Part shown: one piece after another, positions 1 through 64,000 of the stretch
How the letters are laid out: every line of letters starts with the position of its first letter
Numbering within the stretch: position 1 is the stretch's first letter
Assembly (NCBI RefSeq): GCF_004154955.1
Contig: NZ_CP011524.1
Coordinates: 1,612,001-1,676,000, forward strand
Source of the DNA: Intestinimonas butyriciproducens
GTDB taxonomy: Bacteria > Bacillota > Clostridia > Oscillospirales > Oscillospiraceae
DNA length: 64,000 nucleotides
Reading direction: 5' to 3'
Notes under the pieces: model-generated
Told to the model about the DNA's origin: nothing
What the model saw: only the letters and a program-made list of their open reading frames with translations
Databases searched by the model: none
Program-made: the position numbers and the translations under genes

Positions 1-231
1 GGTCTCGGCGGCGTGATGGCGGGGGAACGGGAACGGTTCGCCCGTCTGGCGGCGGCCCTGGATGCGATGAGCCCGCTCAAGGTACTGGGGCGAGGGTATG
101 CGCTGGCTCAGACCGCCAACGGAAAGGTGGCAACTTCTGTGGATGAGGTGGAGCCAGGTGGTAAGCTGTCGGTTCGTCTCTCCGACGGTGTGCTGGACTG
201 TCGTGTGGACGATAAGAGGAGGCTGTTATAA
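1..231 (+). CDS. xseA: Exodeoxyribonuclease VII large subunit, C-terminal fragment
   Basis: Only the last 76 residues lie in the window; the gene begins upstream. Exonuclease VII degrades single-stranded DNA in both directions in the cytoplasm and takes part in repair. The family signature [15 protein letters not shown] (residues 20-34 of the fragment) is visible, followed by the short beta-rich C-terminal segment that contacts XseB. The stop codon is 2 bases before the xseB start, giving the usual xseA-xseB operon. The family assignment is firm; nothing can be said about the missing N-terminal OB fold and catalytic region. Confidence 0.93.
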
Positions 232-233
232 AT

Positions 234-467
234 ATGGCGGAAAAGAAAAAGACCTTCGAACAGGCCATGATACGTCTGGAGGAGATCGTCACGCAGCTGG
301 AAAAGGGCGAAGCCCCTCTGGAGGAGTCGCTGAAGCTCTTTGAGGAGGGAATGACGCTGATGAAGCAGTGTTCCGCACTGCTGGACAAGGCGGAGCAGAA
401 GGTGTCCAAGCTCACCGTCGGGACAGACGGAGGACCGGTAGAAACGCCGTTCCACGGGGAGGGATGA
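234..467 (+). CDS. xseB: Exodeoxyribonuclease VII small subunit
   Basis: A 77-residue helical protein of normal family length. XseB binds the C-terminal region of XseA, several copies per large subunit, to form active exonuclease VII. The signatures [19 protein letters not shown] (residues 8-26) and the [12 protein letters not shown] helix (29-40) are typical of the two-helix fold. It starts 2 bases after xseA and its TGA overlaps the ATG of the following prenyltransferase gene, which indicates translational coupling. The last 15 residues are polar and variable, as usual for the family. Confidence 0.93.
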
Positions 468-1354
468 TGGGTATGGAATATGAGCGGCAGTTACGTGACG
501 GACAGGCCCTGATTGAACGTGCGCTGCAGTCGTGCTTTGCGGGCAGGGAGCCTATGGCCAATATCTATGACGCCATGGAGTACAGTCTGATGGCCGGCGG
601 AAAGCGCATCCGTCCCCTCCTCACACTGGAGGTCTGCCGGATGTGTGGGGGAGATGTTGCACAAGCCCTGCCATTCGCCTGCGCGGTGGAGATGATCCAC
701 ACGTATTCCCTGATCCATGACGACCTGCCCTGCATGGATGACGATGATCTGCGCCGGGGAAAGCCTACCAACCACAAGATCTATGGGGAGGCCACGGCGG
801 TACTGGCTGGCGATGCGCTGCTCACCGCCGCCTTTGAAACCGCACTGGAGCAGAGCTCCGGGCTCCCGGCGGACCGCGTGGTAGCCGCTGCTGCCTGTCT
901 GGCGCATGCCGCCGGTGCGCGCGGCATGGTGGGTGGTCAGTCGCTGGATATGGCGGCCGAGGGACGGGCGGTGACCCGGCGGGATGTGGAAGACCTCCAA
1001 AAGCTGAAAACCGGCGCGCTGCTCAGTGCGGCGGCTGAGGTGGGGTGTGTGATCGCCGGCGGCGGCACGGATGACCGGGCTGCCGTTCGCCGCTACGCCC
1101 AGAAGCTGGGATTGGCCTTCCAGGTCCGGGATGATATGTTGGATGTAGAGGGGGATGAGAGGACGCTGGGAAAACCCATCGGCTCAGACCAGGCCAACGA
1201 AAAAACAACTTTTGTTACCCTGCTGGGTATGGATGGCTGCCGTGAGCTGGTGGATACCCTGACTGATGCGGCGGTAGCCGCCTTAGAGCCCTTCGGGGGA
1301 CGGGCGGATTTTCTGCGCTGGCTTGCCCGGGCCTTGGCCGGGCGGGAGAGCTGA
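464..1354 (+). CDS. ispA: Farnesyl/geranyl diphosphate synthase (polyprenyl synthetase)
   Basis: A 296-residue trans-prenyltransferase that condenses dimethylallyl or geranyl diphosphate with isopentenyl diphosphate to give C15 precursors for undecaprenyl phosphate and quinones. Both aspartate-rich motifs are present: DDLPCMD at residues 86-92 and DDMLD at 223-227, with GGKRIRP at 45-51 for diphosphate binding. The chosen ATG overlaps the xseB stop; ATG 467 or 473 is equally possible behind the GGGGAGGG site. An open frame reaches back to 368 inside xseB, but that extension has no family counterpart. The xseAB-ispA-dxs order is common in clostridia and bacilli. Exact chain length specificity is not provable from sequence. 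Confidence 0.92.
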
Positions 1355-1360
1355 CCGGAT

Positions 1361-1825
1361 ATGGAGAATAATCTTCTGAACGGCCATTTGGGAAATCTGA
1401 TCCTGGCCCTCGCGGTCGTCGCTTGGGCAATCGCTCAGGTGCTAAAGGTTGTGATCGTCCTGATCCAAAACCACAGGCTGGATTTCCGACGGATCACGGG
1501 AAGCGGGGGAATGCCGAGCTCTCATTCCGCCTTTGTCTGTGCCTGCGCAAGTGCGACCGGAAATCTATACGGCTGGTCCTCGCCCATTTTCGCTCTGGCT
1601 GCTGTTCTAGCCATCGTGGTCATGTATGATGCGGCAAATGTCCGCAAGGCAGCCGGAGAGCAGGCCAAGATTTTAAATTACATGATGGAACACTGGATGG
1701 AGATGAAGCCGGAACTTTTCGGCAAAGAGCTCAAGGAGTTTTTGGGACATACTCCGGTCCAGGTCATTGCCGGCGCGGTGCTGGGGATCGTCATTGGTCT
1801 TGCGGGGACCTGGCTGTTCCGCTGA
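1361..1825 (+). CDS. Divergent PAP2-family membrane protein (YuiD-like, DUF212)
   Basis: A 154-residue membrane protein. Hydrophobic spans lie near residues 12-36, 60-95 and 130-152, with the conserved GGMPSSHSA motif at 49-57 and a second conserved stretch MYDAANVRKAAGEQA. These mark the DUF212/YuiD family, distant relatives of PAP2 acid phosphatases. The Ser-His core of the phosphatase motif is kept, so lipid diphosphate hydrolysis is conceivable, and the position between ispA and dxs fits isoprenoid metabolism. The substrate is inference. It begins 6 bases after ispA, in the same operon. Confidence 0.88.
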   Translation: MENNLLNGHLGNLILALAVVAWAIAQVLKVVIVLIQNHRLDFRRITGSGGMPSSHSAFVCACASATGNLYGWSSPIFALAAVLAIVVMYDAANVRKAAGEQAKILNYMMEHWMEMKPELFGKELKEFLGHTPVQVIAGAVLGIVIGLAGTWLFR

Positions 1826-1895
1826 TCAGGCGGGAAGGGCTACAAACGGCGCCGGAGCGCCCAGCTTCATAGATCCCATCCTTGGGGGTGCGTTT

Positions 1896-3743
1896 TTGAT
1901 ACAGCTCGATGAGATTCCAAATCTAAAAGAGATTAGCGACAGCGAGGCGGAGGGCCTCTGTGCGCGGCTGCGGGCCCGCATTATCGACGCGGTCTCACGC
2001 ACGGGAGGACATTTGGCCTCCAATCTTGGTACGGTGGAGATCACCGTAGCGCTCCACCGGGTATTTGATACCGGGCGGGACAGAGTGGTTTTTGACGTGG
2101 GACACCAATGCTATTCCCACAAGATCCTAACGGGGCGGGACACGGCCATGGACACCCTCCGCACGTTTGGAGGGATGGCGGGCTACCCCAAGCCACAGGA
2201 AAGCCAGGATGATGCCTTTATCGCGGGACATGCCTCCAACTCTGTTTCTGTGGCGCTGGGAATGGCCAGAGCCAGGAGCCAGAGAGGGGAGGACTACCAC
2301 GTGATCGCCCTCATTGGAGACGGGGCCCTGACAGGCGGACTTGCCTATGAAGGGCTTTCCAACGCAGGGTTGAGCGGAGAGCCCCTTCTGGTCATCCTAA
2401 ATGACAATGGCATGTCCATTACCAAAAATGTGGGGGGCGTGGCCCAGCACCTAGCACATCAGCGGCTCAAGCCACAGTATCTTCAGTTCAAAAAGGGATA
2501 CCGAAAAATGATGTCGGTGCTGCCAGGCGGTCCCCAGATCTACCGTGTGACCCATAAAATCAAAACGGCGATAAAGGAGACCCTGCTCCCCTGCAGTATG
2601 TTCGAGGATATGGGGTTCATTTACCTGGGACCGGTGGACGGGCATGATGTGAGAGGGCTCACTCGCCTGATGCGCTACGCCAAGGAGTTGAAAGGCCCTG
2701 TATTGCTTCATGTAAGGACTGTAAAGGGGAAAGGCTATCCGCCAGCTGAAAAGAATCCGGATGCCTACCATGGCGTATCACGGTTTTGTGTCCAGACAGG
2801 TGAGCCGCTGCAGCCCTCCAGGCCCTCCTTTTCCAGCGCGTTTGGACAGGCTGTCTGCGAGCTGGCGGCGGAGGATGGGAGAATCTGTGCGGTGACTGCT
2901 GCCATGCGGGACGGTACCGGACTGGGCTCCTTTGAGGCTCAATTCCCGGAACGATTTTTCGATGTGGGGATTGCGGAGGGGCACGCCGTGGCGATGGCGG
3001 CTGGAATGGCCAAGCAGGGAAGTCTGCCGATCTTTGCCGTGTACTCCTCGTTTCTGCAGCGCGGGTATGATATGCTGCTCCACGATGTGGCGATCCTTGG
3101 CCTCCATGTGGTCTTCGGCGTAGACCGTGCCGGATTGGTGGGAGAAGACGGCGAGACCCACCACGGTCTGTTTGATGTGGCGTATCTCTCCTCGGTCCCG
3201 GGGATGACGCTCTTCGCGCCGGCCAGCTTTGCTGAAGTGCGGAGCATGCTGCGCCACGCCGTGCGGAAGGTATCGGGGCCAGTGGCTCTCCGCTATCCAA
3301 GAGGCGGAGAGAGCGGCTATCGGGGAGATGCAGGTGTGGAGCCGACTGTGTGCCTGAAAGTGGGGAAAGCAATAACACTTGTCACTTATGGGATCACTAC
3401 GGGGAGTGTACTGGAGGCCGGCGCTATGTTGGAGGCGGCTGGATACGTCCCGGAAATCATAAAGCTGAATCGCCTTATGCCGTTGGATGACGAAGAAATC
3501 CTTGTTTCCGTAAAGAAAACGGAGCGGGTCCTGATTGCCGAGGAGTGCGCCGCAATGGGAGGTATGGGGCAGCAAATCGCTGCCCACATGGCGGCACAGG
3601 GGGTCGTGCCCAAAGCGATGGCGCTCTGCAATACGGGAAGTGGGTTTATCACCCATGGAACCACGGCGGAGCTGCGCCGCCTGTGCGGGCTGGATGCGGA
3701 ATCGCTTTACCAGGCGGCAGTGGAGGTTTTAAAGCGTGAGTAA
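1896..3743 (+). CDS. dxs: 1-deoxy-D-xylulose-5-phosphate synthase
   Basis: A 615-residue thiamine-diphosphate enzyme that joins pyruvate and glyceraldehyde 3-phosphate to make DXP, the first step of the MEP isoprenoid pathway and a precursor of thiamine and pyridoxal. The TPP-binding motif GDGALTGG starts at residue 141 with NDNGMS following; the catalytic glutamate in IAEGHAV is residue 361; a transketolase C-terminal domain ends the protein. The open frame extends upstream to 1767 over the YuiD-like gene, but the TTG at 1896, about 6 bases after a GGGGG site, gives the normal family length. Its end overlaps tlyA by 8 bases. It supplies the substrate pathway for ispA in the same operon. Confidence 0.94.
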   Translation: MIQLDEIPNLKEISDSEAEGLCARLRARIIDAVSRTGGHLASNLGTVEITVALHRVFDTGRDRVVFDVGHQCYSHKILTGRDTAMDTLRTFGGMAGYPKPQESQDDAFIAGHASNSVSVALGMARARSQRGEDYHVIALIGDGALTGGLAYEGLSNAGLSGEPLLVILNDNGMSITKNVGGVAQHLAHQRLKPQYLQFKKGYRKMMSVLPGGPQIYRVTHKIKTAIKETLLPCSMFEDMGFIYLGPVDGHDVRGLTRLMRYAKELKGPVLLHVRTVKGKGYPPAEKNPDAYHGVSRFCVQTGEPLQPSRPSFSSAFGQAVCELAAEDGRICAVTAAMRDGTGLGSFEAQFPERFFDVGIAEGHAVAMAAGMAKQGSLPIFAVYSSFLQRGYDMLLHDVAILGLHVVFGVDRAGLVGEDGETHHGLFDVAYLSSVPGMTLFAPASFAEVRSMLRHAVRKVSGPVALRYPRGGESGYRGDAGVEPTVCLKVGKAITLVTYGITTGSVLEAGAMLEAAGYVPEIIKLNRLMPLDDEEILVSVKKTERVLIAEECAAMGGMGQQIAAHMAAQGVVPKAMALCNTGSGFITHGTTAELRRLCGLDAESLYQAAVEVLKRE

Positions 3744-4548
3744 AAAACGTCTGGATGTACTGGTGTGTGAGAGGGGACTGGCGGAGAGCCGACAAAAAGC
3801 GCAGGCCCTGATTATGGCGGGGCAGATTTTTGTGGGCGGGCAGAAGATCGACAAGGCTGGATTTGCAGTGGAAGAGAGTGCGGAGATCGAGCTGCACGGC
3901 AAGGCTTTGGCCTATGTGAGCCGGGGAGGCCTGAAACTAGAAAAGGCGCTCCAGCGCTTCCCGCTGGACCTCAAGGGAAAAATCTGCATTGATTGCGGCG
4001 CCTCCACCGGAGGCTTTACGGATTGCATGTTGCAAAATGGGGCGGCCAAGGTATACGCCGTGGATGTCGGCTACGGACAATTGGCCTGGAGCCTGCGCCA
4101 GGACCCAAGGGTGATATGCATGGAGCGGACGAACGTGAGATATCTGACTGCGGAGCAGATTGCTGAACCGCTGGACTTTGGAAGCGTGGATGTATCCTTC
4201 ATTTCTTTGAAGCTGATTTTGCCGGCCCTACGCGGTCTGCTGAAGCCGCAGGGGCAGGTGGTGTGCTTGGTCAAACCGCAATTCGAGGCGGGCAGGGAAA
4301 AGGTGGGAAAGAAAGGGGTCGTACGCGACCCGGAAGTACATCTGGAGGTGTTGGAGCAATTTTTGATTCACGCATCTGATGCCGGATTTTCTGTAAAGGA
4401 TATGGACTTTTCACCTATAAAGGGACCGGAGGGCAACATTGAATACCTAGGTTTTTTGTGCGTCGGTGTCAGTGAGCCCTATGTGGGGAACCTCGCCGCA
4501 CTGGTTGAGAGGTCCCATGCTGAACTCGAGGGGGCGGTTCACCCGTGA
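3736..4548 (+). CDS. tlyA: TlyA-family rRNA 2'-O-methyltransferase
   Basis: A 270-residue protein with an N-terminal S4 RNA-binding domain (about residues 3-62, starting KKRLDVLVCERGLAESRQKA) and a Rossmann methyltransferase domain with the SAM motif CGASTGGFTDC. The VKPQFE motif follows in the second half. Mycobacterial TlyA methylates C1409 of 16S and C1920 of 23S rRNA, affecting capreomycin sensitivity; older annotations call the family haemolysin A. The GTG start overlaps the end of dxs. Its place between dxs and nadK-argR-recN is the classical Firmicute order. Confidence 0.92.
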   Translation: MSKKRLDVLVCERGLAESRQKAQALIMAGQIFVGGQKIDKAGFAVEESAEIELHGKALAYVSRGGLKLEKALQRFPLDLKGKICIDCGASTGGFTDCMLQNGAAKVYAVDVGYGQLAWSLRQDPRVICMERTNVRYLTAEQIAEPLDFGSVDVSFISLKLILPALRGLLKPQGQVVCLVKPQFEAGREKVGKKGVVRDPEVHLEVLEQFLIHASDAGFSVKDMDFSPIKGPEGNIEYLGFLCVGVSEPYVGNLAALVERSHAELEGAVHP

Positions 4549-5414
4549 AAGTAGTGCTCAGCCCGAACCCATACCGGGATCGGGGATTGAAAGCGGCATT
4601 GAAGGCCCGTGATATCTTAAAGTCGGGCGGGGTCGACACCTCATTGTGCCTTCCTTTCGACTTAGAGCAAGGGAGCGGTCATGCTGAATTGCCCAGGGAT
4701 CTGGACTATCGCAACATGCAGAATGAGCTGGAGAGGGCGGATATTCTCCTCTGCTTTGGCGGGGATGGCACCATCCTTCATGCCGCGCGGGACGCCAATG
4801 CTCACAACGTCCCTATTTTGGGGGTCAATATGGGCAGTGTCGGCTTTATGGCAGAACTGGAGCACAGCGAACTGGATATGCTCTCCCAGCTCTCCAAGCG
4901 CAAATATACAATCGAGCCGCGAATGATGCTGGACGTGTCGGTGCGAAGAGGTCGAGAGACCCTTTACCGAGACTTGGCGCTGAACGATGCTGTCATCACC
5001 AAGGGTGCGGTGGCGAGAGTAATTGACTTGATCGTGCGGGGAGACGGTGTTCACATTTATGACTACTCCGGAGACGGAGTGATCCTTGCCACGCCCACAG
5101 GCTCCACGGCCTATTCTATGTCTGCGGGGGGCCCCATTGTGGAGCCCACCTCTGAGAATATCCTTGTGACTCCCATTTGCGCCCATTCCCTCCATGCAAA
5201 GCCGCTGGTAATGGGAAGGGACAGGATTGTCTCTGTCCGGATTGGAAAGCTGTCAAGGAAAACGGCTTACTTGTCTGTGGACGGAGGAAGAGCCTTTAAG
5301 CTCTGTGGCGGGGACACTGTTGAAGTCCGCCGCTCCAAAAGTGTGACCAGGTTGGTCCGACTGACGGATCACAGCTTTTATGAAATCATCAATCAGAAGT
5401 TGGGGAGGGCATGA
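4545..5414 (+). CDS. nadK: NAD kinase
   Basis: A 289-residue cytoplasmic kinase that phosphorylates NAD to NADP using ATP or polyphosphate. The family motif GGDGT lies at residues 72-76, followed by LGVNMGSVGF and the second conserved block TPTGSTAYSMSAGGP in the C-terminal half, which binds NAD. The GTG start overlaps the tlyA stop by 4 bases, and the stop overlaps the argR start. Length and all conserved blocks are normal for a Firmicute NAD kinase. Confidence 0.95.
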   Translation: MKVVLSPNPYRDRGLKAALKARDILKSGGVDTSLCLPFDLEQGSGHAELPRDLDYRNMQNELERADILLCFGGDGTILHAARDANAHNVPILGVNMGSVGFMAELEHSELDMLSQLSKRKYTIEPRMMLDVSVRRGRETLYRDLALNDAVITKGAVARVIDLIVRGDGVHIYDYSGDGVILATPTGSTAYSMSAGGPIVEPTSENILVTPICAHSLHAKPLVMGRDRIVSVRIGKLSRKTAYLSVDGGRAFKLCGGDTVEVRRSKSVTRLVRLTDHSFYEIINQKLGRA

Positions 5415-5872
5415 CGGATATGAAGTCCAAACGGCAGGCAGAAATTTTGCGAATCATTGAGGAGGTTGATGTTGAGACCCAGGATCAGTTGTTGGCTGAG
5501 TTGAAGCTGCGGGGCGTCACCTCTACCCAGGCAACGATCTCAAGAGACATCAAGGAGCTGCATCTGGTGAAGGAACTTACCAGTTACGGGACCTACAAAT
5601 ATGTGGTATCCGGCCGCAGGGCCAGCCTGAACTTCGCAGGACGTCTGCGGACCATTTTCAAGGAGGGGGTCACGTCCTTTGACCGCGCCCAGAATATTGT
5701 TGTGATCAAAACCATGCCGGGCCTCGCTTCTGCAGCCTGTGCCGCGATTGACGGTATGGAAATCGGAAATCTGGTCGGAAGTCTCGCCGGGGATGACACG
5801 GCCCTTCTCATCATGCGGGACAGTGAGAAAGCAGAGGCCTTTTGTGACGAAATCCATAAGATGCTCCAGTGA
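5411..5872 (+). CDS. argR: Arginine repressor
   Basis: A 153-residue transcription factor. An N-terminal winged helix (residues 5-70, containing GVTSTQATISRDIKEL) binds ARG boxes; the C-terminal domain (about 85-150, with the aspartates of the arginine pocket in GDDTALLIM) forms hexamers and senses arginine. It represses arginine biosynthesis and may activate catabolism. The nadK-argR-recN order is highly conserved in Firmicutes, so this is the housekeeping ArgR/AhrC copy. It overlaps nadK by 4 bases. Confidence 0.95.
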   Translation: MTDMKSKRQAEILRIIEEVDVETQDQLLAELKLRGVTSTQATISRDIKELHLVKELTSYGTYKYVVSGRRASLNFAGRLRTIFKEGVTSFDRAQNIVVIKTMPGLASAACAAIDGMEIGNLVGSLAGDDTALLIMRDSEKAEAFCDEIHKMLQ

Positions 5873-5891
5873 GCACAGGGAGGGATGAGGC

Positions 5892-7595
5892 ATGCTGTCT
5901 CTGCTCCACATTGAAAACATTGCGGTGATCGAGTCGGCGGATATCCAATTCGACCGGGGTTTCAATGCCCTGACGGGCGAGACCGGTGCGGGCAAGTCGA
6001 TTGTAGTAGATGCCATTGGAGCGGTGATCGGGAACCGGACCTCCCGCGATCTGATCCGCACAGGGGCCCGGTCGGCCTTGGTGAGTGCGCTTTTTTTGGA
6101 GCTTCCGGCGCTCTCCTGGTTTTCAGAAAACGGGATGGGGCCGGATGAAGATGGAACCCTTCTGCTGCAAAGGGAAATCCAGGCCGACGGCAAAAATGTC
6201 TGCCGCCTGAATGGGCGGCCTTTGACGGTGTCACAGCTTCGTACCCTAGGACAGCAGCTTTTGAATATCCACGGCCAGCACGACGGACAGCAGCTCCTGG
6301 ACTCCGCCTGCCATCTCTCCTATCTGGACCGTTTTGGAGGCGACCAAGCGGAGCTTCTGGCATTTCAGGAGGCCTATGCGGCTCTGAGTCAGGTGAGGCA
6401 TGAGATATCGGCCTTGCAGATGGACGAAGCGGAGAAGTCCCGCCGCATGGACAGTCTGAGCTACCAGATCAGCGAGTTGGAACGGGCCGGGCTGCGAGTG
6501 GGCGAGGAGGACAAACTGGCCGCCCGGAGAAAGGTGCTGCGCAACGCCGGAAAGCTGATCGAGGCGGTGGAGGATGCCCATCGGGCGCTTTCCGGCGATG
6601 ACGACAGTGCGGGTGCGGCGTCCCTTGTTATGGAGGCAGAACAGAGCCTCTTTTCGGCCCGTACCGTGAGCGATGAGGTGTCTGCCCTTGCGGAAAAGCT
6701 CACGGAGCTGCGATGTGCGGCGGATGACGCCGCCGAGCTGGTCCGTGACTTGAGGGACAGCTTGGAGTTTGAGCCGGGAGAGCTGGATGAGTTGGAAAGC
6801 CGCCTGGACGTGATCTATCGTCTGAAAAAGAAATATGGTGCCACGGAGGCCGATATGCTCGCCTATCTGGAGTCCTGTAAAAAAGAACTGGACCAAATCC
6901 AGTACTCCAGCGATATCTTGGCACGATTGGAGAAAAAGCAGGCTGTGACCTTGAAGGAGGCGCAAATGCTGGGCAGTGCACTGTCCACGGTCCGCAGGGA
7001 ATCGGCGGATGCATTGGAAGCGCGTATCCAGAAGGAGCTGGAACAGTTGGATATGCCCAAAGTCCGCTTTCATGTGGAGTTTGCGCCTAACGCCGCAGAA
7101 TACGGCATGGATGCAACAGGAATGGATGAGGTCCAGTTCCTGATGTCCGCGAATGTGGGCGAGGCGCTCAAGCCCATCCAGAAAATCGCCTCCGGCGGTG
7201 AATTGGCCCGCATCATGCTGGCGCTCAAGAATGTCCTGGCGGAAAATGACGACGTGTCCACCTTGGTCTTTGATGAAGTGGATACTGGCGTTAGCGGCCG
7301 TGCGGCCCAGAAGGTAGCGGAGAAAATGGCCGACGTGGCCAGACACAAACAGGTTCTGTGCGTTACACACCTGCCCCAGATTGCGGCGATGGCGGATACC
7401 CATTTCTCAGTGGAGAAGGGGGAGCGGGACGGACGCACCTATACGGCGGTGGAGCGGCTGGACAAAACGCGCCGCCGTGAGGAGTTGGCCCGCCTTACCG
7501 GAGGGGCCCATATCACATCCGCCATGCTGGAGAGCGCAGGAGAGCTTCTGGAGGCAGCAGAGACGTATAAGAGAGGCTATAATGGGGAAAAATGA
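5892..7595 (+). CDS. recN: DNA repair protein RecN
   Basis: A 567-residue SMC-like ATPase that acts early in double-strand break repair by tethering DNA ends. Walker A GETGAGKS is at residues 29-36; a long charged coiled-coil region occupies about 155-390; the ABC signature ASGGELARIMLALK lies near 430-445 and Walker B with VFDEVDTGVSG near 455-468. Length is typical. It starts 19 bases after argR behind an AGGGAGGGATGAGG stretch and ends 14 bases inside the next gene, still part of the long operon. Confidence 0.95.
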   Translation: MLSLLHIENIAVIESADIQFDRGFNALTGETGAGKSIVVDAIGAVIGNRTSRDLIRTGARSALVSALFLELPALSWFSENGMGPDEDGTLLLQREIQADGKNVCRLNGRPLTVSQLRTLGQQLLNIHGQHDGQQLLDSACHLSYLDRFGGDQAELLAFQEAYAALSQVRHEISALQMDEAEKSRRMDSLSYQISELERAGLRVGEEDKLAARRKVLRNAGKLIEAVEDAHRALSGDDDSAGAASLVMEAEQSLFSARTVSDEVSALAEKLTELRCAADDAAELVRDLRDSLEFEPGELDELESRLDVIYRLKKKYGATEADMLAYLESCKKELDQIQYSSDILARLEKKQAVTLKEAQMLGSALSTVRRESADALEARIQKELEQLDMPKVRFHVEFAPNAAEYGMDATGMDEVQFLMSANVGEALKPIQKIASGGELARIMLALKNVLAENDDVSTLVFDEVDTGVSGRAAQKVAEKMADVARHKQVLCVTHLPQIAAMADTHFSVEKGERDGRTYTAVERLDKTRRREELARLTGGAHITSAMLESAGELLEAAETYKRGYNGEK

Positions 7596-8115
7596 GCTCC
7601 CGGACCAGATCCGGGTCACCTTTCAACTGGAACGTGGGGAATATATCCGTGGAGTCCGGTACTATTTGAGAAAAAGTCACCTAGTAAGCTGGGTCCAGGT
7701 CCTGGTCATGCTGTTTGCGCTGGCCGCGACGGTCACGGTCACGCTTATGATGGGGAGACTCAACTTCCTGAACACCTTGGTGCTGGTCCTGCTGGCGATG
7801 GCTGCGCTGTATAGTCTGTGGTTGTATTGGATCAAGCCGGGGCGCATTTTTGACCGGGAGGCGGAGCTGGCAGAGCCTGTGACCTTTTTGTTTGCCCAGG
7901 AGGACGTGGCCCGGCAGGATGAGACGGCGGCGGCGCTTTTGGACTGGGATATCAAAAAGCTCTGGCGAGGACCGGAATTCTATTACCTCTTCGGTTCCAG
8001 TGAGGGTTATACGCTGCTTCCGCTGCGCGCATTCCAGGATGAGGAGGCACGGCTGCGCTTTGAGTCTCTGGCGCAAGAGGCAAATCCGGATATGATCTTC
8101 CGGCATTTTGGTTGA
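7582..8115 (+). CDS. YcxB-like two-TM membrane protein
   Basis: A 177-residue protein with two adjacent hydrophobic spans (about residues 36-80, interrupted by a short polar turn) and a soluble C-terminal part of about 95 residues. The C-terminal region with YLLFGSSEGYTLLPLRAF resembles the YcxB-like C-terminal domain seen in many small Firmicute membrane proteins of unknown role. The ATG chosen overlaps recN by 14 bases; the open frame continues upstream but only as a shadow of recN. The stop codon lies inside the -35 element of the tyrS leader promoter. Confidence 0.7.
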   Translation: MGKNELPDQIRVTFQLERGEYIRGVRYYLRKSHLVSWVQVLVMLFALAATVTVTLMMGRLNFLNTLVLVLLAMAALYSLWLYWIKPGRIFDREAELAEPVTFLFAQEDVARQDETAAALLDWDIKKLWRGPEFYYLFGSSEGYTLLPLRAFQDEEARLRFESLAQEANPDMIFRHFG

Positions 8116-8140
8116 CAATCCGTCCGGCATGTGCTAAAAT
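8112..8140 (+). promoter_or_regulatory. SigA-type promoter of the tyrS T-box leader
   Basis: TTGACA at 8112-8117 and TAAAAT at 8135-8140 with a 17-base spacer, a near-consensus vegetative promoter. Transcription would start near 8147, just before the T-box leader. The -35 box overlaps the stop codon of the YcxB-like gene. Confidence 0.85.
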
Positions 8141-8144
8141 GCTG

Positions 8145-8416
8145 TCACGTACAACGCGAGGATGAGGAACAGTAGCAGCCGCCCGTCTGCACAGAGAGCC
8201 CCTGTCTGGTGAAAAGGGGAGAGAGCGCGGCTGTGAATACCCCTCGGAGCGGCCTCTTGAACCGTCTTACAGCGCAGTAGAGAGAGTCGGGTGCGCCCGT
8301 TATCGCGCAGGGGTGTGTCGGCACCCCGTGAGGCCCGCGCCTGTGAGGGTGGGGCAACCAGAGGTGGTACCGCGTTTCGACGCCCTCTGTCCAATGGGAC
8401 AGGGGGTGTTTTTTAT
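8145..8416 (+). ncRNA. Tyrosine-specific T-box leader (riboswitch)
   Basis: A T-box element that senses uncharged tRNA-Tyr. Stem I elements include AGAGAG and GGTGAAAA, and the specifier region TGAATAC places a UAC tyrosine codon at 8238-8240. The T-box sequence GAGGTGGTACCGCG is at 8361-8374 and is followed by a terminator hairpin (about 8381-8409) and a T-run. Uncharged tRNA should stabilise the antiterminator and allow tyrS expression. The specifier and the downstream gene agree, so the assignment is strong. About 220 bases separate the terminator from the tyrS start, longer than usual. Confidence 0.92.
8381..8416 (+). terminator. T-box leader terminator
   Basis: CGCCCTCTGTCC pairs imperfectly with GGGACAGGGGGTG around a short AAT loop, followed by TTTTTTATTT. 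It is the conditional terminator of the tyrosine T-box. Confidence 0.85.
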
Positions 8417-8638
8417 TTGAAGCGGAACCGACACGAATGGAAGGGGCTTTTATGCAGAAAAGGCGTTTCGGTCCTATGATCAAGAGGCATCTCGGATGAA
8501 CGGCCCCAAAACAGCGGGCTGGAACAGAGTGTGCTACGGTGGGCGGGGCCGTATGAGAGCATATATAGATGGAGCGAAAGCTGCAAGGCTATTTTGCTCA
8601 AAAGGCCCTCCCCCAAAAAAGCGAGAGGAGAAAGAAAT

Positions 8639-9865
8639 ATGACCATTTATGATGAACTGAAGGCCAGAGGGCTTATCGCACAGGTGACCGACGAAGAGGA
8701 GATCAAAGAGCTGATCAACAACGGAAAAGCAACCTTTTACATTGGCTTTGATCCCACCGCCGACTCCCTGCACGTGGGTCATTTTATGGCGTTGTGCTTA
8801 ATGAAGCGGCTTCAGATGGCGGGCAACCGCCCCATCGCTCTGGTAGGCGGCGGCACAGGCATGATCGGAGATCCTTCCGGACGCTCTGATATGCGTTCTA
8901 TGATGACGGTGGAGACCATCCAGCACAATTGCGACTGCTTTAAGAAGCAGATGAGCAAATTCATCGATTTCAGCGAAGGGAAGGCGCTGATGCTCAATAA
9001 TGCCGACTGGCTGCTGAAGCTCAATTATGTGGAACTTCTCCGGGAAGTGGGCGCATGTTTCTCCGTCAATAATATGCTTCGTGCGGAGTGCTACAAGCAG
9101 CGGATGGAGAAAGGGCTCAGCTTCTTGGAGTTCAATTACATGATTATGCAGAGCTATGATTTTTATCATATGTTCCAGACCGTGGGCTGCAATATGCAGT
9201 GCGGCGGCGATGACCAATGGTCCAATATGCTGGGCGGCACCGAACTCATTCGCCGGAAACTTGGCAAGGACGCTTATGCCATGACGATTACACTGCTGCT
9301 TACCTCCGAGGGGAAAAAGATGGGCAAGACCCAGGCGGGGGCGGTGTGGCTGGACCCGGAAAAGACTTCGCCTTACGAGTTTTATCAGTACTGGCGAAAT
9401 ATTGACGACGCCGACGTGCTCAAATGTCTGCGAATGCTGACTTTCCTTCCTCTAGAGCAGATCGATGAGATGGATAAGTGGGAGGGGGCCCAACTCAATC
9501 GTGCCAAAGAGATTCTGGCTTTTGAGCTTACAAAATTGGTCCATGACGAGGTGGAGGCACAGAAGGCACAGGATGCCGCCCGGGCTCTCTTCGCCCAGGG
9601 AGGAGACCGTTCCAACATGCCCACCACCACGCTGACCGACGCAGACCTCAGCGACGGAAAGCTGAGCGTGGTGGATCTGATGGTGAAATGCGGCCTTGCG
9701 CCTTCTAAAGGCGAGGCACGCCGCCTGATTCAGCAGGGAGGGGTGGAAATCAACGGAGAAAAGGTGATCGATACCGCCGCTGTCTGTAAGGCCGCGGCGA
9801 TGCGCGGCGAAGGATTGACGGTGAAGAAGGGGAAAAAGGTATTCCACCGTGTTTTACTGGCCTGA
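8639..9865 (+). CDS. tyrS: Tyrosyl-tRNA synthetase
   Basis: A 408-residue class I aminoacyl-tRNA synthetase that charges tRNA-Tyr. The HIGH-type motif HVGH is at residues 45-48, the KMSKS equivalent KMGKT lies near 230-235, and a C-terminal S4 RNA-binding domain begins near residue 340. The ATG at 8639 follows AGAGGAGAAAG; the open frame runs upstream to 8531 but that part is leader RNA. Expression is predicted to be controlled by the tyrosine T-box upstream, and a GC-rich hairpin follows the gene. Confidence 0.96.
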
Positions 9866-9892
9866 GAGATTGTTGCCGTTGCTTTGTGGAGA

Positions 9893-9920
9893 AGGGGGAC
9901 GCCTGCGGGGCGTTCCCCTT
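9893..9920 (+). terminator. Hairpin after tyrS
   Basis: GGGGGACGCC and GGGCGTTCCCC pair around a short loop directly after tyrS. Only a weak T-tract follows, so it may act as a terminator or as a 3' stabiliser. Confidence 0.6.
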
Positions 9921-9954
9921 CATAAAATTGTAAAAGAATTTTACGTGATAATGA

Positions 9955-9984
9955 TTAGACAAAGCCTCCTGAGCATGGTATGAT
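9955..9984 (+). promoter_or_regulatory. Possible promoter of the AI-2E-family gene
   Basis: TTAGAC at 9955-9960 and TATGAT at 9979-9984 with an 18-base spacer. Each box has two mismatches or fewer to the vegetative consensus and lies just upstream of the permease start. Confidence 0.5.
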
Positions 9985-10002
9985 GAGCGTAACAGAAAGG
10001 GT

Positions 10003-11187
10003 GTGTGCGGCATAGAGCGGGGACGAAAAATATGGCCTTTGGAGCCGAGAACATTGTCAAACCTTATTGTTGTGCTCATTGGGATTACTTTTTATCTGGG
10101 GCTGTCCCACTTCGACTTGGTAAGAGAAAAGCTGGATATGTTTCTCAGCGTGGTGGCGCCGTTTATCGTGGGTTTTGCCGTCGCCTATCTGCTGAACACG
10201 CCCGCCAAGTTTTTGGAGCGCGAGCTTTTTGCGCACTGCCGTCATAGACGCACATGGTCCATCATCTCTGTCTATCTGCTGGCTGTCTTGTTGCTGGTGG
10301 TTCTGCTCAATCTCATTCTACCTCAAGTCTGGAGCAGTGCTGTAGAGTTGGTCAATAAGATGCCGGAATATATGAAGGGTCTGGATGTTCTGGTGCAGGA
10401 ACTGATCACGCGGTTCGACCTGGAGGGTGAGGGGATCAATGAACTGCTGGTCTCTTATCAGGAGCTCATGGCCGGCCTGACGAAAAAAACAATCACTGCC
10501 GTTTCGGAGGCCTTACCGCAAATCCTGAATTTTGGGGTCGCCGTCGGCAACGGCGTAATCACCGGTGTGACAGCGCTCATTGCCTCTATCTATATGCTCT
10601 CGGGCAAGGAGCGGCTGGTGCCGCAGCTGAAGAAGCTGATTTACGCAATTTTCCCCACGGAGAAAGCAAGCTGGTTTTTAAGTGTGTGCAGCCAGGCAAA
10701 CAATGTATTTGTGGGTTTTATCAACGGTAAGCTCATCGACAGTGCGATCATTGGCGTACTTTGCTTTGTTCTTAACCTGATTCTGCAAATTCCATATAAC
10801 ATCCTCATCGCCGTAGTCATCGGCGTGACCAATGTGATCCCCTTTTTTGGCCCTATCATCGGCGCTGTACCCTGCGTGATGATTCTGCTGATCGTGGACC
10901 CGTGGGCTGCGCTGCGCTTTGGAGTCCTGGTCATCGCACTGCAGCAGTTCGACGGCAATATACTCGGACCCAAGATACTGGGAAACAGTACAGGCTTGTC
11001 GGCAATCTGGGTATTGGTGGCCATCGTGGTGGGCGGCGGACTTTTCGGCTTTGCGGGAATGCTGCTGGGCGTTCCCACCTTTGCGGTTCTGTATGCGTTG
11101 GTCCGCGAGTGGACTTACCATCGTTTGAAGGGAAAGGGAATTGACGGAGAGGGAAACCCTTTGCCGCGCGCTGACATAAAAAGATAA
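10003..11187 (+). CDS. AI-2E family transporter (YdgG/TqsA-like)
   Basis: A 394-residue integral membrane protein with about seven or eight hydrophobic spans, including paired spans near residues 20-60, 78-105, and a cluster from 235 to 375. The C-terminal blocks PFFGPIIGAVPC and GNSTGLSAIWVLVAIVVGG are characteristic of the AI-2E exporter superfamily (PF01594). Members have been linked to autoinducer-2 export and to sodium/proton exchange, so the actual substrate is unknown. The GTG at 10003 follows AGAAAGG closely; a later TTG or ATG is possible. It is flanked by hairpins on both sides and looks monocistronic. Confidence 0.87.
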   Translation: MCGIERGRKIWPLEPRTLSNLIVVLIGITFYLGLSHFDLVREKLDMFLSVVAPFIVGFAVAYLLNTPAKFLERELFAHCRHRRTWSIISVYLLAVLLLVVLLNLILPQVWSSAVELVNKMPEYMKGLDVLVQELITRFDLEGEGINELLVSYQELMAGLTKKTITAVSEALPQILNFGVAVGNGVITGVTALIASIYMLSGKERLVPQLKKLIYAIFPTEKASWFLSVCSQANNVFVGFINGKLIDSAIIGVLCFVLNLILQIPYNILIAVVIGVTNVIPFFGPIIGAVPCVMILLIVDPWAALRFGVLVIALQQFDGNILGPKILGNSTGLSAIWVLVAIVVGGGLFGFAGMLLGVPTFAVLYALVREWTYHRLKGKGIDGEGNPLPRADIKR

Positions 11188-11220
11188 AAAACGTCACATT
11201 TTGTTGCGCGGCCCACTCAC

Positions 11221-11265
11221 AGCAAAGCATCCTGCCCAATCACCGGACAGGATGCTTTGCTGTTT
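11221..11265 (+). terminator. Terminator after the AI-2E-family gene
   Basis: A perfect 14-bp stem, AGCAAAGCATCCTG at 11221-11234 with its complement at 11248-11261, then TTTT. It ends the permease transcript. Confidence 0.8.
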
Positions 11266-11488
11266 TATGGCCTCTTCCCGTCGTCCGGGACATGTTTTTA
11301 AAAGAGGGAGAGCTATGGAAGAAGCTGGGATTGGCAAAAAGGCTCGGCATCAATGTGAACTGGAAATAATGGCGGCAGCCCATACGGTCTATCTCCGCCA
11401 GGTGAGGGAGAATGGGAGACGGGTCCTTGGCCCAGAACACGATACAGCCCACAGCAGGGAATGTCTGTCCGGCGCGAGACGGAGAGGA
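11266..11488. other. Gap with only a weak small ORF
   Basis: No convincing gene. An ATG at 11315 behind AGAGGGAG opens a 74-codon frame that runs antisense into the end of dapB to 11539, but its arginine- and alanine-rich translation matches nothing I recognise. I see no terminator for dapB here. Confidence 0.4.
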
Positions 11489-12265
11489 TCAGGACTGTGC
11501 CTCCAGCAGGCTGTTGGTCAAATCCCGCATGCCGTATAAGCCCGGAGCATCACGTCCTGCCAGATACCTGGCGGCTTTCAGTGCTCCGGCGGCAAAGACC
11601 TCCCTGGATTGGGCACAGTGCCGCAGTTCGATGATCTCATCCTTTCCGGCAAAGAGCACCTCGTGATCTCCGGCAATGGTACCGCCCCGCACAGAGGAGA
11701 TTCCGATTTCACGGTGTTCGCGGGGTCTGCGAACCATGTGCCGGTCATAGACGTATTCAGGTTCGTAGGGGAGAGACACAGCGAGGGCTTCCACCAGCAT
11801 CAGTGCGGTGCCGCTGGGCGCATCCACCTTTTTACTATGATGCCGCTCTATGATCTCCACGTCGAAGTCCTCTCCCAGCATGGCGCCGGCTTGACGCACC
11901 AGTTCCAAAAGGACATTGACGCCCAAAGAAAAATTTCCGGATCGGAAGATGGGGATACTTTGGGAGGCGTCCTCAATTTCCGCAAGCTGGGCTTGGGAAT
12001 ACCCGGTAGTCGCCAATACGATGGGGAGACGGCGCTGAAGGCAGAAGGACAGCAGGGAAGAAAGGGCGGCGGGGTGAGAAAAATCCACGACAACGTCGGC
12101 AGAACCGGAGAATTCCGAAGGAACTGCGAATATAGGAAAGTTGCGCTCGGAGGTGCCAAGGATGTCGAACCCGGCAACGATATTCAGCTCTGTGTCCGTG
12201 CTGCACTGCGCTTCCAGCGCATGGCCCATCCGACCGTTGCATCCTGAGAGAATGATATCCAGCAT
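11489..12265 (-). CDS. dapB: 4-hydroxy-tetrahydrodipicolinate reductase
   Basis: A 258-residue enzyme that reduces hydroxy-tetrahydrodipicolinate to tetrahydrodipicolinate with NAD(P)H in the diaminopimelate/lysine pathway. The nucleotide-binding motif SGCNGRMG is near the N terminus, and the catalytic block ERHHSKKVDAPSGTA lies in the middle. The ATG at 12265 is one base after the GNAT stop and about 11 bases from GGAAGGA; a GTG at 12274 would overlap the GNAT gene and sits too close to that site. It is the last gene of the asd-dapA-GNAT-dapB cluster. Confidence 0.94.
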   Translation of the reverse strand: MLDIILSGCNGRMGHALEAQCSTDTELNIVAGFDILGTSERNFPIFAVPSEFSGSADVVVDFSHPAALSSLLSFCLQRRLPIVLATTGYSQAQLAEIEDASQSIPIFRSGNFSLGVNVLLELVRQAGAMLGEDFDVEIIERHHSKKVDAPSGTALMLVEALAVSLPYEPEYVYDRHMVRRPREHREIGISSVRGGTIAGDHEVLFAGKDEIIELRHCAQSREVFAAGALKAARYLAGRDAPGLYGMRDLTNSLLEAQS

Positions 12266-12266
12266 T

Positions 12267-12884
12267 TTAAACACGTCCTTCCAGCACGTCGGTTTGAATC
12301 AACCGCTTACAATGGGCAAGGATATCCCGGATCTGTCCGTCCGAGATATCCTGAACAGAAAGCAGAGGGAGCGGCGCCTCGCTTCCCTGGCAGACGGGGC
12401 GCTCAAACCACCCCACATCGTGCCAAGCGCCAAGTTTGTAGCCGGTATGGTGAAAGATGCCGAGGAGGGAGAAGCCCATGCTCTTATGGAGGCCCGCACT
12501 GCCCTCATTGGGGAGCGTCACACACCCATAGGCGTTGCGTACATGCATCTGACGAAGGATCTCGATCAATGCGGTATAGAGGGCGGTTCCGAGCCCGGCT
12601 CCCCGGAAACGGGGCGCGAGATAGATGGAAAGCTCCGCATTCCATTGATAAGCCGCCCGCTCCATATGGCGGTGGGCATAGGCGTAACCTGCGACAAGGT
12701 CATCCACTGTACAGACTAAATAGGGATAGTCGGCAGAGATCGTCCGGATACGCGCTGAAAACTCTTCTAAGGTAGGGATATCATATTCAAAAGTAATATT
12801 GGTATCGGTGATATATGGAGTATATATCTCCAAGATACGGGCTGCATCAGAGATATCGGCCCGTCTAAGGACTGTGTGGGACAT
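12267..12884 (-). CDS. GNAT N-acetyltransferase (phosphinothricin acetyltransferase-like)
   Basis: A 205-residue GNAT-fold protein. Residues 4-165 cover the acetyltransferase domain, including LRRADISDAARILEIY, the substrate-facing ITFEYDIPTLEEF, and the acetyl-CoA loop RFRGAGLGTALY. The YKLGAWHDVGWFE block near residue 165 is typical of the phosphinothricin/methionine sulfoximine acetyltransferase group. About 35 C-terminal residues are extra and variable. The start follows a GGGAGGAAG site. Lying inside the lysine cluster it may acetylate an amino acid or peptide; the natural substrate is unknown. Confidence 0.85.
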   Translation of the reverse strand: MSHTVLRRADISDAARILEIYTPYITDTNITFEYDIPTLEEFSARIRTISADYPYLVCTVDDLVAGYAYAHRHMERAAYQWNAELSIYLAPRFRGAGLGTALYTALIEILRQMHVRNAYGCVTLPNEGSAGLHKSMGFSLLGIFHHTGYKLGAWHDVGWFERPVCQGSEAPLPLLSVQDISDGQIRDILAHCKRLIQTDVLEGRV

Positions 12885-12909
12885 CGTGAACTTCCTCCCT
12901 GATAGACGT

Positions 12910-12942
12910 GCAGGCGGCCACACATTTTGTATGGCCGCCTGC
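12910..12942 (-). terminator. Hairpin between dapA and the GNAT gene
   Basis: A perfect 11-bp stem, GCAGGCGGCCA at 12910-12920 with its complement at 12932-12942 and an 11-base loop. Without a clear T-run it is more likely an attenuator or a processing and stability element inside the lysine operon. Confidence 0.5.
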
Positions 12943-12958
12943 GGTGAACAACAAATCT

Positions 12959-13873
12959 TCAGGACGCGACGCTATTCTTGGACGCATCCAGCAAACCGGC
13001 ACGCTCCATGGCAGCTCTGAGCTTTTCCAGGTTACTGGCAGAGATTTCACACAGGGGGAGCCGGAGGCCGCCGACATCCCGCCCCATCAGGCCAAGCGCG
13101 GCCTTTACGGGGATGGGGTTGACCTCCAGAAAAAGCGCGTCGATCAGATCCATATATGTAATCTGAAGCTTGGAAGCCTCCTCGAAGCATCCGTCCAGAC
13201 ACAGGTGTGTCATATTCACCATCAGTTGGGGGGCGATATTGGCCACAACAGAGATGACGCCTTTGGCGCCCAAGGACATCATAGGGACCACCTGATCATC
13301 ATTGCCGGACCAGATGTAAAAATCATCTCTACAGAGGTATCGGGTATGGGTAATCAGGGAAAGATTTCCGCTGGCCTCCTTGACACCGTTGATTTTGGGG
13401 TTTTGAGAAAGCGTACGGTAGGTATCGGCGGTAAAAGAGACGCCCGTGCGGGAGGGAACATTGTAGAGAATGATGGGTAACTCCGTTCGGTCTGCGATGT
13501 ACTCATAGTGCCGGATCAGTCCTTCTTGGGAACACTTATTGTAATAGGGGGTTACATGCAGAAGCGCGTCGGCGCCGGAGTCCTCCGCGTGCTGGGACAG
13601 ATATACGGCGGCGGAGGTATCGTTGCTTCCCGCCCCGGCAATGACTTTGACCCGATGGTTGACATACTTGACACAGAAATTAACGGCCGAAATATGCTCC
13701 CGCAGACTGAGGGTAGAGCACTCGCCGGTGGTCCCGACCACACAGATGGCATCCACGCCGGCGGCGATTTGTTCATCGATCAGTTGGGCAAATCGGTCGT
13801 AGTGGATGGCTCCGCTCTGATCGAACGGAGTGACGATAGCAGGACAGGCGCCGGTAAAAACAGGTTCTCTCAT
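12959..13873 (-). CDS. dapA: 4-hydroxy-tetrahydrodipicolinate synthase
   Basis: A 304-residue class I aldolase that condenses aspartate semialdehyde with pyruvate, the committed step to diaminopimelate and lysine. Catalytic residues are visible: Thr pair in GTTGEC (T48-T49), Tyr137 in YNVPSRTG and the Schiff-base lysine K165 in GVKEAS. The ATG at 13873 lies about 10 bases after GGAGG on the - strand; ATG 13882 is too close and the longer open frame to 13987 runs into asd. It follows asd, which makes its substrate. Confidence 0.94.
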   Translation of the reverse strand: MREPVFTGACPAIVTPFDQSGAIHYDRFAQLIDEQIAAGVDAICVVGTTGECSTLSLREHISAVNFCVKYVNHRVKVIAGAGSNDTSAAVYLSQHAEDSGADALLHVTPYYNKCSQEGLIRHYEYIADRTELPIILYNVPSRTGVSFTADTYRTLSQNPKINGVKEASGNLSLITHTRYLCRDDFYIWSGNDDQVVPMMSLGAKGVISVVANIAPQLMVNMTHLCLDGCFEEASKLQITYMDLIDALFLEVNPIPVKAALGLMGRDVGGLRLPLCEISASNLEKLRAAMERAGLLDASKNSVAS

Positions 13874-13943
13874 CTGAATCATACCTCCAAAAAAGACAGG
13901 TATGCTGTCCCGGAGGCGCAAGAATCCATGAATGATGTAATTG

Positions 13944-15029
13944 TTACGCCTTGGTAATATAGCCTTCGGCGCACAGCAACTCGGCAAGTTCCACCGCGCC
14001 GCCGGCCGCGCCGCGGAGCGTGTTATGGGACAGACATACGAACTTATAATCGTACTGGGTGTCAGGACGGAGGCGACCGATAGAGACGGTCATGCCACCG
14101 CCCAAATCCCGATCCAGCTTGGACTGGGGCCGGTCGGGCTCTTCGAAATATCGCAGGAACTGTTCCGGGGCCGTGGGGAGTTTCAGCTCCTGAGGACGGC
14201 CCTTGTATTCCGCCCAGATGGCCTTCATCTCATCCATCGAGGGCTTTTTCTCAAAATCCACGAAGACCGCAGCAGTGTGGCCGTTCGACACGGGAACGCG
14301 GAGACATTGCGCAGTGATGGCGGGCTTTTCCGCATTTACAATGACGCCGTTTTCTATCCGTCCCCAGACCTTCAATGGCTCCTGCTCGGACTTTTCCTCT
14401 TCGCCGCCGATATAGGGGATCAGGTTATCCACCATCTCCGGCCAGGTGGCGAAGGTCTTGCCGGCACCGGAAATGGCCTGATATGTACATACCAGGACCC
14501 GCTCCAGGCCGAAGCCGCGCAGGGGATGGAGGGCGGGCACATAGCTCTGGATGGAGCAGTTGGACTTGACCGCAATGAGCCCGCGCTTCATCCCCAATCG
14601 CTTTCGCTGTGCCTCTATCACTTTGATGTGCTCAGGGTTCAGCTCCGGCACCACCATAGGGACATCAGGCGTCCAGCGGTGGGCGGAATTGTTGGAGACC
14701 ACGGGGCACTCGTGTCGGGCGTAGCGCTCCTCCAGACTCTTAATATCCTCTTTTTTCATATCCACGGCGGAAAAGACAAAATCCACCTGATCGGCAATCT
14801 CCGCCACATCCTCCTCGGCGTTTAAGACCACGATGTCTTTGGCCTGCTCAGGGATCGGCGTATCCATAGCCCACCGGCTGCCGACGGCCTCCGCATAAGA
14901 TTTCCCTGCAGAACGAGGACTGGCCGCGATGACCTTCAATTCAAACCAGGGGTGATGCTCCAAGAGGGTGATGAAACGCTGTCCCACCATACCGGTTCCG
15001 CCGATCACGCCTACCTGATACTTTTCCAT
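13944..15029 (-). CDS. asd: Aspartate-semialdehyde dehydrogenase
   Basis: A 361-residue enzyme that reduces aspartyl phosphate to aspartate semialdehyde with NADPH at the branch point to lysine, threonine and methionine. The Rossmann motif GGTGMVGQ is at residues 10-17 and the catalytic cysteine is C158 in SNCSIQS. Length and sequence fit the longer archaeal/fungal-type ASADH branch. The ATG at 15029 sits behind GGAGGT; upstream in-frame codons reach 15062 without a ribosome site. It heads the asd-dapA-GNAT-dapB cluster. I see no lysine riboswitch in front of it. Confidence 0.94.
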   Translation of the reverse strand: MEKYQVGVIGGTGMVGQRFITLLEHHPWFELKVIAASPRSAGKSYAEAVGSRWAMDTPIPEQAKDIVVLNAEEDVAEIADQVDFVFSAVDMKKEDIKSLEERYARHECPVVSNNSAHRWTPDVPMVVPELNPEHIKVIEAQRKRLGMKRGLIAVKSNCSIQSYVPALHPLRGFGLERVLVCTYQAISGAGKTFATWPEMVDNLIPYIGGEEEKSEQEPLKVWGRIENGVIVNAEKPAITAQCLRVPVSNGHTAAVFVDFEKKPSMDEMKAIWAEYKGRPQELKLPTAPEQFLRYFEEPDRPQSKLDRDLGGGMTVSIGRLRPDTQYDYKFVCLSHNTLRGAAGGAVELAELLCAEGYITKA

Positions 15030-15111
15030 TCCGCAGACCTCCATGCCTGTTACTCTATCCATTCTATACTGTATCCGCCTATAAATTGCTAGTCCACCAG
15101 AAAAACGGCGG

Positions 15112-15141
15112 TTGCAATAGAGTCAGGTTTTGTACTATAAT
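15112..15141 (+). promoter_or_regulatory. Promoter of the SpoIID-like gene
   Basis: TTGCAA at 15112-15117 and TATAAT at 15136-15141 with an 18-base spacer on the + strand. It fires away from asd in a 238-base divergent intergenic region. The hexamer TTGCAA is self-complementary, so it could also serve the - strand, but no good -10 box was found there. Confidence 0.65.
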
Positions 15142-15170
15142 ATCTAAACTGAGCGTATGGCGCACAAGGA

Positions 15171-15203
15171 ATCTGCCTTGCCTACGAAAGCAGAGGCAGG
15201 TAT
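15171..15203 (+). terminator. Leader hairpin before the SpoIID-like gene
   Basis: CTGCCTTGC pairs with GCAGAGGCAG (one bulge) and is followed by TATTTTTGTT. It lies between the promoter and the gene, so it may be an attenuator. I could not match it to a known riboswitch. Confidence 0.45.
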
Positions 15204-15267
15204 TTTTGTTATAGTAGCACACTTCTTTTCCAGTGTAAACCGCTAATTTGTAGAAATGGAGGTTACT

Positions 15268-16908
15268 ATGGCTGGGAAAATGGGTAAATTTGTGATAATA
15301 TTTTTTGTGGCGGCCATATGTCTTACCAGTATGGTATCGGCTGTGGACGCTGAGATCAACCCGACCATCCAGGTGGGGCTCTTCTATGGTCAGAACGCCC
15401 TCCCGGGGGCAAACCTGGAAAACTATACAGGCAGCGGGTACCGCCTGGGGTATTTTGACGAGGACTTGCACTTTGTCACGCTTGGGCATACGCCAGAGAC
15501 TCAGATCTCTATGGTAAAGACCCAGAACGTATCTCTGTCCAACGGAAATTATGTGGATGGGACCGGCTCTGTGACCGTAGGCTGCTATCATTTGCAGATG
15601 CCGGGGAGCTATCCTGATTTTGAGAGCGCAGCCGCGGCTGCGGCGGCCCTCCAAGGCGCTTTTCCGGCCTGGATAGAGGGCGCTTATTTCGTGCGTGTCG
15701 GCGCATACGCCACAAAGGAGGCCGCGACGGCCGCCCAGAACACCCTTGGGCTGTCTGACGCGTCGGTGACGGGGACCAGCAGCTATGGGGTCACTGTGGT
15801 GGCCACTAAGACGGGCCGACCTCTGTTCCAGTTTGACGGAGGCGCATCCTATACGCTGGGGGTCAAGCCTGGATTGGATGATGCGACAGAAATGGTCACC
15901 TGGTTCAAAGGCTACCGCTATTATGGCTCCTTCCGGTATGTCCGTGAGAGTGGGGGAAATCTGAGCGTCATCAATGTGGTTCCGCTGGAGGATTATGTCC
16001 GTGGTGTCCTGCCCTATGAGATGAGCAACGATTGGCCGCTCGAGGCCCTGAAGGCACAGGCGGTGTGTGCCAGGACCTATGCTTACATGAATCTCGGCAA
16101 ACATCAGAAGAGTGGATTTGATATCTGCAATACGACAGATTGTCAGGTTTATCAAGGGGCCGGACTCTCCAACACACGTACGGACCAAGCGGCTGCTGAG
16201 ACCTATGGAAAATATGTCTGGTATGCCGGCGAGCTGGCACAGACGTATTATTTTTCCTGCGACGGCGGAGCCACCGAGGATGTAAAGAACGTGTGGGGGA
16301 GCAGCGGACAAAACTTGCCCTACCTGGCCGGAGTCGTGGACATCTATGAGCCCTCTGTAGCCGATAAGACGGGAAAGTATAATTGGACGGTCACTTTTAC
16401 CAAGCAGGAACTCAAAGATATCTTACATAAGAAAGGGTACCTTTGCGACGATATCGTGGACTTCTATGTGGCGGAGTATACGCCCACAGGCAATGTCTAT
16501 AAAATCACATTTCTAGATGCAGCGGGAAAAAGCTGGTCTTTCGTCAACACGACCAAAGAGTATGCCCGTACACTTTTGGGGCTGAATTCTATCCGATATA
16601 CCATTTCCAGCGGGGGCGGTAAATTCTTTGTCAATGACAGCAGCACCACGATAGCCTCCGCATCCGGCGCTTACGCCGTTGACGGCGCCGGGAACATCAC
16701 TGCGATTACAGGCACGCCCTATGTGATCACTGGCAGCGGCACGGAGCAGCTCGTCTCCTCGTCCGCTGGGAATTCCTTTACCATTACAGGGTCAGGCTGG
16801 GGGCATAACGTGGGTATGAGCCAGTGGGGGGCCTACGCTATGGCGGAACAGGGGAAAACCTACGATGAGATTTTGAAATTCTATTTTACCGGCGTAGATG
16901 TCCGGTGA
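15268..16908 (+). CDS. SpoIID/LytB-domain protein (putative secreted lytic transglycosylase)
   Basis: A 546-residue exported protein. Residues 1-27 form a signal peptide. A Sporulation-related (SPOR-like) repeat region lies near 95-180, and the SpoIID domain begins about residue 235 with VVPLEDYVRGVLPYEM and continues to GSGWGHNVGMSQWGAYAMA near the C terminus. SpoIID cleaves peptidoglycan glycan strands during engulfment, and LytB relatives act in vegetative wall turnover. The ATG at 15268 lies behind GGAGG; an upstream in-frame ATG overlaps that site. It stands beside queA rather than in the usual spoIID-spoIIQ locus, so this is probably a SpoIID-like paralogue. Confidence 0.85.
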   Translation: MAGKMGKFVIIFFVAAICLTSMVSAVDAEINPTIQVGLFYGQNALPGANLENYTGSGYRLGYFDEDLHFVTLGHTPETQISMVKTQNVSLSNGNYVDGTGSVTVGCYHLQMPGSYPDFESAAAAAAALQGAFPAWIEGAYFVRVGAYATKEAATAAQNTLGLSDASVTGTSSYGVTVVATKTGRPLFQFDGGASYTLGVKPGLDDATEMVTWFKGYRYYGSFRYVRESGGNLSVINVVPLEDYVRGVLPYEMSNDWPLEALKAQAVCARTYAYMNLGKHQKSGFDICNTTDCQVYQGAGLSNTRTDQAAAETYGKYVWYAGELAQTYYFSCDGGATEDVKNVWGSSGQNLPYLAGVVDIYEPSVADKTGKYNWTVTFTKQELKDILHKKGYLCDDIVDFYVAEYTPTGNVYKITFLDAAGKSWSFVNTTKEYARTLLGLNSIRYTISSGGGKFFVNDSSTTIASASGAYAVDGAGNITAITGTPYVITGSGTEQLVSSSAGNSFTITGSGWGHNVGMSQWGAYAMAEQGKTYDEILKFYFTGVDVR

Positions 16909-16935
16909 GAACTCGAAGAAAGCTGGAACAATATT

Positions 16936-17961
16936 TTGAAAACATCGGATTTCTATTATGATCTGCCTCAGGAGCTCGTTGCTCAGACGCCGCTTGAACG
17001 GCGGGATGGCTCCCGGCTGATGGTACTGGACAAAAAGACTGGCGCGACAGCGCATCGTCACTTTTATGACATCCCCACGTTGCTGAGGCCGGGAGACTGT
17101 TTGGTGCTCAACGACTCCAGAGTTCTGCCCGCGCGGCTTTTGGGCCACCGTGAGCCCACAGGGGGAGCGGTGGAGGTCCTCCTGCTCACTGACAGGGGGG
17201 ATAAGGTTTGGGAGTGCCTGGTGCGGCCCGGTAAAAAGGTGCGGCCCGGGGCGCGTCTGTCATTTGGGGATGGACTGCTCACCGCTGAAGTCGTGGAGAC
17301 ATTGGAGGGGGGGAACCGTCTGATCCGCTTTGATTATGACGGGATCTTTCTGGAGATCTTGGAGCGGCTCGGCAAGATGCCCTTGCCGCCCTATATCAAG
17401 GAAGAACTCAGTGATCCCGAGCGGTATCAGACTGTCTATTCCAAAGAGGTGGGTTCGGCTGCAGCCCCTACCGCAGGACTTCACTTTACGCGGGAACTGC
17501 TGGAGCAGATACAGACCATGGGCGTAAATCTGGCCTATGTAACGCTCCACGTGGGATTGGGGACCTTCCGTCCGGTCAAGGAAGAGGAGATCACCGACCA
17601 TGAGATGCATGCGGAGTACTGTGCAATCTCCCGTGAGACGGCAGACCTCATCAATCGTACAAAGAAAAATGGGGGTAGGATCATCTGTGTGGGAACCACG
17701 TCCTGCCGCACCATAGAGTCCTGGGCGGCAGAGGACGGTACCCTGAGGGAAGCTGCGGGGTGGACGAGCATTTATATTTATCCCGGATACCGCTTCAAGG
17801 TGCTGGACGGCCTGATCACCAATTTCCATTTGCCGGAATCCACACTGGTCATGTTGGTCTCTGCACTGGCGGGGCGGGAGCATATCCTGGCTGCCTATGA
17901 GGAGGCGGTGCGAGAGAAATATCGCTTTTTTTCCTTTGGGGATGCAATGTTTATCGGCTAG
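16936..17961 (+). CDS. queA: S-adenosylmethionine:tRNA ribosyltransferase-isomerase
   Basis: A 341-residue enzyme that transfers the ribosyl moiety of SAM to preQ1-modified tRNA, giving epoxyqueuosine. It contains the conserved N-terminal block [15 protein letters not shown] and the C-terminal [10 protein letters not shown] and [10 protein letters not shown] motifs. The start is TTG at 16936, 27 bases after the SpoIID-like gene, with a weak ribosome site. tgt, the other queuosine enzyme, lies 1.2 kb downstream. The intervening pseudogene has probably interrupted a once-tight queA-tgt pair. Confidence 0.95.
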
Positions 17962-18027
17962 GGAAAGCTGGAGCCGTGCTGATTCCGTCAGAACGGTGGA
18001 GCATGTTCCTCCCATGTGGAAAAACAA

Positions 18028-18068
18028 GGAAAAGCCGCAGGCTCTGTCTATAGGGCCGCGGCTTTTCC
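18028..18068 (+). terminator. Hairpin after queA
   Basis: A perfect 11-bp stem, GGAAAAGCCGC at 18028-18038 with its complement at 18058-18068. No T-run follows, so termination is plausible but unproven. The rest of 17962-18190 shows no gene. Confidence 0.6.
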
Positions 18069-18199
18069 CGTCCCGGTCCCAGTGAGCAGGGGCGGGCAGA
18101 GAGTTGCGTTTGTTTCGAACAGCAGGATTTGACATAATTGCAGAAAACAGAGGACAGAGGACCCCTGCGGATAGGGAAAGGAACGGGTAGGGGATAGGA

Positions 18200-18791
18200 T
18201 TAAGATTGCCGTAGACACCAATCAAGGGTGGTTTTTCATCGGAAAGCGAGTGGTGGCGAAAAGGGATGTCAAAAAGGCGATCAATGTATGCAGGGCCTTT
18301 AAGGAAATTCGGTATAGAGTGGCTGGAGGAGCCCCTGTACGGTTATGATTTTGAGGGCCTAGCGGAGCTGCGAAGAAGTACAACTCTCAACATTGCCGGC
18401 GGAGAACTGAATGCACAGGTACACGAATATAGGGATATGCTCAAGCATCAATGTTTCGATGGATGTGGTTCTGTCGGGTGGCTTTGCGCAAAATAGGAAG
18501 GGCGCGGCGATGGTCGAAGCTGAGAACAAGATCTGTACGCCGCATACATAGATTCATGGCATGGGACTCGCTGCGGCTTTGCACATGGCCGGCGCGGTGA
18601 ACAACTGTCCATTTAATTGAGTACTACTACGATCCTCCGCACTGGGACTATAAGGTAAGGTACGGGATCTCATGTTAACGGAACCGCTGGAGGTAGAGAG
18701 CGACGGCTACATCCGTGCACCGGCGGGGCCTGGACTTGGAGTCGAGGTGAACCATGAGTTCTTGGACCACTATACGGTGCTCCGTAAATAG
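18200..18791 (+). pseudogene. Decayed mandelate racemase/muconate lactonizing enzyme-family dehydratase
   Basis: C-terminal half of an enolase-superfamily sugar-acid dehydratase or racemase, broken by several frameshifts. Pieces in different frames line up in order: AVDTNQGW (near 18210), FGIEWLEEPLYGYDFEGLAE (around 18308-18360), LNIAGGELNA, VVLSGGFAQNRKGAAM-like (18465-18510), HGMGLAAALHMAGAVNNCPF (18555-18615), YYYDPPHWDYKV, and a C-terminal PAGPGLGVEVNHEFLDHY ending at TAG 18789-18791. The metal-binding Asp-Glu-Glu order of the family is still traceable. No N-terminal capping domain is left and no single frame exceeds 76 codons, so it cannot be functional. Confidence 0.75.
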
Positions 18792-18893
18792 AGGGGATTG
18801 CGCTCTACGCAAAGATTCAGGACCCCAAAGCCGCTGCAGGCGTTGCTCCGGTACGCTTCGCCGCCGGAATTGATTTAAGTTTCATTGGGTTTG

Positions 18894-18940
18894 AACTGTA
18901 CCACCGCCAGCATTGAAAATGGGCGGCGGCACAGTTTGTT
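18894..18940 (+). terminator. Terminator-like hairpin after the pseudogene
   Basis: AACTGTACCACCGCC pairs with GGCGGCGGCACAGTT with two mismatches, followed by TGTTT. It is probably the relic terminator of the decayed gene. The remaining bases to 19050 hold no gene. Confidence 0.55.
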
Positions 18941-19057
18941 TAGCAGAAATGAAGGTTTGGTCCTCACTTGTAACAATCTATAAAAGTTTTTGCGCAAAGC
19001 TGAATTTTGGGTATGCATAGTTGGGGGGCTGCAATTCTGTGCGCCGCTTTTATTGCC

Positions 19058-19086
19058 TTGAAAAAAGAGGCTGGTAAAGGTATAAT
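19058..19086 (+). promoter_or_regulatory. Promoter of tgt
   Basis: TTGAAA at 19058-19063 and TATAAT at 19081-19086 with a 17-base spacer, about 100 bases before the tgt start. Confidence 0.75.
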
Positions 19087-19183
19087 ACTATTGTTCTGAT
19101 AAGGATGGTCATAATTTTCGGAGCCCCTTTTTATTGGGGAACCCTCAAAAATTTACACCAGCTTAGCATAAAGGAGTTTTTCT

Positions 19184-20317
19184 GTGTTCAAGGTCATCAA
19201 GACGGAAGGCTGTGCGCGGCGCGGCGAATTTTCCTGTGCCCACGGCGGTGTGGTCCAGACCCCGGTTTTTATGAATGTCGGTACACAGGGCGCCATCAAG
19301 GGTGCGGTGTCCGCCCACGATCTGAAAGAGATCGGGTGCCAGATCGAGTTGTCCAATACGTACCACCTGCATCTACGGCCGGGAGACGATGTGGTACGGC
19401 AGATGGGTGGTCTCCATAAATTTATGGACTGGGACGGGCCGATCCTCACGGATTCCGGTGGATTTCAGGTGTTTTCTCTTGCAGGGCTCAGAAAAATTAC
19501 CGAAGAAGGCGTTACATTTGCCTCTCATATCGATGGCAGGCGCATTTTTATGGGGCCGGAGGAATCCATGCGGATCCAGTCCAATCTGGGTTCTGATATT
19601 GCCATGGCCTTTGATGAGTGCGTGGAAAATCCGGCCACCTATGAGTATGTGAAGCCCTCCTGTGAGCGCACGCTGCGATGGCTGGAGCGGTGCAAAGCGG
19701 AGCACGATCGCCTGAATGCACTGCCCGGCACGGTCAATCCCCACCAGATGCTCTTCGGCATCAATCAGGGCGGAACTTATGCCGACCTGCGCATCTGGCA
19801 TATGAAAGAAATCGCCAAGCTTGGCTGCGACGGGTATGCCGTCGGGGGATTGGCGGTGGGGGAGCCCACCCAGACCATGTACGACATGATCGAGGCAGTG
19901 GAACCCTTCATGCCCGCGGACAAGCCGCGTTATCTGATGGGAGTCGGTACGCCCTCCAATATCATTGAGGGCGTGGCGCGGGGCGTAGACTTCTTCGACT
20001 GCGTTATGCCGGCCAGAAATGCCCGACATGCGAAGCTCTTTACATGGGAAGGCGCGCTCAACATCAAAAATGAGAAATACAAACTCGACGAGCGGCCCAT
20101 CGATCCAAATTGTCAGTGTCCAGCCTGCCGTTCTTTTTCTCGTTCTTACATCCGTCATCTTTTTGCCGCGGGTGAGATGCTGGGGATGAGACTGGCTGTC
20201 CTGCATAATCTCTGGTTTTATAATGAGTTGGCCGCCCGCATCCGCGCCGCACTGGATGAAGGGTGTTTTTCCGCATTCCGCGAAGCATATTCCCGAAAAT
20301 TGGAGACCCGGATTTAG
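19184..20317 (+). CDS. tgt: tRNA-guanine transglycosylase
   Basis: A 377-residue enzyme that exchanges guanine-34 for preQ1 in tRNAs with GUN anticodons, the step before QueA. The general acid/base aspartate is D90 in TDSGGFQ, the nucleophile region is GVDFFDCVMPARNARH, and the zinc site CQCPAC with a downstream histidine is near the C terminus. The GTG start lies 8 bases after AAAGGAG. It has its own promoter and precedes yajC, as in many bacteria. Confidence 0.95.
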   Translation: MFKVIKTEGCARRGEFSCAHGGVVQTPVFMNVGTQGAIKGAVSAHDLKEIGCQIELSNTYHLHLRPGDDVVRQMGGLHKFMDWDGPILTDSGGFQVFSLAGLRKITEEGVTFASHIDGRRIFMGPEESMRIQSNLGSDIAMAFDECVENPATYEYVKPSCERTLRWLERCKAEHDRLNALPGTVNPHQMLFGINQGGTYADLRIWHMKEIAKLGCDGYAVGGLAVGEPTQTMYDMIEAVEPFMPADKPRYLMGVGTPSNIIEGVARGVDFFDCVMPARNARHAKLFTWEGALNIKNEKYKLDERPIDPNCQCPACRSFSRSYIRHLFAAGEMLGMRLAVLHNLWFYNELAARIRAALDEGCFSAFREAYSRKLETRI

Positions 20318-20340
20318 TATAATGTTTTTTGGAAAAGGTC

Positions 20341-20369
20341 TTGTCAATCGAGCACTTTCCCTGTATAAT
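20341..20369 (+). promoter_or_regulatory. Promoter of yajC
   Basis: TTGTCA at 20341-20346 and TATAAT at 20364-20369, 17-base spacer, directly after tgt. Confidence 0.75.
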
Positions 20370-20418
20370 ATGTTCTAATGCCGTGGAAAAACGGATATTT
20401 TCATTGGAGGGGACAAAT

Positions 20419-20706
20419 TTGGACGCTAATATGTTAGGCACGGTTGGTATGCTGGTTGTCATGCTGGCTATCTTCTACTTCATGTTGATCCGGCCCGAAA
20501 ACAAGAAGAAGAAAGAGCTGGCAAAAATGCGCAGCGAACTGGCGGTAGGGGATGAGATCACCACTATCGGCGGAATCATCGGTACGATCTGCGCAGTAAA
20601 GGAAGAGAGCATTGTGATCGAGACCAGCGCGGACCGTGTGCGCATCGAATTTGCCAAGTGGGCCATCTCCACGAAGGGTGCTCAGACCACTGAAACTACA
20701 AAGTAA
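20419..20706 (+). CDS. yajC: Preprotein translocase subunit YajC
   Basis: A 95-residue small membrane protein of the Sec accessory complex (SecDF-YajC). One transmembrane helix (about residues 5-23, LGTVGMLVVMLAIFYFMLIRP) is followed by a charged KKKKELAKMRSELAVGDEI segment and the TTIGGIIGTI beta domain. The start is TTG at 20419 behind GGAGGGG; a later ATG at 20431 is possible. The tgt-yajC order is conserved widely. Confidence 0.93.
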   Translation: MDANMLGTVGMLVVMLAIFYFMLIRPENKKKKELAKMRSELAVGDEITTIGGIIGTICAVKEESIVIETSADRVRIEFAKWAISTKGAQTTETTK

Positions 20707-20771
20707 ATAAAAGCATGACCAACACCCTCTTCGCATAGGCTGTACAAAGCTGTTGTGAGGAGGGTGTTTTT

Positions 20772-21188
20772 ATGCGTAAGACAGAGGAGGACCAGGGGGC
20801 GAAGCTGGTACGGGCTATGACCGGCGTGCTGCTGGGCGGCGGCCTTGCGCTGGTAGTATGCCTGGTATTCCTGCTGATTTGCTCTGTGGGGATTTCTGGA
20901 GGCTGGGTGGAGGAGGACCTCATGTACCAGCTCTCAGTCGTAGGTTGCGTCATAGGGGGATTTTCCGGCGGAATTTTTGCCGTGCGACACAGCGGCGCAC
21001 GGGCTCTGATTGTAGGGCTTGCCTCGGGGGGAGTCTTTTTCCTATTGATTCTTACTGCGGGGGTATTGCTGTTTGAGGACATGTCGATAGAAGCCGGGGG
21101 ACTGGGCCTCTTGTCCGGAGCGCTCTGCGGCGGCGCGGCGGCAGGGATTTTAGGGACCAGGCCCAAAAAGAAGAAGCGTAGAAAATAA
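20772..21188 (+). CDS. TIGR04086 family membrane protein
   Basis: A 138-residue protein with four hydrophobic spans (about 18-43, 55-75, 80-102, 106-128) and a strongly basic tail of lysines and arginines. It matches the small four-TM family commonly found just after yajC in clostridia (TIGR04086), whose function is unknown. Glycine-rich helices (GVLLGGGLALV, CVIGGFSGGIF) suggest tight helix packing. It starts 66 bases after yajC behind GTGAGGAGGG. Confidence 0.75.
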   Translation: MRKTEEDQGAKLVRAMTGVLLGGGLALVVCLVFLLICSVGISGGWVEEDLMYQLSVVGCVIGGFSGGIFAVRHSGARALIVGLASGGVFFLLILTAGVLLFEDMSIEAGGLGLLSGALCGGAAAGILGTRPKKKKRRK

Positions 21189-21513
21189 ATCGGGGTTCCG
21201 CTGCTGGCATGCGCCAAGAGGACGGGTTAGAAGCGGGCACACAATACGGAATGTAATAATACAAAATGTATACCGTTTGCAAAAAGAGAAAACACACAAT
21301 ATGTAGATGATTTTATGTCGAAAACGCAAAATACATAACTGTGCAGGGAGCGGACTGAGCCAAGTTGAGTTAAGTTTACATAATTATATTTACATAATCA
21401 GTGGGCGTAATAAACAAAAATGAAAAAGTTTGCGGCAAAACATTGCATAATCCGGCAGGGTGGCTTATAGTATTTTTACGTTAACTTTTCAGCTTGGATG
21501 GGAGCTGTTGGAA
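21189..21513 (+). other. AT-rich intergenic region with direct repeats
   Basis: No gene over 325 bases. The region is clearly more AT-rich than its surroundings and contains two TTTACATAAT copies (21375-21384 and 21389-21398), 14 bases apart, plus the proC promoter near its end. The repeats could be a regulator site. Confidence 0.5.
21443..21471 (+). promoter_or_regulatory. Promoter of proC
   Basis: TTGCAT at 21443-21448 and TATAGT at 21466-21471 with a 17-base spacer, 42 bases before the proC start. Confidence 0.65.
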
Positions 21514-22314
21514 ATGAAAGACTTGGTGCTGGGCTTTATTGGTGCTGGAAACATGAACACTGCGATTCTGAGCGGCGTATTGCGGAAGCAGATGTTTCCA
21601 CCTGAACGGATCTGGCTCTCCAACCGGCATGCCGAAAAGCTCTCTGCTTTCTCCAAACTGGGAATCTGCACCACGACGGATAACCGCGCGGTTGCCCGGA
21701 ACGCGGATATTCTGATCCTGGGCGTAAAGCCTCAGATGTTCGGCGATGTGCTCCCCGAGCTGAAGGATCTTGTATCGGAAAAGTGTGTAATCTCTATTGC
21801 CGCCGGTATTTCAGCCTCTTATTTGAAGGCTGAGCTCCCCGGCGCTCATATCATCCGCGCCATGCCCAATACTCCGCTGATGCTGGGAGTGGGGGCTACC
21901 GCGGTGGCCCGCGCGGAGGACGTCGCACCGGAGCTATTTCAGACGGTACTTGAGCTCTTTCGGGCGGCCGGGGTGGTGGCGGTGATTGAAGAGAGTCAGA
22001 TGGACGATATCATCAATGTCAACGGCTCCTCCCCGGCTTGGTTTTTTCGCCTTGCAGACATCATGGTAAAACGTGCCGTCTCTGTGGGAATCGATGCAGA
22101 TACGGCGCTGCGGCTGACGGCGGCGACGTTGGAGGGTGCGGCCCGTATGTTGGCGGAGTCCGGAAAGACGCCGGAAGAGCTTTGTCGTCAGGTCTGTTCT
22201 CCTGGCGGTACGACCTTGGCGTCCCTCTCTGCTTTCGAAGAGCGGGACTTTGACGGGCTCATGCTGGACGCGATGGACCGGTGTACAAAGCGGTCGAAGG
22301 AACTCGGCAAGTAA
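21514..22314 (+). CDS. proC: Pyrroline-5-carboxylate reductase
   Basis: A 266-residue cytoplasmic enzyme that reduces pyrroline-5-carboxylate to proline with NAD(P)H. The Rossmann motif GFIGAGNMNTAI is at residues 6-17, followed by the conserved RAMPNTP block and the C-terminal helical domain ending with SPGGTTLASL. The ATG at 21514 follows GGGAG by about 10 bases; the open frame extends upstream without a ribosome site. Length is normal. Confidence 0.94.
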   Translation: MKDLVLGFIGAGNMNTAILSGVLRKQMFPPERIWLSNRHAEKLSAFSKLGICTTTDNRAVARNADILILGVKPQMFGDVLPELKDLVSEKCVISIAAGISASYLKAELPGAHIIRAMPNTPLMLGVGATAVARAEDVAPELFQTVLELFRAAGVVAVIEESQMDDIINVNGSSPAWFFRLADIMVKRAVSVGIDADTALRLTAATLEGAARMLAESGKTPEELCRQVCSPGGTTLASLSAFEERDFDGLMLDAMDRCTKRSKELGK

Positions 22315-22366
22315 CATTGATATTTGGAACGCTTGTCTCATATGCTGTCCCAGAGGGGGGACAGCC

Positions 22367-22993
22367 ATGAGAAAGCGAATCGTACGGATTTGGGATGTGC
22401 CTGCGGGCGGGCTGCTGCCCGCGCTGATTACAGTGGCTTCCGCTTTCTGTATTGGAGGACTGGCCGGTATGCTGCTGGCCGCCCAAGTGGGCGGCGGTGG
22501 GCATGACAGCCTGGCGGCATACATAGAGGGGTATCTGGCGGCGGCAAAGTCCGGCTCTGTTGTTCTGTCTCCCGGGCTGCTGTCCGTCTTGTGGGAGAGC
22601 GTCCGATGGCCTCTGTTTGCCTTTTTGATGGGGTTTACCGCCTTAGGCGTGCTGGGGATCCCCACTTTGTTCGCAGTGCGCGGTTTTCTTCTCTCTTTTG
22701 CAGTCTCTTCCTTTGTGCGCATGTTTGGAGGGACAGGGGGGATTTTGGCCTTTTTTGCGTTTGGGATCACGGGGCTTGCGGCTGTACCGGCGCTCTTCGT
22801 CCTGGGTGTCCAGAGCTTTGCAGGTGCGCGGGAACTTGCGGGCAGGGCCCTGTCCGGGAAGAAGGGCGTGTTTCCCTTTGGGAGGGCTTATTGGGTCCGC
22901 TGCGCTCTGTGTGCCGGCGCAGTTGCGCTCAGCGCGGTGCTGGAATACTGGGCGGTCCCGGCACTGTTGTGCTCGGTGGCCGGACTCTTTTGA
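22367..22993 (+). CDS. spoIIM: Stage II sporulation protein M
   Basis: A 208-residue membrane protein with about five hydrophobic spans. In Bacillus subtilis SpoIIM works with SpoIID and SpoIIP in the DMP machine that remodels septal peptidoglycan during engulfment and anchors the complex in the membrane. The GxxG-rich spans and the FAVSSFVRMFGG region fit the DUF95/SpoIIM family. Gene order supports it, since spoIIM precedes xerD (ripX) in B. subtilis too. The ATG follows AGAGGGGGGACAGCC; longer frames upstream overlap proC only as shadows. Confidence 0.85.
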   Translation: MRKRIVRIWDVPAGGLLPALITVASAFCIGGLAGMLLAAQVGGGGHDSLAAYIEGYLAAAKSGSVVLSPGLLSVLWESVRWPLFAFLMGFTALGVLGIPTLFAVRGFLLSFAVSSFVRMFGGTGGILAFFAFGITGLAAVPALFVLGVQSFAGARELAGRALSGKKGVFPFGRAYWVRCALCAGAVALSAVLEYWAVPALLCSVAGLF

Positions 22994-23022
22994 TTTTGGA
23001 GCGGTAAGAAGGGTTTGAGCGG

Positions 23023-23901
23023 ATGGACTATTTAAAGGGTTATGAGGCATATCTCACAACTGAAAAAAAGGCGTCTGAGAATACGCTCAGCTCTTATCTG
23101 AGAGATGTCCGGCAGTTTTCCGAATACTGTCAGCGGGAGACATTGGAGTTGACGGAGACGACCACGGGGGACGTGGAACGATACGCCAAATATTTAATGA
23201 GCCGCGGAAAGTCGGTATCCACCGTTACTAGGGCGGTGGCTTCTCTCAAGTCCTTTTTTGGGTATTTGTATCGGGAGGGATATATCGACGCCAATCCGGC
23301 CCGCGGAGTGGCTCCCACCAAGGTCGAGCGAAAGCTCCCGCAGATTTTGACCAGCAAAGAGGTCGAGTTGTTTCTGGAGCAGCCGGAGTGTACCGATGCC
23401 AAGGGATATCGGGACCATGCCATGCTGGAGCTGCTCTATGCCACCGGGATACGGGTGAGTGAACTCATCGACTTGGATATGGAGCATCTCAGCCTCTCCG
23501 GCGGTTTCTTGCGCTGTGTGGGGAAGGGAAAAGAGCGCATCATTCCCCTCTATCCCGCGGCAGTTAAGGCGCTGGGCGACTATCTGCGGGATGTACGCCC
23601 TCAATTGGTGGAAGACGAGACGGAGACGGCCCTTTTTGTCAATATGAACGGCAGGCGTATGTCCCGGCAGGGCTTTTGGAAAATCATCAAGCACTATCAG
23701 GAGAAGGCCGGAATCAAAAAGGAGATTACGCCTCATACGCTCCGCCACTCCTTTGCGGCCCATCTGCTGGAAAATGGGGCGGATCTGAGGTCGATCCAAG
23801 AAATGCTGGGACATGCGGACATCTCTTCCACACAGATCTATGCACAACTGGTCAAACAGAAATTAAAGGACGTCTACATCAAGGCGCACCCGCGGGCTTG
23901 A
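23023..23901 (+). CDS. xerD: Tyrosine recombinase XerD
   Basis: A 292-residue site-specific recombinase that resolves chromosome dimers at dif. The N-terminal SAM-like DNA-binding domain covers residues 1-90 and the catalytic domain 105-292, with the first arginine in GIRVSELIDL, HTLRHSFAAHLLE for the His-x-x-Arg box, LGHADISSTQ for the histidine and IYAQL for the nucleophilic tyrosine. Length matches XerD and synteny with spoIIM supports that name over XerC. It is relevant to the prophage at 47.8-55.6 kb, which appears to use a Xer-type site. Confidence 0.9.
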   Translation: MDYLKGYEAYLTTEKKASENTLSSYLRDVRQFSEYCQRETLELTETTTGDVERYAKYLMSRGKSVSTVTRAVASLKSFFGYLYREGYIDANPARGVAPTKVERKLPQILTSKEVELFLEQPECTDAKGYRDHAMLELLYATGIRVSELIDLDMEHLSLSGGFLRCVGKGKERIIPLYPAAVKALGDYLRDVRPQLVEDETETALFVNMNGRRMSRQGFWKIIKHYQEKAGIKKEITPHTLRHSFAAHLLENGADLRSIQEMLGHADISSTQIYAQLVKQKLKDVYIKAHPRA

Positions 23902-23925
23902 GAGTAGGGAAGACCATTTCGGCTG

Positions 23926-23963
23926 ATACGGGGCGCGCTGTTTGAAAACGGCACGCCCCGTAT
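23926..23963 (+). terminator. Terminator after xerD
   Basis: ATACGGGGCG at 23926-23935 and CGCCCCGTAT at 23954-23963 pair perfectly, with extra GC pairing inside. It ends the spoIIM-xerD unit. Confidence 0.7.
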
Positions 23964-23981
23964 ATTATGCCTATTTTGTGG

Positions 23982-24010
23982 TTGCGCCTCCAGTTTTGCC
24001 GTGGTACAAT
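23982..24010 (+). promoter_or_regulatory. Promoter of ruvC
   Basis: TTGCGC at 23982-23987 and TACAAT at 24005-24010 with a 17-base spacer. No obvious SOS box was recognised nearby. Confidence 0.55.
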
Positions 24011-24039
24011 ACACGATGTATGAATATTTGGAGGACGTT

Positions 24040-24573
24040 ATGATCATTTTAGGCATCGATCCCGGCTTTGCCATTGTCGGTTTTGCCATTTTGGAGGCGA
24101 ATCACGGGAAACAGCGACTAATCCAATGCGGTGCCATCACTACCCAGGCAGGGCTCCCGCTGCCGGCGCGACTGCTCCAGATTGAGCAGGATATGGATGA
24201 ACTCATCGCTGTATTTCATCCGGAGGCGATGGCTGTAGAGGAGCTTTTTTTCAACAATAATGTGACCACCGGCATCGGTGTGGCGCAGGCGCGTGGTGTT
24301 ATTCTGACGGCGGCCGAACGAGCCGGAGTCTCTATTTATGAATATACGCCCTCCCAGGTCAAGCAGGCTGTGGTCGGCTATGGCAAGGCGGAAAAACGTC
24401 AGGTCATGGATATGACCAAACGGATATTGAATCTCAGGACAGTACCAAAGCCGGACGATGCCGCAGACGCTGTGGCGATCGCCCTCTGTCACGCCCGCTC
24501 GCACGCCTCTCTGCTTGCCTCCCTAGACCCAGCCACACCCGGCAGCGGACGCTATGAAGTGCGAAAGAAGTAG
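24040..24573 (+). CDS. ruvC: Crossover junction endodeoxyribonuclease RuvC
   Basis: A 177-residue Holliday junction resolvase that works with RuvAB. The RNase H-like active site is intact: D7 in GIDPG, the glutamate in AVEELFF, and the C-terminal acidic pair in DDAADAVAIALCHA. The ATG follows GGAGGA. Together with ruvA and ruvB it forms a compact ruvCAB operon. Confidence 0.95.
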   Translation: MIILGIDPGFAIVGFAILEANHGKQRLIQCGAITTQAGLPLPARLLQIEQDMDELIAVFHPEAMAVEELFFNNNVTTGIGVAQARGVILTAAERAGVSIYEYTPSQVKQAVVGYGKAEKRQVMDMTKRILNLRTVPKPDDAADAVAIALCHARSHASLLASLDPATPGSGRYEVRKK

Positions 24574-24584
24574 GAGAAAACCGA

Positions 24585-25193
24585 ATGTTTTATTATGTGA
24601 AGGGCCCTGTCGCCCATATTGCGCCCTACCTGGCCGTTATAGATTGCGGCGGGGTCGGTTATGCCTGCCATACCACCGCCAACACGCTTTCTTATTTGAA
24701 AAAGGGCGAGGTGGCAAAGCTGTATACCTATCTCCACGTGCGCGAGGAATTGTTTGATCTCTATGGTTTTTCCACAGAAGAGGAGCGCAGTTGCTTTGAA
24801 CTCTTGATCGGGGTATCCGGCGTGGGACCCAAGGCGGCGCTCTCCATTTTGTCCGCCACGTCACCAGAGGGGCTTGCCATGAGCATCATCACAGGGGACG
24901 AGAAGGCCCTTACGGTCGCTCAGGGTATCGGCAAAAAAATTGCCCAGCGTATCATTCTGGAGCTCAAGGATAAGCTGGCGAAAGGCCAGCTCGGTACATC
25001 AGCGGGCGGCGAACAGTACGGGGAAACCGGGGTCACGATCATTCCGGAAAATAAATCTACTGAGGCCGCCGCCGCCTTGGCTGTGTTGGGCTACAGTCAG
25101 GCTGAAATTGCCGTCGCCCTGAAGGGAGTCGATATGGAGTCCCAAAAGTTGGAGGAAATCATTCGTCAGGCCCTCAAAAGGATGGTCAAATAA
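24585..25193 (+). CDS. ruvA: Holliday junction DNA helicase subunit RuvA
   Basis: A 202-residue protein with an N-terminal OB fold (residues 1-62), helix-hairpin-helix motifs (LIGVSGVGPKAALSIL and VAQGIGKKIAQRIILEL) and a C-terminal RuvB-binding domain (about 150-202). RuvA tetramers hold the four-way junction while RuvB drives migration. It starts 12 bases after ruvC. Confidence 0.95.
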   Translation: MFYYVKGPVAHIAPYLAVIDCGGVGYACHTTANTLSYLKKGEVAKLYTYLHVREELFDLYGFSTEEERSCFELLIGVSGVGPKAALSILSATSPEGLAMSIITGDEKALTVAQGIGKKIAQRIILELKDKLAKGQLGTSAGGEQYGETGVTIIPENKSTEAAAALAVLGYSQAEIAVALKGVDMESQKLEEIIRQALKRMVK

Positions 25194-25232
25194 TGCCGGG
25201 GCCGGAGACAGATAGGGGAAGGGGCGAACGGA

Positions 25233-26282
25233 ATGAGCATCGACTTTTCCAGTGACGGTGGTTTTGAGACGGAGGAGCCCTTGGTCGCGACTTCGCTGCT
25301 GAGGGAAGATGAGGGGGAATATTCCCTGCGTCCCCAAACGCTCAGTGAGTATATTGGACAGCAGAAGGCAAAAGGGAACCTGTCCATCTTCATCGAGGCC
25401 GCCAAAATGCGTAAGGAACCCCTGGATCATGTCTTGCTTCACGGCCCCCCGGGGCTGGGAAAGACGACACTCAGCGGCATCATTGCCAACGAGATGGGTG
25501 TCAATATCCGGATCACCTCTGGACCGGCGATCGAAAAACCCGGTGATCTGGCCGCTCTGCTCACCAATCTCAATGAAAATGATATCTTATTTGTAGACGA
25601 GATCCACCGCCTCAACCGCTCTGTGGAGGAGATCCTGTATCCGGCGATGGAGGATTACGCTATTGATATTATCGTCGGCAAAGGCCCCTCGGCCAATTCG
25701 ATCCGGTTGGATCTGCCCAAGTTTACGCTGATTGGGGCCACGACCCGCGCCGGGCAGCTCTCCGCCCCTCTCCGGGATCGTTTCGGCGTTACGCTCCGGT
25801 TGGAGCTCTACACCCCGGAGGAACTGTGCCTGATCGTCACACGTTCTGCCGGTATTCTGGGGGTACCTATCGAGGAGGACGGCGCTCTGGAGATCGCCAA
25901 ACGCTCCCGCGGTACTCCTCGGATCGCCAACCGGATGCTTCGCCGTGTCCGTGATTTCGCTCAGGTCAAGGCTGGGGGCGTGATCACCAGAAGGGTGGCT
26001 GACGAAGCGCTCAGCGCCCTGGAGGTGGACTATTTGGGATTGGATGCCGTGGATCGCCGGATGCTTCACAGCATCATTGAAAATTACGGCGGGGGGCCGG
26101 TAGGGCTGGACACTCTGGCGGCCACCATCAATGAGGAGTCCGTCACTTTGGAAGATGTCTATGAGCCCTATCTCATGCAGATGGGCTTTCTCACCCGCAC
26201 GCCCAGGGGGCGCTGTGTGACCAGAAAGGCGTATGAACATTTGGGCTTGTCCTATTTCGGACAGGAACAGCTCGAATTTTAA
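25233..26282 (+). CDS. ruvB: Holliday junction DNA helicase subunit RuvB
   Basis: A 349-residue AAA+ motor for branch migration. Walker [10 protein letters not shown] is at residues 71-79, Walker B with DEIHRLN near 115, sensor 1 GATTRAG near 170, and a winged-helix DNA-binding domain at the C terminus. It starts 40 bases after ruvA and is followed closely by glmM. Confidence 0.96.
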
Positions 26283-26302
26283 ACCAGAAGGAGTTTTGAC
26301 CC

Positions 26303-27655
26303 ATGGGTAAACTGTTTGGAACCGACGGCATTCGGGGCGTGGTAAATGCCGGGTTAGATGCCGCGCTGGCTTTTCAGGTGGGCTTGGCCACGGCGCAAGT
26401 GCTGGGCGAGGGCAAGCCTGGAAAGAAGCCTTTGGTAACCATCGGAAAAGATACGCGTATCTCCTCTGACCTTTTGGAGGGCGCGCTGGTGGCCGGCCTT
26501 TGTTCGGCGGGCGCCGATGTCCTCCATCTGGGCGTCATTCCTACTCCAGCAGTGGCGTGGATCACAGTGGATCAGGGGGCGGATGCAGGCGTAGTTATCT
26601 CTGCCTCCCATAATCCCTTTGAACACAACGGCATTAAGATTTTTAACGGTCAGGGCTTTAAGCTCTCCGACGAGCTGGAGGGGAAAATTGAGGATATCAT
26701 TCTCTCCGGCGCGGAGGTTTCCCTCAAAACGGGCGGAGAGATCGGACGTGTGACTTATGCGGAAGACCGGACGCGGGACGACTATATTGATCATTTGGCG
26801 TCCACAGTAGAGGACGGCCTGGCCGGACTTCGCATCCTTGTCGACTGCGCCAATGGCGCTGCCTCTGCGACGGCGCCTCAGCTCTTTGACCGCTTTGATG
26901 ATCTTCACTGTGACATCATCAATGCCGATCCCGATGGCATCAACATCAATACAAACTGTGGCTCCACTCACTTGGAGGGGTTGGCGGCTATGGTAAAGGC
27001 AGGAGGCTACGACTTGGGTTTGGCCTTTGATGGGGATGCAGACCGGTTTTTGGCCGTCAGTGAAGCGGGCATACCCATTGACGGCGATCAGGTTATGGCC
27101 GTCTGCGGTCGCTATCTGAAAAGCCGGGGAAAACTGGCGGGAGACACCATTGTTGCCACAGTTATGTCCAACATAGGGCTCCACCGTTTTGCAGCGGAAA
27201 ATAATATGGAAGTGGTCTGTACCGACGTAGGAGATCGAAATGTGTTGGAGCGGATGCTGGAGAATGGCTTTTCGCTCGGCGGCGAACAGTCCGGCCACAT
27301 GATTTTTCTGGAGCACGCCACCACCGGTGACGGACAGCTTACGGCGCTCCAGTTTCTGAATATTCTTCATCAGTCCCGTCAGCCGGCTTCCAAGCTTGTT
27401 GCGGACTGTCGGCAGTATCCCCAGGTGCTAGTAAATGTAGCGGTTGCGGATAATGCCCAGAAGCAGGCGGTCATGGGCTCTGTACAACTGAAGGACGCGA
27501 TCGCGGCTGGAGAGAGGGCACTGGCCGGGAATGGCCGCATCCTGGTACGCCCCTCCGGCACGGAGGCTCTGATCCGGGTCATGGTGGAAGCTGAAACGGA
27601 AGGAGTCGCCGACAGCCGTGCACAGGAACTGGCAAATCTCATAAAAAAGCTTTGA
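26303..27655 (+). CDS. glmM: Phosphoglucosamine mutase
   Basis: A 450-residue enzyme converting glucosamine-6-phosphate to glucosamine-1-phosphate for UDP-GlcNAc and peptidoglycan synthesis. The phospho-serine loop ASHNP has the active Ser at residue 102; the metal loop DGDADR is near 246; the sugar loop GGEQSGH near 330; the phosphate loop RPSGTE near 415. The ATG is 20 bases after ruvB with AGAAGGAG upstream. Confidence 0.96.
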   Translation: MGKLFGTDGIRGVVNAGLDAALAFQVGLATAQVLGEGKPGKKPLVTIGKDTRISSDLLEGALVAGLCSAGADVLHLGVIPTPAVAWITVDQGADAGVVISASHNPFEHNGIKIFNGQGFKLSDELEGKIEDIILSGAEVSLKTGGEIGRVTYAEDRTRDDYIDHLASTVEDGLAGLRILVDCANGAASATAPQLFDRFDDLHCDIINADPDGININTNCGSTHLEGLAAMVKAGGYDLGLAFDGDADRFLAVSEAGIPIDGDQVMAVCGRYLKSRGKLAGDTIVATVMSNIGLHRFAAENNMEVVCTDVGDRNVLERMLENGFSLGGEQSGHMIFLEHATTGDGQLTALQFLNILHQSRQPASKLVADCRQYPQVLVNVAVADNAQKQAVMGSVQLKDAIAAGERALAGNGRILVRPSGTEALIRVMVEAETEGVADSRAQELANLIKKL

Positions 27656-27691
27656 TTTCATTGAAATTCCTAAAATAATCTGCATAAACAC

Positions 27692-27721
27692 TTGACATTT
27701 CGGGTACTTCGGCCCTATAAT
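27692..27721 (+). promoter_or_regulatory. Promoter of the sigma factor gene
   Basis: Consensus TTGACA at 27692-27697 and TATAAT at 27716-27721 with an 18-base spacer, 18 bases before the sigma factor start. It is one of the strongest vegetative promoters in the window. Confidence 0.85.
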
Positions 27722-27738
27722 ACACAAGGAGCCTTGGA

Positions 27739-28374
27739 ATGAAGCCAGCAGAAGAAACCCCCAATTCGCTCACCGACGAGATCCTGTGTTTGCAAGCCGC
27801 ATCAGGCGACCGCATCGCAGAAGAGACTCTTGTGATGCGGTATAATCGTCTGGTGCGTATTTGTGCCCGCCCTTATTTTCTCGCAGGGGGCGACAGCGAA
27901 GATTTGATTCAGGAGGGCATGGTGGGGCTGCTGAATGCCATCCGGGAGTATGTACCCCAAAAGGGTACGGCCTTTCGGACTTATGCTGAGATATGTATCC
28001 GCAATCGTATCCTGTCCGCCATCCGGGCGGCATCTAGAGATAAGCACACTCCGCTCAACCACTATGTCTCTTTCGAACCCCCTCTTTTAGATGGGATTGC
28101 CGACAGTTATCCATTCAACGCGTCCCGGCAGCCGCTTCAAAATCCTGAAGATATGTTGATCAGCAGGGAGGAGCGCCGGGAACGTCTTGGAACGCTCAAG
28201 GGACAGTTATCCGGGTTAGAGGCCAATATCCTGGAACTCTATCTCCGCGGGTATTCTTATGTGGAGATTGCAGAACAGGTAAACCGTTCCCCGAAAGCGG
28301 TGGACAACGCCGTGCAGCGCATCCGGCGCAAAGTAGCGCGGCACCTTTTTTCCGGCGATTTCAGCGAGAGCTGA
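27739..28374 (+). CDS. sigH: SigH-like sporulation sigma factor (sigma-70 family)
   Basis: A 211-residue sigma factor. Region 2 is seen in VMRYNRLVRICARPYF and GGDSEDLIQEGMVGLLNAIREY (about residues 33-77), and region 4 is a C-terminal helix-turn-helix (YSYVEIAEQVNRSPKAVDNAVQRIRRK, about 170-200). The spacing of the blocks and the LNHYVSFEPP segment resemble SigH, which directs early stationary-phase and sporulation genes in Bacillus. The context (after glmM) is not the Bacillus sigH locus, so another SigH paralogue is possible. It has a near-consensus promoter. Confidence 0.75.
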   Translation: MKPAEETPNSLTDEILCLQAASGDRIAEETLVMRYNRLVRICARPYFLAGGDSEDLIQEGMVGLLNAIREYVPQKGTAFRTYAEICIRNRILSAIRAASRDKHTPLNHYVSFEPPLLDGIADSYPFNASRQPLQNPEDMLISREERRERLGTLKGQLSGLEANILELYLRGYSYVEIAEQVNRSPKAVDNAVQRIRRKVARHLFSGDFSES

Positions 28375-28448
28375 ACGCAATATTACAGACCCAGCACTGT
28401 CGGTTTATTCCGGGCCTGGGCAAACGAGTCAAAGAGAGGGAAAAGATC

Positions 28449-28733
28449 ATGTACGAAGACAAGACACTTGTATGCAAGGAATGCGGCCAGGAGTTCGTGT
28501 TCACCGCCGGTGAGCAGGAGTTCTATGCGGAGCGCGGCTTCCAGAACGAGCCTCAGCGCTGCAAGGCCTGCCGTGACGCTCGCAAGCAGGCTGCCCGTGG
28601 CCCCCGTGAGTACTTCACCGCCACTTGTGCTGCCTGCGGCGGCGAGGCAAAGGTTCCCTTCGAGCCCAAGTCCGATCGTCCTGTTTACTGCAGCGAGTGC
28701 TTCGCTCGCATGCGTGAGGAGCAGGGCCGCTAA
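28449..28733 (+). CDS. Small zinc-ribbon protein
   Basis: A 94-residue protein with two C-x2-C pairs in each half: CKECG at 9-13 with CKACRD at 38-43, then CAACGG at 60-65 with CSECFA at 80-85. This two-zinc-ribbon layout matches the CxxC-x17-CxxC type small proteins common in clostridia; a role in nucleic acid or protein binding is plausible but not shown. Codon use is biased to abundant codons, suggesting high expression. A strong terminator follows. Confidence 0.8.
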   Translation: MYEDKTLVCKECGQEFVFTAGEQEFYAERGFQNEPQRCKACRDARKQAARGPREYFTATCAACGGEAKVPFEPKSDRPVYCSECFARMREEQGR

Positions 28734-28748
28734 CTAAGGCCAATAAAA

Positions 28749-28783
28749 AACAGGGACGCTCATGAGGGCGCCCCTGTTTTTTT
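28749..28783 (+). terminator. Terminator after the zinc-ribbon gene
   Basis: AACAGGGACGC and GCGCCCCTGTT pair with one mismatch, followed by a run of seven T. Confidence 0.9.
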
Positions 28784-28849
28784 GATTTGCGATCATACCG
28801 AGGCAGAAATGATCCAACATTTTGTTTCCCAGAAAAACTGCGATTCCTA

Positions 28850-28878
28850 TTGAAAAATAGGGAACGATAGGGTATACT
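28850..28878 (+). promoter_or_regulatory. Promoter of the DUF1858 gene
   Basis: TTGAAA at 28850-28855 and TATACT at 28873-28878, 17-base spacer, 41 bases before the start. Confidence 0.75.
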
Positions 28879-28918
28879 AAAGCATATCCTAAATCCTAGT
28901 TTTTTGGAGGTTTATTTT

Positions 28919-29125
28919 ATGGCTACCATCACCAAAGATACCATCATCGGCGATATTCTGGATATTGCGCCGGAGACCGCTCCGGTTTTCCTGTCCATCG
29001 GGATGCACTGCCTGGGCTGTCCCTCTTCCCGCGGGGAGACTGTGGAACAGGCCTGCATGGTCCATGGCGTGGATGTTGACGCTCTGTTGGAGAAGATCAA
29101 CGCGCTGGTGCCCGCCGCAAAATAA
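28919..29125 (+). CDS. DUF1858 domain-containing protein
   Basis: A 68-residue protein with the DUF1858 pattern: ITKDTIIGDILDIAPETAPVF followed by GMHCLGCPSSRGETVEQACMVHGVD. The C-x2-C pair is typical; related N-terminal domains occur in ScdA/YtfE iron-sulfur repair proteins, so a redox or metal role is conceivable. The ATG follows TTGGAGG. It is monocistronic, with a promoter before it and a strong terminator after it. Confidence 0.88.
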   Translation: MATITKDTIIGDILDIAPETAPVFLSIGMHCLGCPSSRGETVEQACMVHGVDVDALLEKINALVPAAK

Positions 29126-29131
29126 GATCGT

Positions 29132-29174
29132 CACATAAAAACGGGGCGGCAATCTGCCGCCCCGTTTTTATGTG
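29132..29174 (+). terminator. Terminator after the DUF1858 gene
   Basis: A 19-bp perfect stem from 29132-29150 to 29156-29174 with a 5-base loop; the arms contain GGGGCGGC and GTTTTTATGTG. It could terminate in both directions. Confidence 0.9.
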
Positions 29175-29225
29175 ATCGAGATTGAGAGGATTATCGTGCA
29201 TCATGCATAAAGGAAGGTGGTCTCT

Positions 29226-29936
29226 GTGCGCCCTGTTGAGTTGTCCCCCAGACTGCTGGCAATTGCCCACCAGGTTCCGATGGGTGCGCATTTTGCCGAT
29301 ATCGGTACAGACCATGCCAGGCTGCCGGTCTGGCTGCTGGAACACGGAAGGATCCCCAGCGCCATTGCGGCCGACTTGAAGGAAGGACCGCTTTCGCGTG
29401 CGCGCCAGACTGCTGCGCGTCATGATCTGACAGAGCGTATTTCATTCCGTTTGGGAGATGGATTGACGCCCCTGGGACCTGAGGAGGCCGATGCCGTAGC
29501 AATCGCGGGTATGGGTGGTGAGACCATTGCCTCTATTTTGGGGAATGCTCCATGGGCATCCGGGGGGACCTGCCTTTTTTACCTCCAACCAATGACTTCA
29601 GTGCCTGATCTGCGGCGGTGGCTATGGCGGAATGGTTTTGTCATCGAACGGGAGGAATTGGTCCGTGAAGACAAGCTCTATGTGGTGATCACAGCTCGTG
29701 GAGGAGAGATGGCGCCGCTGACGCCCGCAGAAGAATGGTGTGGGAAACAGGACCGCGACATGACGTCACCTTACAGAGGGGAGTATCTGTCGATGATGCT
29801 TTCCAGAGCCGAACGGGCCCTGGAAGGTTTGGGATGTTCTGCGCGTTTGAAGGACCAGGAGAGAGCAAAGCGTTGGAGAGGTCTTGTTTCGGAATTAAAA
29901 CAGATGAAGGAGGAATGGATAGCATGGCAACGGTGA
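29226..29936 (+). CDS. trmK: tRNA (adenine22-N1)-methyltransferase TrmK
   Basis: A 236-residue SAM-dependent methyltransferase that makes m1A22 in bacterial tRNAs. The SAM motif ADIGTDHARLP lies near residue 24-34, and AIAGMGGETIASIL near 90-105 is the family hallmark; a coiled-coil tail ends the protein. The GTG at 29226 is 8 bases after AAGGAAGG. It overlaps the following nif3 gene by 13 bases, the same order as yqfN-yqfO in B. subtilis. Confidence 0.9.
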   Translation: MRPVELSPRLLAIAHQVPMGAHFADIGTDHARLPVWLLEHGRIPSAIAADLKEGPLSRARQTAARHDLTERISFRLGDGLTPLGPEEADAVAIAGMGGETIASILGNAPWASGGTCLFYLQPMTSVPDLRRWLWRNGFVIEREELVREDKLYVVITARGGEMAPLTPAEEWCGKQDRDMTSPYRGEYLSMMLSRAERALEGLGCSARLKDQERAKRWRGLVSELKQMKEEWIAWQR

Positions 29937-30724
29937 AGGATGTCTACGCTGCTGTGAATCAGATCGCCCCCTTTGCTGCACAAATGGATTTTGACAACGC
30001 CGGGTTTCTGGTAGGCAGGGGAGAGCAGCAGGTCACACGGCTGCTGGTGTCGCTGGATATTACGGAAGAGGTCGTCTGGGAGGCCGTGGAGCGGGGAGTT
30101 GAACTCATTGTCTCCCACCATCCCATTATTTTTCATCCTGCCCGCAGCATTACCGACGAGACCTCGGTAGGACGAATCGTATTGGCCCTGGCGGAGCGGG
30201 GAATTGCCGCAATTTGTGCACACACGAATCTGGACGCCTCGGTGGGCGGCGTCAACGACGCGCTGGCCGATGCCTTGAGCCTGACGGAGTGCACCGTGTT
30301 GGAACCGTCCGGCACAGACCGTGCGGGGGCGGTGATCGGGATTGGTCGCGCCGGTGTGCTACGGACTGGAACGGGCATGGATGCGGCAACCTATGCCGCA
30401 CAGGTAAAAAAGGCACTGGGGGCAAATGGGGTACGCTATGTGGACGCGGGGCGTCCCGTCTGTCGGGTGGCCGTTGGCGGCGGCGCCTGCGGGGATATGC
30501 TGTCCTTGGCCTGCAAGCTGGGATGTGATACCTTTGTTACCGCAGACGTAAAATATAATATTTTTTTGGACGCCAAGGCGGAGGGCGTCAATCTCATCGA
30601 CGCAGGACATTTTCCAACGGAAAATGTGATTTGCCCGATTTTGGCCCAAAAGTTGCGCAATATATTTCCAGGCGTGGAGGTCATGCTTTCTCAGCGTCAT
30701 AAAGAGGTTTTTTCCTACTTGTGA
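29924..30724 (+). CDS. Nif3-like dinuclear metal centre protein
   Basis: A 266-residue protein of the NIF3/YqfO family, which forms hexamers and holds two metal ions. Visible metal-binding blocks are SHHPIIFHP near residue 64-72, HTNLDAS near 98-104 and DAGHFPTE near 230. The ATG at 29924 is about 10 bases after GAAGGAGGA. Annotation as GTP cyclohydrolase type 2 is common but the true substrate is unsettled. It forms an operon with trmK. Confidence 0.9.
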   Translation: MATVKDVYAAVNQIAPFAAQMDFDNAGFLVGRGEQQVTRLLVSLDITEEVVWEAVERGVELIVSHHPIIFHPARSITDETSVGRIVLALAERGIAAICAHTNLDASVGGVNDALADALSLTECTVLEPSGTDRAGAVIGIGRAGVLRTGTGMDAATYAAQVKKALGANGVRYVDAGRPVCRVAVGGGACGDMLSLACKLGCDTFVTADVKYNIFLDAKAEGVNLIDAGHFPTENVICPILAQKLRNIFPGVEVMLSQRHKEVFSYL

Positions 30725-30728
30725 GGGG

Positions 30729-30757
30729 TTGCGTTACAGACGCCGGTATGGTAAAAT
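30729..30757 (+). promoter_or_regulatory. Promoter of yebC
   Basis: TTGCGT at 30729-30734 and TAAAAT at 30752-30757 with a 17-base spacer. Confidence 0.6.
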
Positions 30758-30798
30758 GTTTTAGCTAATTTTGAGATTTCTAGAAGGGGACGAATCCA

Positions 30799-31527
30799 AT
30801 GTCAGGACATTCCAAGTGGCATAATATTCAGAAGACCAAAGGGGCAGCCGACGCGAAGCGTTCTCAGATCTTCACAAAGATCGCCCGTGAGATGATCGTG
30901 GCAGTGAAACAGGGCGGCAGCGGGGACCCCAACAATAACTCCCGACTGGCCACCGTGATTGCCAAGGCCAAAGCCGCCAATATGCCCAATGATAACATCA
31001 AGCGGACCATTGACAAGGCGCTTGGCTCCGGGAACGCCGACGATTTTGAGAGCGTAGTCTATGAGGGCTACGGCCCCTGCGGCGTCGCCGTGATCGTGGA
31101 GGCGCTGACAGACAACCGTAACCGTACGGCTCCGGAGGTGCGCCATCTTTTGGACAAGTACGGAAAGGGTCTGGGCGCTACCGGCTGTGTTTCCTGGTCC
31201 TTTGATCAGAAGGGTGTTATCGTCATTGAGAGGGAAGACTTGGATGAGGATACCGTTATGATGGACGCTCTGGACAGCGGCGCCGACGATATGCAGGCGG
31301 ATGAGGAGTGCTTTGAAATCACTACTACGCCGGATTCCTTCGGCGAGGTCTTGGCTAAGCTGGAAGAGAAGGGATATGCCTTCCTTTCCGCCGGAGTGGA
31401 TATGGTCCCGCAGAACTATGTGAAGCTGGAAAAAGAAGAGGATGTCAAAAACATGGAGAAGCTCATCGATCTGTTGGAAGAGAATGACGATGTGCAGAAC
31501 GTGTACCACAACTGGGAGCAGGACTGA
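30799..31527 (+). CDS. YebC/PmpR-family protein
   Basis: A 242-residue protein of the YebC/TACO1 family with the invariant start SGHSKWHNIQKTKGAADAKR and the acidic middle VYEGYGPCGVAVIVEALTDN. Annotated as a transcriptional regulator; recent work on relatives points to a role in translation of difficult peptide stretches. The protein is full length. It has its own promoter. Confidence 0.92.
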   Translation: MSGHSKWHNIQKTKGAADAKRSQIFTKIAREMIVAVKQGGSGDPNNNSRLATVIAKAKAANMPNDNIKRTIDKALGSGNADDFESVVYEGYGPCGVAVIVEALTDNRNRTAPEVRHLLDKYGKGLGATGCVSWSFDQKGVIVIEREDLDEDTVMMDALDSGADDMQADEECFEITTTPDSFGEVLAKLEEKGYAFLSAGVDMVPQNYVKLEKEEDVKNMEKLIDLLEENDDVQNVYHNWEQD

Positions 31528-31556
31528 GCTACTGAGCTTAGGGATGGATCTTTTTG

Positions 31557-31605
31557 CTAGAAAGAAAAAGAGAAGCGGCGGGGATATGCTCCCCGCCGCT
31601 TCCTG
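31557..31605 (-). terminator. Terminator of rnpB (also faces yebC)
   Basis: AGAAGCGGCGGGG pairs with CCCCGCCGCTTC around ATATGCT. On the - strand it is followed by a T-rich run (CTCTTTTTCTTTC), so it is a good terminator for rnpB; for yebC there is no T-run. Confidence 0.8.
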
Positions 31606-31608
31606 TAT

Positions 31609-32003
31609 GCAAGTAGGCCTGTAAGCCGGGTTCTGTCATTTAAGACAGCCATCTATCTAGACGCGCTGTTGCCAACGCGTTCCAGCCACCTCCCCGGGAC
31701 GGCCGGGCCGGCCGTGTGTCCCTCCACGGTGTTGCTCCGGATAGAGTTTACATCGATGGGCAGTCTCCAGCCATCGGGTGAGCTCTTACCTCACCTTTCC
31801 ACCCTTACCTCGCCGACGCATGTTCCCGCAAAAACAAAGTCCTTACAGAAAGCGCATTCAAGGGGCGAGGCGGTATCTCTCTGTTGCACTTTTCCTAGAG
31901 TTGCCTCCGGCGGGCGTTACCCGTTATCCTTGCCCTGTGGAGCCCGGACTTTCCTCATGAACGGCCTTTCGGCACTGTCCACGTGGCTGTCCAGCCTGCT
32001 TGC
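31609..32003 (-). ncRNA. rnpB: RNase P RNA (type A)
   Basis: The catalytic RNA of ribonuclease P, which matures tRNA 5' ends. Read on the - strand it starts with GCAAGCAGGCTGGACAGCC, has the conserved core GAGGAAAGTCCGGGCTCCAC (31938-31957) and ends with the conserved ACAGAACCCGGCTTA near 31621-31636, then the P1 partner strand. The ends pair as helix P1 with one mismatch. Length of about 395 bases is normal for type A. It has a strong - strand promoter and a terminator. Confidence 0.93.
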
Positions 32004-32011
32004 AGTGTTTT

Positions 32012-32040
32012 ATTATATCGGAAGAGAAGCACACTGTCAA
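32012..32040 (-). promoter_or_regulatory. Promoter of rnpB
   Basis: On the - strand, consensus TTGACA (32040-32035) and TATAAT (32017-32012) with a 17-base spacer; the predicted start falls at the rnpB 5' end. Confidence 0.9.
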
Positions 32041-32045
32041 TTCGA

Positions 32046-32074
32046 TTGAAATATTCTGCGCAATAAGATATAAT
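32046..32074 (+). promoter_or_regulatory. Promoter of murD
   Basis: TTGAAA at 32046-32051 and TATAAT at 32069-32074 with a 17-base spacer. Its -35 box lies 5 bases from the -35 box of the rnpB promoter. Confidence 0.8.
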
Positions 32075-32111
32075 AAATTTCACGATATTACGATCAAAAG
32101 GGGGAACGGCA

Positions 32112-33494
32112 GTGCAAATGACGCTCAAAGAATATCTGGCCGGGCTCAAGGGGAAAACAGTGGCTGTGATCGGCATCGGCGTATCCAACACGCCGCTTAT
32201 TAAAATGCTGTTGCGGGCAGGAATCCGCGTTACCGCCTGCGATAAGAATCGCCGCGAGGATTTCGGCGGCTTGGCGGAGGAGCTGGAGAGTCTGGGGGCC
32301 GAATTGCGCCTGGGGCCTGACTATCTGAAAGGTCTGGATCAGGATGTGATTTTCCGCACACCCGGGCTGCGCCCCGATGTTCCCGAACTTTTGTCGGCCC
32401 AGGCAAAGGGCAGCATGATCACCTCTGAAATGGAAGCGTTTTTCCAAGTCTGCCCATGCCATACCATTGGGGTCACAGGAAGCGATGGAAAGACCACCAC
32501 GACGACGATCATTGCCTCGCTTTTAAAAGCGGCCGGCTATCATACTTTTGTAGGCGGCAATATTGGCCGCCCCCTTCTGGCCGACGCAGACGGGATGGAG
32601 CCGGACGATTGGGCCGTACTGGAGCTCTCCTCCTTTCAACTGATGACCATGGACCTGAGTCCTGAGATCGCAGTGGTCACCAATCTTGCGCCCAACCATT
32701 TGGATATGCACACGTCCATGGAGGAGTATACTGCGGCAAAGAAAAATATTTTTCTGCATCAGGGTACAGCGGACCGCGCCGTATTCAACTATGATAATGA
32801 GATTACGCGTGAGTTTCTCGAGGAGGCCCCCGGCCGGGCCGTCTCCTTCAGCCTCAAGCAGGAGCTCTCCCAAGGTGTGTATGGGAAGGATGGCGCGATC
32901 TGGGTCGCCAACGATCGGGGCAGGAGATCGGTTCTCCCTCTGGACGGGATCCTTCTCCCGGGTGAGCATAACGTGGAGAACTACATGGCCGCCATCGCCG
33001 CAGTAGACGGCATGGTGCCCGACGAGGTGATCCGCAAGTTTGCCGCGGAGTTTGGCGGGGTGGAGCACCGTATCGAGCTGGTGCGCACGCGGAACGGCGT
33101 GCGGTATTACAACGACTCCATCGCCTCCAGCCCCTCCAGGACCATCGCCGGACTGCGCTCCTTCCCGGACAAGGTCATTCTGATTGCCGGAGGGTATGAC
33201 AAGCATATCCCCTTTGATGTGCTGGGGCCCGAGGTGGTCGCTCATGTGAAGCATCTGGTCCTCACCGGCGCCACGGCGGATAAGATCAGTGCGGCGGTCC
33301 GGGAATGCGCGGAATACCGTGGCGAGCCGTCCATCTCCCAATATGAGGATTTCAGCGCCGCTGTGATGGCAGCCCACGGTATGGCCCAGCCAGGGGATGT
33401 GGTCCTCTTCTCACCGGCCTGTGCCTCGTTTGACCAGTTCAAAAACTTTGCCCAGCGTGGCGAAGCATTCAAGAAGATCATCTATGAGCTGTAG
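32112..33494 (+). CDS. murD: UDP-N-acetylmuramoylalanine--D-glutamate ligase
   Basis: A 460-residue cytoplasmic Mur ligase that adds D-glutamate to UDP-MurNAc-L-alanine. The ATP loop GVTGSDGKTTT is at residues 120-130, the central domain has ELSSFQL and TNLAPNHLDMH, and the C-terminal domain has EHRIELVR and NDSIASSP. The GTG at 32112 is 8 bases after AAAAGGGGG; ATG 32118 is an alternative. It is not in a mur/fts cluster here. Confidence 0.95.
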   Translation: MQMTLKEYLAGLKGKTVAVIGIGVSNTPLIKMLLRAGIRVTACDKNRREDFGGLAEELESLGAELRLGPDYLKGLDQDVIFRTPGLRPDVPELLSAQAKGSMITSEMEAFFQVCPCHTIGVTGSDGKTTTTTIIASLLKAAGYHTFVGGNIGRPLLADADGMEPDDWAVLELSSFQLMTMDLSPEIAVVTNLAPNHLDMHTSMEEYTAAKKNIFLHQGTADRAVFNYDNEITREFLEEAPGRAVSFSLKQELSQGVYGKDGAIWVANDRGRRSVLPLDGILLPGEHNVENYMAAIAAVDGMVPDEVIRKFAAEFGGVEHRIELVRTRNGVRYYNDSIASSPSRTIAGLRSFPDKVILIAGGYDKHIPFDVLGPEVVAHVKHLVLTGATADKISAAVRECAEYRGEPSISQYEDFSAAVMAAHGMAQPGDVVLFSPACASFDQFKNFAQRGEAFKKIIYEL

Positions 33495-33572
33495 GCCCGG
33501 TTCCAAGGGCACGTGGATATACGGACAATTCAGACGGCGGAACGACGAGTTTCCCGCCAAGGAGGGAAGACT

Positions 33573-34613
33573 TTGAATATCAGAGAGACACTTGGTACAC
33601 TGAGTGCTATGGCAGGTCCTTCAGGCTTTGAGCACCCTGTAGCGGAGCAGGCGGCCGAGCTGATGCGGCCCTTCCTGGACGAAGCCAATGTAGACCGCTT
33701 CGGAAATGCGGTGGGGGTGCGTCTTTGTGGCAAGCCGGGAGCCCCCCGCTTGCTTTTGGATGCTCATTTAGATGAAATCAGCCTGATGGTGACCGGAGTT
33801 GAGGATGGATTTCTCCGTTTCCGCACCATCGGCGGAGTAGATCCCCGCATGTTGCCGGACCGGGAACTCACCGTGCTCACGCATCCCTCTATCTTAGGCG
33901 TGGTGACCTGTCTGCCGCCCCATGTGCTCAAGCCGGGGGATACCAAGAAGGCCATCCCAATTTCTGAGCTGCGCGTAGATATCGGTATGGACCAAAAAGA
34001 AGCCGAGCGTACAGTTCCCATCGGCACTCCTATGGTCTTTCGCGGCGGATGCTTCGATTTGAAGAACGGAAGGCTCTGCGGCAAATCTATGGATGACCGG
34101 TCCTGCTTTACCATCCTCCTGCGGACGGCGGAGCTTTTGAAGGACAAGCCGCTGGATGTTGACCTCTATGTGATGGGCAGCACCCGGGAAGAGGTCAGCG
34201 GAGCGGGGGCCAAGGTGGGGACCTACGGGATACATCCCGATTACTGTGTGGCGGTGGACGTCACACATGCCAAGACGCCCGATATGGGAAAGGGCCGCCG
34301 CAGCAATATCGGCGGCGGCCCACAAATTGGAGTGGGGCCCAATATGACGCGCTGGATGACGGAGCGTATGGTCGTCAAGGCCCGTGAGCTTGGAATTCCC
34401 TATGATTTGGAGGTCATGGAGGGGCACACGGGCACCAATGGCTGGCACATGCAGATAGTCCGCGAAGGTGTGGCTACCTCTGTGGTATCCCTGCCGCTGA
34501 AATATATGCACAGCCCTATCGAGGTGCTGGACCTGGCGGATATCGAGCAGACAGCGCAGCTCTTGGCCGCCTTTGCCGAACATTTGGGGAAGGAGGCCGG
34601 AAGCATATGCTGA
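33573..34613 (+). CDS. M42 family metallopeptidase (copy 1)
   Basis: A 346-residue dinuclear-metal aminopeptidase of the glutamyl aminopeptidase/tetrahedral TET family. Metal ligands appear in order: DAHLDEISLM (near residue 65), KSMDDRSC (near 170), STREEVSGAG (the catalytic Glu pair), and AVDVTHAKTPD. Many M42 enzymes form dodecamers that trim peptides. The TTG at 33573 lies after AAGGAGGG; the frame extends upstream without a ribosome site. It overlaps copy 2 by 7 bases. Substrate preference is not predictable. Confidence 0.88.
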   Translation: MNIRETLGTLSAMAGPSGFEHPVAEQAAELMRPFLDEANVDRFGNAVGVRLCGKPGAPRLLLDAHLDEISLMVTGVEDGFLRFRTIGGVDPRMLPDRELTVLTHPSILGVVTCLPPHVLKPGDTKKAIPISELRVDIGMDQKEAERTVPIGTPMVFRGGCFDLKNGRLCGKSMDDRSCFTILLRTAELLKDKPLDVDLYVMGSTREEVSGAGAKVGTYGIHPDYCVAVDVTHAKTPDMGKGRRSNIGGGPQIGVGPNMTRWMTERMVVKARELGIPYDLEVMEGHTGTNGWHMQIVREGVATSVVSLPLKYMHSPIEVLDLADIEQTAQLLAAFAEHLGKEAGSIC

Positions 34614-35629
34614 GTCTTGTAAAGGAATTGTGCCTGCTCAACGGCGTCTCCAGCGGAGAGGATGAAGTCCGGGCCTTTATCCGTGAAAAGGCTGCCCCTT
34701 ATGCCGAAGCGATGCGGACCGACGCCTTGGGCAACCTCATTGTATTCAAAAAAGGGGCGAAGGCCACCGGAAACAAGCTGATGCTGACCGCCCACATGGA
34801 TGAAGTCGGTTTTATCGTCAATGACATCACAGAGGATGGATATTTGAAATTTGCTCCGGTAGGCGGGATCGATCCCAGGGTCGTGATCGGCAAACGGGTC
34901 AGCGTGGGCCTGGGACGGGTCCAGGGCGCAATCGGTCTCAAGGCGTATCATCTGGTCAGTGCGGAAGAGGAAAAGAACGTCCCCAAATTTGAAGATATGT
35001 ATATTGACATCGGAGCCAGGGACCGGGCGGACGCGGAAGCCGCAGTCTCGCTGGGGGCTCTGGTCGCCTTTGAGAGCGATGCTGTGGAATTTGGATACGG
35101 GATGTTTAAAGCGAAGGCAATTGACGACCGGGTGGGATGTGCCGTTATGCTCAAGCTCCTGGAAGAGGAGCTTCCCATGGACTGTACCTTCGTATTTTCC
35201 ACACAGGAGGAAGTGGGGACCCGAGGGGCTTTGGGGGCAGCCTTTTCCGTGACGCCGGAGATCGCGCTGGTCCTGGAGGGGACCACGGCGGCAGATCTGC
35301 CAGGAGCCGACAGCCACAGACAGGTGGCCGTCCCCGGAAGGGGTCCGGTTCTCTCGTTCATGGACGGAGGCACGGTATACGACCGCGAACTTTTTGAGCT
35401 GATGCGGGAGCTGGGCGAAAAGCACCAGATTCCATGGCAGTTGAAAAGCGGCATCTCGGGCGGCAACGACGCATCTGCCGTCCAACGTACCAAGGAGGGC
35501 GTCAGGGTGGCGGCAATATCCGTGGCCGTGCGCTATCTGCACGCGCCATCCAGTGTGGCTTGCGTCCAGGATTTTGATCATATGCATGCTTTGGCGAGGA
35601 AGTGGATTGAAGCCGTCGCATGCTTATAA
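34607..35629 (+). CDS. M42 family metallopeptidase (copy 2)
   Basis: A 340-residue paralogue with the same order of metal-binding motifs: TAHMDEVGFI near residue 65, KAIDDRVGCAV near 170, STQEEVGTRGA for the catalytic glutamates and a late histidine in VRYLHAPSS. It overlaps the previous copy and is followed 16 bases later by the third. Divergence between copies is substantial, so they likely have different substrate ranges or form mixed complexes. Confidence 0.88.
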   Translation: MLSLVKELCLLNGVSSGEDEVRAFIREKAAPYAEAMRTDALGNLIVFKKGAKATGNKLMLTAHMDEVGFIVNDITEDGYLKFAPVGGIDPRVVIGKRVSVGLGRVQGAIGLKAYHLVSAEEEKNVPKFEDMYIDIGARDRADAEAAVSLGALVAFESDAVEFGYGMFKAKAIDDRVGCAVMLKLLEEELPMDCTFVFSTQEEVGTRGALGAAFSVTPEIALVLEGTTAADLPGADSHRQVAVPGRGPVLSFMDGGTVYDRELFELMRELGEKHQIPWQLKSGISGGNDASAVQRTKEGVRVAAISVAVRYLHAPSSVACVQDFDHMHALARKWIEAVACL

Positions 35630-35645
35630 TACGGGAGGATAGGAA

Positions 35646-36638
35646 ATGAATATTTTAAAAACGCTGCAAAGCTTAAATGCCTGTCACGGCCCCTCTGGAG
35701 ACGAAGCAGAGGTGGCTTCGCTGCTGGAGAAGCTGGCCATGCCCTTTGTAGACGAGTGCCGCCGGGACACCATGGGGAATCTGATTGCCCACAAGAAGGG
35801 GGCTGGGTCACGGGTCCTGTTTGCAGCCCATATGGACTCCATCGGCTTCATCGCCACCTATATTGAGAAGGAGGGCTTTGTCCGCTTCTGCAAAGTGGGC
35901 GGCCTCCATGCGCCTGACCTGATCGCCACACCTGTACGCTTTAAAAACGGAGTGCGGGGCGTGATCTGCCTGAACGAGGGTGTCGAGCCCAAGGAAATGA
36001 CTTTGGAGGATCTCTATATTGACATTGGGGCCCATGACGAAGAGGAGGCACGCGCAATGGTGGGCATTGGCGATACCGCGGTCTATGATACTCCCGCCTT
36101 TGGCGCAGGAGACCGTCTGGTCTCCCCCTACATGGACAATCGCATTTCCTGCATTGTCCTTCTGATGGCAATGGAGCAGTTCCAAAAGAGCGAGAACGAT
36201 CTCTATTTTGTATTTACCGTCCAGGAGGAGCTGGGGCTGCGCGGGGCGAAAACCGCAGCCTACGCCATCGATCCGGACTACGGCATTGCAGTGGACGTGA
36301 CCGTATCCGCCGATGAATTGGGCAGTAAGCACTCCGGCAGCAGCAGGTTGGGCGGAGGCGCGGCGATCAAGGTCATGGACTCCTCCATCATCTGTCACCC
36401 TGAAATGGTCTCCAAATTATCGGCGCTGGCCGGGGAGCGGGGGATCGATGTCCAGATGGATGTCATCCGATCCGGCGGCACCGATGCCGGAAGCATCTAT
36501 ACCACGAAGATGGGGGTACTGACCGGTGGAATTTCCATCCCATGCCGATATGTCCATACTCCGCAAGAGATGGTGGACCGCGGCGATGTAGAGGCCTGTG
36601 CCCGGCTGGTTTGCGCTTTTGCAGAAGCCAGTCTATAA
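35646..36638 (+). CDS. M42 family metallopeptidase (copy 3)
   Basis: A 330-residue third paralogue. Motifs AAHMDSIGFI near residue 60, SPYMDNRISC near 160, TVQEELGLRGA for the catalytic pair and CRYVHTPQE near the C terminus are intact. Start ATG behind GGGAGGATAGG. Three M42 genes in tandem suggest a peptide-scavenging module; its stop codon overlaps the -10 box of the next gene's promoter. Confidence 0.88.
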   Translation: MNILKTLQSLNACHGPSGDEAEVASLLEKLAMPFVDECRRDTMGNLIAHKKGAGSRVLFAAHMDSIGFIATYIEKEGFVRFCKVGGLHAPDLIATPVRFKNGVRGVICLNEGVEPKEMTLEDLYIDIGAHDEEEARAMVGIGDTAVYDTPAFGAGDRLVSPYMDNRISCIVLLMAMEQFQKSENDLYFVFTVQEELGLRGAKTAAYAIDPDYGIAVDVTVSADELGSKHSGSSRLGGGAAIKVMDSSIICHPEMVSKLSALAGERGIDVQMDVIRSGGTDAGSIYTTKMGVLTGGISIPCRYVHTPQEMVDRGDVEACARLVCAFAEASL

Positions 36639-36639
36639 T
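36611..36639 (+). promoter_or_regulatory. Promoter of the methionine gamma-lyase-family gene
   Basis: TTGCGC at 36611-36616 and TATAAT at 36634-36639 with a 17-base spacer, lying over the end of the third M42 gene. Confidence 0.6.
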
Positions 36640-36661
36640 AAAACTATTAGGAAAGCAGAGT

Positions 36662-37924
36662 GTGAAAAGGGAAATGCCATTACAGATAAGCGATCACGTC
36701 CGCACATTGGGCAGGGAGGCGCAGGCGGCACTAGGGGAACAGTTTGCACGCATTGACGCCATTGCGGAGGAGAATACCCAGAAGGTCCTGGCCGCCTTCC
36801 AGAGACATCGGGTGGCGGAGTCCTATTTTGCCGGGACCACCGGCTATGGATACGATGACCTGGGCCGTGACCAGTTGGACGCCATTTTTGCGGACCTTTT
36901 TGGGACGGAAGATGCTCTGGTCCGAATCGGCTTTGTCAACGGCACACATGCCATCTCTTGCGCGCTTTTTGGCGCGCTGAAGCCGGGAGATACTCTGGTT
37001 TCGGCGGTGGGCGCTCCTTATGATACCCTTTTAGGCGTGATCGGAGTGGTGGATAAAGGCCCAGGATCGCTCAAGCAGTATGGCGTAAACTACCGTCAGG
37101 TAGATGTCACCCCCGAGGACCGCCCGGATGTGGAGGGAATCGTGGAGGCGGTAAAGGCCCCCTCCGTAAGTACGGTACTGATCCAGCGTTCAAGGGGATA
37201 TGCGACCCGAGCTTCTCTCTCTGTGGATGAAATTGGAACGCTGTGCGCCGCCATTCGCAGCGCCAACCCTGGGGTCAATATCTTGGTAGACAACTGCTAC
37301 GGAGAGTTTGTGGAGGAGCGTGAACCAACACAGGCCGGGGCGGATCTGGTCGTGGGGTCCCTCATCAAAAACCCGGGGGGCGGTCTTGCGCCCACCGGGG
37401 GATACATCGCCGGACGCCGCGATCTGGTGGAGGCGGCCTCTATGCGCCTCACTACGCCTGGAATCGGCAGAGAATGCGGCTCTACTTTGGGAAACAATCG
37501 TCTGCTCTATCAGGGACTTTTCCTTGCACCCCACACCGTGGCTCAGGCGGTAAAGACCGCTGTATTTGCCGCCAAGACGATGGAACTGCTTGGTTATCGG
37601 GCTGAGCCCGCCTCCAGTGCGCCGCGGCACGATATCATTCAGATGATTCATTTCGGTGAGCCGGAAAAGCTGAAAAAGTTTTGCAAAGGTATCCAGATGG
37701 GGGCGCCGGTCGACTCCTACGTGACGCCGGAGCCCTGGGATATGCCGGGCTATGACTGCCCTGTCATCATGGCGGCTGGCGCTTTTATCCAGGGGGCTTC
37801 CATCGAGCTCTCCTGCGACGCTCCCATGCGTGAGCCCTATACCCTCTATCTTCAGGGCGGCCTCACCTATGAATCCGGGAAAGCGGGCGTGCTTTTGGCC
37901 GTGGAGGAACTTTTAAAGGACTGA
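36662..37924 (+). CDS. Methionine gamma-lyase family protein (aluminium-resistance family)
   Basis: A 420-residue fold type I PLP enzyme of the family once named aluminium resistance protein (PF06838). Signatures include GTTGYGYDDLGRD near residue 58, FVNGTHAISCALF near 90, and the PLP-lysine region GSLIKNPGGGLAPTGGY near 235. It is related to cystathionine/methionine lyases and may release thiols from sulfur amino acids, but no substrate is certain. The GTG at 36662 follows AGGAAAGCAG; ATG 36674 is an alternative. It is full length. Confidence 0.87.
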   Translation: MKREMPLQISDHVRTLGREAQAALGEQFARIDAIAEENTQKVLAAFQRHRVAESYFAGTTGYGYDDLGRDQLDAIFADLFGTEDALVRIGFVNGTHAISCALFGALKPGDTLVSAVGAPYDTLLGVIGVVDKGPGSLKQYGVNYRQVDVTPEDRPDVEGIVEAVKAPSVSTVLIQRSRGYATRASLSVDEIGTLCAAIRSANPGVNILVDNCYGEFVEEREPTQAGADLVVGSLIKNPGGGLAPTGGYIAGRRDLVEAASMRLTTPGIGRECGSTLGNNRLLYQGLFLAPHTVAQAVKTAVFAAKTMELLGYRAEPASSAPRHDIIQMIHFGEPEKLKKFCKGIQMGAPVDSYVTPEPWDMPGYDCPVIMAAGAFIQGASIELSCDAPMREPYTLYLQGGLTYESGKAGVLLAVEELLKD

Positions 37925-37972
37925 TACAAGCCGGTGTGCGCATAAAGTCTGCATATGGGGGTGACCTTATAT

Positions 37973-38650
37973 ATGCGGACTTGGCACAGATGGGGATTTC
38001 CCCGATTCAGGCGACGGGGACCGCCCCAAGCCCGAAAGGCGCATGGACTGCTGCTCAGCGGACTGCTCGGGGTGAGCCTTGCGCTCCTCCTCATCGGATA
38101 CCTGGAAATCAGGCTGCATCCAATCCTGAACGCTATGGCCACGGCAAAGGTGACCAATACGGTTACGCAGACGCTGGATGGCGCCATCGCCAATGAGATA
38201 TCCTCCGTTGGGATCACCTACGGAGATCTCATCTCTATGGAAAAGGACAGTACGGGGCGCGTGACCGCCCTTACCAGCAATATGGCGGAGCTCAACCGAC
38301 TCCGGACGAGTATTCTCAGCGCTGTGGTCACAGCCGTGGATACCCTGGATCAGGAGCAGCTTTCAATTCCGGTGGGAAACCTGACAGGGATCAACTTTCT
38401 CTCCGGAAGAGGCATATCTCTGCCAGTGGAAGTGGTGGCCGTGGGTTCCGCCCATGCGGAATTTCACAATCAGTTCGACTATGCCGGGATCAACCAGACC
38501 CGGCATCAGATCCTGCTGGATGTGTCCGTCGCTGTGGACATCCTGCTGCCCGGGGATACCCTACGGACCGAGGTCACCGCACAGGTCCCCGTGGCGGAAA
38601 CTGTTATCGTGGGTGCAGTACCGGACACTTACTTGCAGCTTGGAACATAA
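37973..38650 (+). CDS. yunB: Sporulation protein YunB
   Basis: A 225-residue protein with one N-terminal transmembrane helix (about residues 30-48, LLLSGLLGVSLALLLIGYL) and a soluble domain with LHPILNAMATAKVTNTVTQTLDGAI and PVGNLTGINFLSGRG, typical of YunB. In Bacillus it is a mother-cell sporulation protein under SigE, whose exact role is unknown. The ATG at 37973 is 9 bases after GGGGGTG; an earlier in-frame ATG overlaps that site. Confidence 0.88.
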   Translation: MRTWHRWGFPRFRRRGPPQARKAHGLLLSGLLGVSLALLLIGYLEIRLHPILNAMATAKVTNTVTQTLDGAIANEISSVGITYGDLISMEKDSTGRVTALTSNMAELNRLRTSILSAVVTAVDTLDQEQLSIPVGNLTGINFLSGRGISLPVEVVAVGSAHAEFHNQFDYAGINQTRHQILLDVSVAVDILLPGDTLRTEVTAQVPVAETVIVGAVPDTYLQLGT

Positions 38651-38663
38651 GAGAGGCGGTACT

Positions 38664-41232
<2,569 letters not shown>

Positions 41233-41373
41233 ATCATATCCAGAAATCTTGCGTCCTGTGACACAGTTTCCCTGTTTTGTCTATGGAAGTCCTTAAAAAT
41301 TCGCTTTATAATAGAACTACGAAAGCGAAAGCAGTTTCGAAATGTTTTTGCATTCAAAAAGGAGTGATTCTGC

Positions 41374-42735
41374 ATGGGACTGATGGATCGGGTTAAAAAA
41401 ACAGGCATGTCCATCATGTACGACTATTTGGACAAGGACCCGGATCGGAATCTGCCGAAAATTATGGACTGGGTAGATCAGTTTGCGGGAAAAGATGTCT
41501 TTGCTGCTGCCCGGAAGCAGGCCCGGAAGGTGATCGAGGATCCGGACAACAACTGGTATCGTCTGATTAAAAGTCTGTGGACAGACATCGACGACGGAGT
41601 TCGTAAGACGCTTTTTGAAAATTTTATTGTGAACTCGGCGCTGATCGGGTTCCCAAAAGAGTGTGACAACCGTGAGAAGTACGGCTGCAATATCCCATGG
41701 GCTATCCTGATGGACCCCACTTCTGCCTGCAATCTTCACTGTACAGGCTGCTGGGCGGCGGAATACGGCAATAAGATGAATATGGACTTGGATACGATGG
41801 ACTCCATCATCCGCCAGGGTACGGAGCTGGGTACCTACATGTATCTCTATACCGGCGGCGAACCGCTTGTTCGGAAAAAGGATATCATTACCCTCTGCGA
41901 ACGCCATCCCGACTGTGTATTTATGTCTTTTACCAACGCGACGCTGATCGATGAGGCATTTGCCGACGAGATGCTGCGTGTCAAGAATTTTGTCCCCGCT
42001 ATCAGCGTAGAAGGCTTTGAAGAGGCGACAGATTCCAGGAGAGGGCATGGCACTTTTCAAGCTGTGATGCGCGCCATGGAGATACTCAAGCGCAAAAAGC
42101 TGCCCTTCGGCGTCTCTTGCTGCTATACTCGCGCCAACGTGGATGTTATCGGCAGCGAGGCCTATTTTGACAAGATGGTGGAGTGGGGGGCAAAGTTTGC
42201 TTGGTTCTTTACATATATGCCGATCGGCGCCGACGCGGTGCCGGAGTTGATGGTCACTGCCGAGCAGCGGGAGTTTATGTACCATCAAATTCGAAAATTT
42301 CGGGATTCCAAACCCATCTTTACGCTGGATTTCTGGAATGACGGAGAGTATGTGGAGGGGTGTATTGCCGGCGGACGGCACTACTGCCACATCAATGCGG
42401 CGGGGGACATTGAGCCCTGTGCGTTTATCCATTATTCAGACTCCAATATCCACAATAAAACCCTTCTGGAGGCCTATCAATCTCCGCTCTTTATGGCCTA
42501 TCATGACAATCAGCCTTTCAATCAAAATCATCTGCGTCCTTGCCCGCTGCTGGATAACTATGGACGGCTGGCGGACATGGTGGAGCAGAGCGGAGCAAAG
42601 TCTACGGATCTCGCTGCACCGGAGGATGTACATACCCTCTGCGGAAAATGTAAGGATGCAGCTGAACACTGGGCAGTCACCGCTGGAGCGCTGTGGGCGG
42701 CTTCACATCCGGATGGCGTCCATAAGGCGGAATAG
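41374..42735 (+). CDS. Radical SAM protein with C-terminal cysteine region
   Basis: A 453-residue radical SAM enzyme. The cluster motif C-x3-C-x2-C is C119, C123, C126, with GGEP following near 160. A C-terminal cysteine-rich part (CIAGGRHYCHINAAGDIEPCAF and CPLL, later CGKCKD) resembles a SPASM-type domain with extra Fe-S clusters. The first 105 residues are a helical extension, unusual for the class. I do not recognise the substrate; no peptide precursor or partner gene is obvious next door. It is monocistronic and convergent with cotJC. Confidence 0.82.
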   Translation: MGLMDRVKKTGMSIMYDYLDKDPDRNLPKIMDWVDQFAGKDVFAAARKQARKVIEDPDNNWYRLIKSLWTDIDDGVRKTLFENFIVNSALIGFPKECDNREKYGCNIPWAILMDPTSACNLHCTGCWAAEYGNKMNMDLDTMDSIIRQGTELGTYMYLYTGGEPLVRKKDIITLCERHPDCVFMSFTNATLIDEAFADEMLRVKNFVPAISVEGFEEATDSRRGHGTFQAVMRAMEILKRKKLPFGVSCCYTRANVDVIGSEAYFDKMVEWGAKFAWFFTYMPIGADAVPELMVTAEQREFMYHQIRKFRDSKPIFTLDFWNDGEYVEGCIAGGRHYCHINAAGDIEPCAFIHYSDSNIHNKTLLEAYQSPLFMAYHDNQPFNQNHLRPCPLLDNYGRLADMVEQSGAKSTDLAAPEDVHTLCGKCKDAAEHWAVTAGALWAASHPDGVHKAE

Positions 42736-42749
42736 ATTTCTCTTATTTC

Positions 42750-42784
42750 AAAGCGGCGCAAGGCGATCGGCCTTGCGCCGCTTT
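42750..42784. terminator. Bidirectional terminator between radical SAM gene and cotJC
   Basis: A perfect 14-bp stem, AAAGCGGCGCAAGG at 42750-42763 with its complement at 42771-42784 and a 7-base loop, between convergent genes. Confidence 0.8.
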
Positions 42785-42798
42785 CGGCCTGAAGGGGA

Positions 42799-43395
42799 TT
42801 ATTTGTCTGTAACGGGATTGGTGAAGTAAATATTTTTCTGATCCATTTTTTCTTTTGCCAGGCGGACCGCTTCACCAAATCTCTGGAAGTGGACGACCTC
42901 CCGCTCACGGAGGAACCGGATTACGTCGGTAACGTCCGGATCATCACAAAGGCGTAAAATGTTATCGTAGGTGACTCTGGCCTTCTGCTCCGCGGCCATG
43001 TCCTCGGTAAGGTCGGCGATTACATCGCCTTTTACAGCCATGGAGGCGGCGCTCCAGGGAAAACCGGAGGCCGCAGTCGGATAGACCCCTGTGGTATGGT
43101 CCACAAAGTAGGGGGCAAACTCAGCAATACGAGCATCGGTGTCGCTGATGTTCCGCGTGAGCTGATGGACGATGGCACCAATCATCTCTAAATGCCCCAG
43201 TTCTTCTGTACCAATGTCGGTCAAAAGGCCTTTCAGTTCGGCGTAGGGCATCGCGTATCTTTGGCTCAGATAGCGTAAAGATGCGCCGAGTTCGCCATCC
43301 GGTCCGCCATACTGACTGATAATGAAGGACGCCAGTTTGGGATTGGGCGTCTTGATTTTCACTGGATACTGTAGTTTCTTCTCGTAAGAAAACAT
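42799..43395 (-). CDS. cotJC: Manganese catalase-family spore coat protein CotJC
   Basis: A 198-residue ferritin-like protein related to manganese catalase. The di-metal ligands can be traced: ELGASLRYLSQRY, TDIGTEELGHLEMI and REREVVHFQRFGEA. In Bacillus CotJC is an inner coat component encoded with CotJA and CotJB; here the upstream gene is a CotJA-CotJB fusion whose TAA precedes this start directly. Coat association and some catalase activity are inferred from the family. Confidence 0.93.
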   Translation of the reverse strand: MFSYEKKLQYPVKIKTPNPKLASFIISQYGGPDGELGASLRYLSQRYAMPYAELKGLLTDIGTEELGHLEMIGAIVHQLTRNISDTDARIAEFAPYFVDHTTGVYPTAASGFPWSAASMAVKGDVIADLTEDMAAEQKARVTYDNILRLCDDPDVTDVIRFLREREVVHFQRFGEAVRLAKEKMDQKNIYFTNPVTDK

Positions 43396-43854
43396 TTATT
43401 TGCCCTCCTTCTCTGTGTAGTTCCAGGGCCACGGATCCTGGAGCCAAGTGTAGGTCTTGCTCCTGGCGGTTTCGCCGCGCATAATGGGGCCGCCGATCTC
43501 TACATAGTCGGCCCGCGCGGTCTCCTCCAGAGCGGCATACTGGCGGAAAAGCTCGAAGGCCTCGCCGTCAGAGGGATGCGTATCCAGATAGAGCGCCAGT
43601 TCCTGGAGCACAAATTCCAGCGCTTGCAGTTCCGTCATAGGCGTCTGCGGCAGGCTGGCCGCGTTGACTTTGGCACGGAAGGGGAGATTTAAGCCGGGAT
43701 AAAGCGTCCCATTATTGAGGGCATCCATTTGGGAATATCGCTTTGGATTGTTTTGCTGAAAGGGGACATATGGTACCGCCAGAGGGGCACATTCGGGCAG
43801 TGTGCCGCAGTTATCGCTGCATGTGGCGGGATTCGGTGCATTGTCAGGGTACAA
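43396..43854 (-). CDS. CotJA-CotJB fusion spore coat protein
   Basis: A 152-residue protein. Residues about 28-60 (LAVPYVPFQQ through NNGTLYPGLNLPF) match CotJA, and residues about 75-148 (LQALEFVLQELALYLDTHPSD through TWLQDPWPWN) match CotJB, which are separate proteins of about 80-90 residues in Bacillus. The frame is open throughout, so the joining is real in this sequence. The TTG start lies 11 bases after AAGGAGG on the - strand. The stop abuts cotJC. Coat assembly role is inferred. Confidence 0.85.
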   Translation of the reverse strand: MYPDNAPNPATCSDNCGTLPECAPLAVPYVPFQQNNPKRYSQMDALNNGTLYPGLNLPFRAKVNAASLPQTPMTELQALEFVLQELALYLDTHPSDGEAFELFRQYAALEETARADYVEIGGPIMRGETARSKTYTWLQDPWPWNYTEKEGK

Positions 43855-43974
43855 TTCAGGATTCCTCCTTCTATGGTTTCAGAGAGAACACTCTGTCCGG
43901 CAGAGTTCCCCTCCGTTTTATCTTATGTGGCATGGTGCAAAAGGGAACCTGACGTTTTAAAGCCGGAAACCATT

Positions 43975-44003
43975 TTGCTTTTGAAGCGCGGGTGTGGTAT
44001 AAT
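43975..44003 (+). promoter_or_regulatory. Promoter of the MATE gene
   Basis: TTGCTT at 43975-43980 and TATAAT at 43998-44003 with a 17-base spacer. The -10 box covers the ATG at 44002, so that ATG cannot be the translation start of transcripts from here. Confidence 0.7.
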
Positions 44004-44040
44004 GGCCCACGGTGAATATGATTTAGGGGAGAAAAAATTT

Positions 44041-45417
44041 TTGCAGCATGTAAATGACCTGGGCAGAGACGACATCAAGCAGCTTGTCCTGCGTGTAGCG
44101 CTGCCCTCCATGTTGGCGCAATTCGTCAGCGTACTCTATAGCATCGTGGACCGGATGTACATCGGGAATATCCCGGAGATCGGCGATACAGCCCTGGCCG
44201 GCGTGGGAATCTGCGGTCCGATTGTGAACCTGGTTGGGGCATTTGCCTTTTTAGTCGGGGTAGGCGGTGCCCCTTTGATGAGCATCAAGCTGGGAGAGGG
44301 AGACCGGGAGGGGGCGCAAAGAATCCTCTCCAATTGCTTTTTGATGCTTGCCGCCCTGTCCGCTCTGCTGACCGCGCTGGCGCTTGTCTGGAGGGAACGG
44401 CTCCTGATGTGGTTTGGCACCAGTGCATTGACATTCCCATACGCAAAGGACTATATCACAATCTATCTCCTAGGCACAGTCTTTGCCCTGATGTCTTCCG
44501 GATTGAATCAATTTATCGTCTGCCAGGGATTTGCAAACACAGGGATGCGCTCGGTCCTTTTGGGCGCGGTGCTCAACATTATTCTCGATCCGATTTTTAT
44601 TTTCAGCTTGGGTATGGGGGTAAAAGGAGCGGCCTTGGCTACCGTTCTCTCCCAAATGGCGTCATGCACGTATGTACTTCTCTTCCTGTTCGGACAGCGC
44701 CCGCCGATTCGGATTACATTTGGCGGCTACCAACTCAAGGTCGTCCGTTCGGTTCTGACCGTGGGCTTCACATCCTTTCTGATTATTGCCATTGATAATG
44801 GGATGATCATTGCCATGAATGCTGTGTTGCAGCGATATGGAGGCCCTGGACAGGGGGATATCTTGATTACCTGCTGCACCATTATGCAGAGCTTTATGCT
44901 GATGGTTACCATGCCGTTAGGCGGCATCACGGGGGGCACGCAGAGCATCCTGGGCTTTAACTATGGAGCGAGGCGGCCAGACCGGGTGCTCAAGGCGCAA
45001 AAGTATATTATCCTGCTCTGCGTCTCCTTCACTGCACTCTTGTTCTTGTTTGCCCAACTGGCTCCTCACTTGTTTGTTTTGATTTTCACACGTGAAACGG
45101 AATATGTGGCGTTGGCTTCGCGCGCCATAAGAATTTATACATTGGGCATTATCCCCTTGGGGATACAGTATGAAATTGTGGATGGCTTTACTGGAATGGG
45201 GGTGGTCCAGGCCGCGTTGCCGCTCTCATTTTGGCGCAAGCTGATCTACTTTGTAAGTCTGTTTGCCCTTCCCGCCGCCTTTGGAGCGGAGGCAGTCTTC
45301 TTTACCGGCCCCATTTCAGATTTTGGAGGAGCGTTGGTATCTGTCGTGGTCTACCTGCTGACCATCCGAAAGATATTAAACAAGCGTTCCCCTGCGGAAC
45401 CCCTGCCTGAGGTGTAA
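44041..45417 (+). CDS. MATE family efflux transporter
   Basis: A 458-residue integral membrane protein with twelve predicted spans in two homologous halves, of the DinF/MepA-type multidrug and toxic compound extrusion family. The N-terminal block PSMLAQFVSVLYSIVDRMYIG and the repeat GGITGGTQSILGFNYGAR are typical. The start is taken as TTG 44041, 9 bases after AGGGGAG, because the earlier ATG at 44002 lies inside the promoter -10 box. Substrate (cationic drugs, by family) is unknown. Confidence 0.88.
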   Translation: MQHVNDLGRDDIKQLVLRVALPSMLAQFVSVLYSIVDRMYIGNIPEIGDTALAGVGICGPIVNLVGAFAFLVGVGGAPLMSIKLGEGDREGAQRILSNCFLMLAALSALLTALALVWRERLLMWFGTSALTFPYAKDYITIYLLGTVFALMSSGLNQFIVCQGFANTGMRSVLLGAVLNIILDPIFIFSLGMGVKGAALATVLSQMASCTYVLLFLFGQRPPIRITFGGYQLKVVRSVLTVGFTSFLIIAIDNGMIIAMNAVLQRYGGPGQGDILITCCTIMQSFMLMVTMPLGGITGGTQSILGFNYGARRPDRVLKAQKYIILLCVSFTALLFLFAQLAPHLFVLIFTRETEYVALASRAIRIYTLGIIPLGIQYEIVDGFTGMGVVQAALPLSFWRKLIYFVSLFALPAAFGAEAVFFTGPISDFGGALVSVVVYLLTIRKILNKRSPAEPLPEV

Positions 45418-45433
45418 TACATATCGGATGCCT

Positions 45434-45457
45434 CCCTCTCATAGAGTGCAGAGAGGG
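45434..45457 (+). promoter_or_regulatory. Hairpin covering the cwlD ribosome-binding site
   Basis: CCCTCTC at 45434-45440 pairs with GAGAGGG at 45451-45457, the ribosome site of cwlD. It could lower translation or act as a weak end for the MATE transcript. Confidence 0.45.
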
Positions 45458-45467
45458 GGTGTCCACA

Positions 45468-46217
45468 GTGAAACAGATCTTTGAGAAACGCATTTTTTCT
45501 GTCGCCTTGCTGAGTATATTAACGTTAAGTACCTGCTATTATCTTTTTCTCTGGAAGGGAAACACGGTACCTGCCATGGCGCATCCCGACCGATTCTCAG
45601 CCGAGACAATCATAATCGATGCCGGACACGGCGGTGAGGACGGGGGAGCCGTCTCGCCTTCCGGGACAGTGGAGAGCAGCATCAATTTGGCCGTTGCGAA
45701 GCGGCTGGACTCCATTCTAGGCCTTTATGGGGCGAATGTCATCATGCTTCGGGAAAAGGATGTGTCCCTTCATGATCCCGGCTCCGAGACGCTACGTCAA
45801 AAAAAAGTGTCAGATCTTCATAAACGGGTAAAAATCATTGAGGAAACTCCCAATGCAACCCTCATCAGTATCCACCAGAATACCTACAGCGGCAGTTCGA
45901 AATATCACGGTGCACAGGTCTTTTATGCAAGCGAGGCGTCGAGCCTGCCCTTTGCCAAATTTGCACAAGAGACACTGCGCGTGGTATTGGATCCTGAAAA
46001 CGGGCGGAAAGCTGCTAAAATCCCAGATACCGTTTATCTCATGAACCACATTACCTGCCGGGCTATCTTGGTAGAATGCGGCTTTCTATCCAACCCGGAT
46101 GAGGACGTCCTGCTTCAAACCAGTGGCTATCAAACCAAAATCGCAACTGCACTGGCGGGAGCTTATCTTGGTTATTCTGAGACAAATTTGGAGGAACCAT
46201 TCCAAAATGAGGGCTAA
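45468..46217 (+). CDS. cwlD: N-acetylmuramoyl-L-alanine amidase, CwlD-like
   Basis: A 249-residue Amidase_3 enzyme with an N-terminal membrane/signal segment (residues 8-30). Zinc ligands appear in DAGHGGEDGG, SIHQNTY and the catalytic glutamate in ILVECGFLSN. CwlD removes peptide side chains in spore cortex formation so that muramic lactam can form and germination enzymes can act. Length and the single TM without wall-binding repeats fit CwlD rather than vegetative amidases. The GTG at 45468 is 9 bases after GAGAGGGGG. It overlaps radA. Confidence 0.87.
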   Translation: MKQIFEKRIFSVALLSILTLSTCYYLFLWKGNTVPAMAHPDRFSAETIIIDAGHGGEDGGAVSPSGTVESSINLAVAKRLDSILGLYGANVIMLREKDVSLHDPGSETLRQKKVSDLHKRVKIIEETPNATLISIHQNTYSGSSKYHGAQVFYASEASSLPFAKFAQETLRVVLDPENGRKAAKIPDTVYLMNHITCRAILVECGFLSNPDEDVLLQTSGYQTKIATALAGAYLGYSETNLEEPFQNEG

Positions 46218-47577
46218 AATGATTTTTTATTGTACGGAATGCGGCAATGAAACGCCCAAATGGGTAGGGAAGTGCCCTGCCTGCGGGAGCTGGAACACTA
46301 TGGTGGAACAACCCCAAGAGTCCAAAAAGAAAGGGGGGCCTGCGGCGCAGGGGATATCTTCCAGAGGGAGTTCTGTCAGTCATCCTAAATCTCTTGCAGA
46401 GGTCGAAACCACAGATGAACTGCGATTCCCCACAGGCCTGAGTGAGTTGGACCGTGTCTTGGGCGGCGGAGCTGTTCAGGGATCTCTGGTTTTGGTGGGC
46501 GGTGCTCCAGGGATTGGAAAGTCTACGCTGATGCTTCAAATCTGCGATAATCTCTGCCGCTTTTCCAAAGTGCTCTATGTATCCGGCGAAGAGTCTGAAC
46601 GGCAGATCAAGCTGCGGGCCGAGCGGTTAGGCGTCCGCAGTGAGAGCCTTTATCTGCTGGCTGAAACTAGTCTGGAGAATATTCTGGAGTCCGTCCATGA
46701 GTTAAAACCCGATGTACTTATTGTGGACTCTATTCAGACCATGTACGACGAGGAGCAGACTACTTCTCCAGGCAGTGTAGGTCAGGTAAAGTGTTGTACC
46801 ATGTCACTGATGCAGCTCGCAAAAGGAGAAGGAATCACTGTATTCGTCATTGGACATGTGAACAAGGAGGGCTCCATTGCCGGGCCCAAGGTACTGGAAC
46901 ATATGGTAGACTGTGTTCTATACTTTGAAGGGGAGCCCCATATGTCCTATCGGATCCTGAGAGCGGCAAAGAATCGGTTCGGAGCTACCAACGAGATCGG
47001 TGTTTTTGAGATGGCTGACAGCGGTCTCGTCGAGGTCCCAAATCCCTCTGAGACGCTATTGGAAGGTCGACCCAAGGACACGCCAGGAACCTGTGTGACT
47101 TGTGTTATGGAGGGAAATCGACCTGTGCTGGCCGAGATTCAGGCGTTGCTTGCCCCTACAAGTTTTGGAAACCCTCGCAGGACCAGCAATGGGTTTGACT
47201 ACAACCGCGCGATGCTCTTGCTGGCAGTTCTGGAAAAGAGGGGAGGGCTCATGGTAAGTTCTTGTGACGCCTATATGAATGTGATAGGTGGACTTTATCT
47301 GGATGAACCCGCAGCAGACTTAGCTGCAATTATTGCCATTGCATCTAGTTTTCGGGACAAGCCTGTACCGGGCGATTTGACTGCAATTGGCGAGGTGGGA
47401 CTTACCGGCGAACTCCGTTCCGTCAGCGCCCTGGGACAGCGTCTTTCTGAAGTTAGGCGTTTGGGCTTTAAACAGTGTCTGATTCCAGCTCAAAAAAGTA
47501 TGAAACTGGTGGAACCGGATGGGTTACAGCTTGTCCGAGTTCGAAATATTCGGGAGGCGCTCAGCGCAGTTTTGTAA
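46207..47577 (+). CDS. radA: DNA repair protein RadA (Sms)
   Basis: A 456-residue RecA-like ATPase that helps branch migration in recombination. The N-terminal four-cysteine zinc finger CTECGNETPKW with CPACGSW is at about residues 9-27; Walker A GGAPGIGKST near 98-107; the RadA-specific AKNRFGATNEIG motif near 257; a Lon-like C-terminal domain. Two start ATGs (46207, 46219) are possible. The xer recombinase gene would follow at once if the prophage were absent. Confidence 0.95.
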   Translation: MRAKMIFYCTECGNETPKWVGKCPACGSWNTMVEQPQESKKKGGPAAQGISSRGSSVSHPKSLAEVETTDELRFPTGLSELDRVLGGGAVQGSLVLVGGAPGIGKSTLMLQICDNLCRFSKVLYVSGEESERQIKLRAERLGVRSESLYLLAETSLENILESVHELKPDVLIVDSIQTMYDEEQTTSPGSVGQVKCCTMSLMQLAKGEGITVFVIGHVNKEGSIAGPKVLEHMVDCVLYFEGEPHMSYRILRAAKNRFGATNEIGVFEMADSGLVEVPNPSETLLEGRPKDTPGTCVTCVMEGNRPVLAEIQALLAPTSFGNPRRTSNGFDYNRAMLLLAVLEKRGGLMVSSCDAYMNVIGGLYLDEPAADLAAIIAIASSFRDKPVPGDLTAIGEVGLTGELRSVSALGQRLSEVRRLGFKQCLIPAQKSMKLVEPDGLQLVRVRNIREALSAVL

Positions 47578-47709
47578 ATGGTCTTTACGTGGTGCAAAGT
47601 TGACGCAGGAATTCAGATGACTGGGCGTTCCAATCGACGCCGCATGGGTGAGTACACAGTAGCCGTCCTGCTGGTAGATACATTCACTGGTACAGGCGAT
47701 CAAACTCAA
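47524..47709 (-). CDS. Putative small cysteine-containing protein overlapping radA
   Basis: A possible 61-residue protein. From TTG 47709, about 6 bases after GGAGGGA on the - strand, it reads MSLIACTSECIYQQDGYC then HLNSCVNFAPR. The C-x3-C-x6-C pattern with a later cysteine resembles small metal-binding proteins such as the DUF1540 type. Its last 54 bases are antisense to the end of radA, which is a caution. The open frame runs upstream to 47826, into the left repeat. I do not recognise a family with certainty. Confidence 0.45.
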   Translation of the reverse strand: MSLIACTSECIYQQDGYCVLTHAASIGTPSHLNSCVNFAPRKDHLQNCAERLPNISNSDKL

Positions 47710-47815
47710 GGAAATCCCTCCAAAGCTTTTGTGTTTGGTTAGTCTGTCCAGCAATGATAAGAATATAAAAATATCAAAGAAGAGGAGGTGTCGCGGCGGC
47801 AGAGTTGAGGGTCCA

Positions 47816-47838
47816 CAAGTAAACAAAATAAAGTTTTT
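47816..47838 (+). repeat. attL: left 23-bp prophage repeat
   Basis: Starts CAAGTAAAC and ends AAAGTTTTT, identical to 55622-55644. It carries one full 11-bp arm, AGTAAACAAAA (47818-47828), and the 6-bp centre TAAAGT; the right arm here is degenerate (TTTTCTTCTTG, 47835-47845). Confidence 0.85.
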
Positions 47839-47860
47839 CTTCTTGTTGCTTTGGCATAGA

Positions 47861-47890
47861 AAAGGGGAGAGGTTTTAGCCTCTCCCCTTT
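47861..47890. terminator. Bidirectional terminator at the prophage left end
   Basis: AAAGGGGAGAGG and CCTCTCCCCTTT form a perfect 12-bp stem around TTTTAG, with T-runs on either strand. It insulates the - strand phage genes from the left junction. Confidence 0.8.
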
Positions 47891-47893
47891 GTT

Positions 47894-48136
47894 TTATTCT
47901 ACGATTTTGAGTTTGATTTCGTGTTCTGCTACTTTGTCCTCTATCCGGTCTATTTTCTTTTCCATCCTGTCGAGCCTTTCATTTATGTTTTGCATTTCTT
48001 CGGCCAGTAGGTTGAATTTGGGCTTGAATTCTGCGTCCATAAGTACTACTACATCGTGCATGATGTCTTTTCTCTGGGCGGTTAATTTCTCGTCCATCAT
48101 TTTGCTCATTGCTTGGAGTATTTCCTGATCTGTCAT
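47894..48136 (-). CDS. Small coiled-coil phage protein
   Basis: An 80-residue acidic/basic helical protein. Residues 38-75 show heptad-like spacing (LLAEEMQNINERLDRMEKKIDRIEDKV), a clear coiled coil, preceded by MTDQEILQAMSKMMDEKL. Similar small proteins are common in Firmicute mobile elements without known function. The start follows AAGGGAGGCGC on the - strand. It is the last gene of the leftward phage module, before the terminator. Confidence 0.65.
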   Translation of the reverse strand: MTDQEILQAMSKMMDEKLTAQRKDIMHDVVVLMDAEFKPKFNLLAEEMQNINERLDRMEKKIDRIEDKVAEHEIKLKIVE

Positions 48137-48191
48137 TTTAGCGCCTCCCTTTGATGTTCTGAGTGATTTAAGTATAACATGGGTGTCAAGG

Positions 48192-48221
48192 GAGAGAGAG
48201 GGAGTGTTTTCCTCCCTCTCC
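48192..48221 (-). terminator. Hairpin between small phage genes
   Basis: On the - strand GGAGAGGGAG pairs with CTCCCTCTC around GAAAACA. It lies after the 68-residue gene and before the coiled-coil gene. Confidence 0.5.
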
Positions 48222-48224
48222 TTT

Positions 48225-48431
48225 TTATAGCTCTACTCCGTAGACTCTCGATATGCAGCTTTTTATTTTGTATGCGCTTGCCATTCCGCCGTTCCATTCG
48301 ACTATTGTTTCAAATACTTCGTTTGGGCTTATTAGTTCTTCTCTTCTTCCGTAGTAGTCTTCTAGTGCTTGTGTTTCAATTGGAAGTAGGATTTCTTCCC
48401 ATTCTTTTCTTGTCATTGGTTCTGTTCTCAT
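48225..48431 (-). CDS. Small phage protein of unknown function (68 aa)
   Basis: A 68-residue soluble protein rich in charged residues (MTRKEWEEILLPIETQALEDYY near the start; SAYKIKSCISRVYGV at the end). No transmembrane segment or known motif. Its start overlaps the stop region of the next upstream gene by a few bases, consistent with a leftward phage operon. I do not recognise a family. Confidence 0.55.
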   Translation of the reverse strand: MRTEPMTRKEWEEILLPIETQALEDYYGRREELISPNEVFETIVEWNGGMASAYKIKSCISRVYGVEL

Positions 48432-48432
48432 T

Positions 48433-48612
48433 TTAGAATACCTCCCACTGATAATTTTGTAGCTTGTTTAGGAGCTCTTCGGCCCGTGCGTGTACCCACT
48501 TCATGTAGGCGCTGTCGTTTTTGGTTTCCTCCAGGCCGTCGAGGGTGATGCGTAACGCCAGTCTTACGATCTCCGCCTCGTTGGCCGGGAGGGCGTACCT
48601 TCTTTTGCGCAA
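48433..48612 (-). CDS. Small phage protein of unknown function (59 aa)
   Basis: From TTG 48612, 8 bases after AAGGAGG on the - strand, a 59-residue basic-helical protein (RKRRYALPANEAEIVRLALRI, then DSAYMKWVHARAEELLNKLQ). A possible DNA-binding or regulatory role is only a guess from its basic N terminus and helix content. The frame is open further upstream to 48780, but that part lies in the large hairpin and looks non-coding. A second open frame over the same bases has low-complexity translation and was not chosen. Confidence 0.5.
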   Translation of the reverse strand: MRKRRYALPANEAEIVRLALRITLDGLEETKNDSAYMKWVHARAEELLNKLQNYQWEVF

Positions 48613-48654
48613 CCTGATCGCCTCCTTCGGTGCTGAGTATTGGTTTGTCAAGGT

Positions 48655-48770
48655 ACATCTGGCAAAGCACAAAGAGCAGGCTGGGGGCCGGATACAAGGG
48701 CGCCGTAGGCGCTTGTCTTGACCCTTGTATCCATAGGCCCTTGGCCTGCTATGGTGCAAAGCCCAGATGT
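48655..48770. other. 116-nt imperfect hairpin, candidate phage origin or packaging signal
   Basis: The two flanks of this non-coding segment match as inverted repeats for about 48 bases: ACATCTGG, GCAC, AGCAGGC, GGGCC and GGATACAAGGG on the left all recur in inverse order on the right, separated by short mismatched bulges. The loop contains a second hairpin, GCGCC-GTA-GGCGC. Filamentous phages keep packaging and replication hairpins in their intergenic region, so this is the best candidate here. Function is inference. Confidence 0.6.
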
Positions 48771-48821
48771 GCCAAAACAATACCGCACGATGGTGGCGGT
48801 AGTGCGCACAAGAAAGCCGCC

Positions 48822-48845
48822 TCCCCGGGTGGGGAGACGGCTTAT
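48822..48845. terminator. Terminator after the DUF2726-like gene
   Basis: GCCGCCTCCCC and GGGGAGACGGC pair with one mismatch around GGGT, followed on the - strand by TTTCTTGT and on the + strand by TTATTTATT. Confidence 0.7.
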
Positions 48846-49439
48846 TTATTCTCCTATGAATTTTTTTATTTCTTCTTCTGTGATTTCTTTTGTATGTAGG
48901 ACTTTATATCCGCACGTCTCTAATACTGTGTTTACGAATTTATCACGTTCTTTTCTTTCGGGGGTATTGTGACTGTTGTCGTCTAATTCTATTATATATT
49001 TTGCGACTAAGTTTTGTCTTGTCAATACAAAATCTACATGTTTTGCTTGTATTTTATATAGATTTGTTTTGTATTTGGGGTGTTTTCTTATTGGGGTCAC
49101 GAGATCAAATAGTCTTACTTTTGCGAAAACGATTAAGTCTAATTTAGTTGCTATCTCTTTTAGCTTGTAGTATGCTCTTTTTTCGTTTTGTGTGAACATC
49201 CATTTGGGGGTGTAGGATTTTCTGATATATTCCGTATATTCGATTTCTTTGACTATTTCGTCTAATTCTTTTTCTAGTTCTTCATCATATATCAGACTCT
49301 CTTCTTCCGGTTCTTGTATTTGAGGAGGAGTGAGAGGTATCTTTTTATGCTGGTTGCTGTATTTTCGGCAAGCTCTTACTAGGACTATGATTATAACTAC
49401 GAATATCGTCGATTGTATTATAGCTTCTGTTGTATTCAT
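48846..49439 (-). CDS. DUF2726-like membrane-anchored protein
   Basis: A 197-residue protein. An N-terminal membrane helix (about residues 6-23, IIQSTIFVVIIIVLVRAC) is followed by an acidic linker and a domain from about residue 85 with FTQNEKRAYYKLKEIA, VDFVLTRQNLVAKYIIELDDNSH and LETCGYKVLH. This is the DUF2726 pattern, a PD-(D/E)xK nuclease-like fold often fused to other domains; the ELDD acid pair and the Asp of the first motif are kept. The gene is much more A/T-rich than its surroundings. It sits just behind the repressor, where phages carry lysogenic-conversion or exclusion genes. Role unknown. Confidence 0.72.
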   Translation of the reverse strand: MNTTEAIIQSTIFVVIIIVLVRACRKYSNQHKKIPLTPPQIQEPEEESLIYDEELEKELDEIVKEIEYTEYIRKSYTPKWMFTQNEKRAYYKLKEIATKLDLIVFAKVRLFDLVTPIRKHPKYKTNLYKIQAKHVDFVLTRQNLVAKYIIELDDNSHNTPERKERDKFVNTVLETCGYKVLHTKEITEEEIKKFIGE

Positions 49440-49463
49440 TTTTTTGTTATGCCTCCACACTCT

Positions 49464-49682
49464 TCATCTGGGCCAGTCAAGCCCTTTTTGTAGTCCCAAT
49501 ATATAATCTGCCGATACATGGTAATAGAGACATAATGTTTTTAAATGTGCTATCGGTAGTTGACGTTTCCCGAGCTCGTATTCACTGTAGTAGCTTTGAG
49601 TCGTTCCTAGTATTGTTGCTATGTCTTTTTGATTTAAGTCTTTGTCCTCTCGGAGAGCTCGTATTCTGTCGTTGTACTCCAT
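49464..49682 (-). CDS. XRE-family phage repressor
   Basis: A 72-residue helix-turn-helix protein (IRALREDKDLNQKDIATILG and TQSYYSEYELGKRQLPIAHLK), with no C-terminal cleavage or dimerisation domain. It is divergent from the rightward phage genes and faces three operator-like palindromes at 49725-49791, so it is probably the lysogeny repressor. No RecA-cleavable peptidase domain is present, so induction would need another mechanism. Confidence 0.82.
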   Translation of the reverse strand: MEYNDRIRALREDKDLNQKDIATILGTTQSYYSEYELGKRQLPIAHLKTLCLYYHVSADYILGLQKGLDWPR

Positions 49683-49724
49683 AATTTTTTCGTCTCCGTT
49701 TTGTTGATATTGCCGATTTTATCA

Positions 49725-49742
49725 TAGCTGAGATATTGACTA
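49725..49742. promoter_or_regulatory. Operator-like site O3
   Basis: TAGCTGA-GATA-TTGACTA: same 7-4-7 layout as O1, with two mismatches in the right arm. Confidence 0.55.
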
Positions 49743-49772
49743 TTGATTTTTAGCTGATAAGTCGGCTATTAT
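49743..49772 (+). promoter_or_regulatory. Rightward early phage promoter
   Basis: TTGATT at 49743-49748 and TATTAT at 49767-49772 with an 18-base spacer; the spacer is covered by operator O2 and the -10 box is next to O1, so the repressor would block it. Confidence 0.55.
49751..49768. promoter_or_regulatory. Operator-like site O2
   Basis: TAGCTGA-TAAG-TCGGCTA: 7-4-7 layout with one mismatch between the arms. Confidence 0.6.
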
Positions 49773-49773
49773 G

Positions 49774-49791
49774 TAGCTGAGATATCAGCTA
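49774..49791. promoter_or_regulatory. Operator-like site O1
   Basis: TAGCTGA-GATA-TCAGCTA: a perfect 7-bp palindrome with a 4-base centre, the best of three such sites between the divergent repressor and early genes. Confidence 0.65.
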
Positions 49792-49813
49792 TTTTTAAGA
49801 AGGGATGAATTGT

Positions 49814-50023
49814 ATGTTTCGTGTGAGTTATGTTTCTGGGAAGTTTGAAGATCGACGGCATAAGGATTTTGCCTCTTTTGCGTCTGCGCAATACTACTTT
49901 TTAGCGAAATTTCATGAGGAGCGTCCCGGGCTTCGCCTTTCTGTTTTACCTTCTGAGGTTGTTGAGCGTATTGAGTTGGAACGCGAGTCGGATGATCCTG
50001 TCTCTGAGGAGGTTTCGGAATGA
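49814..50023 (+). CDS. Early phage protein (69 aa)
   Basis: A 69-residue soluble protein (RVSYVSGKFEDRRHKDFASF, then ERIELERESDDP with an acidic tail). The ATG at 49814 is about 9 bases after AGAAGGG; ATG 49805 would leave no spacer. Its TGA overlaps the ATG of the next gene. As the first gene behind the lytic promoter it may be a regulator or an early replication factor. No family recognised. Confidence 0.6.
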   Translation: MFRVSYVSGKFEDRRHKDFASFASAQYYFLAKFHEERPGLRLSVLPSEVVERIELERESDDPVSEEVSE

Positions 50024-50154
50024 ATTTAGATGAGTTTTATCAGAAACTGGAAGAGCATTGGAAGAAGTCAGATCGTGACTCTAGGATCATTGTTTGGGGT
50101 GGTCTTGGTTTCATGGCTGTTTGGCTTTTTGTTTATGCTTTTTTCTCTCTTTAA
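50020..50154 (+). CDS. Small single-TM phage protein (44 aa)
   Basis: Short frame of 44 residues with a charged N-terminal half (MNLDEFYQKLEEHWKKSDRD) and one transmembrane helix (about residues 23-43). The ATG overlaps the upstream stop as ATGA and lies 7 bases after GAGGAGG, strong evidence for translation. A longer frame from 50030 in another phase also encodes a hydrophobic segment but lacks a ribosome site. Confidence 0.62.
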   Translation: MNLDEFYQKLEEHWKKSDRDSRIIVWGGLGFMAVWLFVYAFFSL

Positions 50155-50283
50155 TCCCGCCAGTGGGCGTGATTATAGTGCTGAGTTTAGGTCACATCAA
50201 AAAGCCACGGGGCGCCGTCCCGTAGACCGCCGGGTGTTCTCAAGGCTTTCTCAGCCATAAAAAAATGAAAGGAGTAGTTATTA
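50155..50283 (+). other. Non-coding phage segment with GC hairpin
   Basis: About 125 bases without a convincing gene. It holds a compact ACGGGGCGCCGTCCCGT palindrome-like stem near 50209-50225 and ends with AAAGGAG, the ribosome site of the next gene. It could be part of an origin. Confidence 0.4.
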
Positions 50284-50532
50284 ATGAATGATGTGTATGA
50301 GCTGGTCGGTATGCGTAGTGTGGATTTCACGGGCTCCGGCGATGGAAAGAAGGTAGAGGGTATGAATCTTTACCTTACTTATGAGGATGTCCATATTGAA
50401 GGCGTAGGGACTGAGAAGGTCTTTGTCACCTCCAAGCGATTTGATTCTCTGTCTTTTGTCCCTGAGATCGGCGCTCGGTGCCGGCTGCTGTATAACAAGT
50501 ATGGTAAGATCGCGGATATCGTCCCGGTCTGA
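50284..50532 (+). CDS. Putative ssDNA-binding (OB-fold-like) phage protein
   Basis: An 82-residue, mostly beta protein (YELVGMRSVDFTG, GMNLYLTYEDV, EKVFVTSKRFDSL, GARCRLLYNKYGKIADI). Its position just before the Rep, its size and strand-rich pattern ending in a YNKYGK element resemble the small gpV-type single-stranded DNA-binding proteins encoded beside rep in filamentous phages. In that role it would coat the + strand before assembly. This is inference from size, composition and context; sequence identity to gpV is not claimed. Confidence 0.55.
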   Translation: MNDVYELVGMRSVDFTGSGDGKKVEGMNLYLTYEDVHIEGVGTEKVFVTSKRFDSLSFVPEIGARCRLLYNKYGKIADIVPV

Positions 50533-50809
50533 TCTCTCGCTTTTGGTCTCTGCTCTGTCCCGGCTGGTGGACAGGGTGGGGGAGGGGCCTGTAAGCCTCT
50601 CTGTGAGCCTCACGGACTCCCAGGAGGTCCTTTCCCTCCGTGCCCGGATAGAATCCCTTGAAAAGGAATTGGACGCTCTCCGGGCCTCCTATAACCATAC
50701 TGAGTTCCTCTATCGCTGTGAGGTAGTAGTGAACACTGAATTGTTGGACCTGTGCCGTGAGCATGGGATCAAGGTACGGCGGTCCATGTTTGACCGTCTG
50801 CGTGAATGA
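50501..50809 (+). CDS. Phage protein with coiled coil (about 102 aa)
   Basis: Open frame overlapping the end of the previous gene by 32 bases. From ATG 50501 it is 102 residues with a heptad-like segment LSLRARIESLEKELDALRASY (about residues 48-68) and a basic tail HGIKVRRSMFDRLRE. The start is uncertain, since no good ribosome site precedes this ATG and the first 15 residues may not be translated. The position between the ssDNA-binding candidate and rep resembles gpX-like regulators, but this is a guess. Confidence 0.5.
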   Translation: MVRSRISSRSDLSLLVSALSRLVDRVGEGPVSLSVSLTDSQEVLSLRARIESLEKELDALRASYNHTEFLYRCEVVVNTELLDLCREHGIKVRRSMFDRLRE

Positions 50810-50836
50810 ACGTCGTGATGACATGCATTCTCCGCG

Positions 50837-50872
50837 GTGCTCCCGGGAGGCTGAGGCCTCCCAGTGGGGCAC
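50837..50872 (+). other. GC-rich hairpin upstream of rep
   Basis: GTGC with GGGGCAC at the base and GGGAGGC with GGCCTCCC near the tip form a strong stem over 50837-50872, followed by CTTGACTCTGTAACATAAG before rep. A double-strand origin, attenuator or terminator are all possible. Confidence 0.45.
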
Positions 50873-50910
50873 TTGACTCTGTAACATAAGTCGGGGAGAG
50901 TGCTTTTTAT

Positions 50911-51771
50911 ATGTTGTGTCCAGTCTATAGCGTCAAGTATTTTCGTGATGGGTATTATAAGCTGATCCGCTTTAATACGCCTCGTATCCCTTGTCTTCCG
51001 ACTCCTCGTGAGGCTTTTGGCGATGCGGAGAAGAAGTTGTCTCAGGCTATTGCCCGTGCCCGGTCTGTGATCACTCAGGTCGCTATCTGTAATGATTGGG
51101 ATTATTTCTTTACTTGTACTTTGGATGGGGCTAAGCATGACCGTTATGACCTGGACTCTTTTCGTAAAGTATTCCCTCAATGGCTCCGGGATTATAACAA
51201 GAAGTACCGTTGTAAGATACGTTATCTCTTAGTGCCTGAGCGTCATAAAGATGGCGCTTGGCATATTCATGGTTTTCTCCGTGGCGTCCCTTCTGATCGC
51301 TTGACGCCTTTTGTTCGTGGTATTCATCCTTGTAATCTGGTGGATGGCGGTTTTTTGAATTGGGGAGATTGCTCTTATAAATTTGGCTTTTGTAGTCTTG
51401 CCCGTATCAAGGACCCTGTCGCCGCTGGTCATTATGTGACCAAGTATATTACTGAGGATATGGCCGAAGCGTGTGTAGGCTATGGGCTTCACATGTATTA
51501 CTGTTCTATTCGTCTGGCCCGTGCTGTTCCTATGGGGTATAGCTATGAGCGGTGTGTTGCTTTGGATAAGTTTATCCAGAATGATGGAAAGTATTGCTCT
51601 ACCGGATATGTGAAGGATGTCGATTGGTCTTTCTGGCTGGATTACCTTCCGGCCGAGCCGCTTCAGCTCCCGTGTTATGCGCCTGAGTCTCCAGTTCCTC
51701 TTTGTATGTCCAATGCGCTGTTGCAGTTGTCTATGTTTGATTCTGCGGGGTGGTGTAGTGGTGAACATTAG
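50911..51771 (+). CDS. Rolling-circle replication initiator (HUH Rep, gpII-like)
   Basis: A 286-residue HUH endonuclease. Motif 1 YFFTCTLDG is at residues 65-73, the metal-binding H-x-H is HIHG at 118-121, and motif 3 YVTKY at 175-179 carries the nicking tyrosine and the conserved lysine. This layout is the phage G2P/plasmid Rep class that nicks the double-stranded origin and starts rolling-circle synthesis of the viral strand. C-terminal residues (from about 225) are poorly conserved. Its final 28 bases also form the 5' part of a tRNA-like sequence. Confidence 0.85.
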   Translation: MLCPVYSVKYFRDGYYKLIRFNTPRIPCLPTPREAFGDAEKKLSQAIARARSVITQVAICNDWDYFFTCTLDGAKHDRYDLDSFRKVFPQWLRDYNKKYRCKIRYLLVPERHKDGAWHIHGFLRGVPSDRLTPFVRGIHPCNLVDGGFLNWGDCSYKFGFCSLARIKDPVAAGHYVTKYITEDMAEACVGYGLHMYYCSIRLARAVPMGYSYERCVALDKFIQNDGKYCSTGYVKDVDWSFWLDYLPAEPLQLPCYAPESPVPLCMSNALLQLSMFDSAGWCSGEH

Positions 51772-51818
51772 TCTCTTGTCATGACTGGCCGCTGGTTCGA
51801 TTCCAGCTCCCGCACCCA
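51744..51818 (+). tRNA. tRNA-like cloverleaf, anticodon UGU (Thr?), overlapping rep
   Basis: A 75-base sequence folds as a complete tRNA: acceptor TGCGGGG with TCCCGCA (7 bp, last pair G-U), T8-G9, D stem GTGT with ACAT and loop AGTGGTGA, anticodon arm AGTCT-CTTGTCA-TGACT, 4-base variable loop GGCC, T stem GCTGG with CCAGC around TTCGATT, then C and an encoded CCA. The predicted anticodon is TGT (34-36), reading threonine ACA. Oddities: a U31-U39 mismatch, C at 37 instead of A, and U at 26. The first 28 bases overlap the rep 3' end. Whether it is charged, or is a mimic or processing signal, is unknown. Confidence 0.62.
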
Positions 51819-51843
51819 GAATTTGAAGAGGGGAGAGGTAGAA

Positions 51844-53064
51844 GTGATTCGTCGTCTGTTGGTGGTTCTGTCGCTGTCCGCCTCTCTCCTCGTTGGTACG
51901 TGCTTTGCCTGGGATGCGGAGTCTTTTGTAGGCAATGATTACGGCATGTACGCAATAGGGGAGACTCCTACAATGCGTAGGGCTTCCAGGTCTGTTTCTG
52001 CTTATGCTGCGGAGTCCGATGATTCGGATATAGCATCTTTTTCTATTTCTGATTTTTACTCTGGCTTCCCTTCTATCAATTTTGGTCTGTATCAGACTTT
52101 AACGAATTCTTATGGTTCTATTCTTCGGGTTGTAGCGGGTGAGAATCTTTCTTTGGGGGCTACTTCGGCTGCTTTATCTGAGTTTCCTCTTTTCCGTCAA
52201 TTTTCTGCTTCTGTGACTGTGCCTTCTGCTTCCGGTTCTTACACTGCTGGTAGTGTCTTTGGCTATGGTGTTGGAGCTATTAAGGATAGTGGTTCTACTC
52301 CTAGTGTTTGGACTGATGGTTATTTTGATTATCAGTTGCCTATATCGTCTTTGGGTAGTTTTTATTCCTTAGAGTTTAATACTCCATTGGCTTTTGTTTT
52401 TCGTTGTGTTTCTCCTTCAATTCATCCCTCTGTTTCTGGTGTCCCTTATCGTCTTGACGTGCTCGTTAATGGTGAGCTGCTCCGTTCTTTGTCTCCTGTT
52501 CCGGTTTCTCTTTCTACTGATATTGCTTATTTCGATTTGACTTCTGTCCGCTATGATTCTGCTGTTGCTATTTCTTCTGTCGTTTTGCGCATCTATGGAA
52601 CTTTCGGTAATCCTGCGGATTTACATGATGGTATTGGTAATACGGTCGTTTTTCCTTCTACTGAGGGTGCTACTTATGGGCTTCGTCTTATGATCGGTGT
52701 TGATTCTGCTGATCAGTCAGATCCATTTATGACGGTTTATACTGGTTCTCCTGAGATCGGCACTATTATTGATAATGCCCAGTCTAAGATAGATGAAATG
52801 GAAGGTCTTGAAACTGACTGGGGCCAGAAGATGAATCAGTATGTGAGTCAGCTTTCTATCTCTGATTTTACGTTTCCTTCCGATCTCCAGTCTGCTGGGG
52901 CGTTGGTCTCTGGTATTTTTCAAGATATCTGGTATGCCTTCGGAGATTATAAGATACTTTTTGTGTTTCCCTTGACTTTGGCTCTTTGTCTGGTTTTGAC
53001 CGGTCGTATCGCCCGCGCTTATGCTTCTGGTGCTTTTAACAGGGGGAAGGGGGAGGATGATTGA
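51844..53064 (+). CDS. Minor coat/adsorption protein, gpIII-like
   Basis: A 406-residue exported protein with a signal peptide (residues 1-22, ending in GTCFA) and a single C-terminal transmembrane helix (about 371-387) followed by a short basic tail. The long Ser/Thr/Tyr-rich beta-type ectodomain and this topology are those of filamentous-phage gpIII adsorption proteins, which lie at one virion tip and bind the receptor. There is no sequence match that I can name. The GTG at 51844 is 5-6 bases after GGGGAGAGG; the open frame extends upstream through the tRNA-like element. Confidence 0.7.
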   Translation: MIRRLLVVLSLSASLLVGTCFAWDAESFVGNDYGMYAIGETPTMRRASRSVSAYAAESDDSDIASFSISDFYSGFPSINFGLYQTLTNSYGSILRVVAGENLSLGATSAALSEFPLFRQFSASVTVPSASGSYTAGSVFGYGVGAIKDSGSTPSVWTDGYFDYQLPISSLGSFYSLEFNTPLAFVFRCVSPSIHPSVSGVPYRLDVLVNGELLRSLSPVPVSLSTDIAYFDLTSVRYDSAVAISSVVLRIYGTFGNPADLHDGIGNTVVFPSTEGATYGLRLMIGVDSADQSDPFMTVYTGSPEIGTIIDNAQSKIDEMEGLETDWGQKMNQYVSQLSISDFTFPSDLQSAGALVSGIFQDIWYAFGDYKILFVFPLTLALCLVLTGRIARAYASGAFNRGKGEDD

Positions 53065-53276
53065 TGCTTTCTTTCATTAGTTCGATTGGTCAGGCTATCG
53101 GTACGGTTCTGAACTTTATTGTTTCTACTATCACTGGCCTTATCACGATTTTTGGCCTGGTCTCTCAGTCCTTCGTCTTTTTTAATACGGTCTTTCTGGT
53201 GCTCCCACAGGTGTTGGCTATTTTTGGCCTTACCGGTATTGCTGTCTCGGTCTTCCTGTTTTTGATCGATAGGTGA
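53064..53276 (+). CDS. Small membrane protein, gpVI-like
   Basis: A 70-residue very hydrophobic protein with two to three membrane segments (about 12-30, 36-58 and an end span 50-68). Its ATG overlaps the TGA of the previous gene as TGATG and follows a long AGGGGG purine stretch, so translation is coupled. Position right after the gpIII-like gene matches gpVI, the partner tip protein of filamentous phages. Inferred from size, topology and order. Confidence 0.65.
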   Translation: MLSFISSIGQAIGTVLNFIVSTITGLITIFGLVSQSFVFFNTVFLVLPQVLAIFGLTGIAVSVFLFLIDR

Positions 53277-53280
53277 TGTT

Positions 53281-53433
53281 ATGTCAGAGTGGATTGAATG
53301 GTGTATTGCTCTCATCCAGGTCTGTGTTGATTGGCTTGGGTCGATTCAGCTTCTTGGTGTGTCTGTTATGTGGATCATCCTCGCTTGTCTTTTTATTGGT
53401 CTGATCGTTCGTTCTGTGATTTATCGTGTGTAG
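53281..53433 (+). CDS. Small single-TM phage protein (50 aa)
   Basis: A 50-residue protein from ATG 53281 behind AGGTGATG. A tryptophan-rich N terminus (MSEWIEWCIALIQVCVDWLG) precedes a transmembrane helix (about residues 24-43). It lies between the gpVI-like and the next exported protein, in the structural block, so a minor coat or assembly role is plausible. Confidence 0.6.
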   Translation: MSEWIEWCIALIQVCVDWLGSIQLLGVSVMWIILACLFIGLIVRSVIYRV

Positions 53434-53443
53434 GGTGGTAGGT

Positions 53444-53968
53444 ATGTCGCTTCTCCTGGTTGTCCTGGTCTCGCTCCTGCTGGTGGTTCCGGCTTCTGCT
53501 GCCGAGGCTGATCCGGTTTATGATCTCTCTGAGCCGGTTGTTTTCTCTGCCCCTGCTCTGGCCTCTGCTGGTGATGGCTTTCCGTTTTATGGTTCTGCCT
53601 GGGTGAAGGGTACGGCCTCTGGCCTGGGCAAGGTCTCTCTTTATTTTCCGATTAACCGTAAAGATGGTTATCTTGGCCTGGATTCTTCTGGCAGGCTCTT
53701 TAATGTTTCTGATGCTTCTTTTGCTGGTGTTTTGTATGATTCTTCGGGGGATTCTTACTATGTATCCTTTGGTTCCTTTGCTATTCCTCGTTATCGGCTT
53801 TATAGCGGCTCTAGTTATCAGTATTATGATCTTTATCTGGTTCCCTCAGAGTCAAATTTGGTTCTGCCTGATTCTCCTAGCCCTACTTACTCTGTTTCTG
53901 ATCTGTTGCCGTTCATTAGTCTTTTGCTTCTTGGAGGTGTCCTTGTCGTATGCTTTATGAAGAAGTAG
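53444..53968 (+). CDS. Exported C-anchored phage structural protein (174 aa)
   Basis: A 174-residue protein with signal peptide (residues 1-20, cleavage after PASA likely) and a C-terminal transmembrane segment (about 150-171) followed by two lysines. The ectodomain is rich in Ser, Tyr and Gly. Same topology as the gpIII-like gene but smaller; a second tip or adsorption protein is possible. ATG at 53444 behind GGTGGTAGG. Confidence 0.62.
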   Translation: MSLLLVVLVSLLLVVPASAAEADPVYDLSEPVVFSAPALASAGDGFPFYGSAWVKGTASGLGKVSLYFPINRKDGYLGLDSSGRLFNVSDASFAGVLYDSSGDSYYVSFGSFAIPRYRLYSGSSYQYYDLYLVPSESNLVLPDSPSPTYSVSDLLPFISLLLLGGVLVVCFMKK

Positions 53969-54102
53969 TCGCCCTCCTTGGTGAGGTCCCTCAGGGGTTT
54001 GAACCTCTTGTTTATGTGTTTTGCTGTCTCCTGCTCCTGTGGTTCCTCCAGTTTGTTTCCTCTGTCCTCTGGACTGTGCTCAGTTGGATAGGGGGGAAGT
54101 AG
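53950..54102 (+). CDS. Small single-TM phage protein (50 aa, b)
   Basis: A 50-residue frame overlapping the previous gene by 19 bases; ATG 53950 is 8 bases after TTGGAGGTG. MLYEEVVALLGEVPQGFEP is followed by a tryptophan-rich membrane helix (about residues 21-45). Tight overlap and a good ribosome site argue for translation. Confidence 0.6.
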   Translation: MLYEEVVALLGEVPQGFEPLVYVFCCLLLLWFLQFVSSVLWTVLSWIGGK

Positions 54103-54103
54103 T

Positions 54104-54253
54104 GTGCTGGATGATCTCACTTTGATGGTTGGTTCCATTTTTGATTTGCTCACTTCTATTTTTAACCTCTATACCGGTACGATGGTTCTTACGGGCGTTC
54201 TGGCCTTGTGGCTTCTGCGTAAGGTCGTGAAGATATTTCGCCAACTTTATTAG
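54104..54253 (+). CDS. Small membrane phage protein (49 aa)
   Basis: A 49-residue frame from GTG 54104, 5 bases after GGGGGGAAG and 1 base after the previous stop. One or two hydrophobic stretches (about 6-20 and 26-38) precede a basic tail LRKVVKIFRQLY. The basic C terminus after a membrane helix is typical of small inner-membrane virion proteins. Confidence 0.6.
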   Translation: MLDDLTLMVGSIFDLLTSIFNLYTGTMVLTGVLALWLLRKVVKIFRQLY

Positions 54254-54269
54254 AAGGGAGGATAGGAAT

Positions 54270-54437
54270 ATGACTGCTTTGCTTACGTCTCTGGGGGAAG
54301 TTGCTACATCGGTTATTACTTATGTTGCTACTGTCTGTACGACAATCACGGGTCAGCCTCTGCTGCTTTTGACTGTCGGCTTCCTCTTCATCGGTGGCGT
54401 GATCGGTATTTTTGGGCGGCTGCTCTCCCGCAGCTAG
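54270..54437 (+). CDS. Major coat protein-like (copy A)
   Basis: A 55-residue protein. An N-terminal amphipathic part (MTALLTSLGEVATSVITYVA) is followed by a transmembrane helix (about residues 29-48) and a basic end FGRLLSRS. Size, one membrane helix and positive C terminus fit the filamentous-phage major coat (gpVIII-like). ATG 54270 behind AGGGAGGATAGG. Its last 27 residues are identical to those of copy B; 41 of 53 aligned residues match. Confidence 0.7.
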   Translation: MTALLTSLGEVATSVITYVATVCTTITGQPLLLLTVGFLFIGGVIGIFGRLLSRS

Positions 54438-54462
54438 GATATGATTTTTGAAAGGTGGTCTT

Positions 54463-54651
54463 TTGACAGAAACTCCCTCCGCTATGTCTGCGCTCCTGAC
54501 TCAACTTGGCACTGTTGCAACTGCGGTCCTGGATACGGTTGCTGATGTGGCTGGTGTCATTGTTGCTCAACCCCTGCTCCTGCTTACGGTAGGATTCCTT
54601 TTTATCGGCGGCGTGATCGGTATCTTTGGCCGTCTCCTGTCTCGGAGTTGA
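54463..54651 (+). CDS. Major coat protein-like (copy B)
   Basis: A 62-residue paralogue of copy A with a 9-residue longer N terminus, from TTG 54463 shortly after AAAGGTGG (an ATG at 54484 is the alternative but too far from that site). Central helix and basic end FGRLLSRS are the same. The two genes differ at 19 of the 27 codons of their shared C-terminal part without any change of amino acid. It is followed by a strong hairpin terminator. Confidence 0.7.
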   Translation: MTETPSAMSALLTQLGTVATAVLDTVADVAGVIVAQPLLLLTVGFLFIGGVIGIFGRLLSRS

Positions 54652-54655
54652 GTAT

Positions 54656-54699
54656 AGAGGGGCCCCGGCCATAAACTTTAGTTTGGCCGGGGCCCCTCT
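54656..54699 (+). terminator. Terminator after the coat genes
   Basis: A 16-bp perfect stem between 54656-54671 and 54684-54699; arms contain GGGGCCCCGG. The T-run is weak, so some read-through to the Zot gene is expected, giving high coat and lower ATPase levels, as in other filamentous phages. Confidence 0.8.
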
Positions 54700-54720
54700 G
54701 TCTGTATTTGAGGTGTTTTT

Positions 54721-54870
54721 ATGCATGGACCGGATTTGGTTGAAGCTCTGCTTAATTTATTGTTTTTCCCTTTTTCTCTTTCTGATAATAGTCTTTTTCT
54801 TGTAGTTTTCGGCGTTTTCCTGTTCTGCTTTTCCTTTGTCTTGATTAAAAGATTGATGAGGTCTTTTTGA
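54721..54870 (+). CDS. Small single-TM phage protein before Zot (49 aa)
   Basis: A 49-residue frame from ATG 54721 behind GAGGTG. Residues 1-22 are mixed (MHGPDLVEALLNLLFFPFS), then a transmembrane helix (about 26-42) and basic KRLMRSF. Its TGA overlaps the ATG of the Zot gene. Confidence 0.6.
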   Translation: MHGPDLVEALLNLLFFPFSLSDNSLFLVVFGVFLFCFSFVLIKRLMRSF

Positions 54871-55604
54871 TGACTGTTTTTGCTGTTTTTGCGTTTGTTA
54901 TTTTCCCTATCTTAGTTTTTGTTTACTTCCGGTGTACTCAAAAGTATGTGAATCCCTATAAGCTGATTTTCATCTTTGGTAAGAAGGGGAGTGGTAAGTC
55001 TACTCTTCTTACAAAATATGCTTTGGATTACCTGAAACGTGGTTGGAATGTCTATTCTACAGAAAATTGTCCTGGTACATATCATATCCGTCCGGAGGAT
55101 GTTGGTGTTGTCCAGTTTCCTCCCAGGTCAGTTATTATCGTGGATGAAGTTGGTATGATCTGGGATAACCGTGATTTCAAGAATTTTTCGTCTCAGGTAA
55201 GGGACTATTTTAAGCTCCAGCGTCATTATCAGCATGTGGTGATTCTCGCCAGTCAGACTTTTGATGTTGATAAGAAGATAAGGGACTTGGCCGATGAAAT
55301 GTATCTGGTTACTAAGAAACTGCGCGTATTTTCTTATGCAAAGAAGATTCTCCGTCAGACGGTTTTGGTGGAAGCTACGGGCCAGAGTCCGAGTAAAATC
55401 GATGAGAATCTTGTGTTTGATTCTTTGCTTTTGTTTTGGGCTGGTGCTCGGAAGTTTACTTTCATCCCTAGGTATACTAAGTATTTCGATTCCTTCAAGG
55501 TTCCTGAGTTGAAGCATCGGGATTTTGAAAAGGTTCCGGAATTGAAAATCCCGGTGAAACGTGCTAGACTGTTCCCAAGGCTTAAATTCAGGAAACGGAG
55601 GTAG
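54870..55604 (+). CDS. Zot-like assembly ATPase (gpI family)
   Basis: A 244-residue protein with an N-terminal membrane helix (residues 3-20), Walker A GKKGSGKST at 37-45 and Walker B SVIIVDEVG at 87-95, then a basic tail. Zot/gpI proteins sit in the inner membrane and drive filamentous-phage extrusion. In Ff gpI the membrane helix follows the ATPase domain; here it is first. The ATG overlaps the upstream stop as TGATG and is 8 bases after GAGG. It is the last phage gene before the right repeat. Confidence 0.85.
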   Translation: MTVFAVFAFVIFPILVFVYFRCTQKYVNPYKLIFIFGKKGSGKSTLLTKYALDYLKRGWNVYSTENCPGTYHIRPEDVGVVQFPPRSVIIVDEVGMIWDNRDFKNFSSQVRDYFKLQRHYQHVVILASQTFDVDKKIRDLADEMYLVTKKLRVFSYAKKILRQTVLVEATGQSPSKIDENLVFDSLLLFWAGARKFTFIPRYTKYFDSFKVPELKHRDFEKVPELKIPVKRARLFPRLKFRKRR

Positions 55605-55617
55605 GCGTAGGGGGTCA

Positions 55618-55657
55618 CCTCCAAGTAAACAAAATAAAGTTTTTGTTTACTTGGAGG
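55618..55657. repeat. 40-bp near-perfect palindrome at the right junction (complete Xer-like site)
   Basis: 17-bp arms starting CCTCCAAGTAAAC and a 6-base centre TAAAGT, mirrored in 55641-55657. Its inner part is an 11-6-11 site: AGTAAACAAAA (55624-55634), TAAAGT, TTTTGTTTACT (55641-55651). That is the architecture of XerC/XerD dif sites; TTTTGTTTACT agrees with the B. subtilis XerD arm TTATGTAAACT at 8 of 11 positions. Confidence 0.75.
55622..55644 (+). repeat. attR: right 23-bp prophage repeat
   Basis: Identical to 47816-47838. Here the phage supplies the left arm and host DNA the right arm, so a full palindromic site is restored at this end. Confidence 0.85.
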
Positions 55658-55690
55658 GAGGAATTCTTTGATCTGTATGCCGAAATACCT

Positions 55691-56719
55691 ATGGATTATC
55701 GTGCCGAGGCTCCACCAATTCTTCGCGATTTTTTGATGTATCATGAGACCATTCAAGGTCATTCGCGAAAAACGGTTGATGAGTATTACCTGGATCTGAG
55801 GAATTTCTTTCGCTACATAAAAATTGAACGCGGTTTTGTTCCGCGCAGTGCGGAGCTTGATGAAATTTCTGTTGAGGATGTGGATCTGTCTCTCGTCGCA
55901 TCGGTAACGCTCACAGACGTATATTCTTATATGGCTTATCTCAGCCGGGACCGGGCCCAGCATCCCAACAGTTCTGCGACCAGCTATGGTTTGGGTGCGG
56001 CGGCCCGCGCACGAAAGGTTGCAGCGATCCGCTCGTTCTATAAGTACCTTTCCAATAAGGCAAAACTGATTCCGGAAAACCCTATGCAGGACTTGGATTC
56101 CCCACGATTAAAGAAAACCCTGCCGCGATATCTGGATTTGGAGGGCAGCGTGGCGCTTTTGCAGGCTGTAGATGGTGCTTTTAGGGAGCGTGACTACTGT
56201 ATTTTGACGATTTTTCTCAATTGCGGTCTGCGGATTTCAGAGCTGATTGGACTTAATCTAACAGATGTTCGAGAGGATACCCTCAGAGTACTAGGGAAAG
56301 GAAATAAAGAGCGCATCGTCTATTTAAACGATGCCTGTAAAACAGCCATCGACGATTATTTGGCCGTCCGCGGTCCGGAAGGCCAAATAATCGACAAAAA
56401 TGCTCTTTTTCTCAGCAAACGTCGCACCCGAATTACAAAATCCGCTGTCGAAAAGCTGGTCAAGAAGCATCTCTCCGCAGCAGGATTGGACAGTGCGCAG
56501 TATTCGCCCCATAAGCTGCGCCATACGGCGGCCACATTGATGCTCCAGAACGGAGTTGATGTACGAACGCTTCAAGAAGTCTTGGGCCACGATCATTTGA
56601 ATACCACGCAGATTTATACCCACGTAGAGAACGACAATCTGCGTGTGGCGGCGAAGGCCAATCCTTTGGGGAAATTAAAAAAGAAGAGGAGCCCCCCGGC
56701 TCCTCCAAAGAGAGATTAG
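55691..56719 (+). CDS. xerC: Xer-type tyrosine recombinase next to the prophage attachment site
   Basis: About 342 residues, longer than XerC/D and close to single-recombinase XerS. An N-terminal SAM-like domain (ILRDFLMYHETIQGHSRKTVDEYYLDLRNFF) precedes the catalytic domain with LNCGLRISELIGL, HKLRHTAATLMLQ, LGHDHLNTTQ and the nucleophile in IYTHV, so all catalytic residues are present. The frame is open from 55643; GGAGGGAGG at 55653-55661 does not sit well before any usual start, so the N terminus is uncertain. It lies outside the direct repeats and so is host encoded. Its stop overlaps the amidase gene stop by 4 bases. Confidence 0.85.
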   Translation: MDYRAEAPPILRDFLMYHETIQGHSRKTVDEYYLDLRNFFRYIKIERGFVPRSAELDEISVEDVDLSLVASVTLTDVYSYMAYLSRDRAQHPNSSATSYGLGAAARARKVAAIRSFYKYLSNKAKLIPENPMQDLDSPRLKKTLPRYLDLEGSVALLQAVDGAFRERDYCILTIFLNCGLRISELIGLNLTDVREDTLRVLGKGNKERIVYLNDACKTAIDDYLAVRGPEGQIIDKNALFLSKRRTRITKSAVEKLVKKHLSAAGLDSAQYSPHKLRHTAATLMLQNGVDVRTLQEVLGHDHLNTTQIYTHVENDNLRVAAKANPLGKLKKKRSPPAPPKRD

Positions 56720-57270
56720 GACATAGGAGCTCCGTTCTCCGGAGGCGGTTCCATCGGCCCTGGAGAATATGCGCCCAGGATGTGTAGAAAACGGATCTCC
56801 TGAAAGAAATAGGTGCTCAGAGGTCTCCAGTCGGCATCGTAGGAGTGGGCGGCAATCAGTGTGTTTTCTAATGTGGGGGGATCTCCCATGGCCACGATGA
56901 TCGGCGTATGTCCAAAAATCTCTTTATGAAATCGGAGCTGTACGAAATCTCCAGGCTCTAAATTCTCGAGCGTTGTCTCCAGTCCAAAAGGGCCGGGACC
57001 GTTCCAGTCCCGTGTGATAAAATTATAAAAATATGGAACCCCAGTCCACGCGGGCGCCTTCCGATTGGCATCGATATAATACCAGCCCAGGTCGGGGGTA
57101 AAATTCATAACGCCTGTGCCCGCATACAGACATTGCGAGGCGAAGTTGGTACAGTCCCCTCCTAGCTCTTCATAATCATAATAGGCCGGGTTGCGGCCAA
57201 AGGCCCATTTATGGGCATAACGCAGGGCTGCCTTTCGATCGTATGGGATAACAGGCTTGGGCGGGGGCAT
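56716..57270 (-). CDS. Amidase-domain (Amidase_6) protein
   Basis: A 184-residue protein matching the putative amidase domain PF12671: AALRYAHKWAFGRNPAYYDYE, then GGDCTNFASQCLYAG with the proposed catalytic cysteine, DLGWYYID, and a histidine in FGHTPIIVAM. No signal peptide. These proteins are frequent in sporulating Firmicutes and often linked to spore wall or coat functions, but the substrate is unproven. The ATG at 57270 is 7 bases after GGAAGGAGGG. Confidence 0.85.
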   Translation of the reverse strand: MPPPKPVIPYDRKAALRYAHKWAFGRNPAYYDYEELGGDCTNFASQCLYAGTGVMNFTPDLGWYYIDANRKAPAWTGVPYFYNFITRDWNGPGPFGLETTLENLEPGDFVQLRFHKEIFGHTPIIVAMGDPPTLENTLIAAHSYDADWRPLSTYFFQEIRFLHILGAYSPGPMEPPPENGAPMS

Positions 57271-57390
57271 AATGGGTCCCTCCTTCCACACGAGTGTTTT
57301 CGCTACATTCTATGTCTCGGCCCACGCAATGTTCTCAAGTTCCCTCCCATCTTTGAATAGTACGGGCGCTCAGAAAGAGAGGAACAAAAT

Positions 57391-58044
57391 ATGCTTTTAT
57401 ATGATTCCGTCCTGTTTGATTTGGACGGGACGCTTCTGGACACCCTGCAAGACCTGGCCGAGAGTACAAACTACGCTTTGGTGAGTAGCGGCTTTCCAGC
57501 ACGCAGCTTGGAAGAGATCCGAGCGTTTGTTGGAAATGGCGTAGCACGGCTGATCCATCTAGCTGTGCCGGACGGGACATCGGAGTTTTGCGAAGAGCGG
57601 TGTCTGGCACTGTTCAGACACTATTATCTCGACCATATGAGCTGTAAAACAGAACCTTATCCTGGAATTCGGGAACTGTTGACCGCACTTCAACAGTCAG
57701 GCTGCCGAATCGGTGTGGTCTCCAACAAATTTGACGGTGCAGTAAAGGGGCTCTGCAGGCAATATTTTGGAGATATCTTCTCTGTTGCCGTTGGAGAGCA
57801 GGCCGGCATCCGGAAAAAGCCGGCTCCAGATCTTGTGGAGTGCTGCCTCCAGTGCCTTGATGCCGATCCGGGCCGCGCAGTTTATGTGGGAGACTCGGAC
57901 GTAGACATTCAGACCGCCAAAAATGCAGGACTCCCCTGTATTTCTGTCTCCTGGGGGTTTCGCAGTAGAGACTTTTTAATAGAGCATGGGGCGTCCGTGG
58001 TCATCCCTTCCCCTTTGGAACTACAGAAGCTTTTGGTATACTAA
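57391..58044 (+). CDS. HAD-family phosphatase (phosphoglycolate phosphatase-like)
   Basis: A 217-residue haloacid dehalogenase-fold hydrolase. Motif I FDLDGTLLDT is at residues 9-18 with the nucleophilic aspartate D10; the cap follows; motif II VVSNK, motif III lysine in RKKPAPD and motif IV GDSDVDIQ are intact. It resembles phosphoglycolate phosphatase Gph; other sugar phosphates are possible. It ends before a very strong hairpin. Confidence 0.88.
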   Translation: MLLYDSVLFDLDGTLLDTLQDLAESTNYALVSSGFPARSLEEIRAFVGNGVARLIHLAVPDGTSEFCEERCLALFRHYYLDHMSCKTEPYPGIRELLTALQQSGCRIGVVSNKFDGAVKGLCRQYFGDIFSVAVGEQAGIRKKPAPDLVECCLQCLDADPGRAVYVGDSDVDIQTAKNAGLPCISVSWGFRSRDFLIEHGASVVIPSPLELQKLLVY

Positions 58045-58048
58045 AATA

Positions 58049-58091
58049 ACATCCACCCCTGACGTGCATAGTGCACGTCAGGGGTGGATGT
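58049..58091. terminator. Bidirectional terminator between HAD and ECF genes
   Basis: A perfect 20-bp stem from 58049-58068 to 58072-58091 with a 3-base loop, between convergent genes. Confidence 0.9.
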
Positions 58092-58111
58092 TTATACCGC
58101 CACTGTTTTGT

Positions 58112-58741
58112 TTACTTGAATAGGGACTTTGAGAGCGCTTTAGAGACCGCTGCGACAACAATGCAGGATACGATTGCTTCCGGAATACCGGCAGTGGTCG
58201 CAACCGTCATCACCATGGCACCTACGCCGCTTACGTCAATACCATAATAAGTGGCAACGACATTGCTGGCCAGCAGCCATAGCGCGCCCAGATAGAAAAT
58301 CGTATTGAGCATGGAACCTACAAAGCCTGTAATAGCGTAGCCGACCATACCGCTTTTGTCAAACGACATTTTTTTCAGACCGACCGCCAGCAGCCCGGCC
58401 AGCCACCCCATCAGAATACGGGGAATCATGGCGATGACAATATAGAGGAAGGGACTGTAGGTCATGATGGTGGTGGCGAAGAGATCTGCGCCGGGCATGG
58501 TGATGACCTTTAAAAGCGCAGACAGTCCAAAAAAGCCACCCAGAATCGCACCGGCAGTCGGCCCCATGAGGACCGCACCGATGATGACGGGCATTTGAAT
58601 GGTGGTGGCGGCTATGGGCCCGATCACCAAATAGCCCAGAGGTGTAAAGGCCAGCAAAAAAATGATGGCCACCAGGACAGCCATACGTACCAGCCGCCTG
58701 GTATCATAATGGGTACGGGAGTGGGATACTGCTTTTTCCAT
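58112..58741 (-). CDS. ECF transporter S component (pantothenate, by context)
   Basis: A 209-residue integral membrane protein with about six spans, of the ECF-type vitamin transporter substrate-binding (S) family. Signatures include the N-terminal LVAIIFLLAFTPLGYLVIG and the glycine-rich IIGAVLMGPTAGAILGGFFGL. It works with a shared EcfAA'T module encoded elsewhere. It follows coaX on the same strand, so pantothenate (PanT-like) is the likely substrate. The substrate is inference from position. Confidence 0.82.
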   Translation of the reverse strand: MEKAVSHSRTHYDTRRLVRMAVLVAIIFLLAFTPLGYLVIGPIAATTIQMPVIIGAVLMGPTAGAILGGFFGLSALLKVITMPGADLFATTIMTYSPFLYIVIAMIPRILMGWLAGLLAVGLKKMSFDKSGMVGYAITGFVGSMLNTIFYLGALWLLASNVVATYYGIDVSGVGAMVMTVATTAGIPEAIVSCIVVAAVSKALSKSLFK

Positions 58742-58838
58742 GGTTTGAACCCTCCTGCTACCGCTCCCCTGTGGCGGGGATGCAGCGCAATTTATTTACC
58801 CACGGCATGCAGCCGTTGAGCACAAGAGAAACATGATA

Positions 58839-59639
58839 TTAAATTTTGCGTCCGCCCTTCCCTTCGGTGTTCTTCCGATAAATCAGATAGAGCCCGTTCA
58901 TGAGCAGGTCGGCATCATATAGAATGTCTCTTTTGCAATATTTTAAAACGTCGGGCGCATTTCCGCCTGTTGCGACTACAGCGGCGGAGGATATCCCGGC
59001 CTCCTCTTCCAATCTGCCGATCATTCCATCCACCATGCTGGCGTTTCCGTAGAGTACGCCGGCTCGCATGGCATCCACTGTATTGTGTCCGAAAATCGAG
59101 GGCGGAGGCGTAATGGAAATGTGGGGCAACGCGGCTGCGCGCTCCGAGAGCGCCTCCAGCGCCACTCGGACCCCTGGCATAATAACACAGCCTTCATAGA
59201 CATTGCCCCGCAGAAACGACATAGTAATCGCCGTTCCCATATCGATTACAATGACGGGAGAAGGATATTTGTCAATCGCAGCCACAGAACAGGCCACAAT
59301 GTCGCCGCCCATCTGAGTGTGGATATCCGACTTAATGTTAAGTCCTGTTTTCAGTCCGGGGCTCATCATCATGGGTGGCTTTCCGGTGAGCAGCTCCACA
59401 CTGGCGCTGGCGGCATGAGTCACAGAGGGCACCACACTGGAGATGACGGCCCCGCCGATCGCGGTGAGGTCGGCATGATACAGGTCAAAAATACCCTTGA
59501 GCACGATAGCAAACTGGTCGCGCGTCGTATTCCGTCTCGTCGCAGTATCGGAGCGGAAAGCAGGCTTCCCATCTGGTCCGAACAGGGCGATTGTCGTTGT
59601 GGAATTCCCAATGTCGATTGCCAAAACCAATTCTGCCAC
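58839..59639 (-). CDS. coaX: Type III pantothenate kinase
   Basis: A 266-residue ASKHA-fold kinase that phosphorylates pantothenate, the first step of CoA synthesis. The phosphate motif DIGNSTTTIALF is near residue 9-20, IDMGTAITM near 130 and the conserved GGNAPDVLKYC near 230. The ECF S component downstream supplies the vitamin. It has its own promoter. Confidence 0.93.
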   Translation of the reverse strand: MAELVLAIDIGNSTTTIALFGPDGKPAFRSDTATRRNTTRDQFAIVLKGIFDLYHADLTAIGGAVISSVVPSVTHAASASVELLTGKPPMMMSPGLKTGLNIKSDIHTQMGGDIVACSVAAIDKYPSPVIVIDMGTAITMSFLRGNVYEGCVIMPGVRVALEALSERAAALPHISITPPPSIFGHNTVDAMRAGVLYGNASMVDGMIGRLEEEAGISSAAVVATGGNAPDVLKYCKRDILYDADLLMNGLYLIYRKNTEGKGGRKI

Positions 59640-59663
59640 GCTCCTTCTCCGTTGTCAACTAGG

Positions 59664-59692
59664 ATTTTATCAGAGACAGCACAAATATGCAA
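59664..59692 (-). promoter_or_regulatory. Promoter of coaX
   Basis: On the - strand TTGCAT (59692-59687) and TAAAAT (59669-59664) with a 17-base spacer. Confidence 0.65.
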
Positions 59693-59749
59693 GGGATTTC
59701 CCGCTGTTTAAAAATACCGGCACATCCGCAAGTGATCCAGCAGACGCTT

Positions 59750-59780
59750 TGAGAGGCGGGCCATAACGGCCCGCCTCTCA
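59750..59780. terminator. Hairpin between coaX and leuB
   Basis: A perfect 13-bp stem, TGAGAGGCGGGCC at 59750-59762 with its complement at 59768-59780. The T-run on the - strand is absent; it probably marks the end of the leu transcript. Confidence 0.65.
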
Positions 59781-59791
59781 GCTCGATTCAT

Positions 59792-60868
59792 TCAGATGTG
59801 CTCTCGAATGAGACGTCCCATCTCGCGGGTCCCAATGGCGGCAGCACCCGGTTCGGCGATATCGGGAGTGCGCCAGCCCTCCGCCAGAACAGCATCCACA
59901 GCGTGTTCAATGGCGGCGGCCTCCTCCGCACACTGGAAGGAGTACCGGAACATCATCGCCACAGACAAAATGGTGGCGATGGGGTTGGCTTTATCCTGAC
60001 CGGCGATATCCGGTGCAGAGCCGTGAATCGGCTCATAAAGGCCCGGAGCGGCATCTCCAATGGAAGCCGAAGGCAGCAGCCCGATAGAACCTGTGACCAT
60101 AGACGCCTCGTCAGAAAGGATATCCCCGAACATATTCTCTGTTACCACCACATCAAACTGTCCGGGATCACGGACCAACTGCATGGCACAGTTATCCACC
60201 AGCACATCCTCATATGCGACGTCGGGATACTCCCCGGCCAACCGGTGCATGACGGAGCGCCACAGGCGGGAGGTCTCCAGTACGTTGGCCTTGTCTACCG
60301 AAGAGACCTTGCCGCGGCGGAGGCGGGCCAGCTCAAAAGCGCGGCGCCCAATGCGCTCGATCTCTTTCTCGGAATAGGCCATAAGATCGGTACATTCCAC
60401 GCCCCGGTCCTCTGTCTGATACCGGTCCCGCTTACCAAAATAGACGCCGCCGGTGAGCTCACGGACCATCATAAGGTCGATCCCCTTCTCTGCGGTCTCC
60501 TTTTTCAGGGGACAGGCACCGGCCATAGCGGAGCGCAGTGTGGCGGGACGCAGGTTTGCATAGAGTCCCAGGTCCTTCCGAATGGCCAGCAGCGCTGTTT
60601 CGGGCCGCTGTTCAGCCGGTTTGTCGGAGCCCCACTTGGGCCCGCCTACCGCGCCCAGGAGGACGGCATCACAAGCCCGGCAGACCTCTGCAGTCCCATC
60701 TGGGTAGCTCTTCCCCACCGCATCGGTGGCACAGCCGCCCAGCAGCACGTCCACAAAATCGAACGTATGCCCGAACCGCTTCCCGACGGCCTCCAGCACT
60801 CCCACGGCCTCGCCGACCACCTCAGGCCCGATGCCGTCGCCCTTGATCAATGCGATTTTGTAGTTCAT
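59792..60868 (-). CDS. leuB: 3-isopropylmalate dehydrogenase
   Basis: A 358-residue NAD-dependent dehydrogenase that oxidises and decarboxylates 3-isopropylmalate to ketoisocaproate. Substrate and metal residues are in [21 protein letters not shown], and [12 protein letters not shown], and NAD is held by [15 protein letters not shown]. It overlaps leuD by 4 bases. Confidence 0.96.
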
Positions 60869-61350
60869 TTTGCCACCCCCCGGGCTTTCAGAGACTTGAG
60901 CAGTCCCCCGCCCTCGATGATCTCCTCGATAAACGCGGGGAAAGGCGCGGCCTGGAAGGTCTTCCCCAGGGTCTCATCCGTGATGACGCCGGTCCCGAAG
61001 TCCACAGCTACCGTGTCGCCGGCCTGAATGGCCGCTGCGGCCTCCGGACACTCCAGAATGGGAAAGCCAATGTTGATGGCGTTGCGGTAGAAAATGCGGG
61101 CAAAGGAGGCCGCGATCACACATTTTACGCCACAGGCCTTCAGGGCCAGAGGGGCATGCTCCCGGGAAGAACCGCAGCCAAAGTTGGCCCCGGCCACCAC
61201 GATATCGCCCGGCTCCACCGTTCCGGCGAACTGCGCATCGATATCCTCCATACAATGCGAGGCCAGGGATTTTTCATCCGGCGCATTCAGATAACGGGCG
61301 GGGATGATAACGTCGGTATCCACATTGTCCCCATAGCGATAGACTTTCAT
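60865..61350 (-). CDS. leuD: 3-isopropylmalate dehydratase small subunit
   Basis: A 161-residue swivel domain protein of the aconitase family. The substrate-recognition loop [12 protein letters not shown] is complete. Its short length is that of the archaeal/clostridial HACN-type enzyme rather than the 200-residue enterobacterial type. It pairs with leuC, with which it overlaps by 4 bases. Confidence 0.95.
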
Positions 61351-62624
61351 GCCTGTGTACCTCCCATCACGGTTTCAGGATCTGCGATGATGCCGGCCAC
61401 GGCGGAGGCGGCGGCTACCGCGGGGCTGGCCAAGATGATTTCAGAGCTCACCGGACCCATGCGGCCCACAAAATTCCGGTTTGTGGTGGAGACTGCCCGT
61501 TCACCGTCCGCCAGCACACCCATATGGCCGCCCAGGCAGGGTCCGCAGGTAGGGGTGGATACGGCACAGCCGGACTCGATAAAGGTCTGGATGAGGCCCT
61601 GGGCCATGGCGTCCATATAGATCTGCTGGGTAGCCGGGATGACGATGCAGCGTACGCCCTTTGCCACCTGCCGGCCCTTCAGGATATCGGCGGCCTCCTG
61701 AAGATCTTTGAGCCGACCATTGGTACAGGAACCTATGACCACCTGCTGAATGGACATACCAGCCGCCTCGTCCACCGTCTTGGTATTGGAGGGTAGATGC
61801 GGAAGAGACACGGTGGGACGGAGCGCGGAGAGATCAATGATCACCTCGCGCTCATACACGGCGTCGGCATCGGGCTCTACGGCTTCCCAAGGGCGGTCCA
61901 CCCTGCCCTTCAAATAGGCCCTGGTCCTGGCGTCCACCGGGAAGATGCCGTTCTTAGCCCCTGCCTCGATGGCCATGTTGGCGATAGTAAAGCGGTCGTC
62001 CATGGTGAGCTCCGCCACCCCGTCTCCCGCAAATTCCAAGGACTGATAGAGCGCGCCGTCCACGCCGATCTCACCGATAAGATGGAGCACGACGTCTTTT
62101 CCGCTGACATACTTTCCCGGCTTTCCCGTAAGGGTCACTTTGATGGCGGAGGGAACCTTGAACCAGGCAAGACCGGTGGCCATGCCGGCGGCCATATCGG
62201 TGGAGCCCACACCGGTGGAGAATGCGCCCAGGGCGCCATAGGTACAGGTGTGGGAGTCGGCTCCGGTGATGACCTCACCGGGGGCGGCCAGCCCCTTCTC
62301 GGGGATTAGGGCATGTTCCACTCCCATCTGCCCCACGTCATAGAAGTGTGTGATCCCAAAACGCTGGGCAAAGCTTCGGGCCTGGGCGCAGAGCTGCGCC
62401 GCCTTGATATCCTTACAGGGAGTGTAGTGGTCCAGGACGATGGCGATCTTGTCCCGGTCGAACACCTGTGTAAGCCCCGCCTTGTCAAATTCCGTGATAG
62501 CCACCGGTGTGGTGATGTCGTTGCCCAGCACCAGATCCAGCCTGCCCTCGACCAACTGCCCTGCCGTCACAGAAGCGAGTCCCGCATGCTTTGCCAGAAT
62601 CTTCTGGGTCATGGTCATGCCCAT
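61347..62624 (-). CDS. leuC: 3-isopropylmalate dehydratase large subunit
   Basis: A 425-residue Fe-S dehydratase that converts 2- to 3-isopropylmalate. Cluster cysteines are in GSCTNGRL and TCGPCLGG, and [12 protein letters not shown] holds a catalytic region. The 425-residue size is the shorter HACN-type. The ATG is 8 bases after GGAGGG. It heads the leuCDB cluster; leuA is not in the window. Confidence 0.96.
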
Positions 62625-62722
62625 CTTTGGGTCCCTCCTTGTTTTTGATTGTCTTTATTATGAAGCCTGTGGTAGAAAAAGAATGTAAAGTGTGATACAA
62701 TTAAAAAAAAGAGGTGAAAAAG

Positions 62723-63343
62723 ATGGCGTATCATTGGGCCCCACTGGCTGAGGGCCAGACGCCGCGGATCTATGCGCCAGGGCAGCTCATCTACCTTCAG
62801 GGCACGGAAGCGGATGTGTTCTATTATCTGCTCTCCGGTAAGGCACGCAGCTATATCAGCTCCGCATCCGGCGGGGAGCGGGTACTTGCCACCCACCGCT
62901 CCGGAGACCTGATGGGCGAGGCATCTTTTTTTGACGCTTGTCCCCGGGTGTCCTCCGCTGTGGCGGTCACGGAATGCCGTGTGGTCTCGGTGGACCGCGA
63001 CCGCCTGGACCGCATCTTCCGTGCTCACCCGAGTCTGGCTCTCCCGATGCTCCAGTACCTGGCCCGCACGGTGCGGATGCTCTCCAGCCACGTGGATAAT
63101 ATGTCCTTCCTCCAAGCGGACCGCCGGGTGGCCCGCTGTCTCCTCACATTCCAGGAAGAGACGGACGGCACCCTGCACTGCACCCATGAGGAGCTGGGCG
63201 CCGCCGTGGGCGTAAGCCGGGTGACGGTGAGCCGGGTTTTGAGCGAGTTTGCCCGTCGCGGCTTTCTGGAGACCGGTTACCGCTCTATGAGAATCCTAGA
63301 CCGCGGGGCGCTCATCGACTTTGCAAGCCAAAGGGAGGATTAG
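62723..63343 (+). CDS. Crp/Fnr family transcriptional regulator
   Basis: A 206-residue regulator with a cyclic nucleotide-like sensor domain (about residues 8-120, containing LQGTEADVFYYLLSGKARSY and SGDLMGEASFF) and a Crp-type HTH (about 145-200, EELGAAVGVSRVTVSRVLSEFARRGFLE). No N-terminal cysteine cluster for an FNR-type sensor is seen; the effector is unknown. Divergent from leuCDB and convergent with the formate/nitrite channel gene, either of which might be its target. ATG 62723 follows AAGAGGTG. Confidence 0.88.
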   Translation: MAYHWAPLAEGQTPRIYAPGQLIYLQGTEADVFYYLLSGKARSYISSASGGERVLATHRSGDLMGEASFFDACPRVSSAVAVTECRVVSVDRDRLDRIFRAHPSLALPMLQYLARTVRMLSSHVDNMSFLQADRRVARCLLTFQEETDGTLHCTHEELGAAVGVSRVTVSRVLSEFARRGFLETGYRSMRILDRGALIDFASQRED

Positions 63344-63347
63344 GAGG

Positions 63348-64000
63348 TCACCCGCTCTTCCCTCTCAAGTGACACAGCCAAAAGACAAGGGCAACCGCCA
63401 TACCGCCCAGAATATTTCCCAGCGTGACGGGAAGCAGGTTCCGAAGCAGGAAATTCTCCCAGGTAAGCGCGGTCAGGTCCAGCCCCGCCCTGGCAGCCAG
63501 CTCGGCATATCGCGGGATGCTCCGCGCAAAAAGGCCCGCCGGGATATAAAACATATTTGCAATGCTGTGCTCAAAACCACAGATTACAAAAAAGGCGACC
63601 GGCAGATAGGCGCCTAGCACCCGACCGGTGAGGTCCTGCCCTGTCAGAGAGAGGAGAACCCCGAGGGTGACCAGTACATTGCAAAACAGGCCGAGGAGAA
63701 CGGCGTTTCCAAAGGTCAGAGCACACTTTCCGGCGGCCGCCTTTATGGTAAAGACCGCCAGTCCACCAGCGGAGTAGTCCATTTGACCGGAAAAGGCACA
63801 ACCGGCGGCCACGGCCAGCGCACCGGCAAAATTTCCGAGGTACACCAGCCCCCAGTTGCGGAGCATTCTCGCTGCGCTGGTCCTCTGATTCAGTACAGAG
63901 AGAAAAAGGAGCGTGTTTCCGGTAAAAAGCTCGGCGCCGGTGAGGATCACCATAGCAAGACCAAAGGGGAAGAGCAATCCTGAGACCAGCCGGCACAGCC
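63348..64000 (-). CDS. Formate/nitrite transporter family protein, partial
   Basis: The C-terminal 217 residues of a pentameric FNT channel; the N terminus lies past the window end. The visible part begins in the loop LFPFGLAMVILTGAELFTGNTLLF, characteristic of the second membrane repeat, and includes GFEHSIANMFYIPAG with the conserved filter histidine and NLLPVTLGNILGG near the end. Possible substrates are formate, nitrite or hydrosulfide. Its stop lies 4 bases after the Crp/Fnr stop, convergent. Confidence 0.9.
   Translation of the reverse strand, partial: LCRLVSGLLFPFGLAMVILTGAELFTGNTLLFLSVLNQRTSAARMLRNWGLVYLGNFAGALAVAAGCAFSGQMDYSAGGLAVFTIKAAAGKCALTFGNAVLLGLFCNVLVTLGVLLSLTGQDLTGRVLGAYLPVAFFVICGFEHSIANMFYIPAGLFARSIPRYAELAARAGLDLTALTWENFLLRNLLPVTLGNILGGMAVALVFWLCHLRGKSG

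Follow-up and report, generated by a model that had tools for sequence, protein, structure and literature searches.

In the family Oscillospiraceae, the spore coat genes cotJA and cotJB normally occur as one fused gene. This form is not peculiar to the locus from which the analysis started, which lies in a stretch of 64,000 nucleotides from Intestinimonas butyriciproducens (the window). The best explanation for the whole is a genuine, conserved fusion of a single origin. It would have arisen by a small indel where cotJA and cotJB overlapped; the two proteins would since have been made only as one chain, CotJAB, which would assemble together with CotJC. A probability of roughly 80% is assigned to this explanation taken as a whole.

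Both domains and the cotJ operon were already known. The joined form, ordinary for its family, seems to be unreported: no CotJA-CotJB fusion was found in the literature searched, of which coverage was partial, and annotators of domain architectures may know of it.

The cotJ operon of the window

The features of the operon, all on the reverse strand, are as follows.

43920..43927 (-): CATAAGAT box, 73 nt before the start of the fused gene (from the sequence)
43864..43870 (-): Shine-Dalgarno sequence AAGGAGG before the TTG start (from the sequence; a six-base match is scored)
43396..43854 (-): fused cotJA-cotJB gene, 152 aa, TTG start, TAA stop (open frame, with Pfam CotJA and CotJB in one frame)
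43678..43785 (-): CotJA domain, aa 24-59 (PF11007, E 2e-12)
43639..43677 (-): linker, aa 60-72 (13 residues in 63/66 aligned rows; conservation poor)
43420..43638 (-): CotJB domain, aa 73-145, with two predicted long helices (PF12652, E 1.8e-23; AlphaFold model)
42799..43395 (-): cotJC, 198 aa, intact, of the manganese catalase family (PF05067, E 3.5e-54)

The initial annotation had described CotJA and CotJB as joined in a 152-residue frame just before cotJC. The coordinates, strand, length and position of this frame are right, and both Pfam domains are present in it. CotJA scores 47.2 bits against a curated cut-off of 25 (profile positions 1-35 of 35), and CotJB 82.9 bits against 29 (positions 4-76 of 76). 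The gene is the sole CotJB match in a search of the window genome. Its TTG is also the chosen start in 96 of 135 fused loci (those numbered up to L177, near-copies counted).

In the window, cotJA, cotJB and cotJC follow each other in this order on one strand, the gene order of a cotJ operon. The B. subtilis operon contains the same three families in the same order, whereas in the window cotJA and cotJB share one frame and are not separate genes. The description of the two proteins as separate in Bacillus is consistent with PMC8745062, where the B. subtilis operon is given as tricistronic.

The ATG of cotJC directly follows the TAA of the fused gene, as read at the junction. CotJC reaches 184.2 bits with PF05067 (cut-off 27), and its residues E35, E65, H68, E136 and H169, presumably the metal ligands, align to the solved manganese catalase 1jku, as expected of a manganese catalase. 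The NCBIfam equivalog model for manganese catalase gives it 107.4 bits, short of the cut-off of 350.

The box in the window, CATAAGAT, resembles the -10 element of mother-cell sigma factors. Of 115 distinct fused loci, 82 have a CATANNAT box upstream, compared with 3.3 expected from shuffles. In B. subtilis, cotJB and cotJC are listed under sigma-E (PMC3416734).

Distribution and origin of the fusion

The survey of clostridial cotJ operons that the initial annotation had proposed was carried out on samples of genomes. In the genus, 8 of 11 genomes contain a CotJB match and all eight are fused; the other three have no match. In the family, a search with a profile of the fused protein found matches in 131 of 150 genomes, and in 125 of these 131 CotJA, linker and CotJB run in one frame. 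Two of the 125 (G026 and G082) are truncated where their contigs stop and were counted as fused since the frame passes the linker. The genes are separate in five others (G027, G036, G090, G121 and G128). The sixth, G084, was counted as not fused: its CotJA part stops inside the linker beside two recombinase-like frames, and its CotJB part is on another contig. In this genome (L226:1222-4787 and L227:2206-2646), the fused gene itself seems to have been interrupted in the linker. An in-frame stop in G060 was considered as a break in the fusion and rejected, as it is the end of the gene. An earlier search of the family with CotJB alone matched 172 of 200 genomes; of 30 loci fetched, 25 were fused and 5 separate.

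In the order, 109 of 147 genomes match, and 20 span both domains without a stop. These are 13 genomes of the window's family (f1 in the samples) and 7 of one further family, f79; no other family with the fusion appears among the matches listed. A genome of another family, G566, matches without a stop from profile position 52 and was rejected as fused, its actual frames being a separate, overlapping cotJA and cotJB. The class sample matches in 179 of 293 genomes; among the matches listed, only the three f1 genomes show an uninterrupted full length. The class search does not halt at stops, which gives an advantage to unfused loci whose two genes share a frame; the argument about the junction is therefore built on the order sample, which is mixed.

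In the named collection, 596 stretches matched the pattern and 584 encode a relative. The best 80 of these 584, sought with the fused profile, are all fused. They carry the names Intestinimonas, Flavonifractor, Pseudoflavonifractor, Lawsonibacter, Evtepia and Clostridium viride (Oscillospiraceae) or are unplaced. Named isolates with the fusion include Flavonifractor plautii ATCC 29863, Clostridium viride DSM 6836 and Evtepia gabavorous.

A sequencing or assembly error could in principle produce such a fusion, by removing a stop or a frame shift between the two parts, and the initial annotation had named this as what would refute it. The same in-frame fusion is found in 8/8 genus genomes with CotJB, and the same open junction in 125/131 matching family genomes and in named isolates. 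No point was found in favour of an error, which is left with a negligible probability. A fusion peculiar to a single species is likewise rejected by the class, family and order samples and by the tree.

The tree was built from the CotJA and CotJB domains alone, excluding the linker (120 columns from 158 distinct loci out of 185; FastTree, rooted at the midpoint); the program warned of few columns and long branches. All 115 fused rows fall in one clade with a support of 98 and one change of state, and family f79 is the first branch inside it. Because all fused rows form one clade, the fusion has a single apparent origin on the CotJA+CotJB tree.

On the tree, the unfused operons of G027, G090, G128 (g18), G036 (g27), G121 and G202 (g3) branch with other Clostridia and apart from the fused clade. 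This position, on a tree of few columns, speaks against fission within the family as their source. An acquired operon that took the place of the fused one fits better, as the same few columns suggest. The loci L009, L010, L011, L017, L021 and L186 are unfused cotJ operons of family members that group with other Clostridia.

How the fusion may have arisen can be read from unfused relatives in the order. The stop of cotJA and the start of cotJB overlap by four bases in L169, L171, L173 and L174 and by one base in L175 and L177. There is no overlap in L170 and L176, where cotJB starts one base past the stop, or in L168, where it starts three bases past it. The two domains are 35-47 nt apart in seven of the ten unfused loci L168-L177 (the others are L168 with 90, L172 with 185 and L176 with 64) and 30-45 nt apart in fused genes. 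Unfused cotJ operons of other Clostridia (for instance L169-L177) have the same gene order and CotJA-CotJB spacing; they differ in that cotJA and cotJB have frames of their own, which often overlap at their ends, and in the Shine-Dalgarno sequence at cotJB. A small indel at a short overlap, in the common ancestor of the two families, would have fused the genes and left their spacing unchanged.

Synthesis and putative function of CotJAB

After the fusion, the ribosome site of cotJB itself would have been lost, and CotJB would appear only as the C-terminal half of CotJAB, in a 1:1 ratio with CotJA. At least four bases of a Shine-Dalgarno sequence precede cotJB in 37 of 43 distinct unfused loci. 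Of the 115 distinct fused genes, 16 have no start codon near the position where CotJB once began, and in 90 such a codon stands without a Shine-Dalgarno sequence; the internal Shine-Dalgarno sequence is thus missing in 106, including the gene of the window.

Separate CotJA and CotJB might still be made, either by internal initiation or by cleavage within the linker. In the fused gene of the window, codon 73 is an ATG, in the region of the old CotJB start, and 9 of the 115 fused genes have kept an internal start with a Shine-Dalgarno sequence of 4-6 bases. The ATG of the window stands without such a sequence, as do 106 of the fused genes, against the 37 of 43 unfused loci that have one, and separate chains are improbable. 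Because the internal ribosome site is mostly lost, CotJB is predicted to exist only tethered to CotJA and to be synthesized in no other form than CotJAB; this applies to the window as well. The initial annotation had read the fusion as fixing the ratio of the two proteins at 1:1 and as a hint that they form one unit around CotJC. The missing internal Shine-Dalgarno sequences support the fixed ratio. As for the unit, we infer from the known families that CotJAB may form one with CotJC.

The linker is conserved in length and not in sequence. It has 13 residues in 63 of 66 aligned fused proteins, and its mean entropy in this alignment is 2.39 bits, compared with 1.02 for CotJA and 1.37 for CotJB. 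It is apparently a tether of fixed length and poorly conserved sequence.

These properties also bear on whether the fusion matters to the spore. Two overlapping genes may simply have merged and stayed merged, with the building of the coat unchanged. The genes were already coupled by short overlaps in unfused relatives, the sequence of the linker is poorly conserved, and unfused operons work too, judged by their presence in other spore formers. Against such neutrality, the length of the linker is nearly constant (63/66 rows), and no case was seen in which the fused gene had split again, since the family members with separate genes lie elsewhere on the tree. A neutral fusion is a serious contender, with somewhat less than an even chance of being right.

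In the mother cell, the operon would make CotJAB and CotJC, and the two would assemble together in the inner coat. An AlphaFold model of the fused protein has a mean pLDDT of 70.8. The CotJB hairpin is confident (helices 71-91 and 96-120), and the CotJA part is of low confidence and mostly extended. The conserved, flexible CotJA segment would bind a partner, most likely CotJC, and the helical hairpin of CotJB would be the folded part. This is the least certain step, with about even odds. CotJC is taken as the likeliest partner because of its position in the operon and of earlier work on cotJ in B. subtilis, which reportedly goes back to Henriques in 1995 and Seyler in 1997.

CotJAB and CotJC modelled as one chain gave a mean pLDDT of 53.9 and a pTM of 0.45. 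Because this model gave no usable information, no contact between CotJAB and CotJC is claimed. A sequence search of the PDB found no relative of the fused profile. Foldseek against the PDB had no match at E <= 0.001; its top entries were small helical proteins such as ribosomal S15.

Interrupted cotJC genes in relatives

In many relatives, cotJC ends early. This applies to 39 of the 105 distinct fused loci that are informative and to 12 of 40 unfused loci, a count that leaves out 10 loci cut by locus ends and three without a match. Of the 51 breaks, 50 fall into three bins around codons 33, 65 and 136 (bins <45, 45-80 and 125-145). The loosest within the bins is at 78 (L055), and the one outside them at 124 (L080). 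The break points coincide with the codons of E35, E65/H68 and E136.

Long stretches were fetched for 27 loci, two of them with an intact cotJC and 25 with a broken one. In 12 of the 25 (L189, L190, L191, L194, L198, L201, L202, L205, L206, L208, L211 and L213), the far half of cotJC abuts an inserted element; as L191 holds two elements, there are 13 junctions. The far half was found without abutting in L193 and L209. It was not found in the other 11, some of them 20 kb long, and nine of these 11 also have no frame with the recombinase motif.

The elements are 3.2-16 kb long, and all 13 contain a frame with a serine-recombinase motif. The five recombinases examined by Pfam all have Resolvase and Recombinase domains. 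At codon 65 they form a larger group with 39-88% identity and a second with 47-49%; those at codon 136 share 66%; and at codon 33 two of three share 52%, the third being unlike both. Across groups, identity is 21-31%. Different recombinase groups evidently use different sites in cotJC.

Once the flanks are joined, 8 of the 12 loci again have a continuous frame of 190-205 aa; in L191 this takes the joining of both junctions. In L205, L208, L211 and L213 the joined frame stops short of the end. Repeats of 8-13 bp are shared at five junctions and of 4-7 bp at the other eight, where the exact crossover is uncertain because the repeats are this short. When frame register is disregarded, the joined frame has 190 aa in L190 and 80 aa in L194.

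In the window's genus, the 16 kb element of L189 (882-16903) holds Cas1, Cas2, Cas3, Cas4, Cas5, Cas7 and Cas8 beside its recombinase, with best matches to subtype I-C models. Also in this genus, L191 (893-10957) is broken twice, by elements of 3.7 and 5.8 kb with unrelated recombinases, and both joins together give a 198-aa frame. The element in L194 contains FeoB, and the recombinase frame of L190 (2977-5181) has a C-terminal DNA alkylation repair domain, PF08713. The window genome, of 3.2 Mb, has 17 matches to the serine-recombinase family PF07508.

Skin-like intervening elements are a known counterpart. As far as the consulted part of a 2023 paper goes (PMC10747680), the interrupted sporulation genes it lists are sigK, spsM, spoVFB, gerE and yabG, and cotJC is not among them. 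The elements in cotJC are alike in being recombinase-bearing elements in a sporulation gene; a serine recombinase lies inside the interrupted gene, and the flanks rejoin in the frame of the host gene in 8 of 12 loci. They differ in host gene, in their three insertion regions at metal-ligand codons and in their several groups of recombinases. No report of an element in cotJC was found in the literature searched.

Excision of the elements during sporulation would be the obvious reading. The cotJ operon of the clade would then be a fused scaffold and in many species, though not in that of the window, also a developmental DNA switch. CotJAB would be made from an intact gene, and CotJC only after serine-recombinase elements at the metal-ligand codons had been excised in the mother cell. 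Some coats would obtain their catalase through a programmed rearrangement of DNA, and some elements would carry cargo (in one case the CRISPR-Cas genes of type I-C) inside a gene that serves only a dying cell. The chances of this being right are put at evens.

Being kept across a family, the fusion naturally hints that the two proteins act as one piece. It points to where a contact with CotJC may be sought, and it is also a marker of the clade. The interruption of cotJC in relatives is a larger finding than the fusion itself. If true, recombinase elements would interrupt one more sporulation gene beyond the few already listed, and would do so at three positions of cotJC and in several clostridial families.
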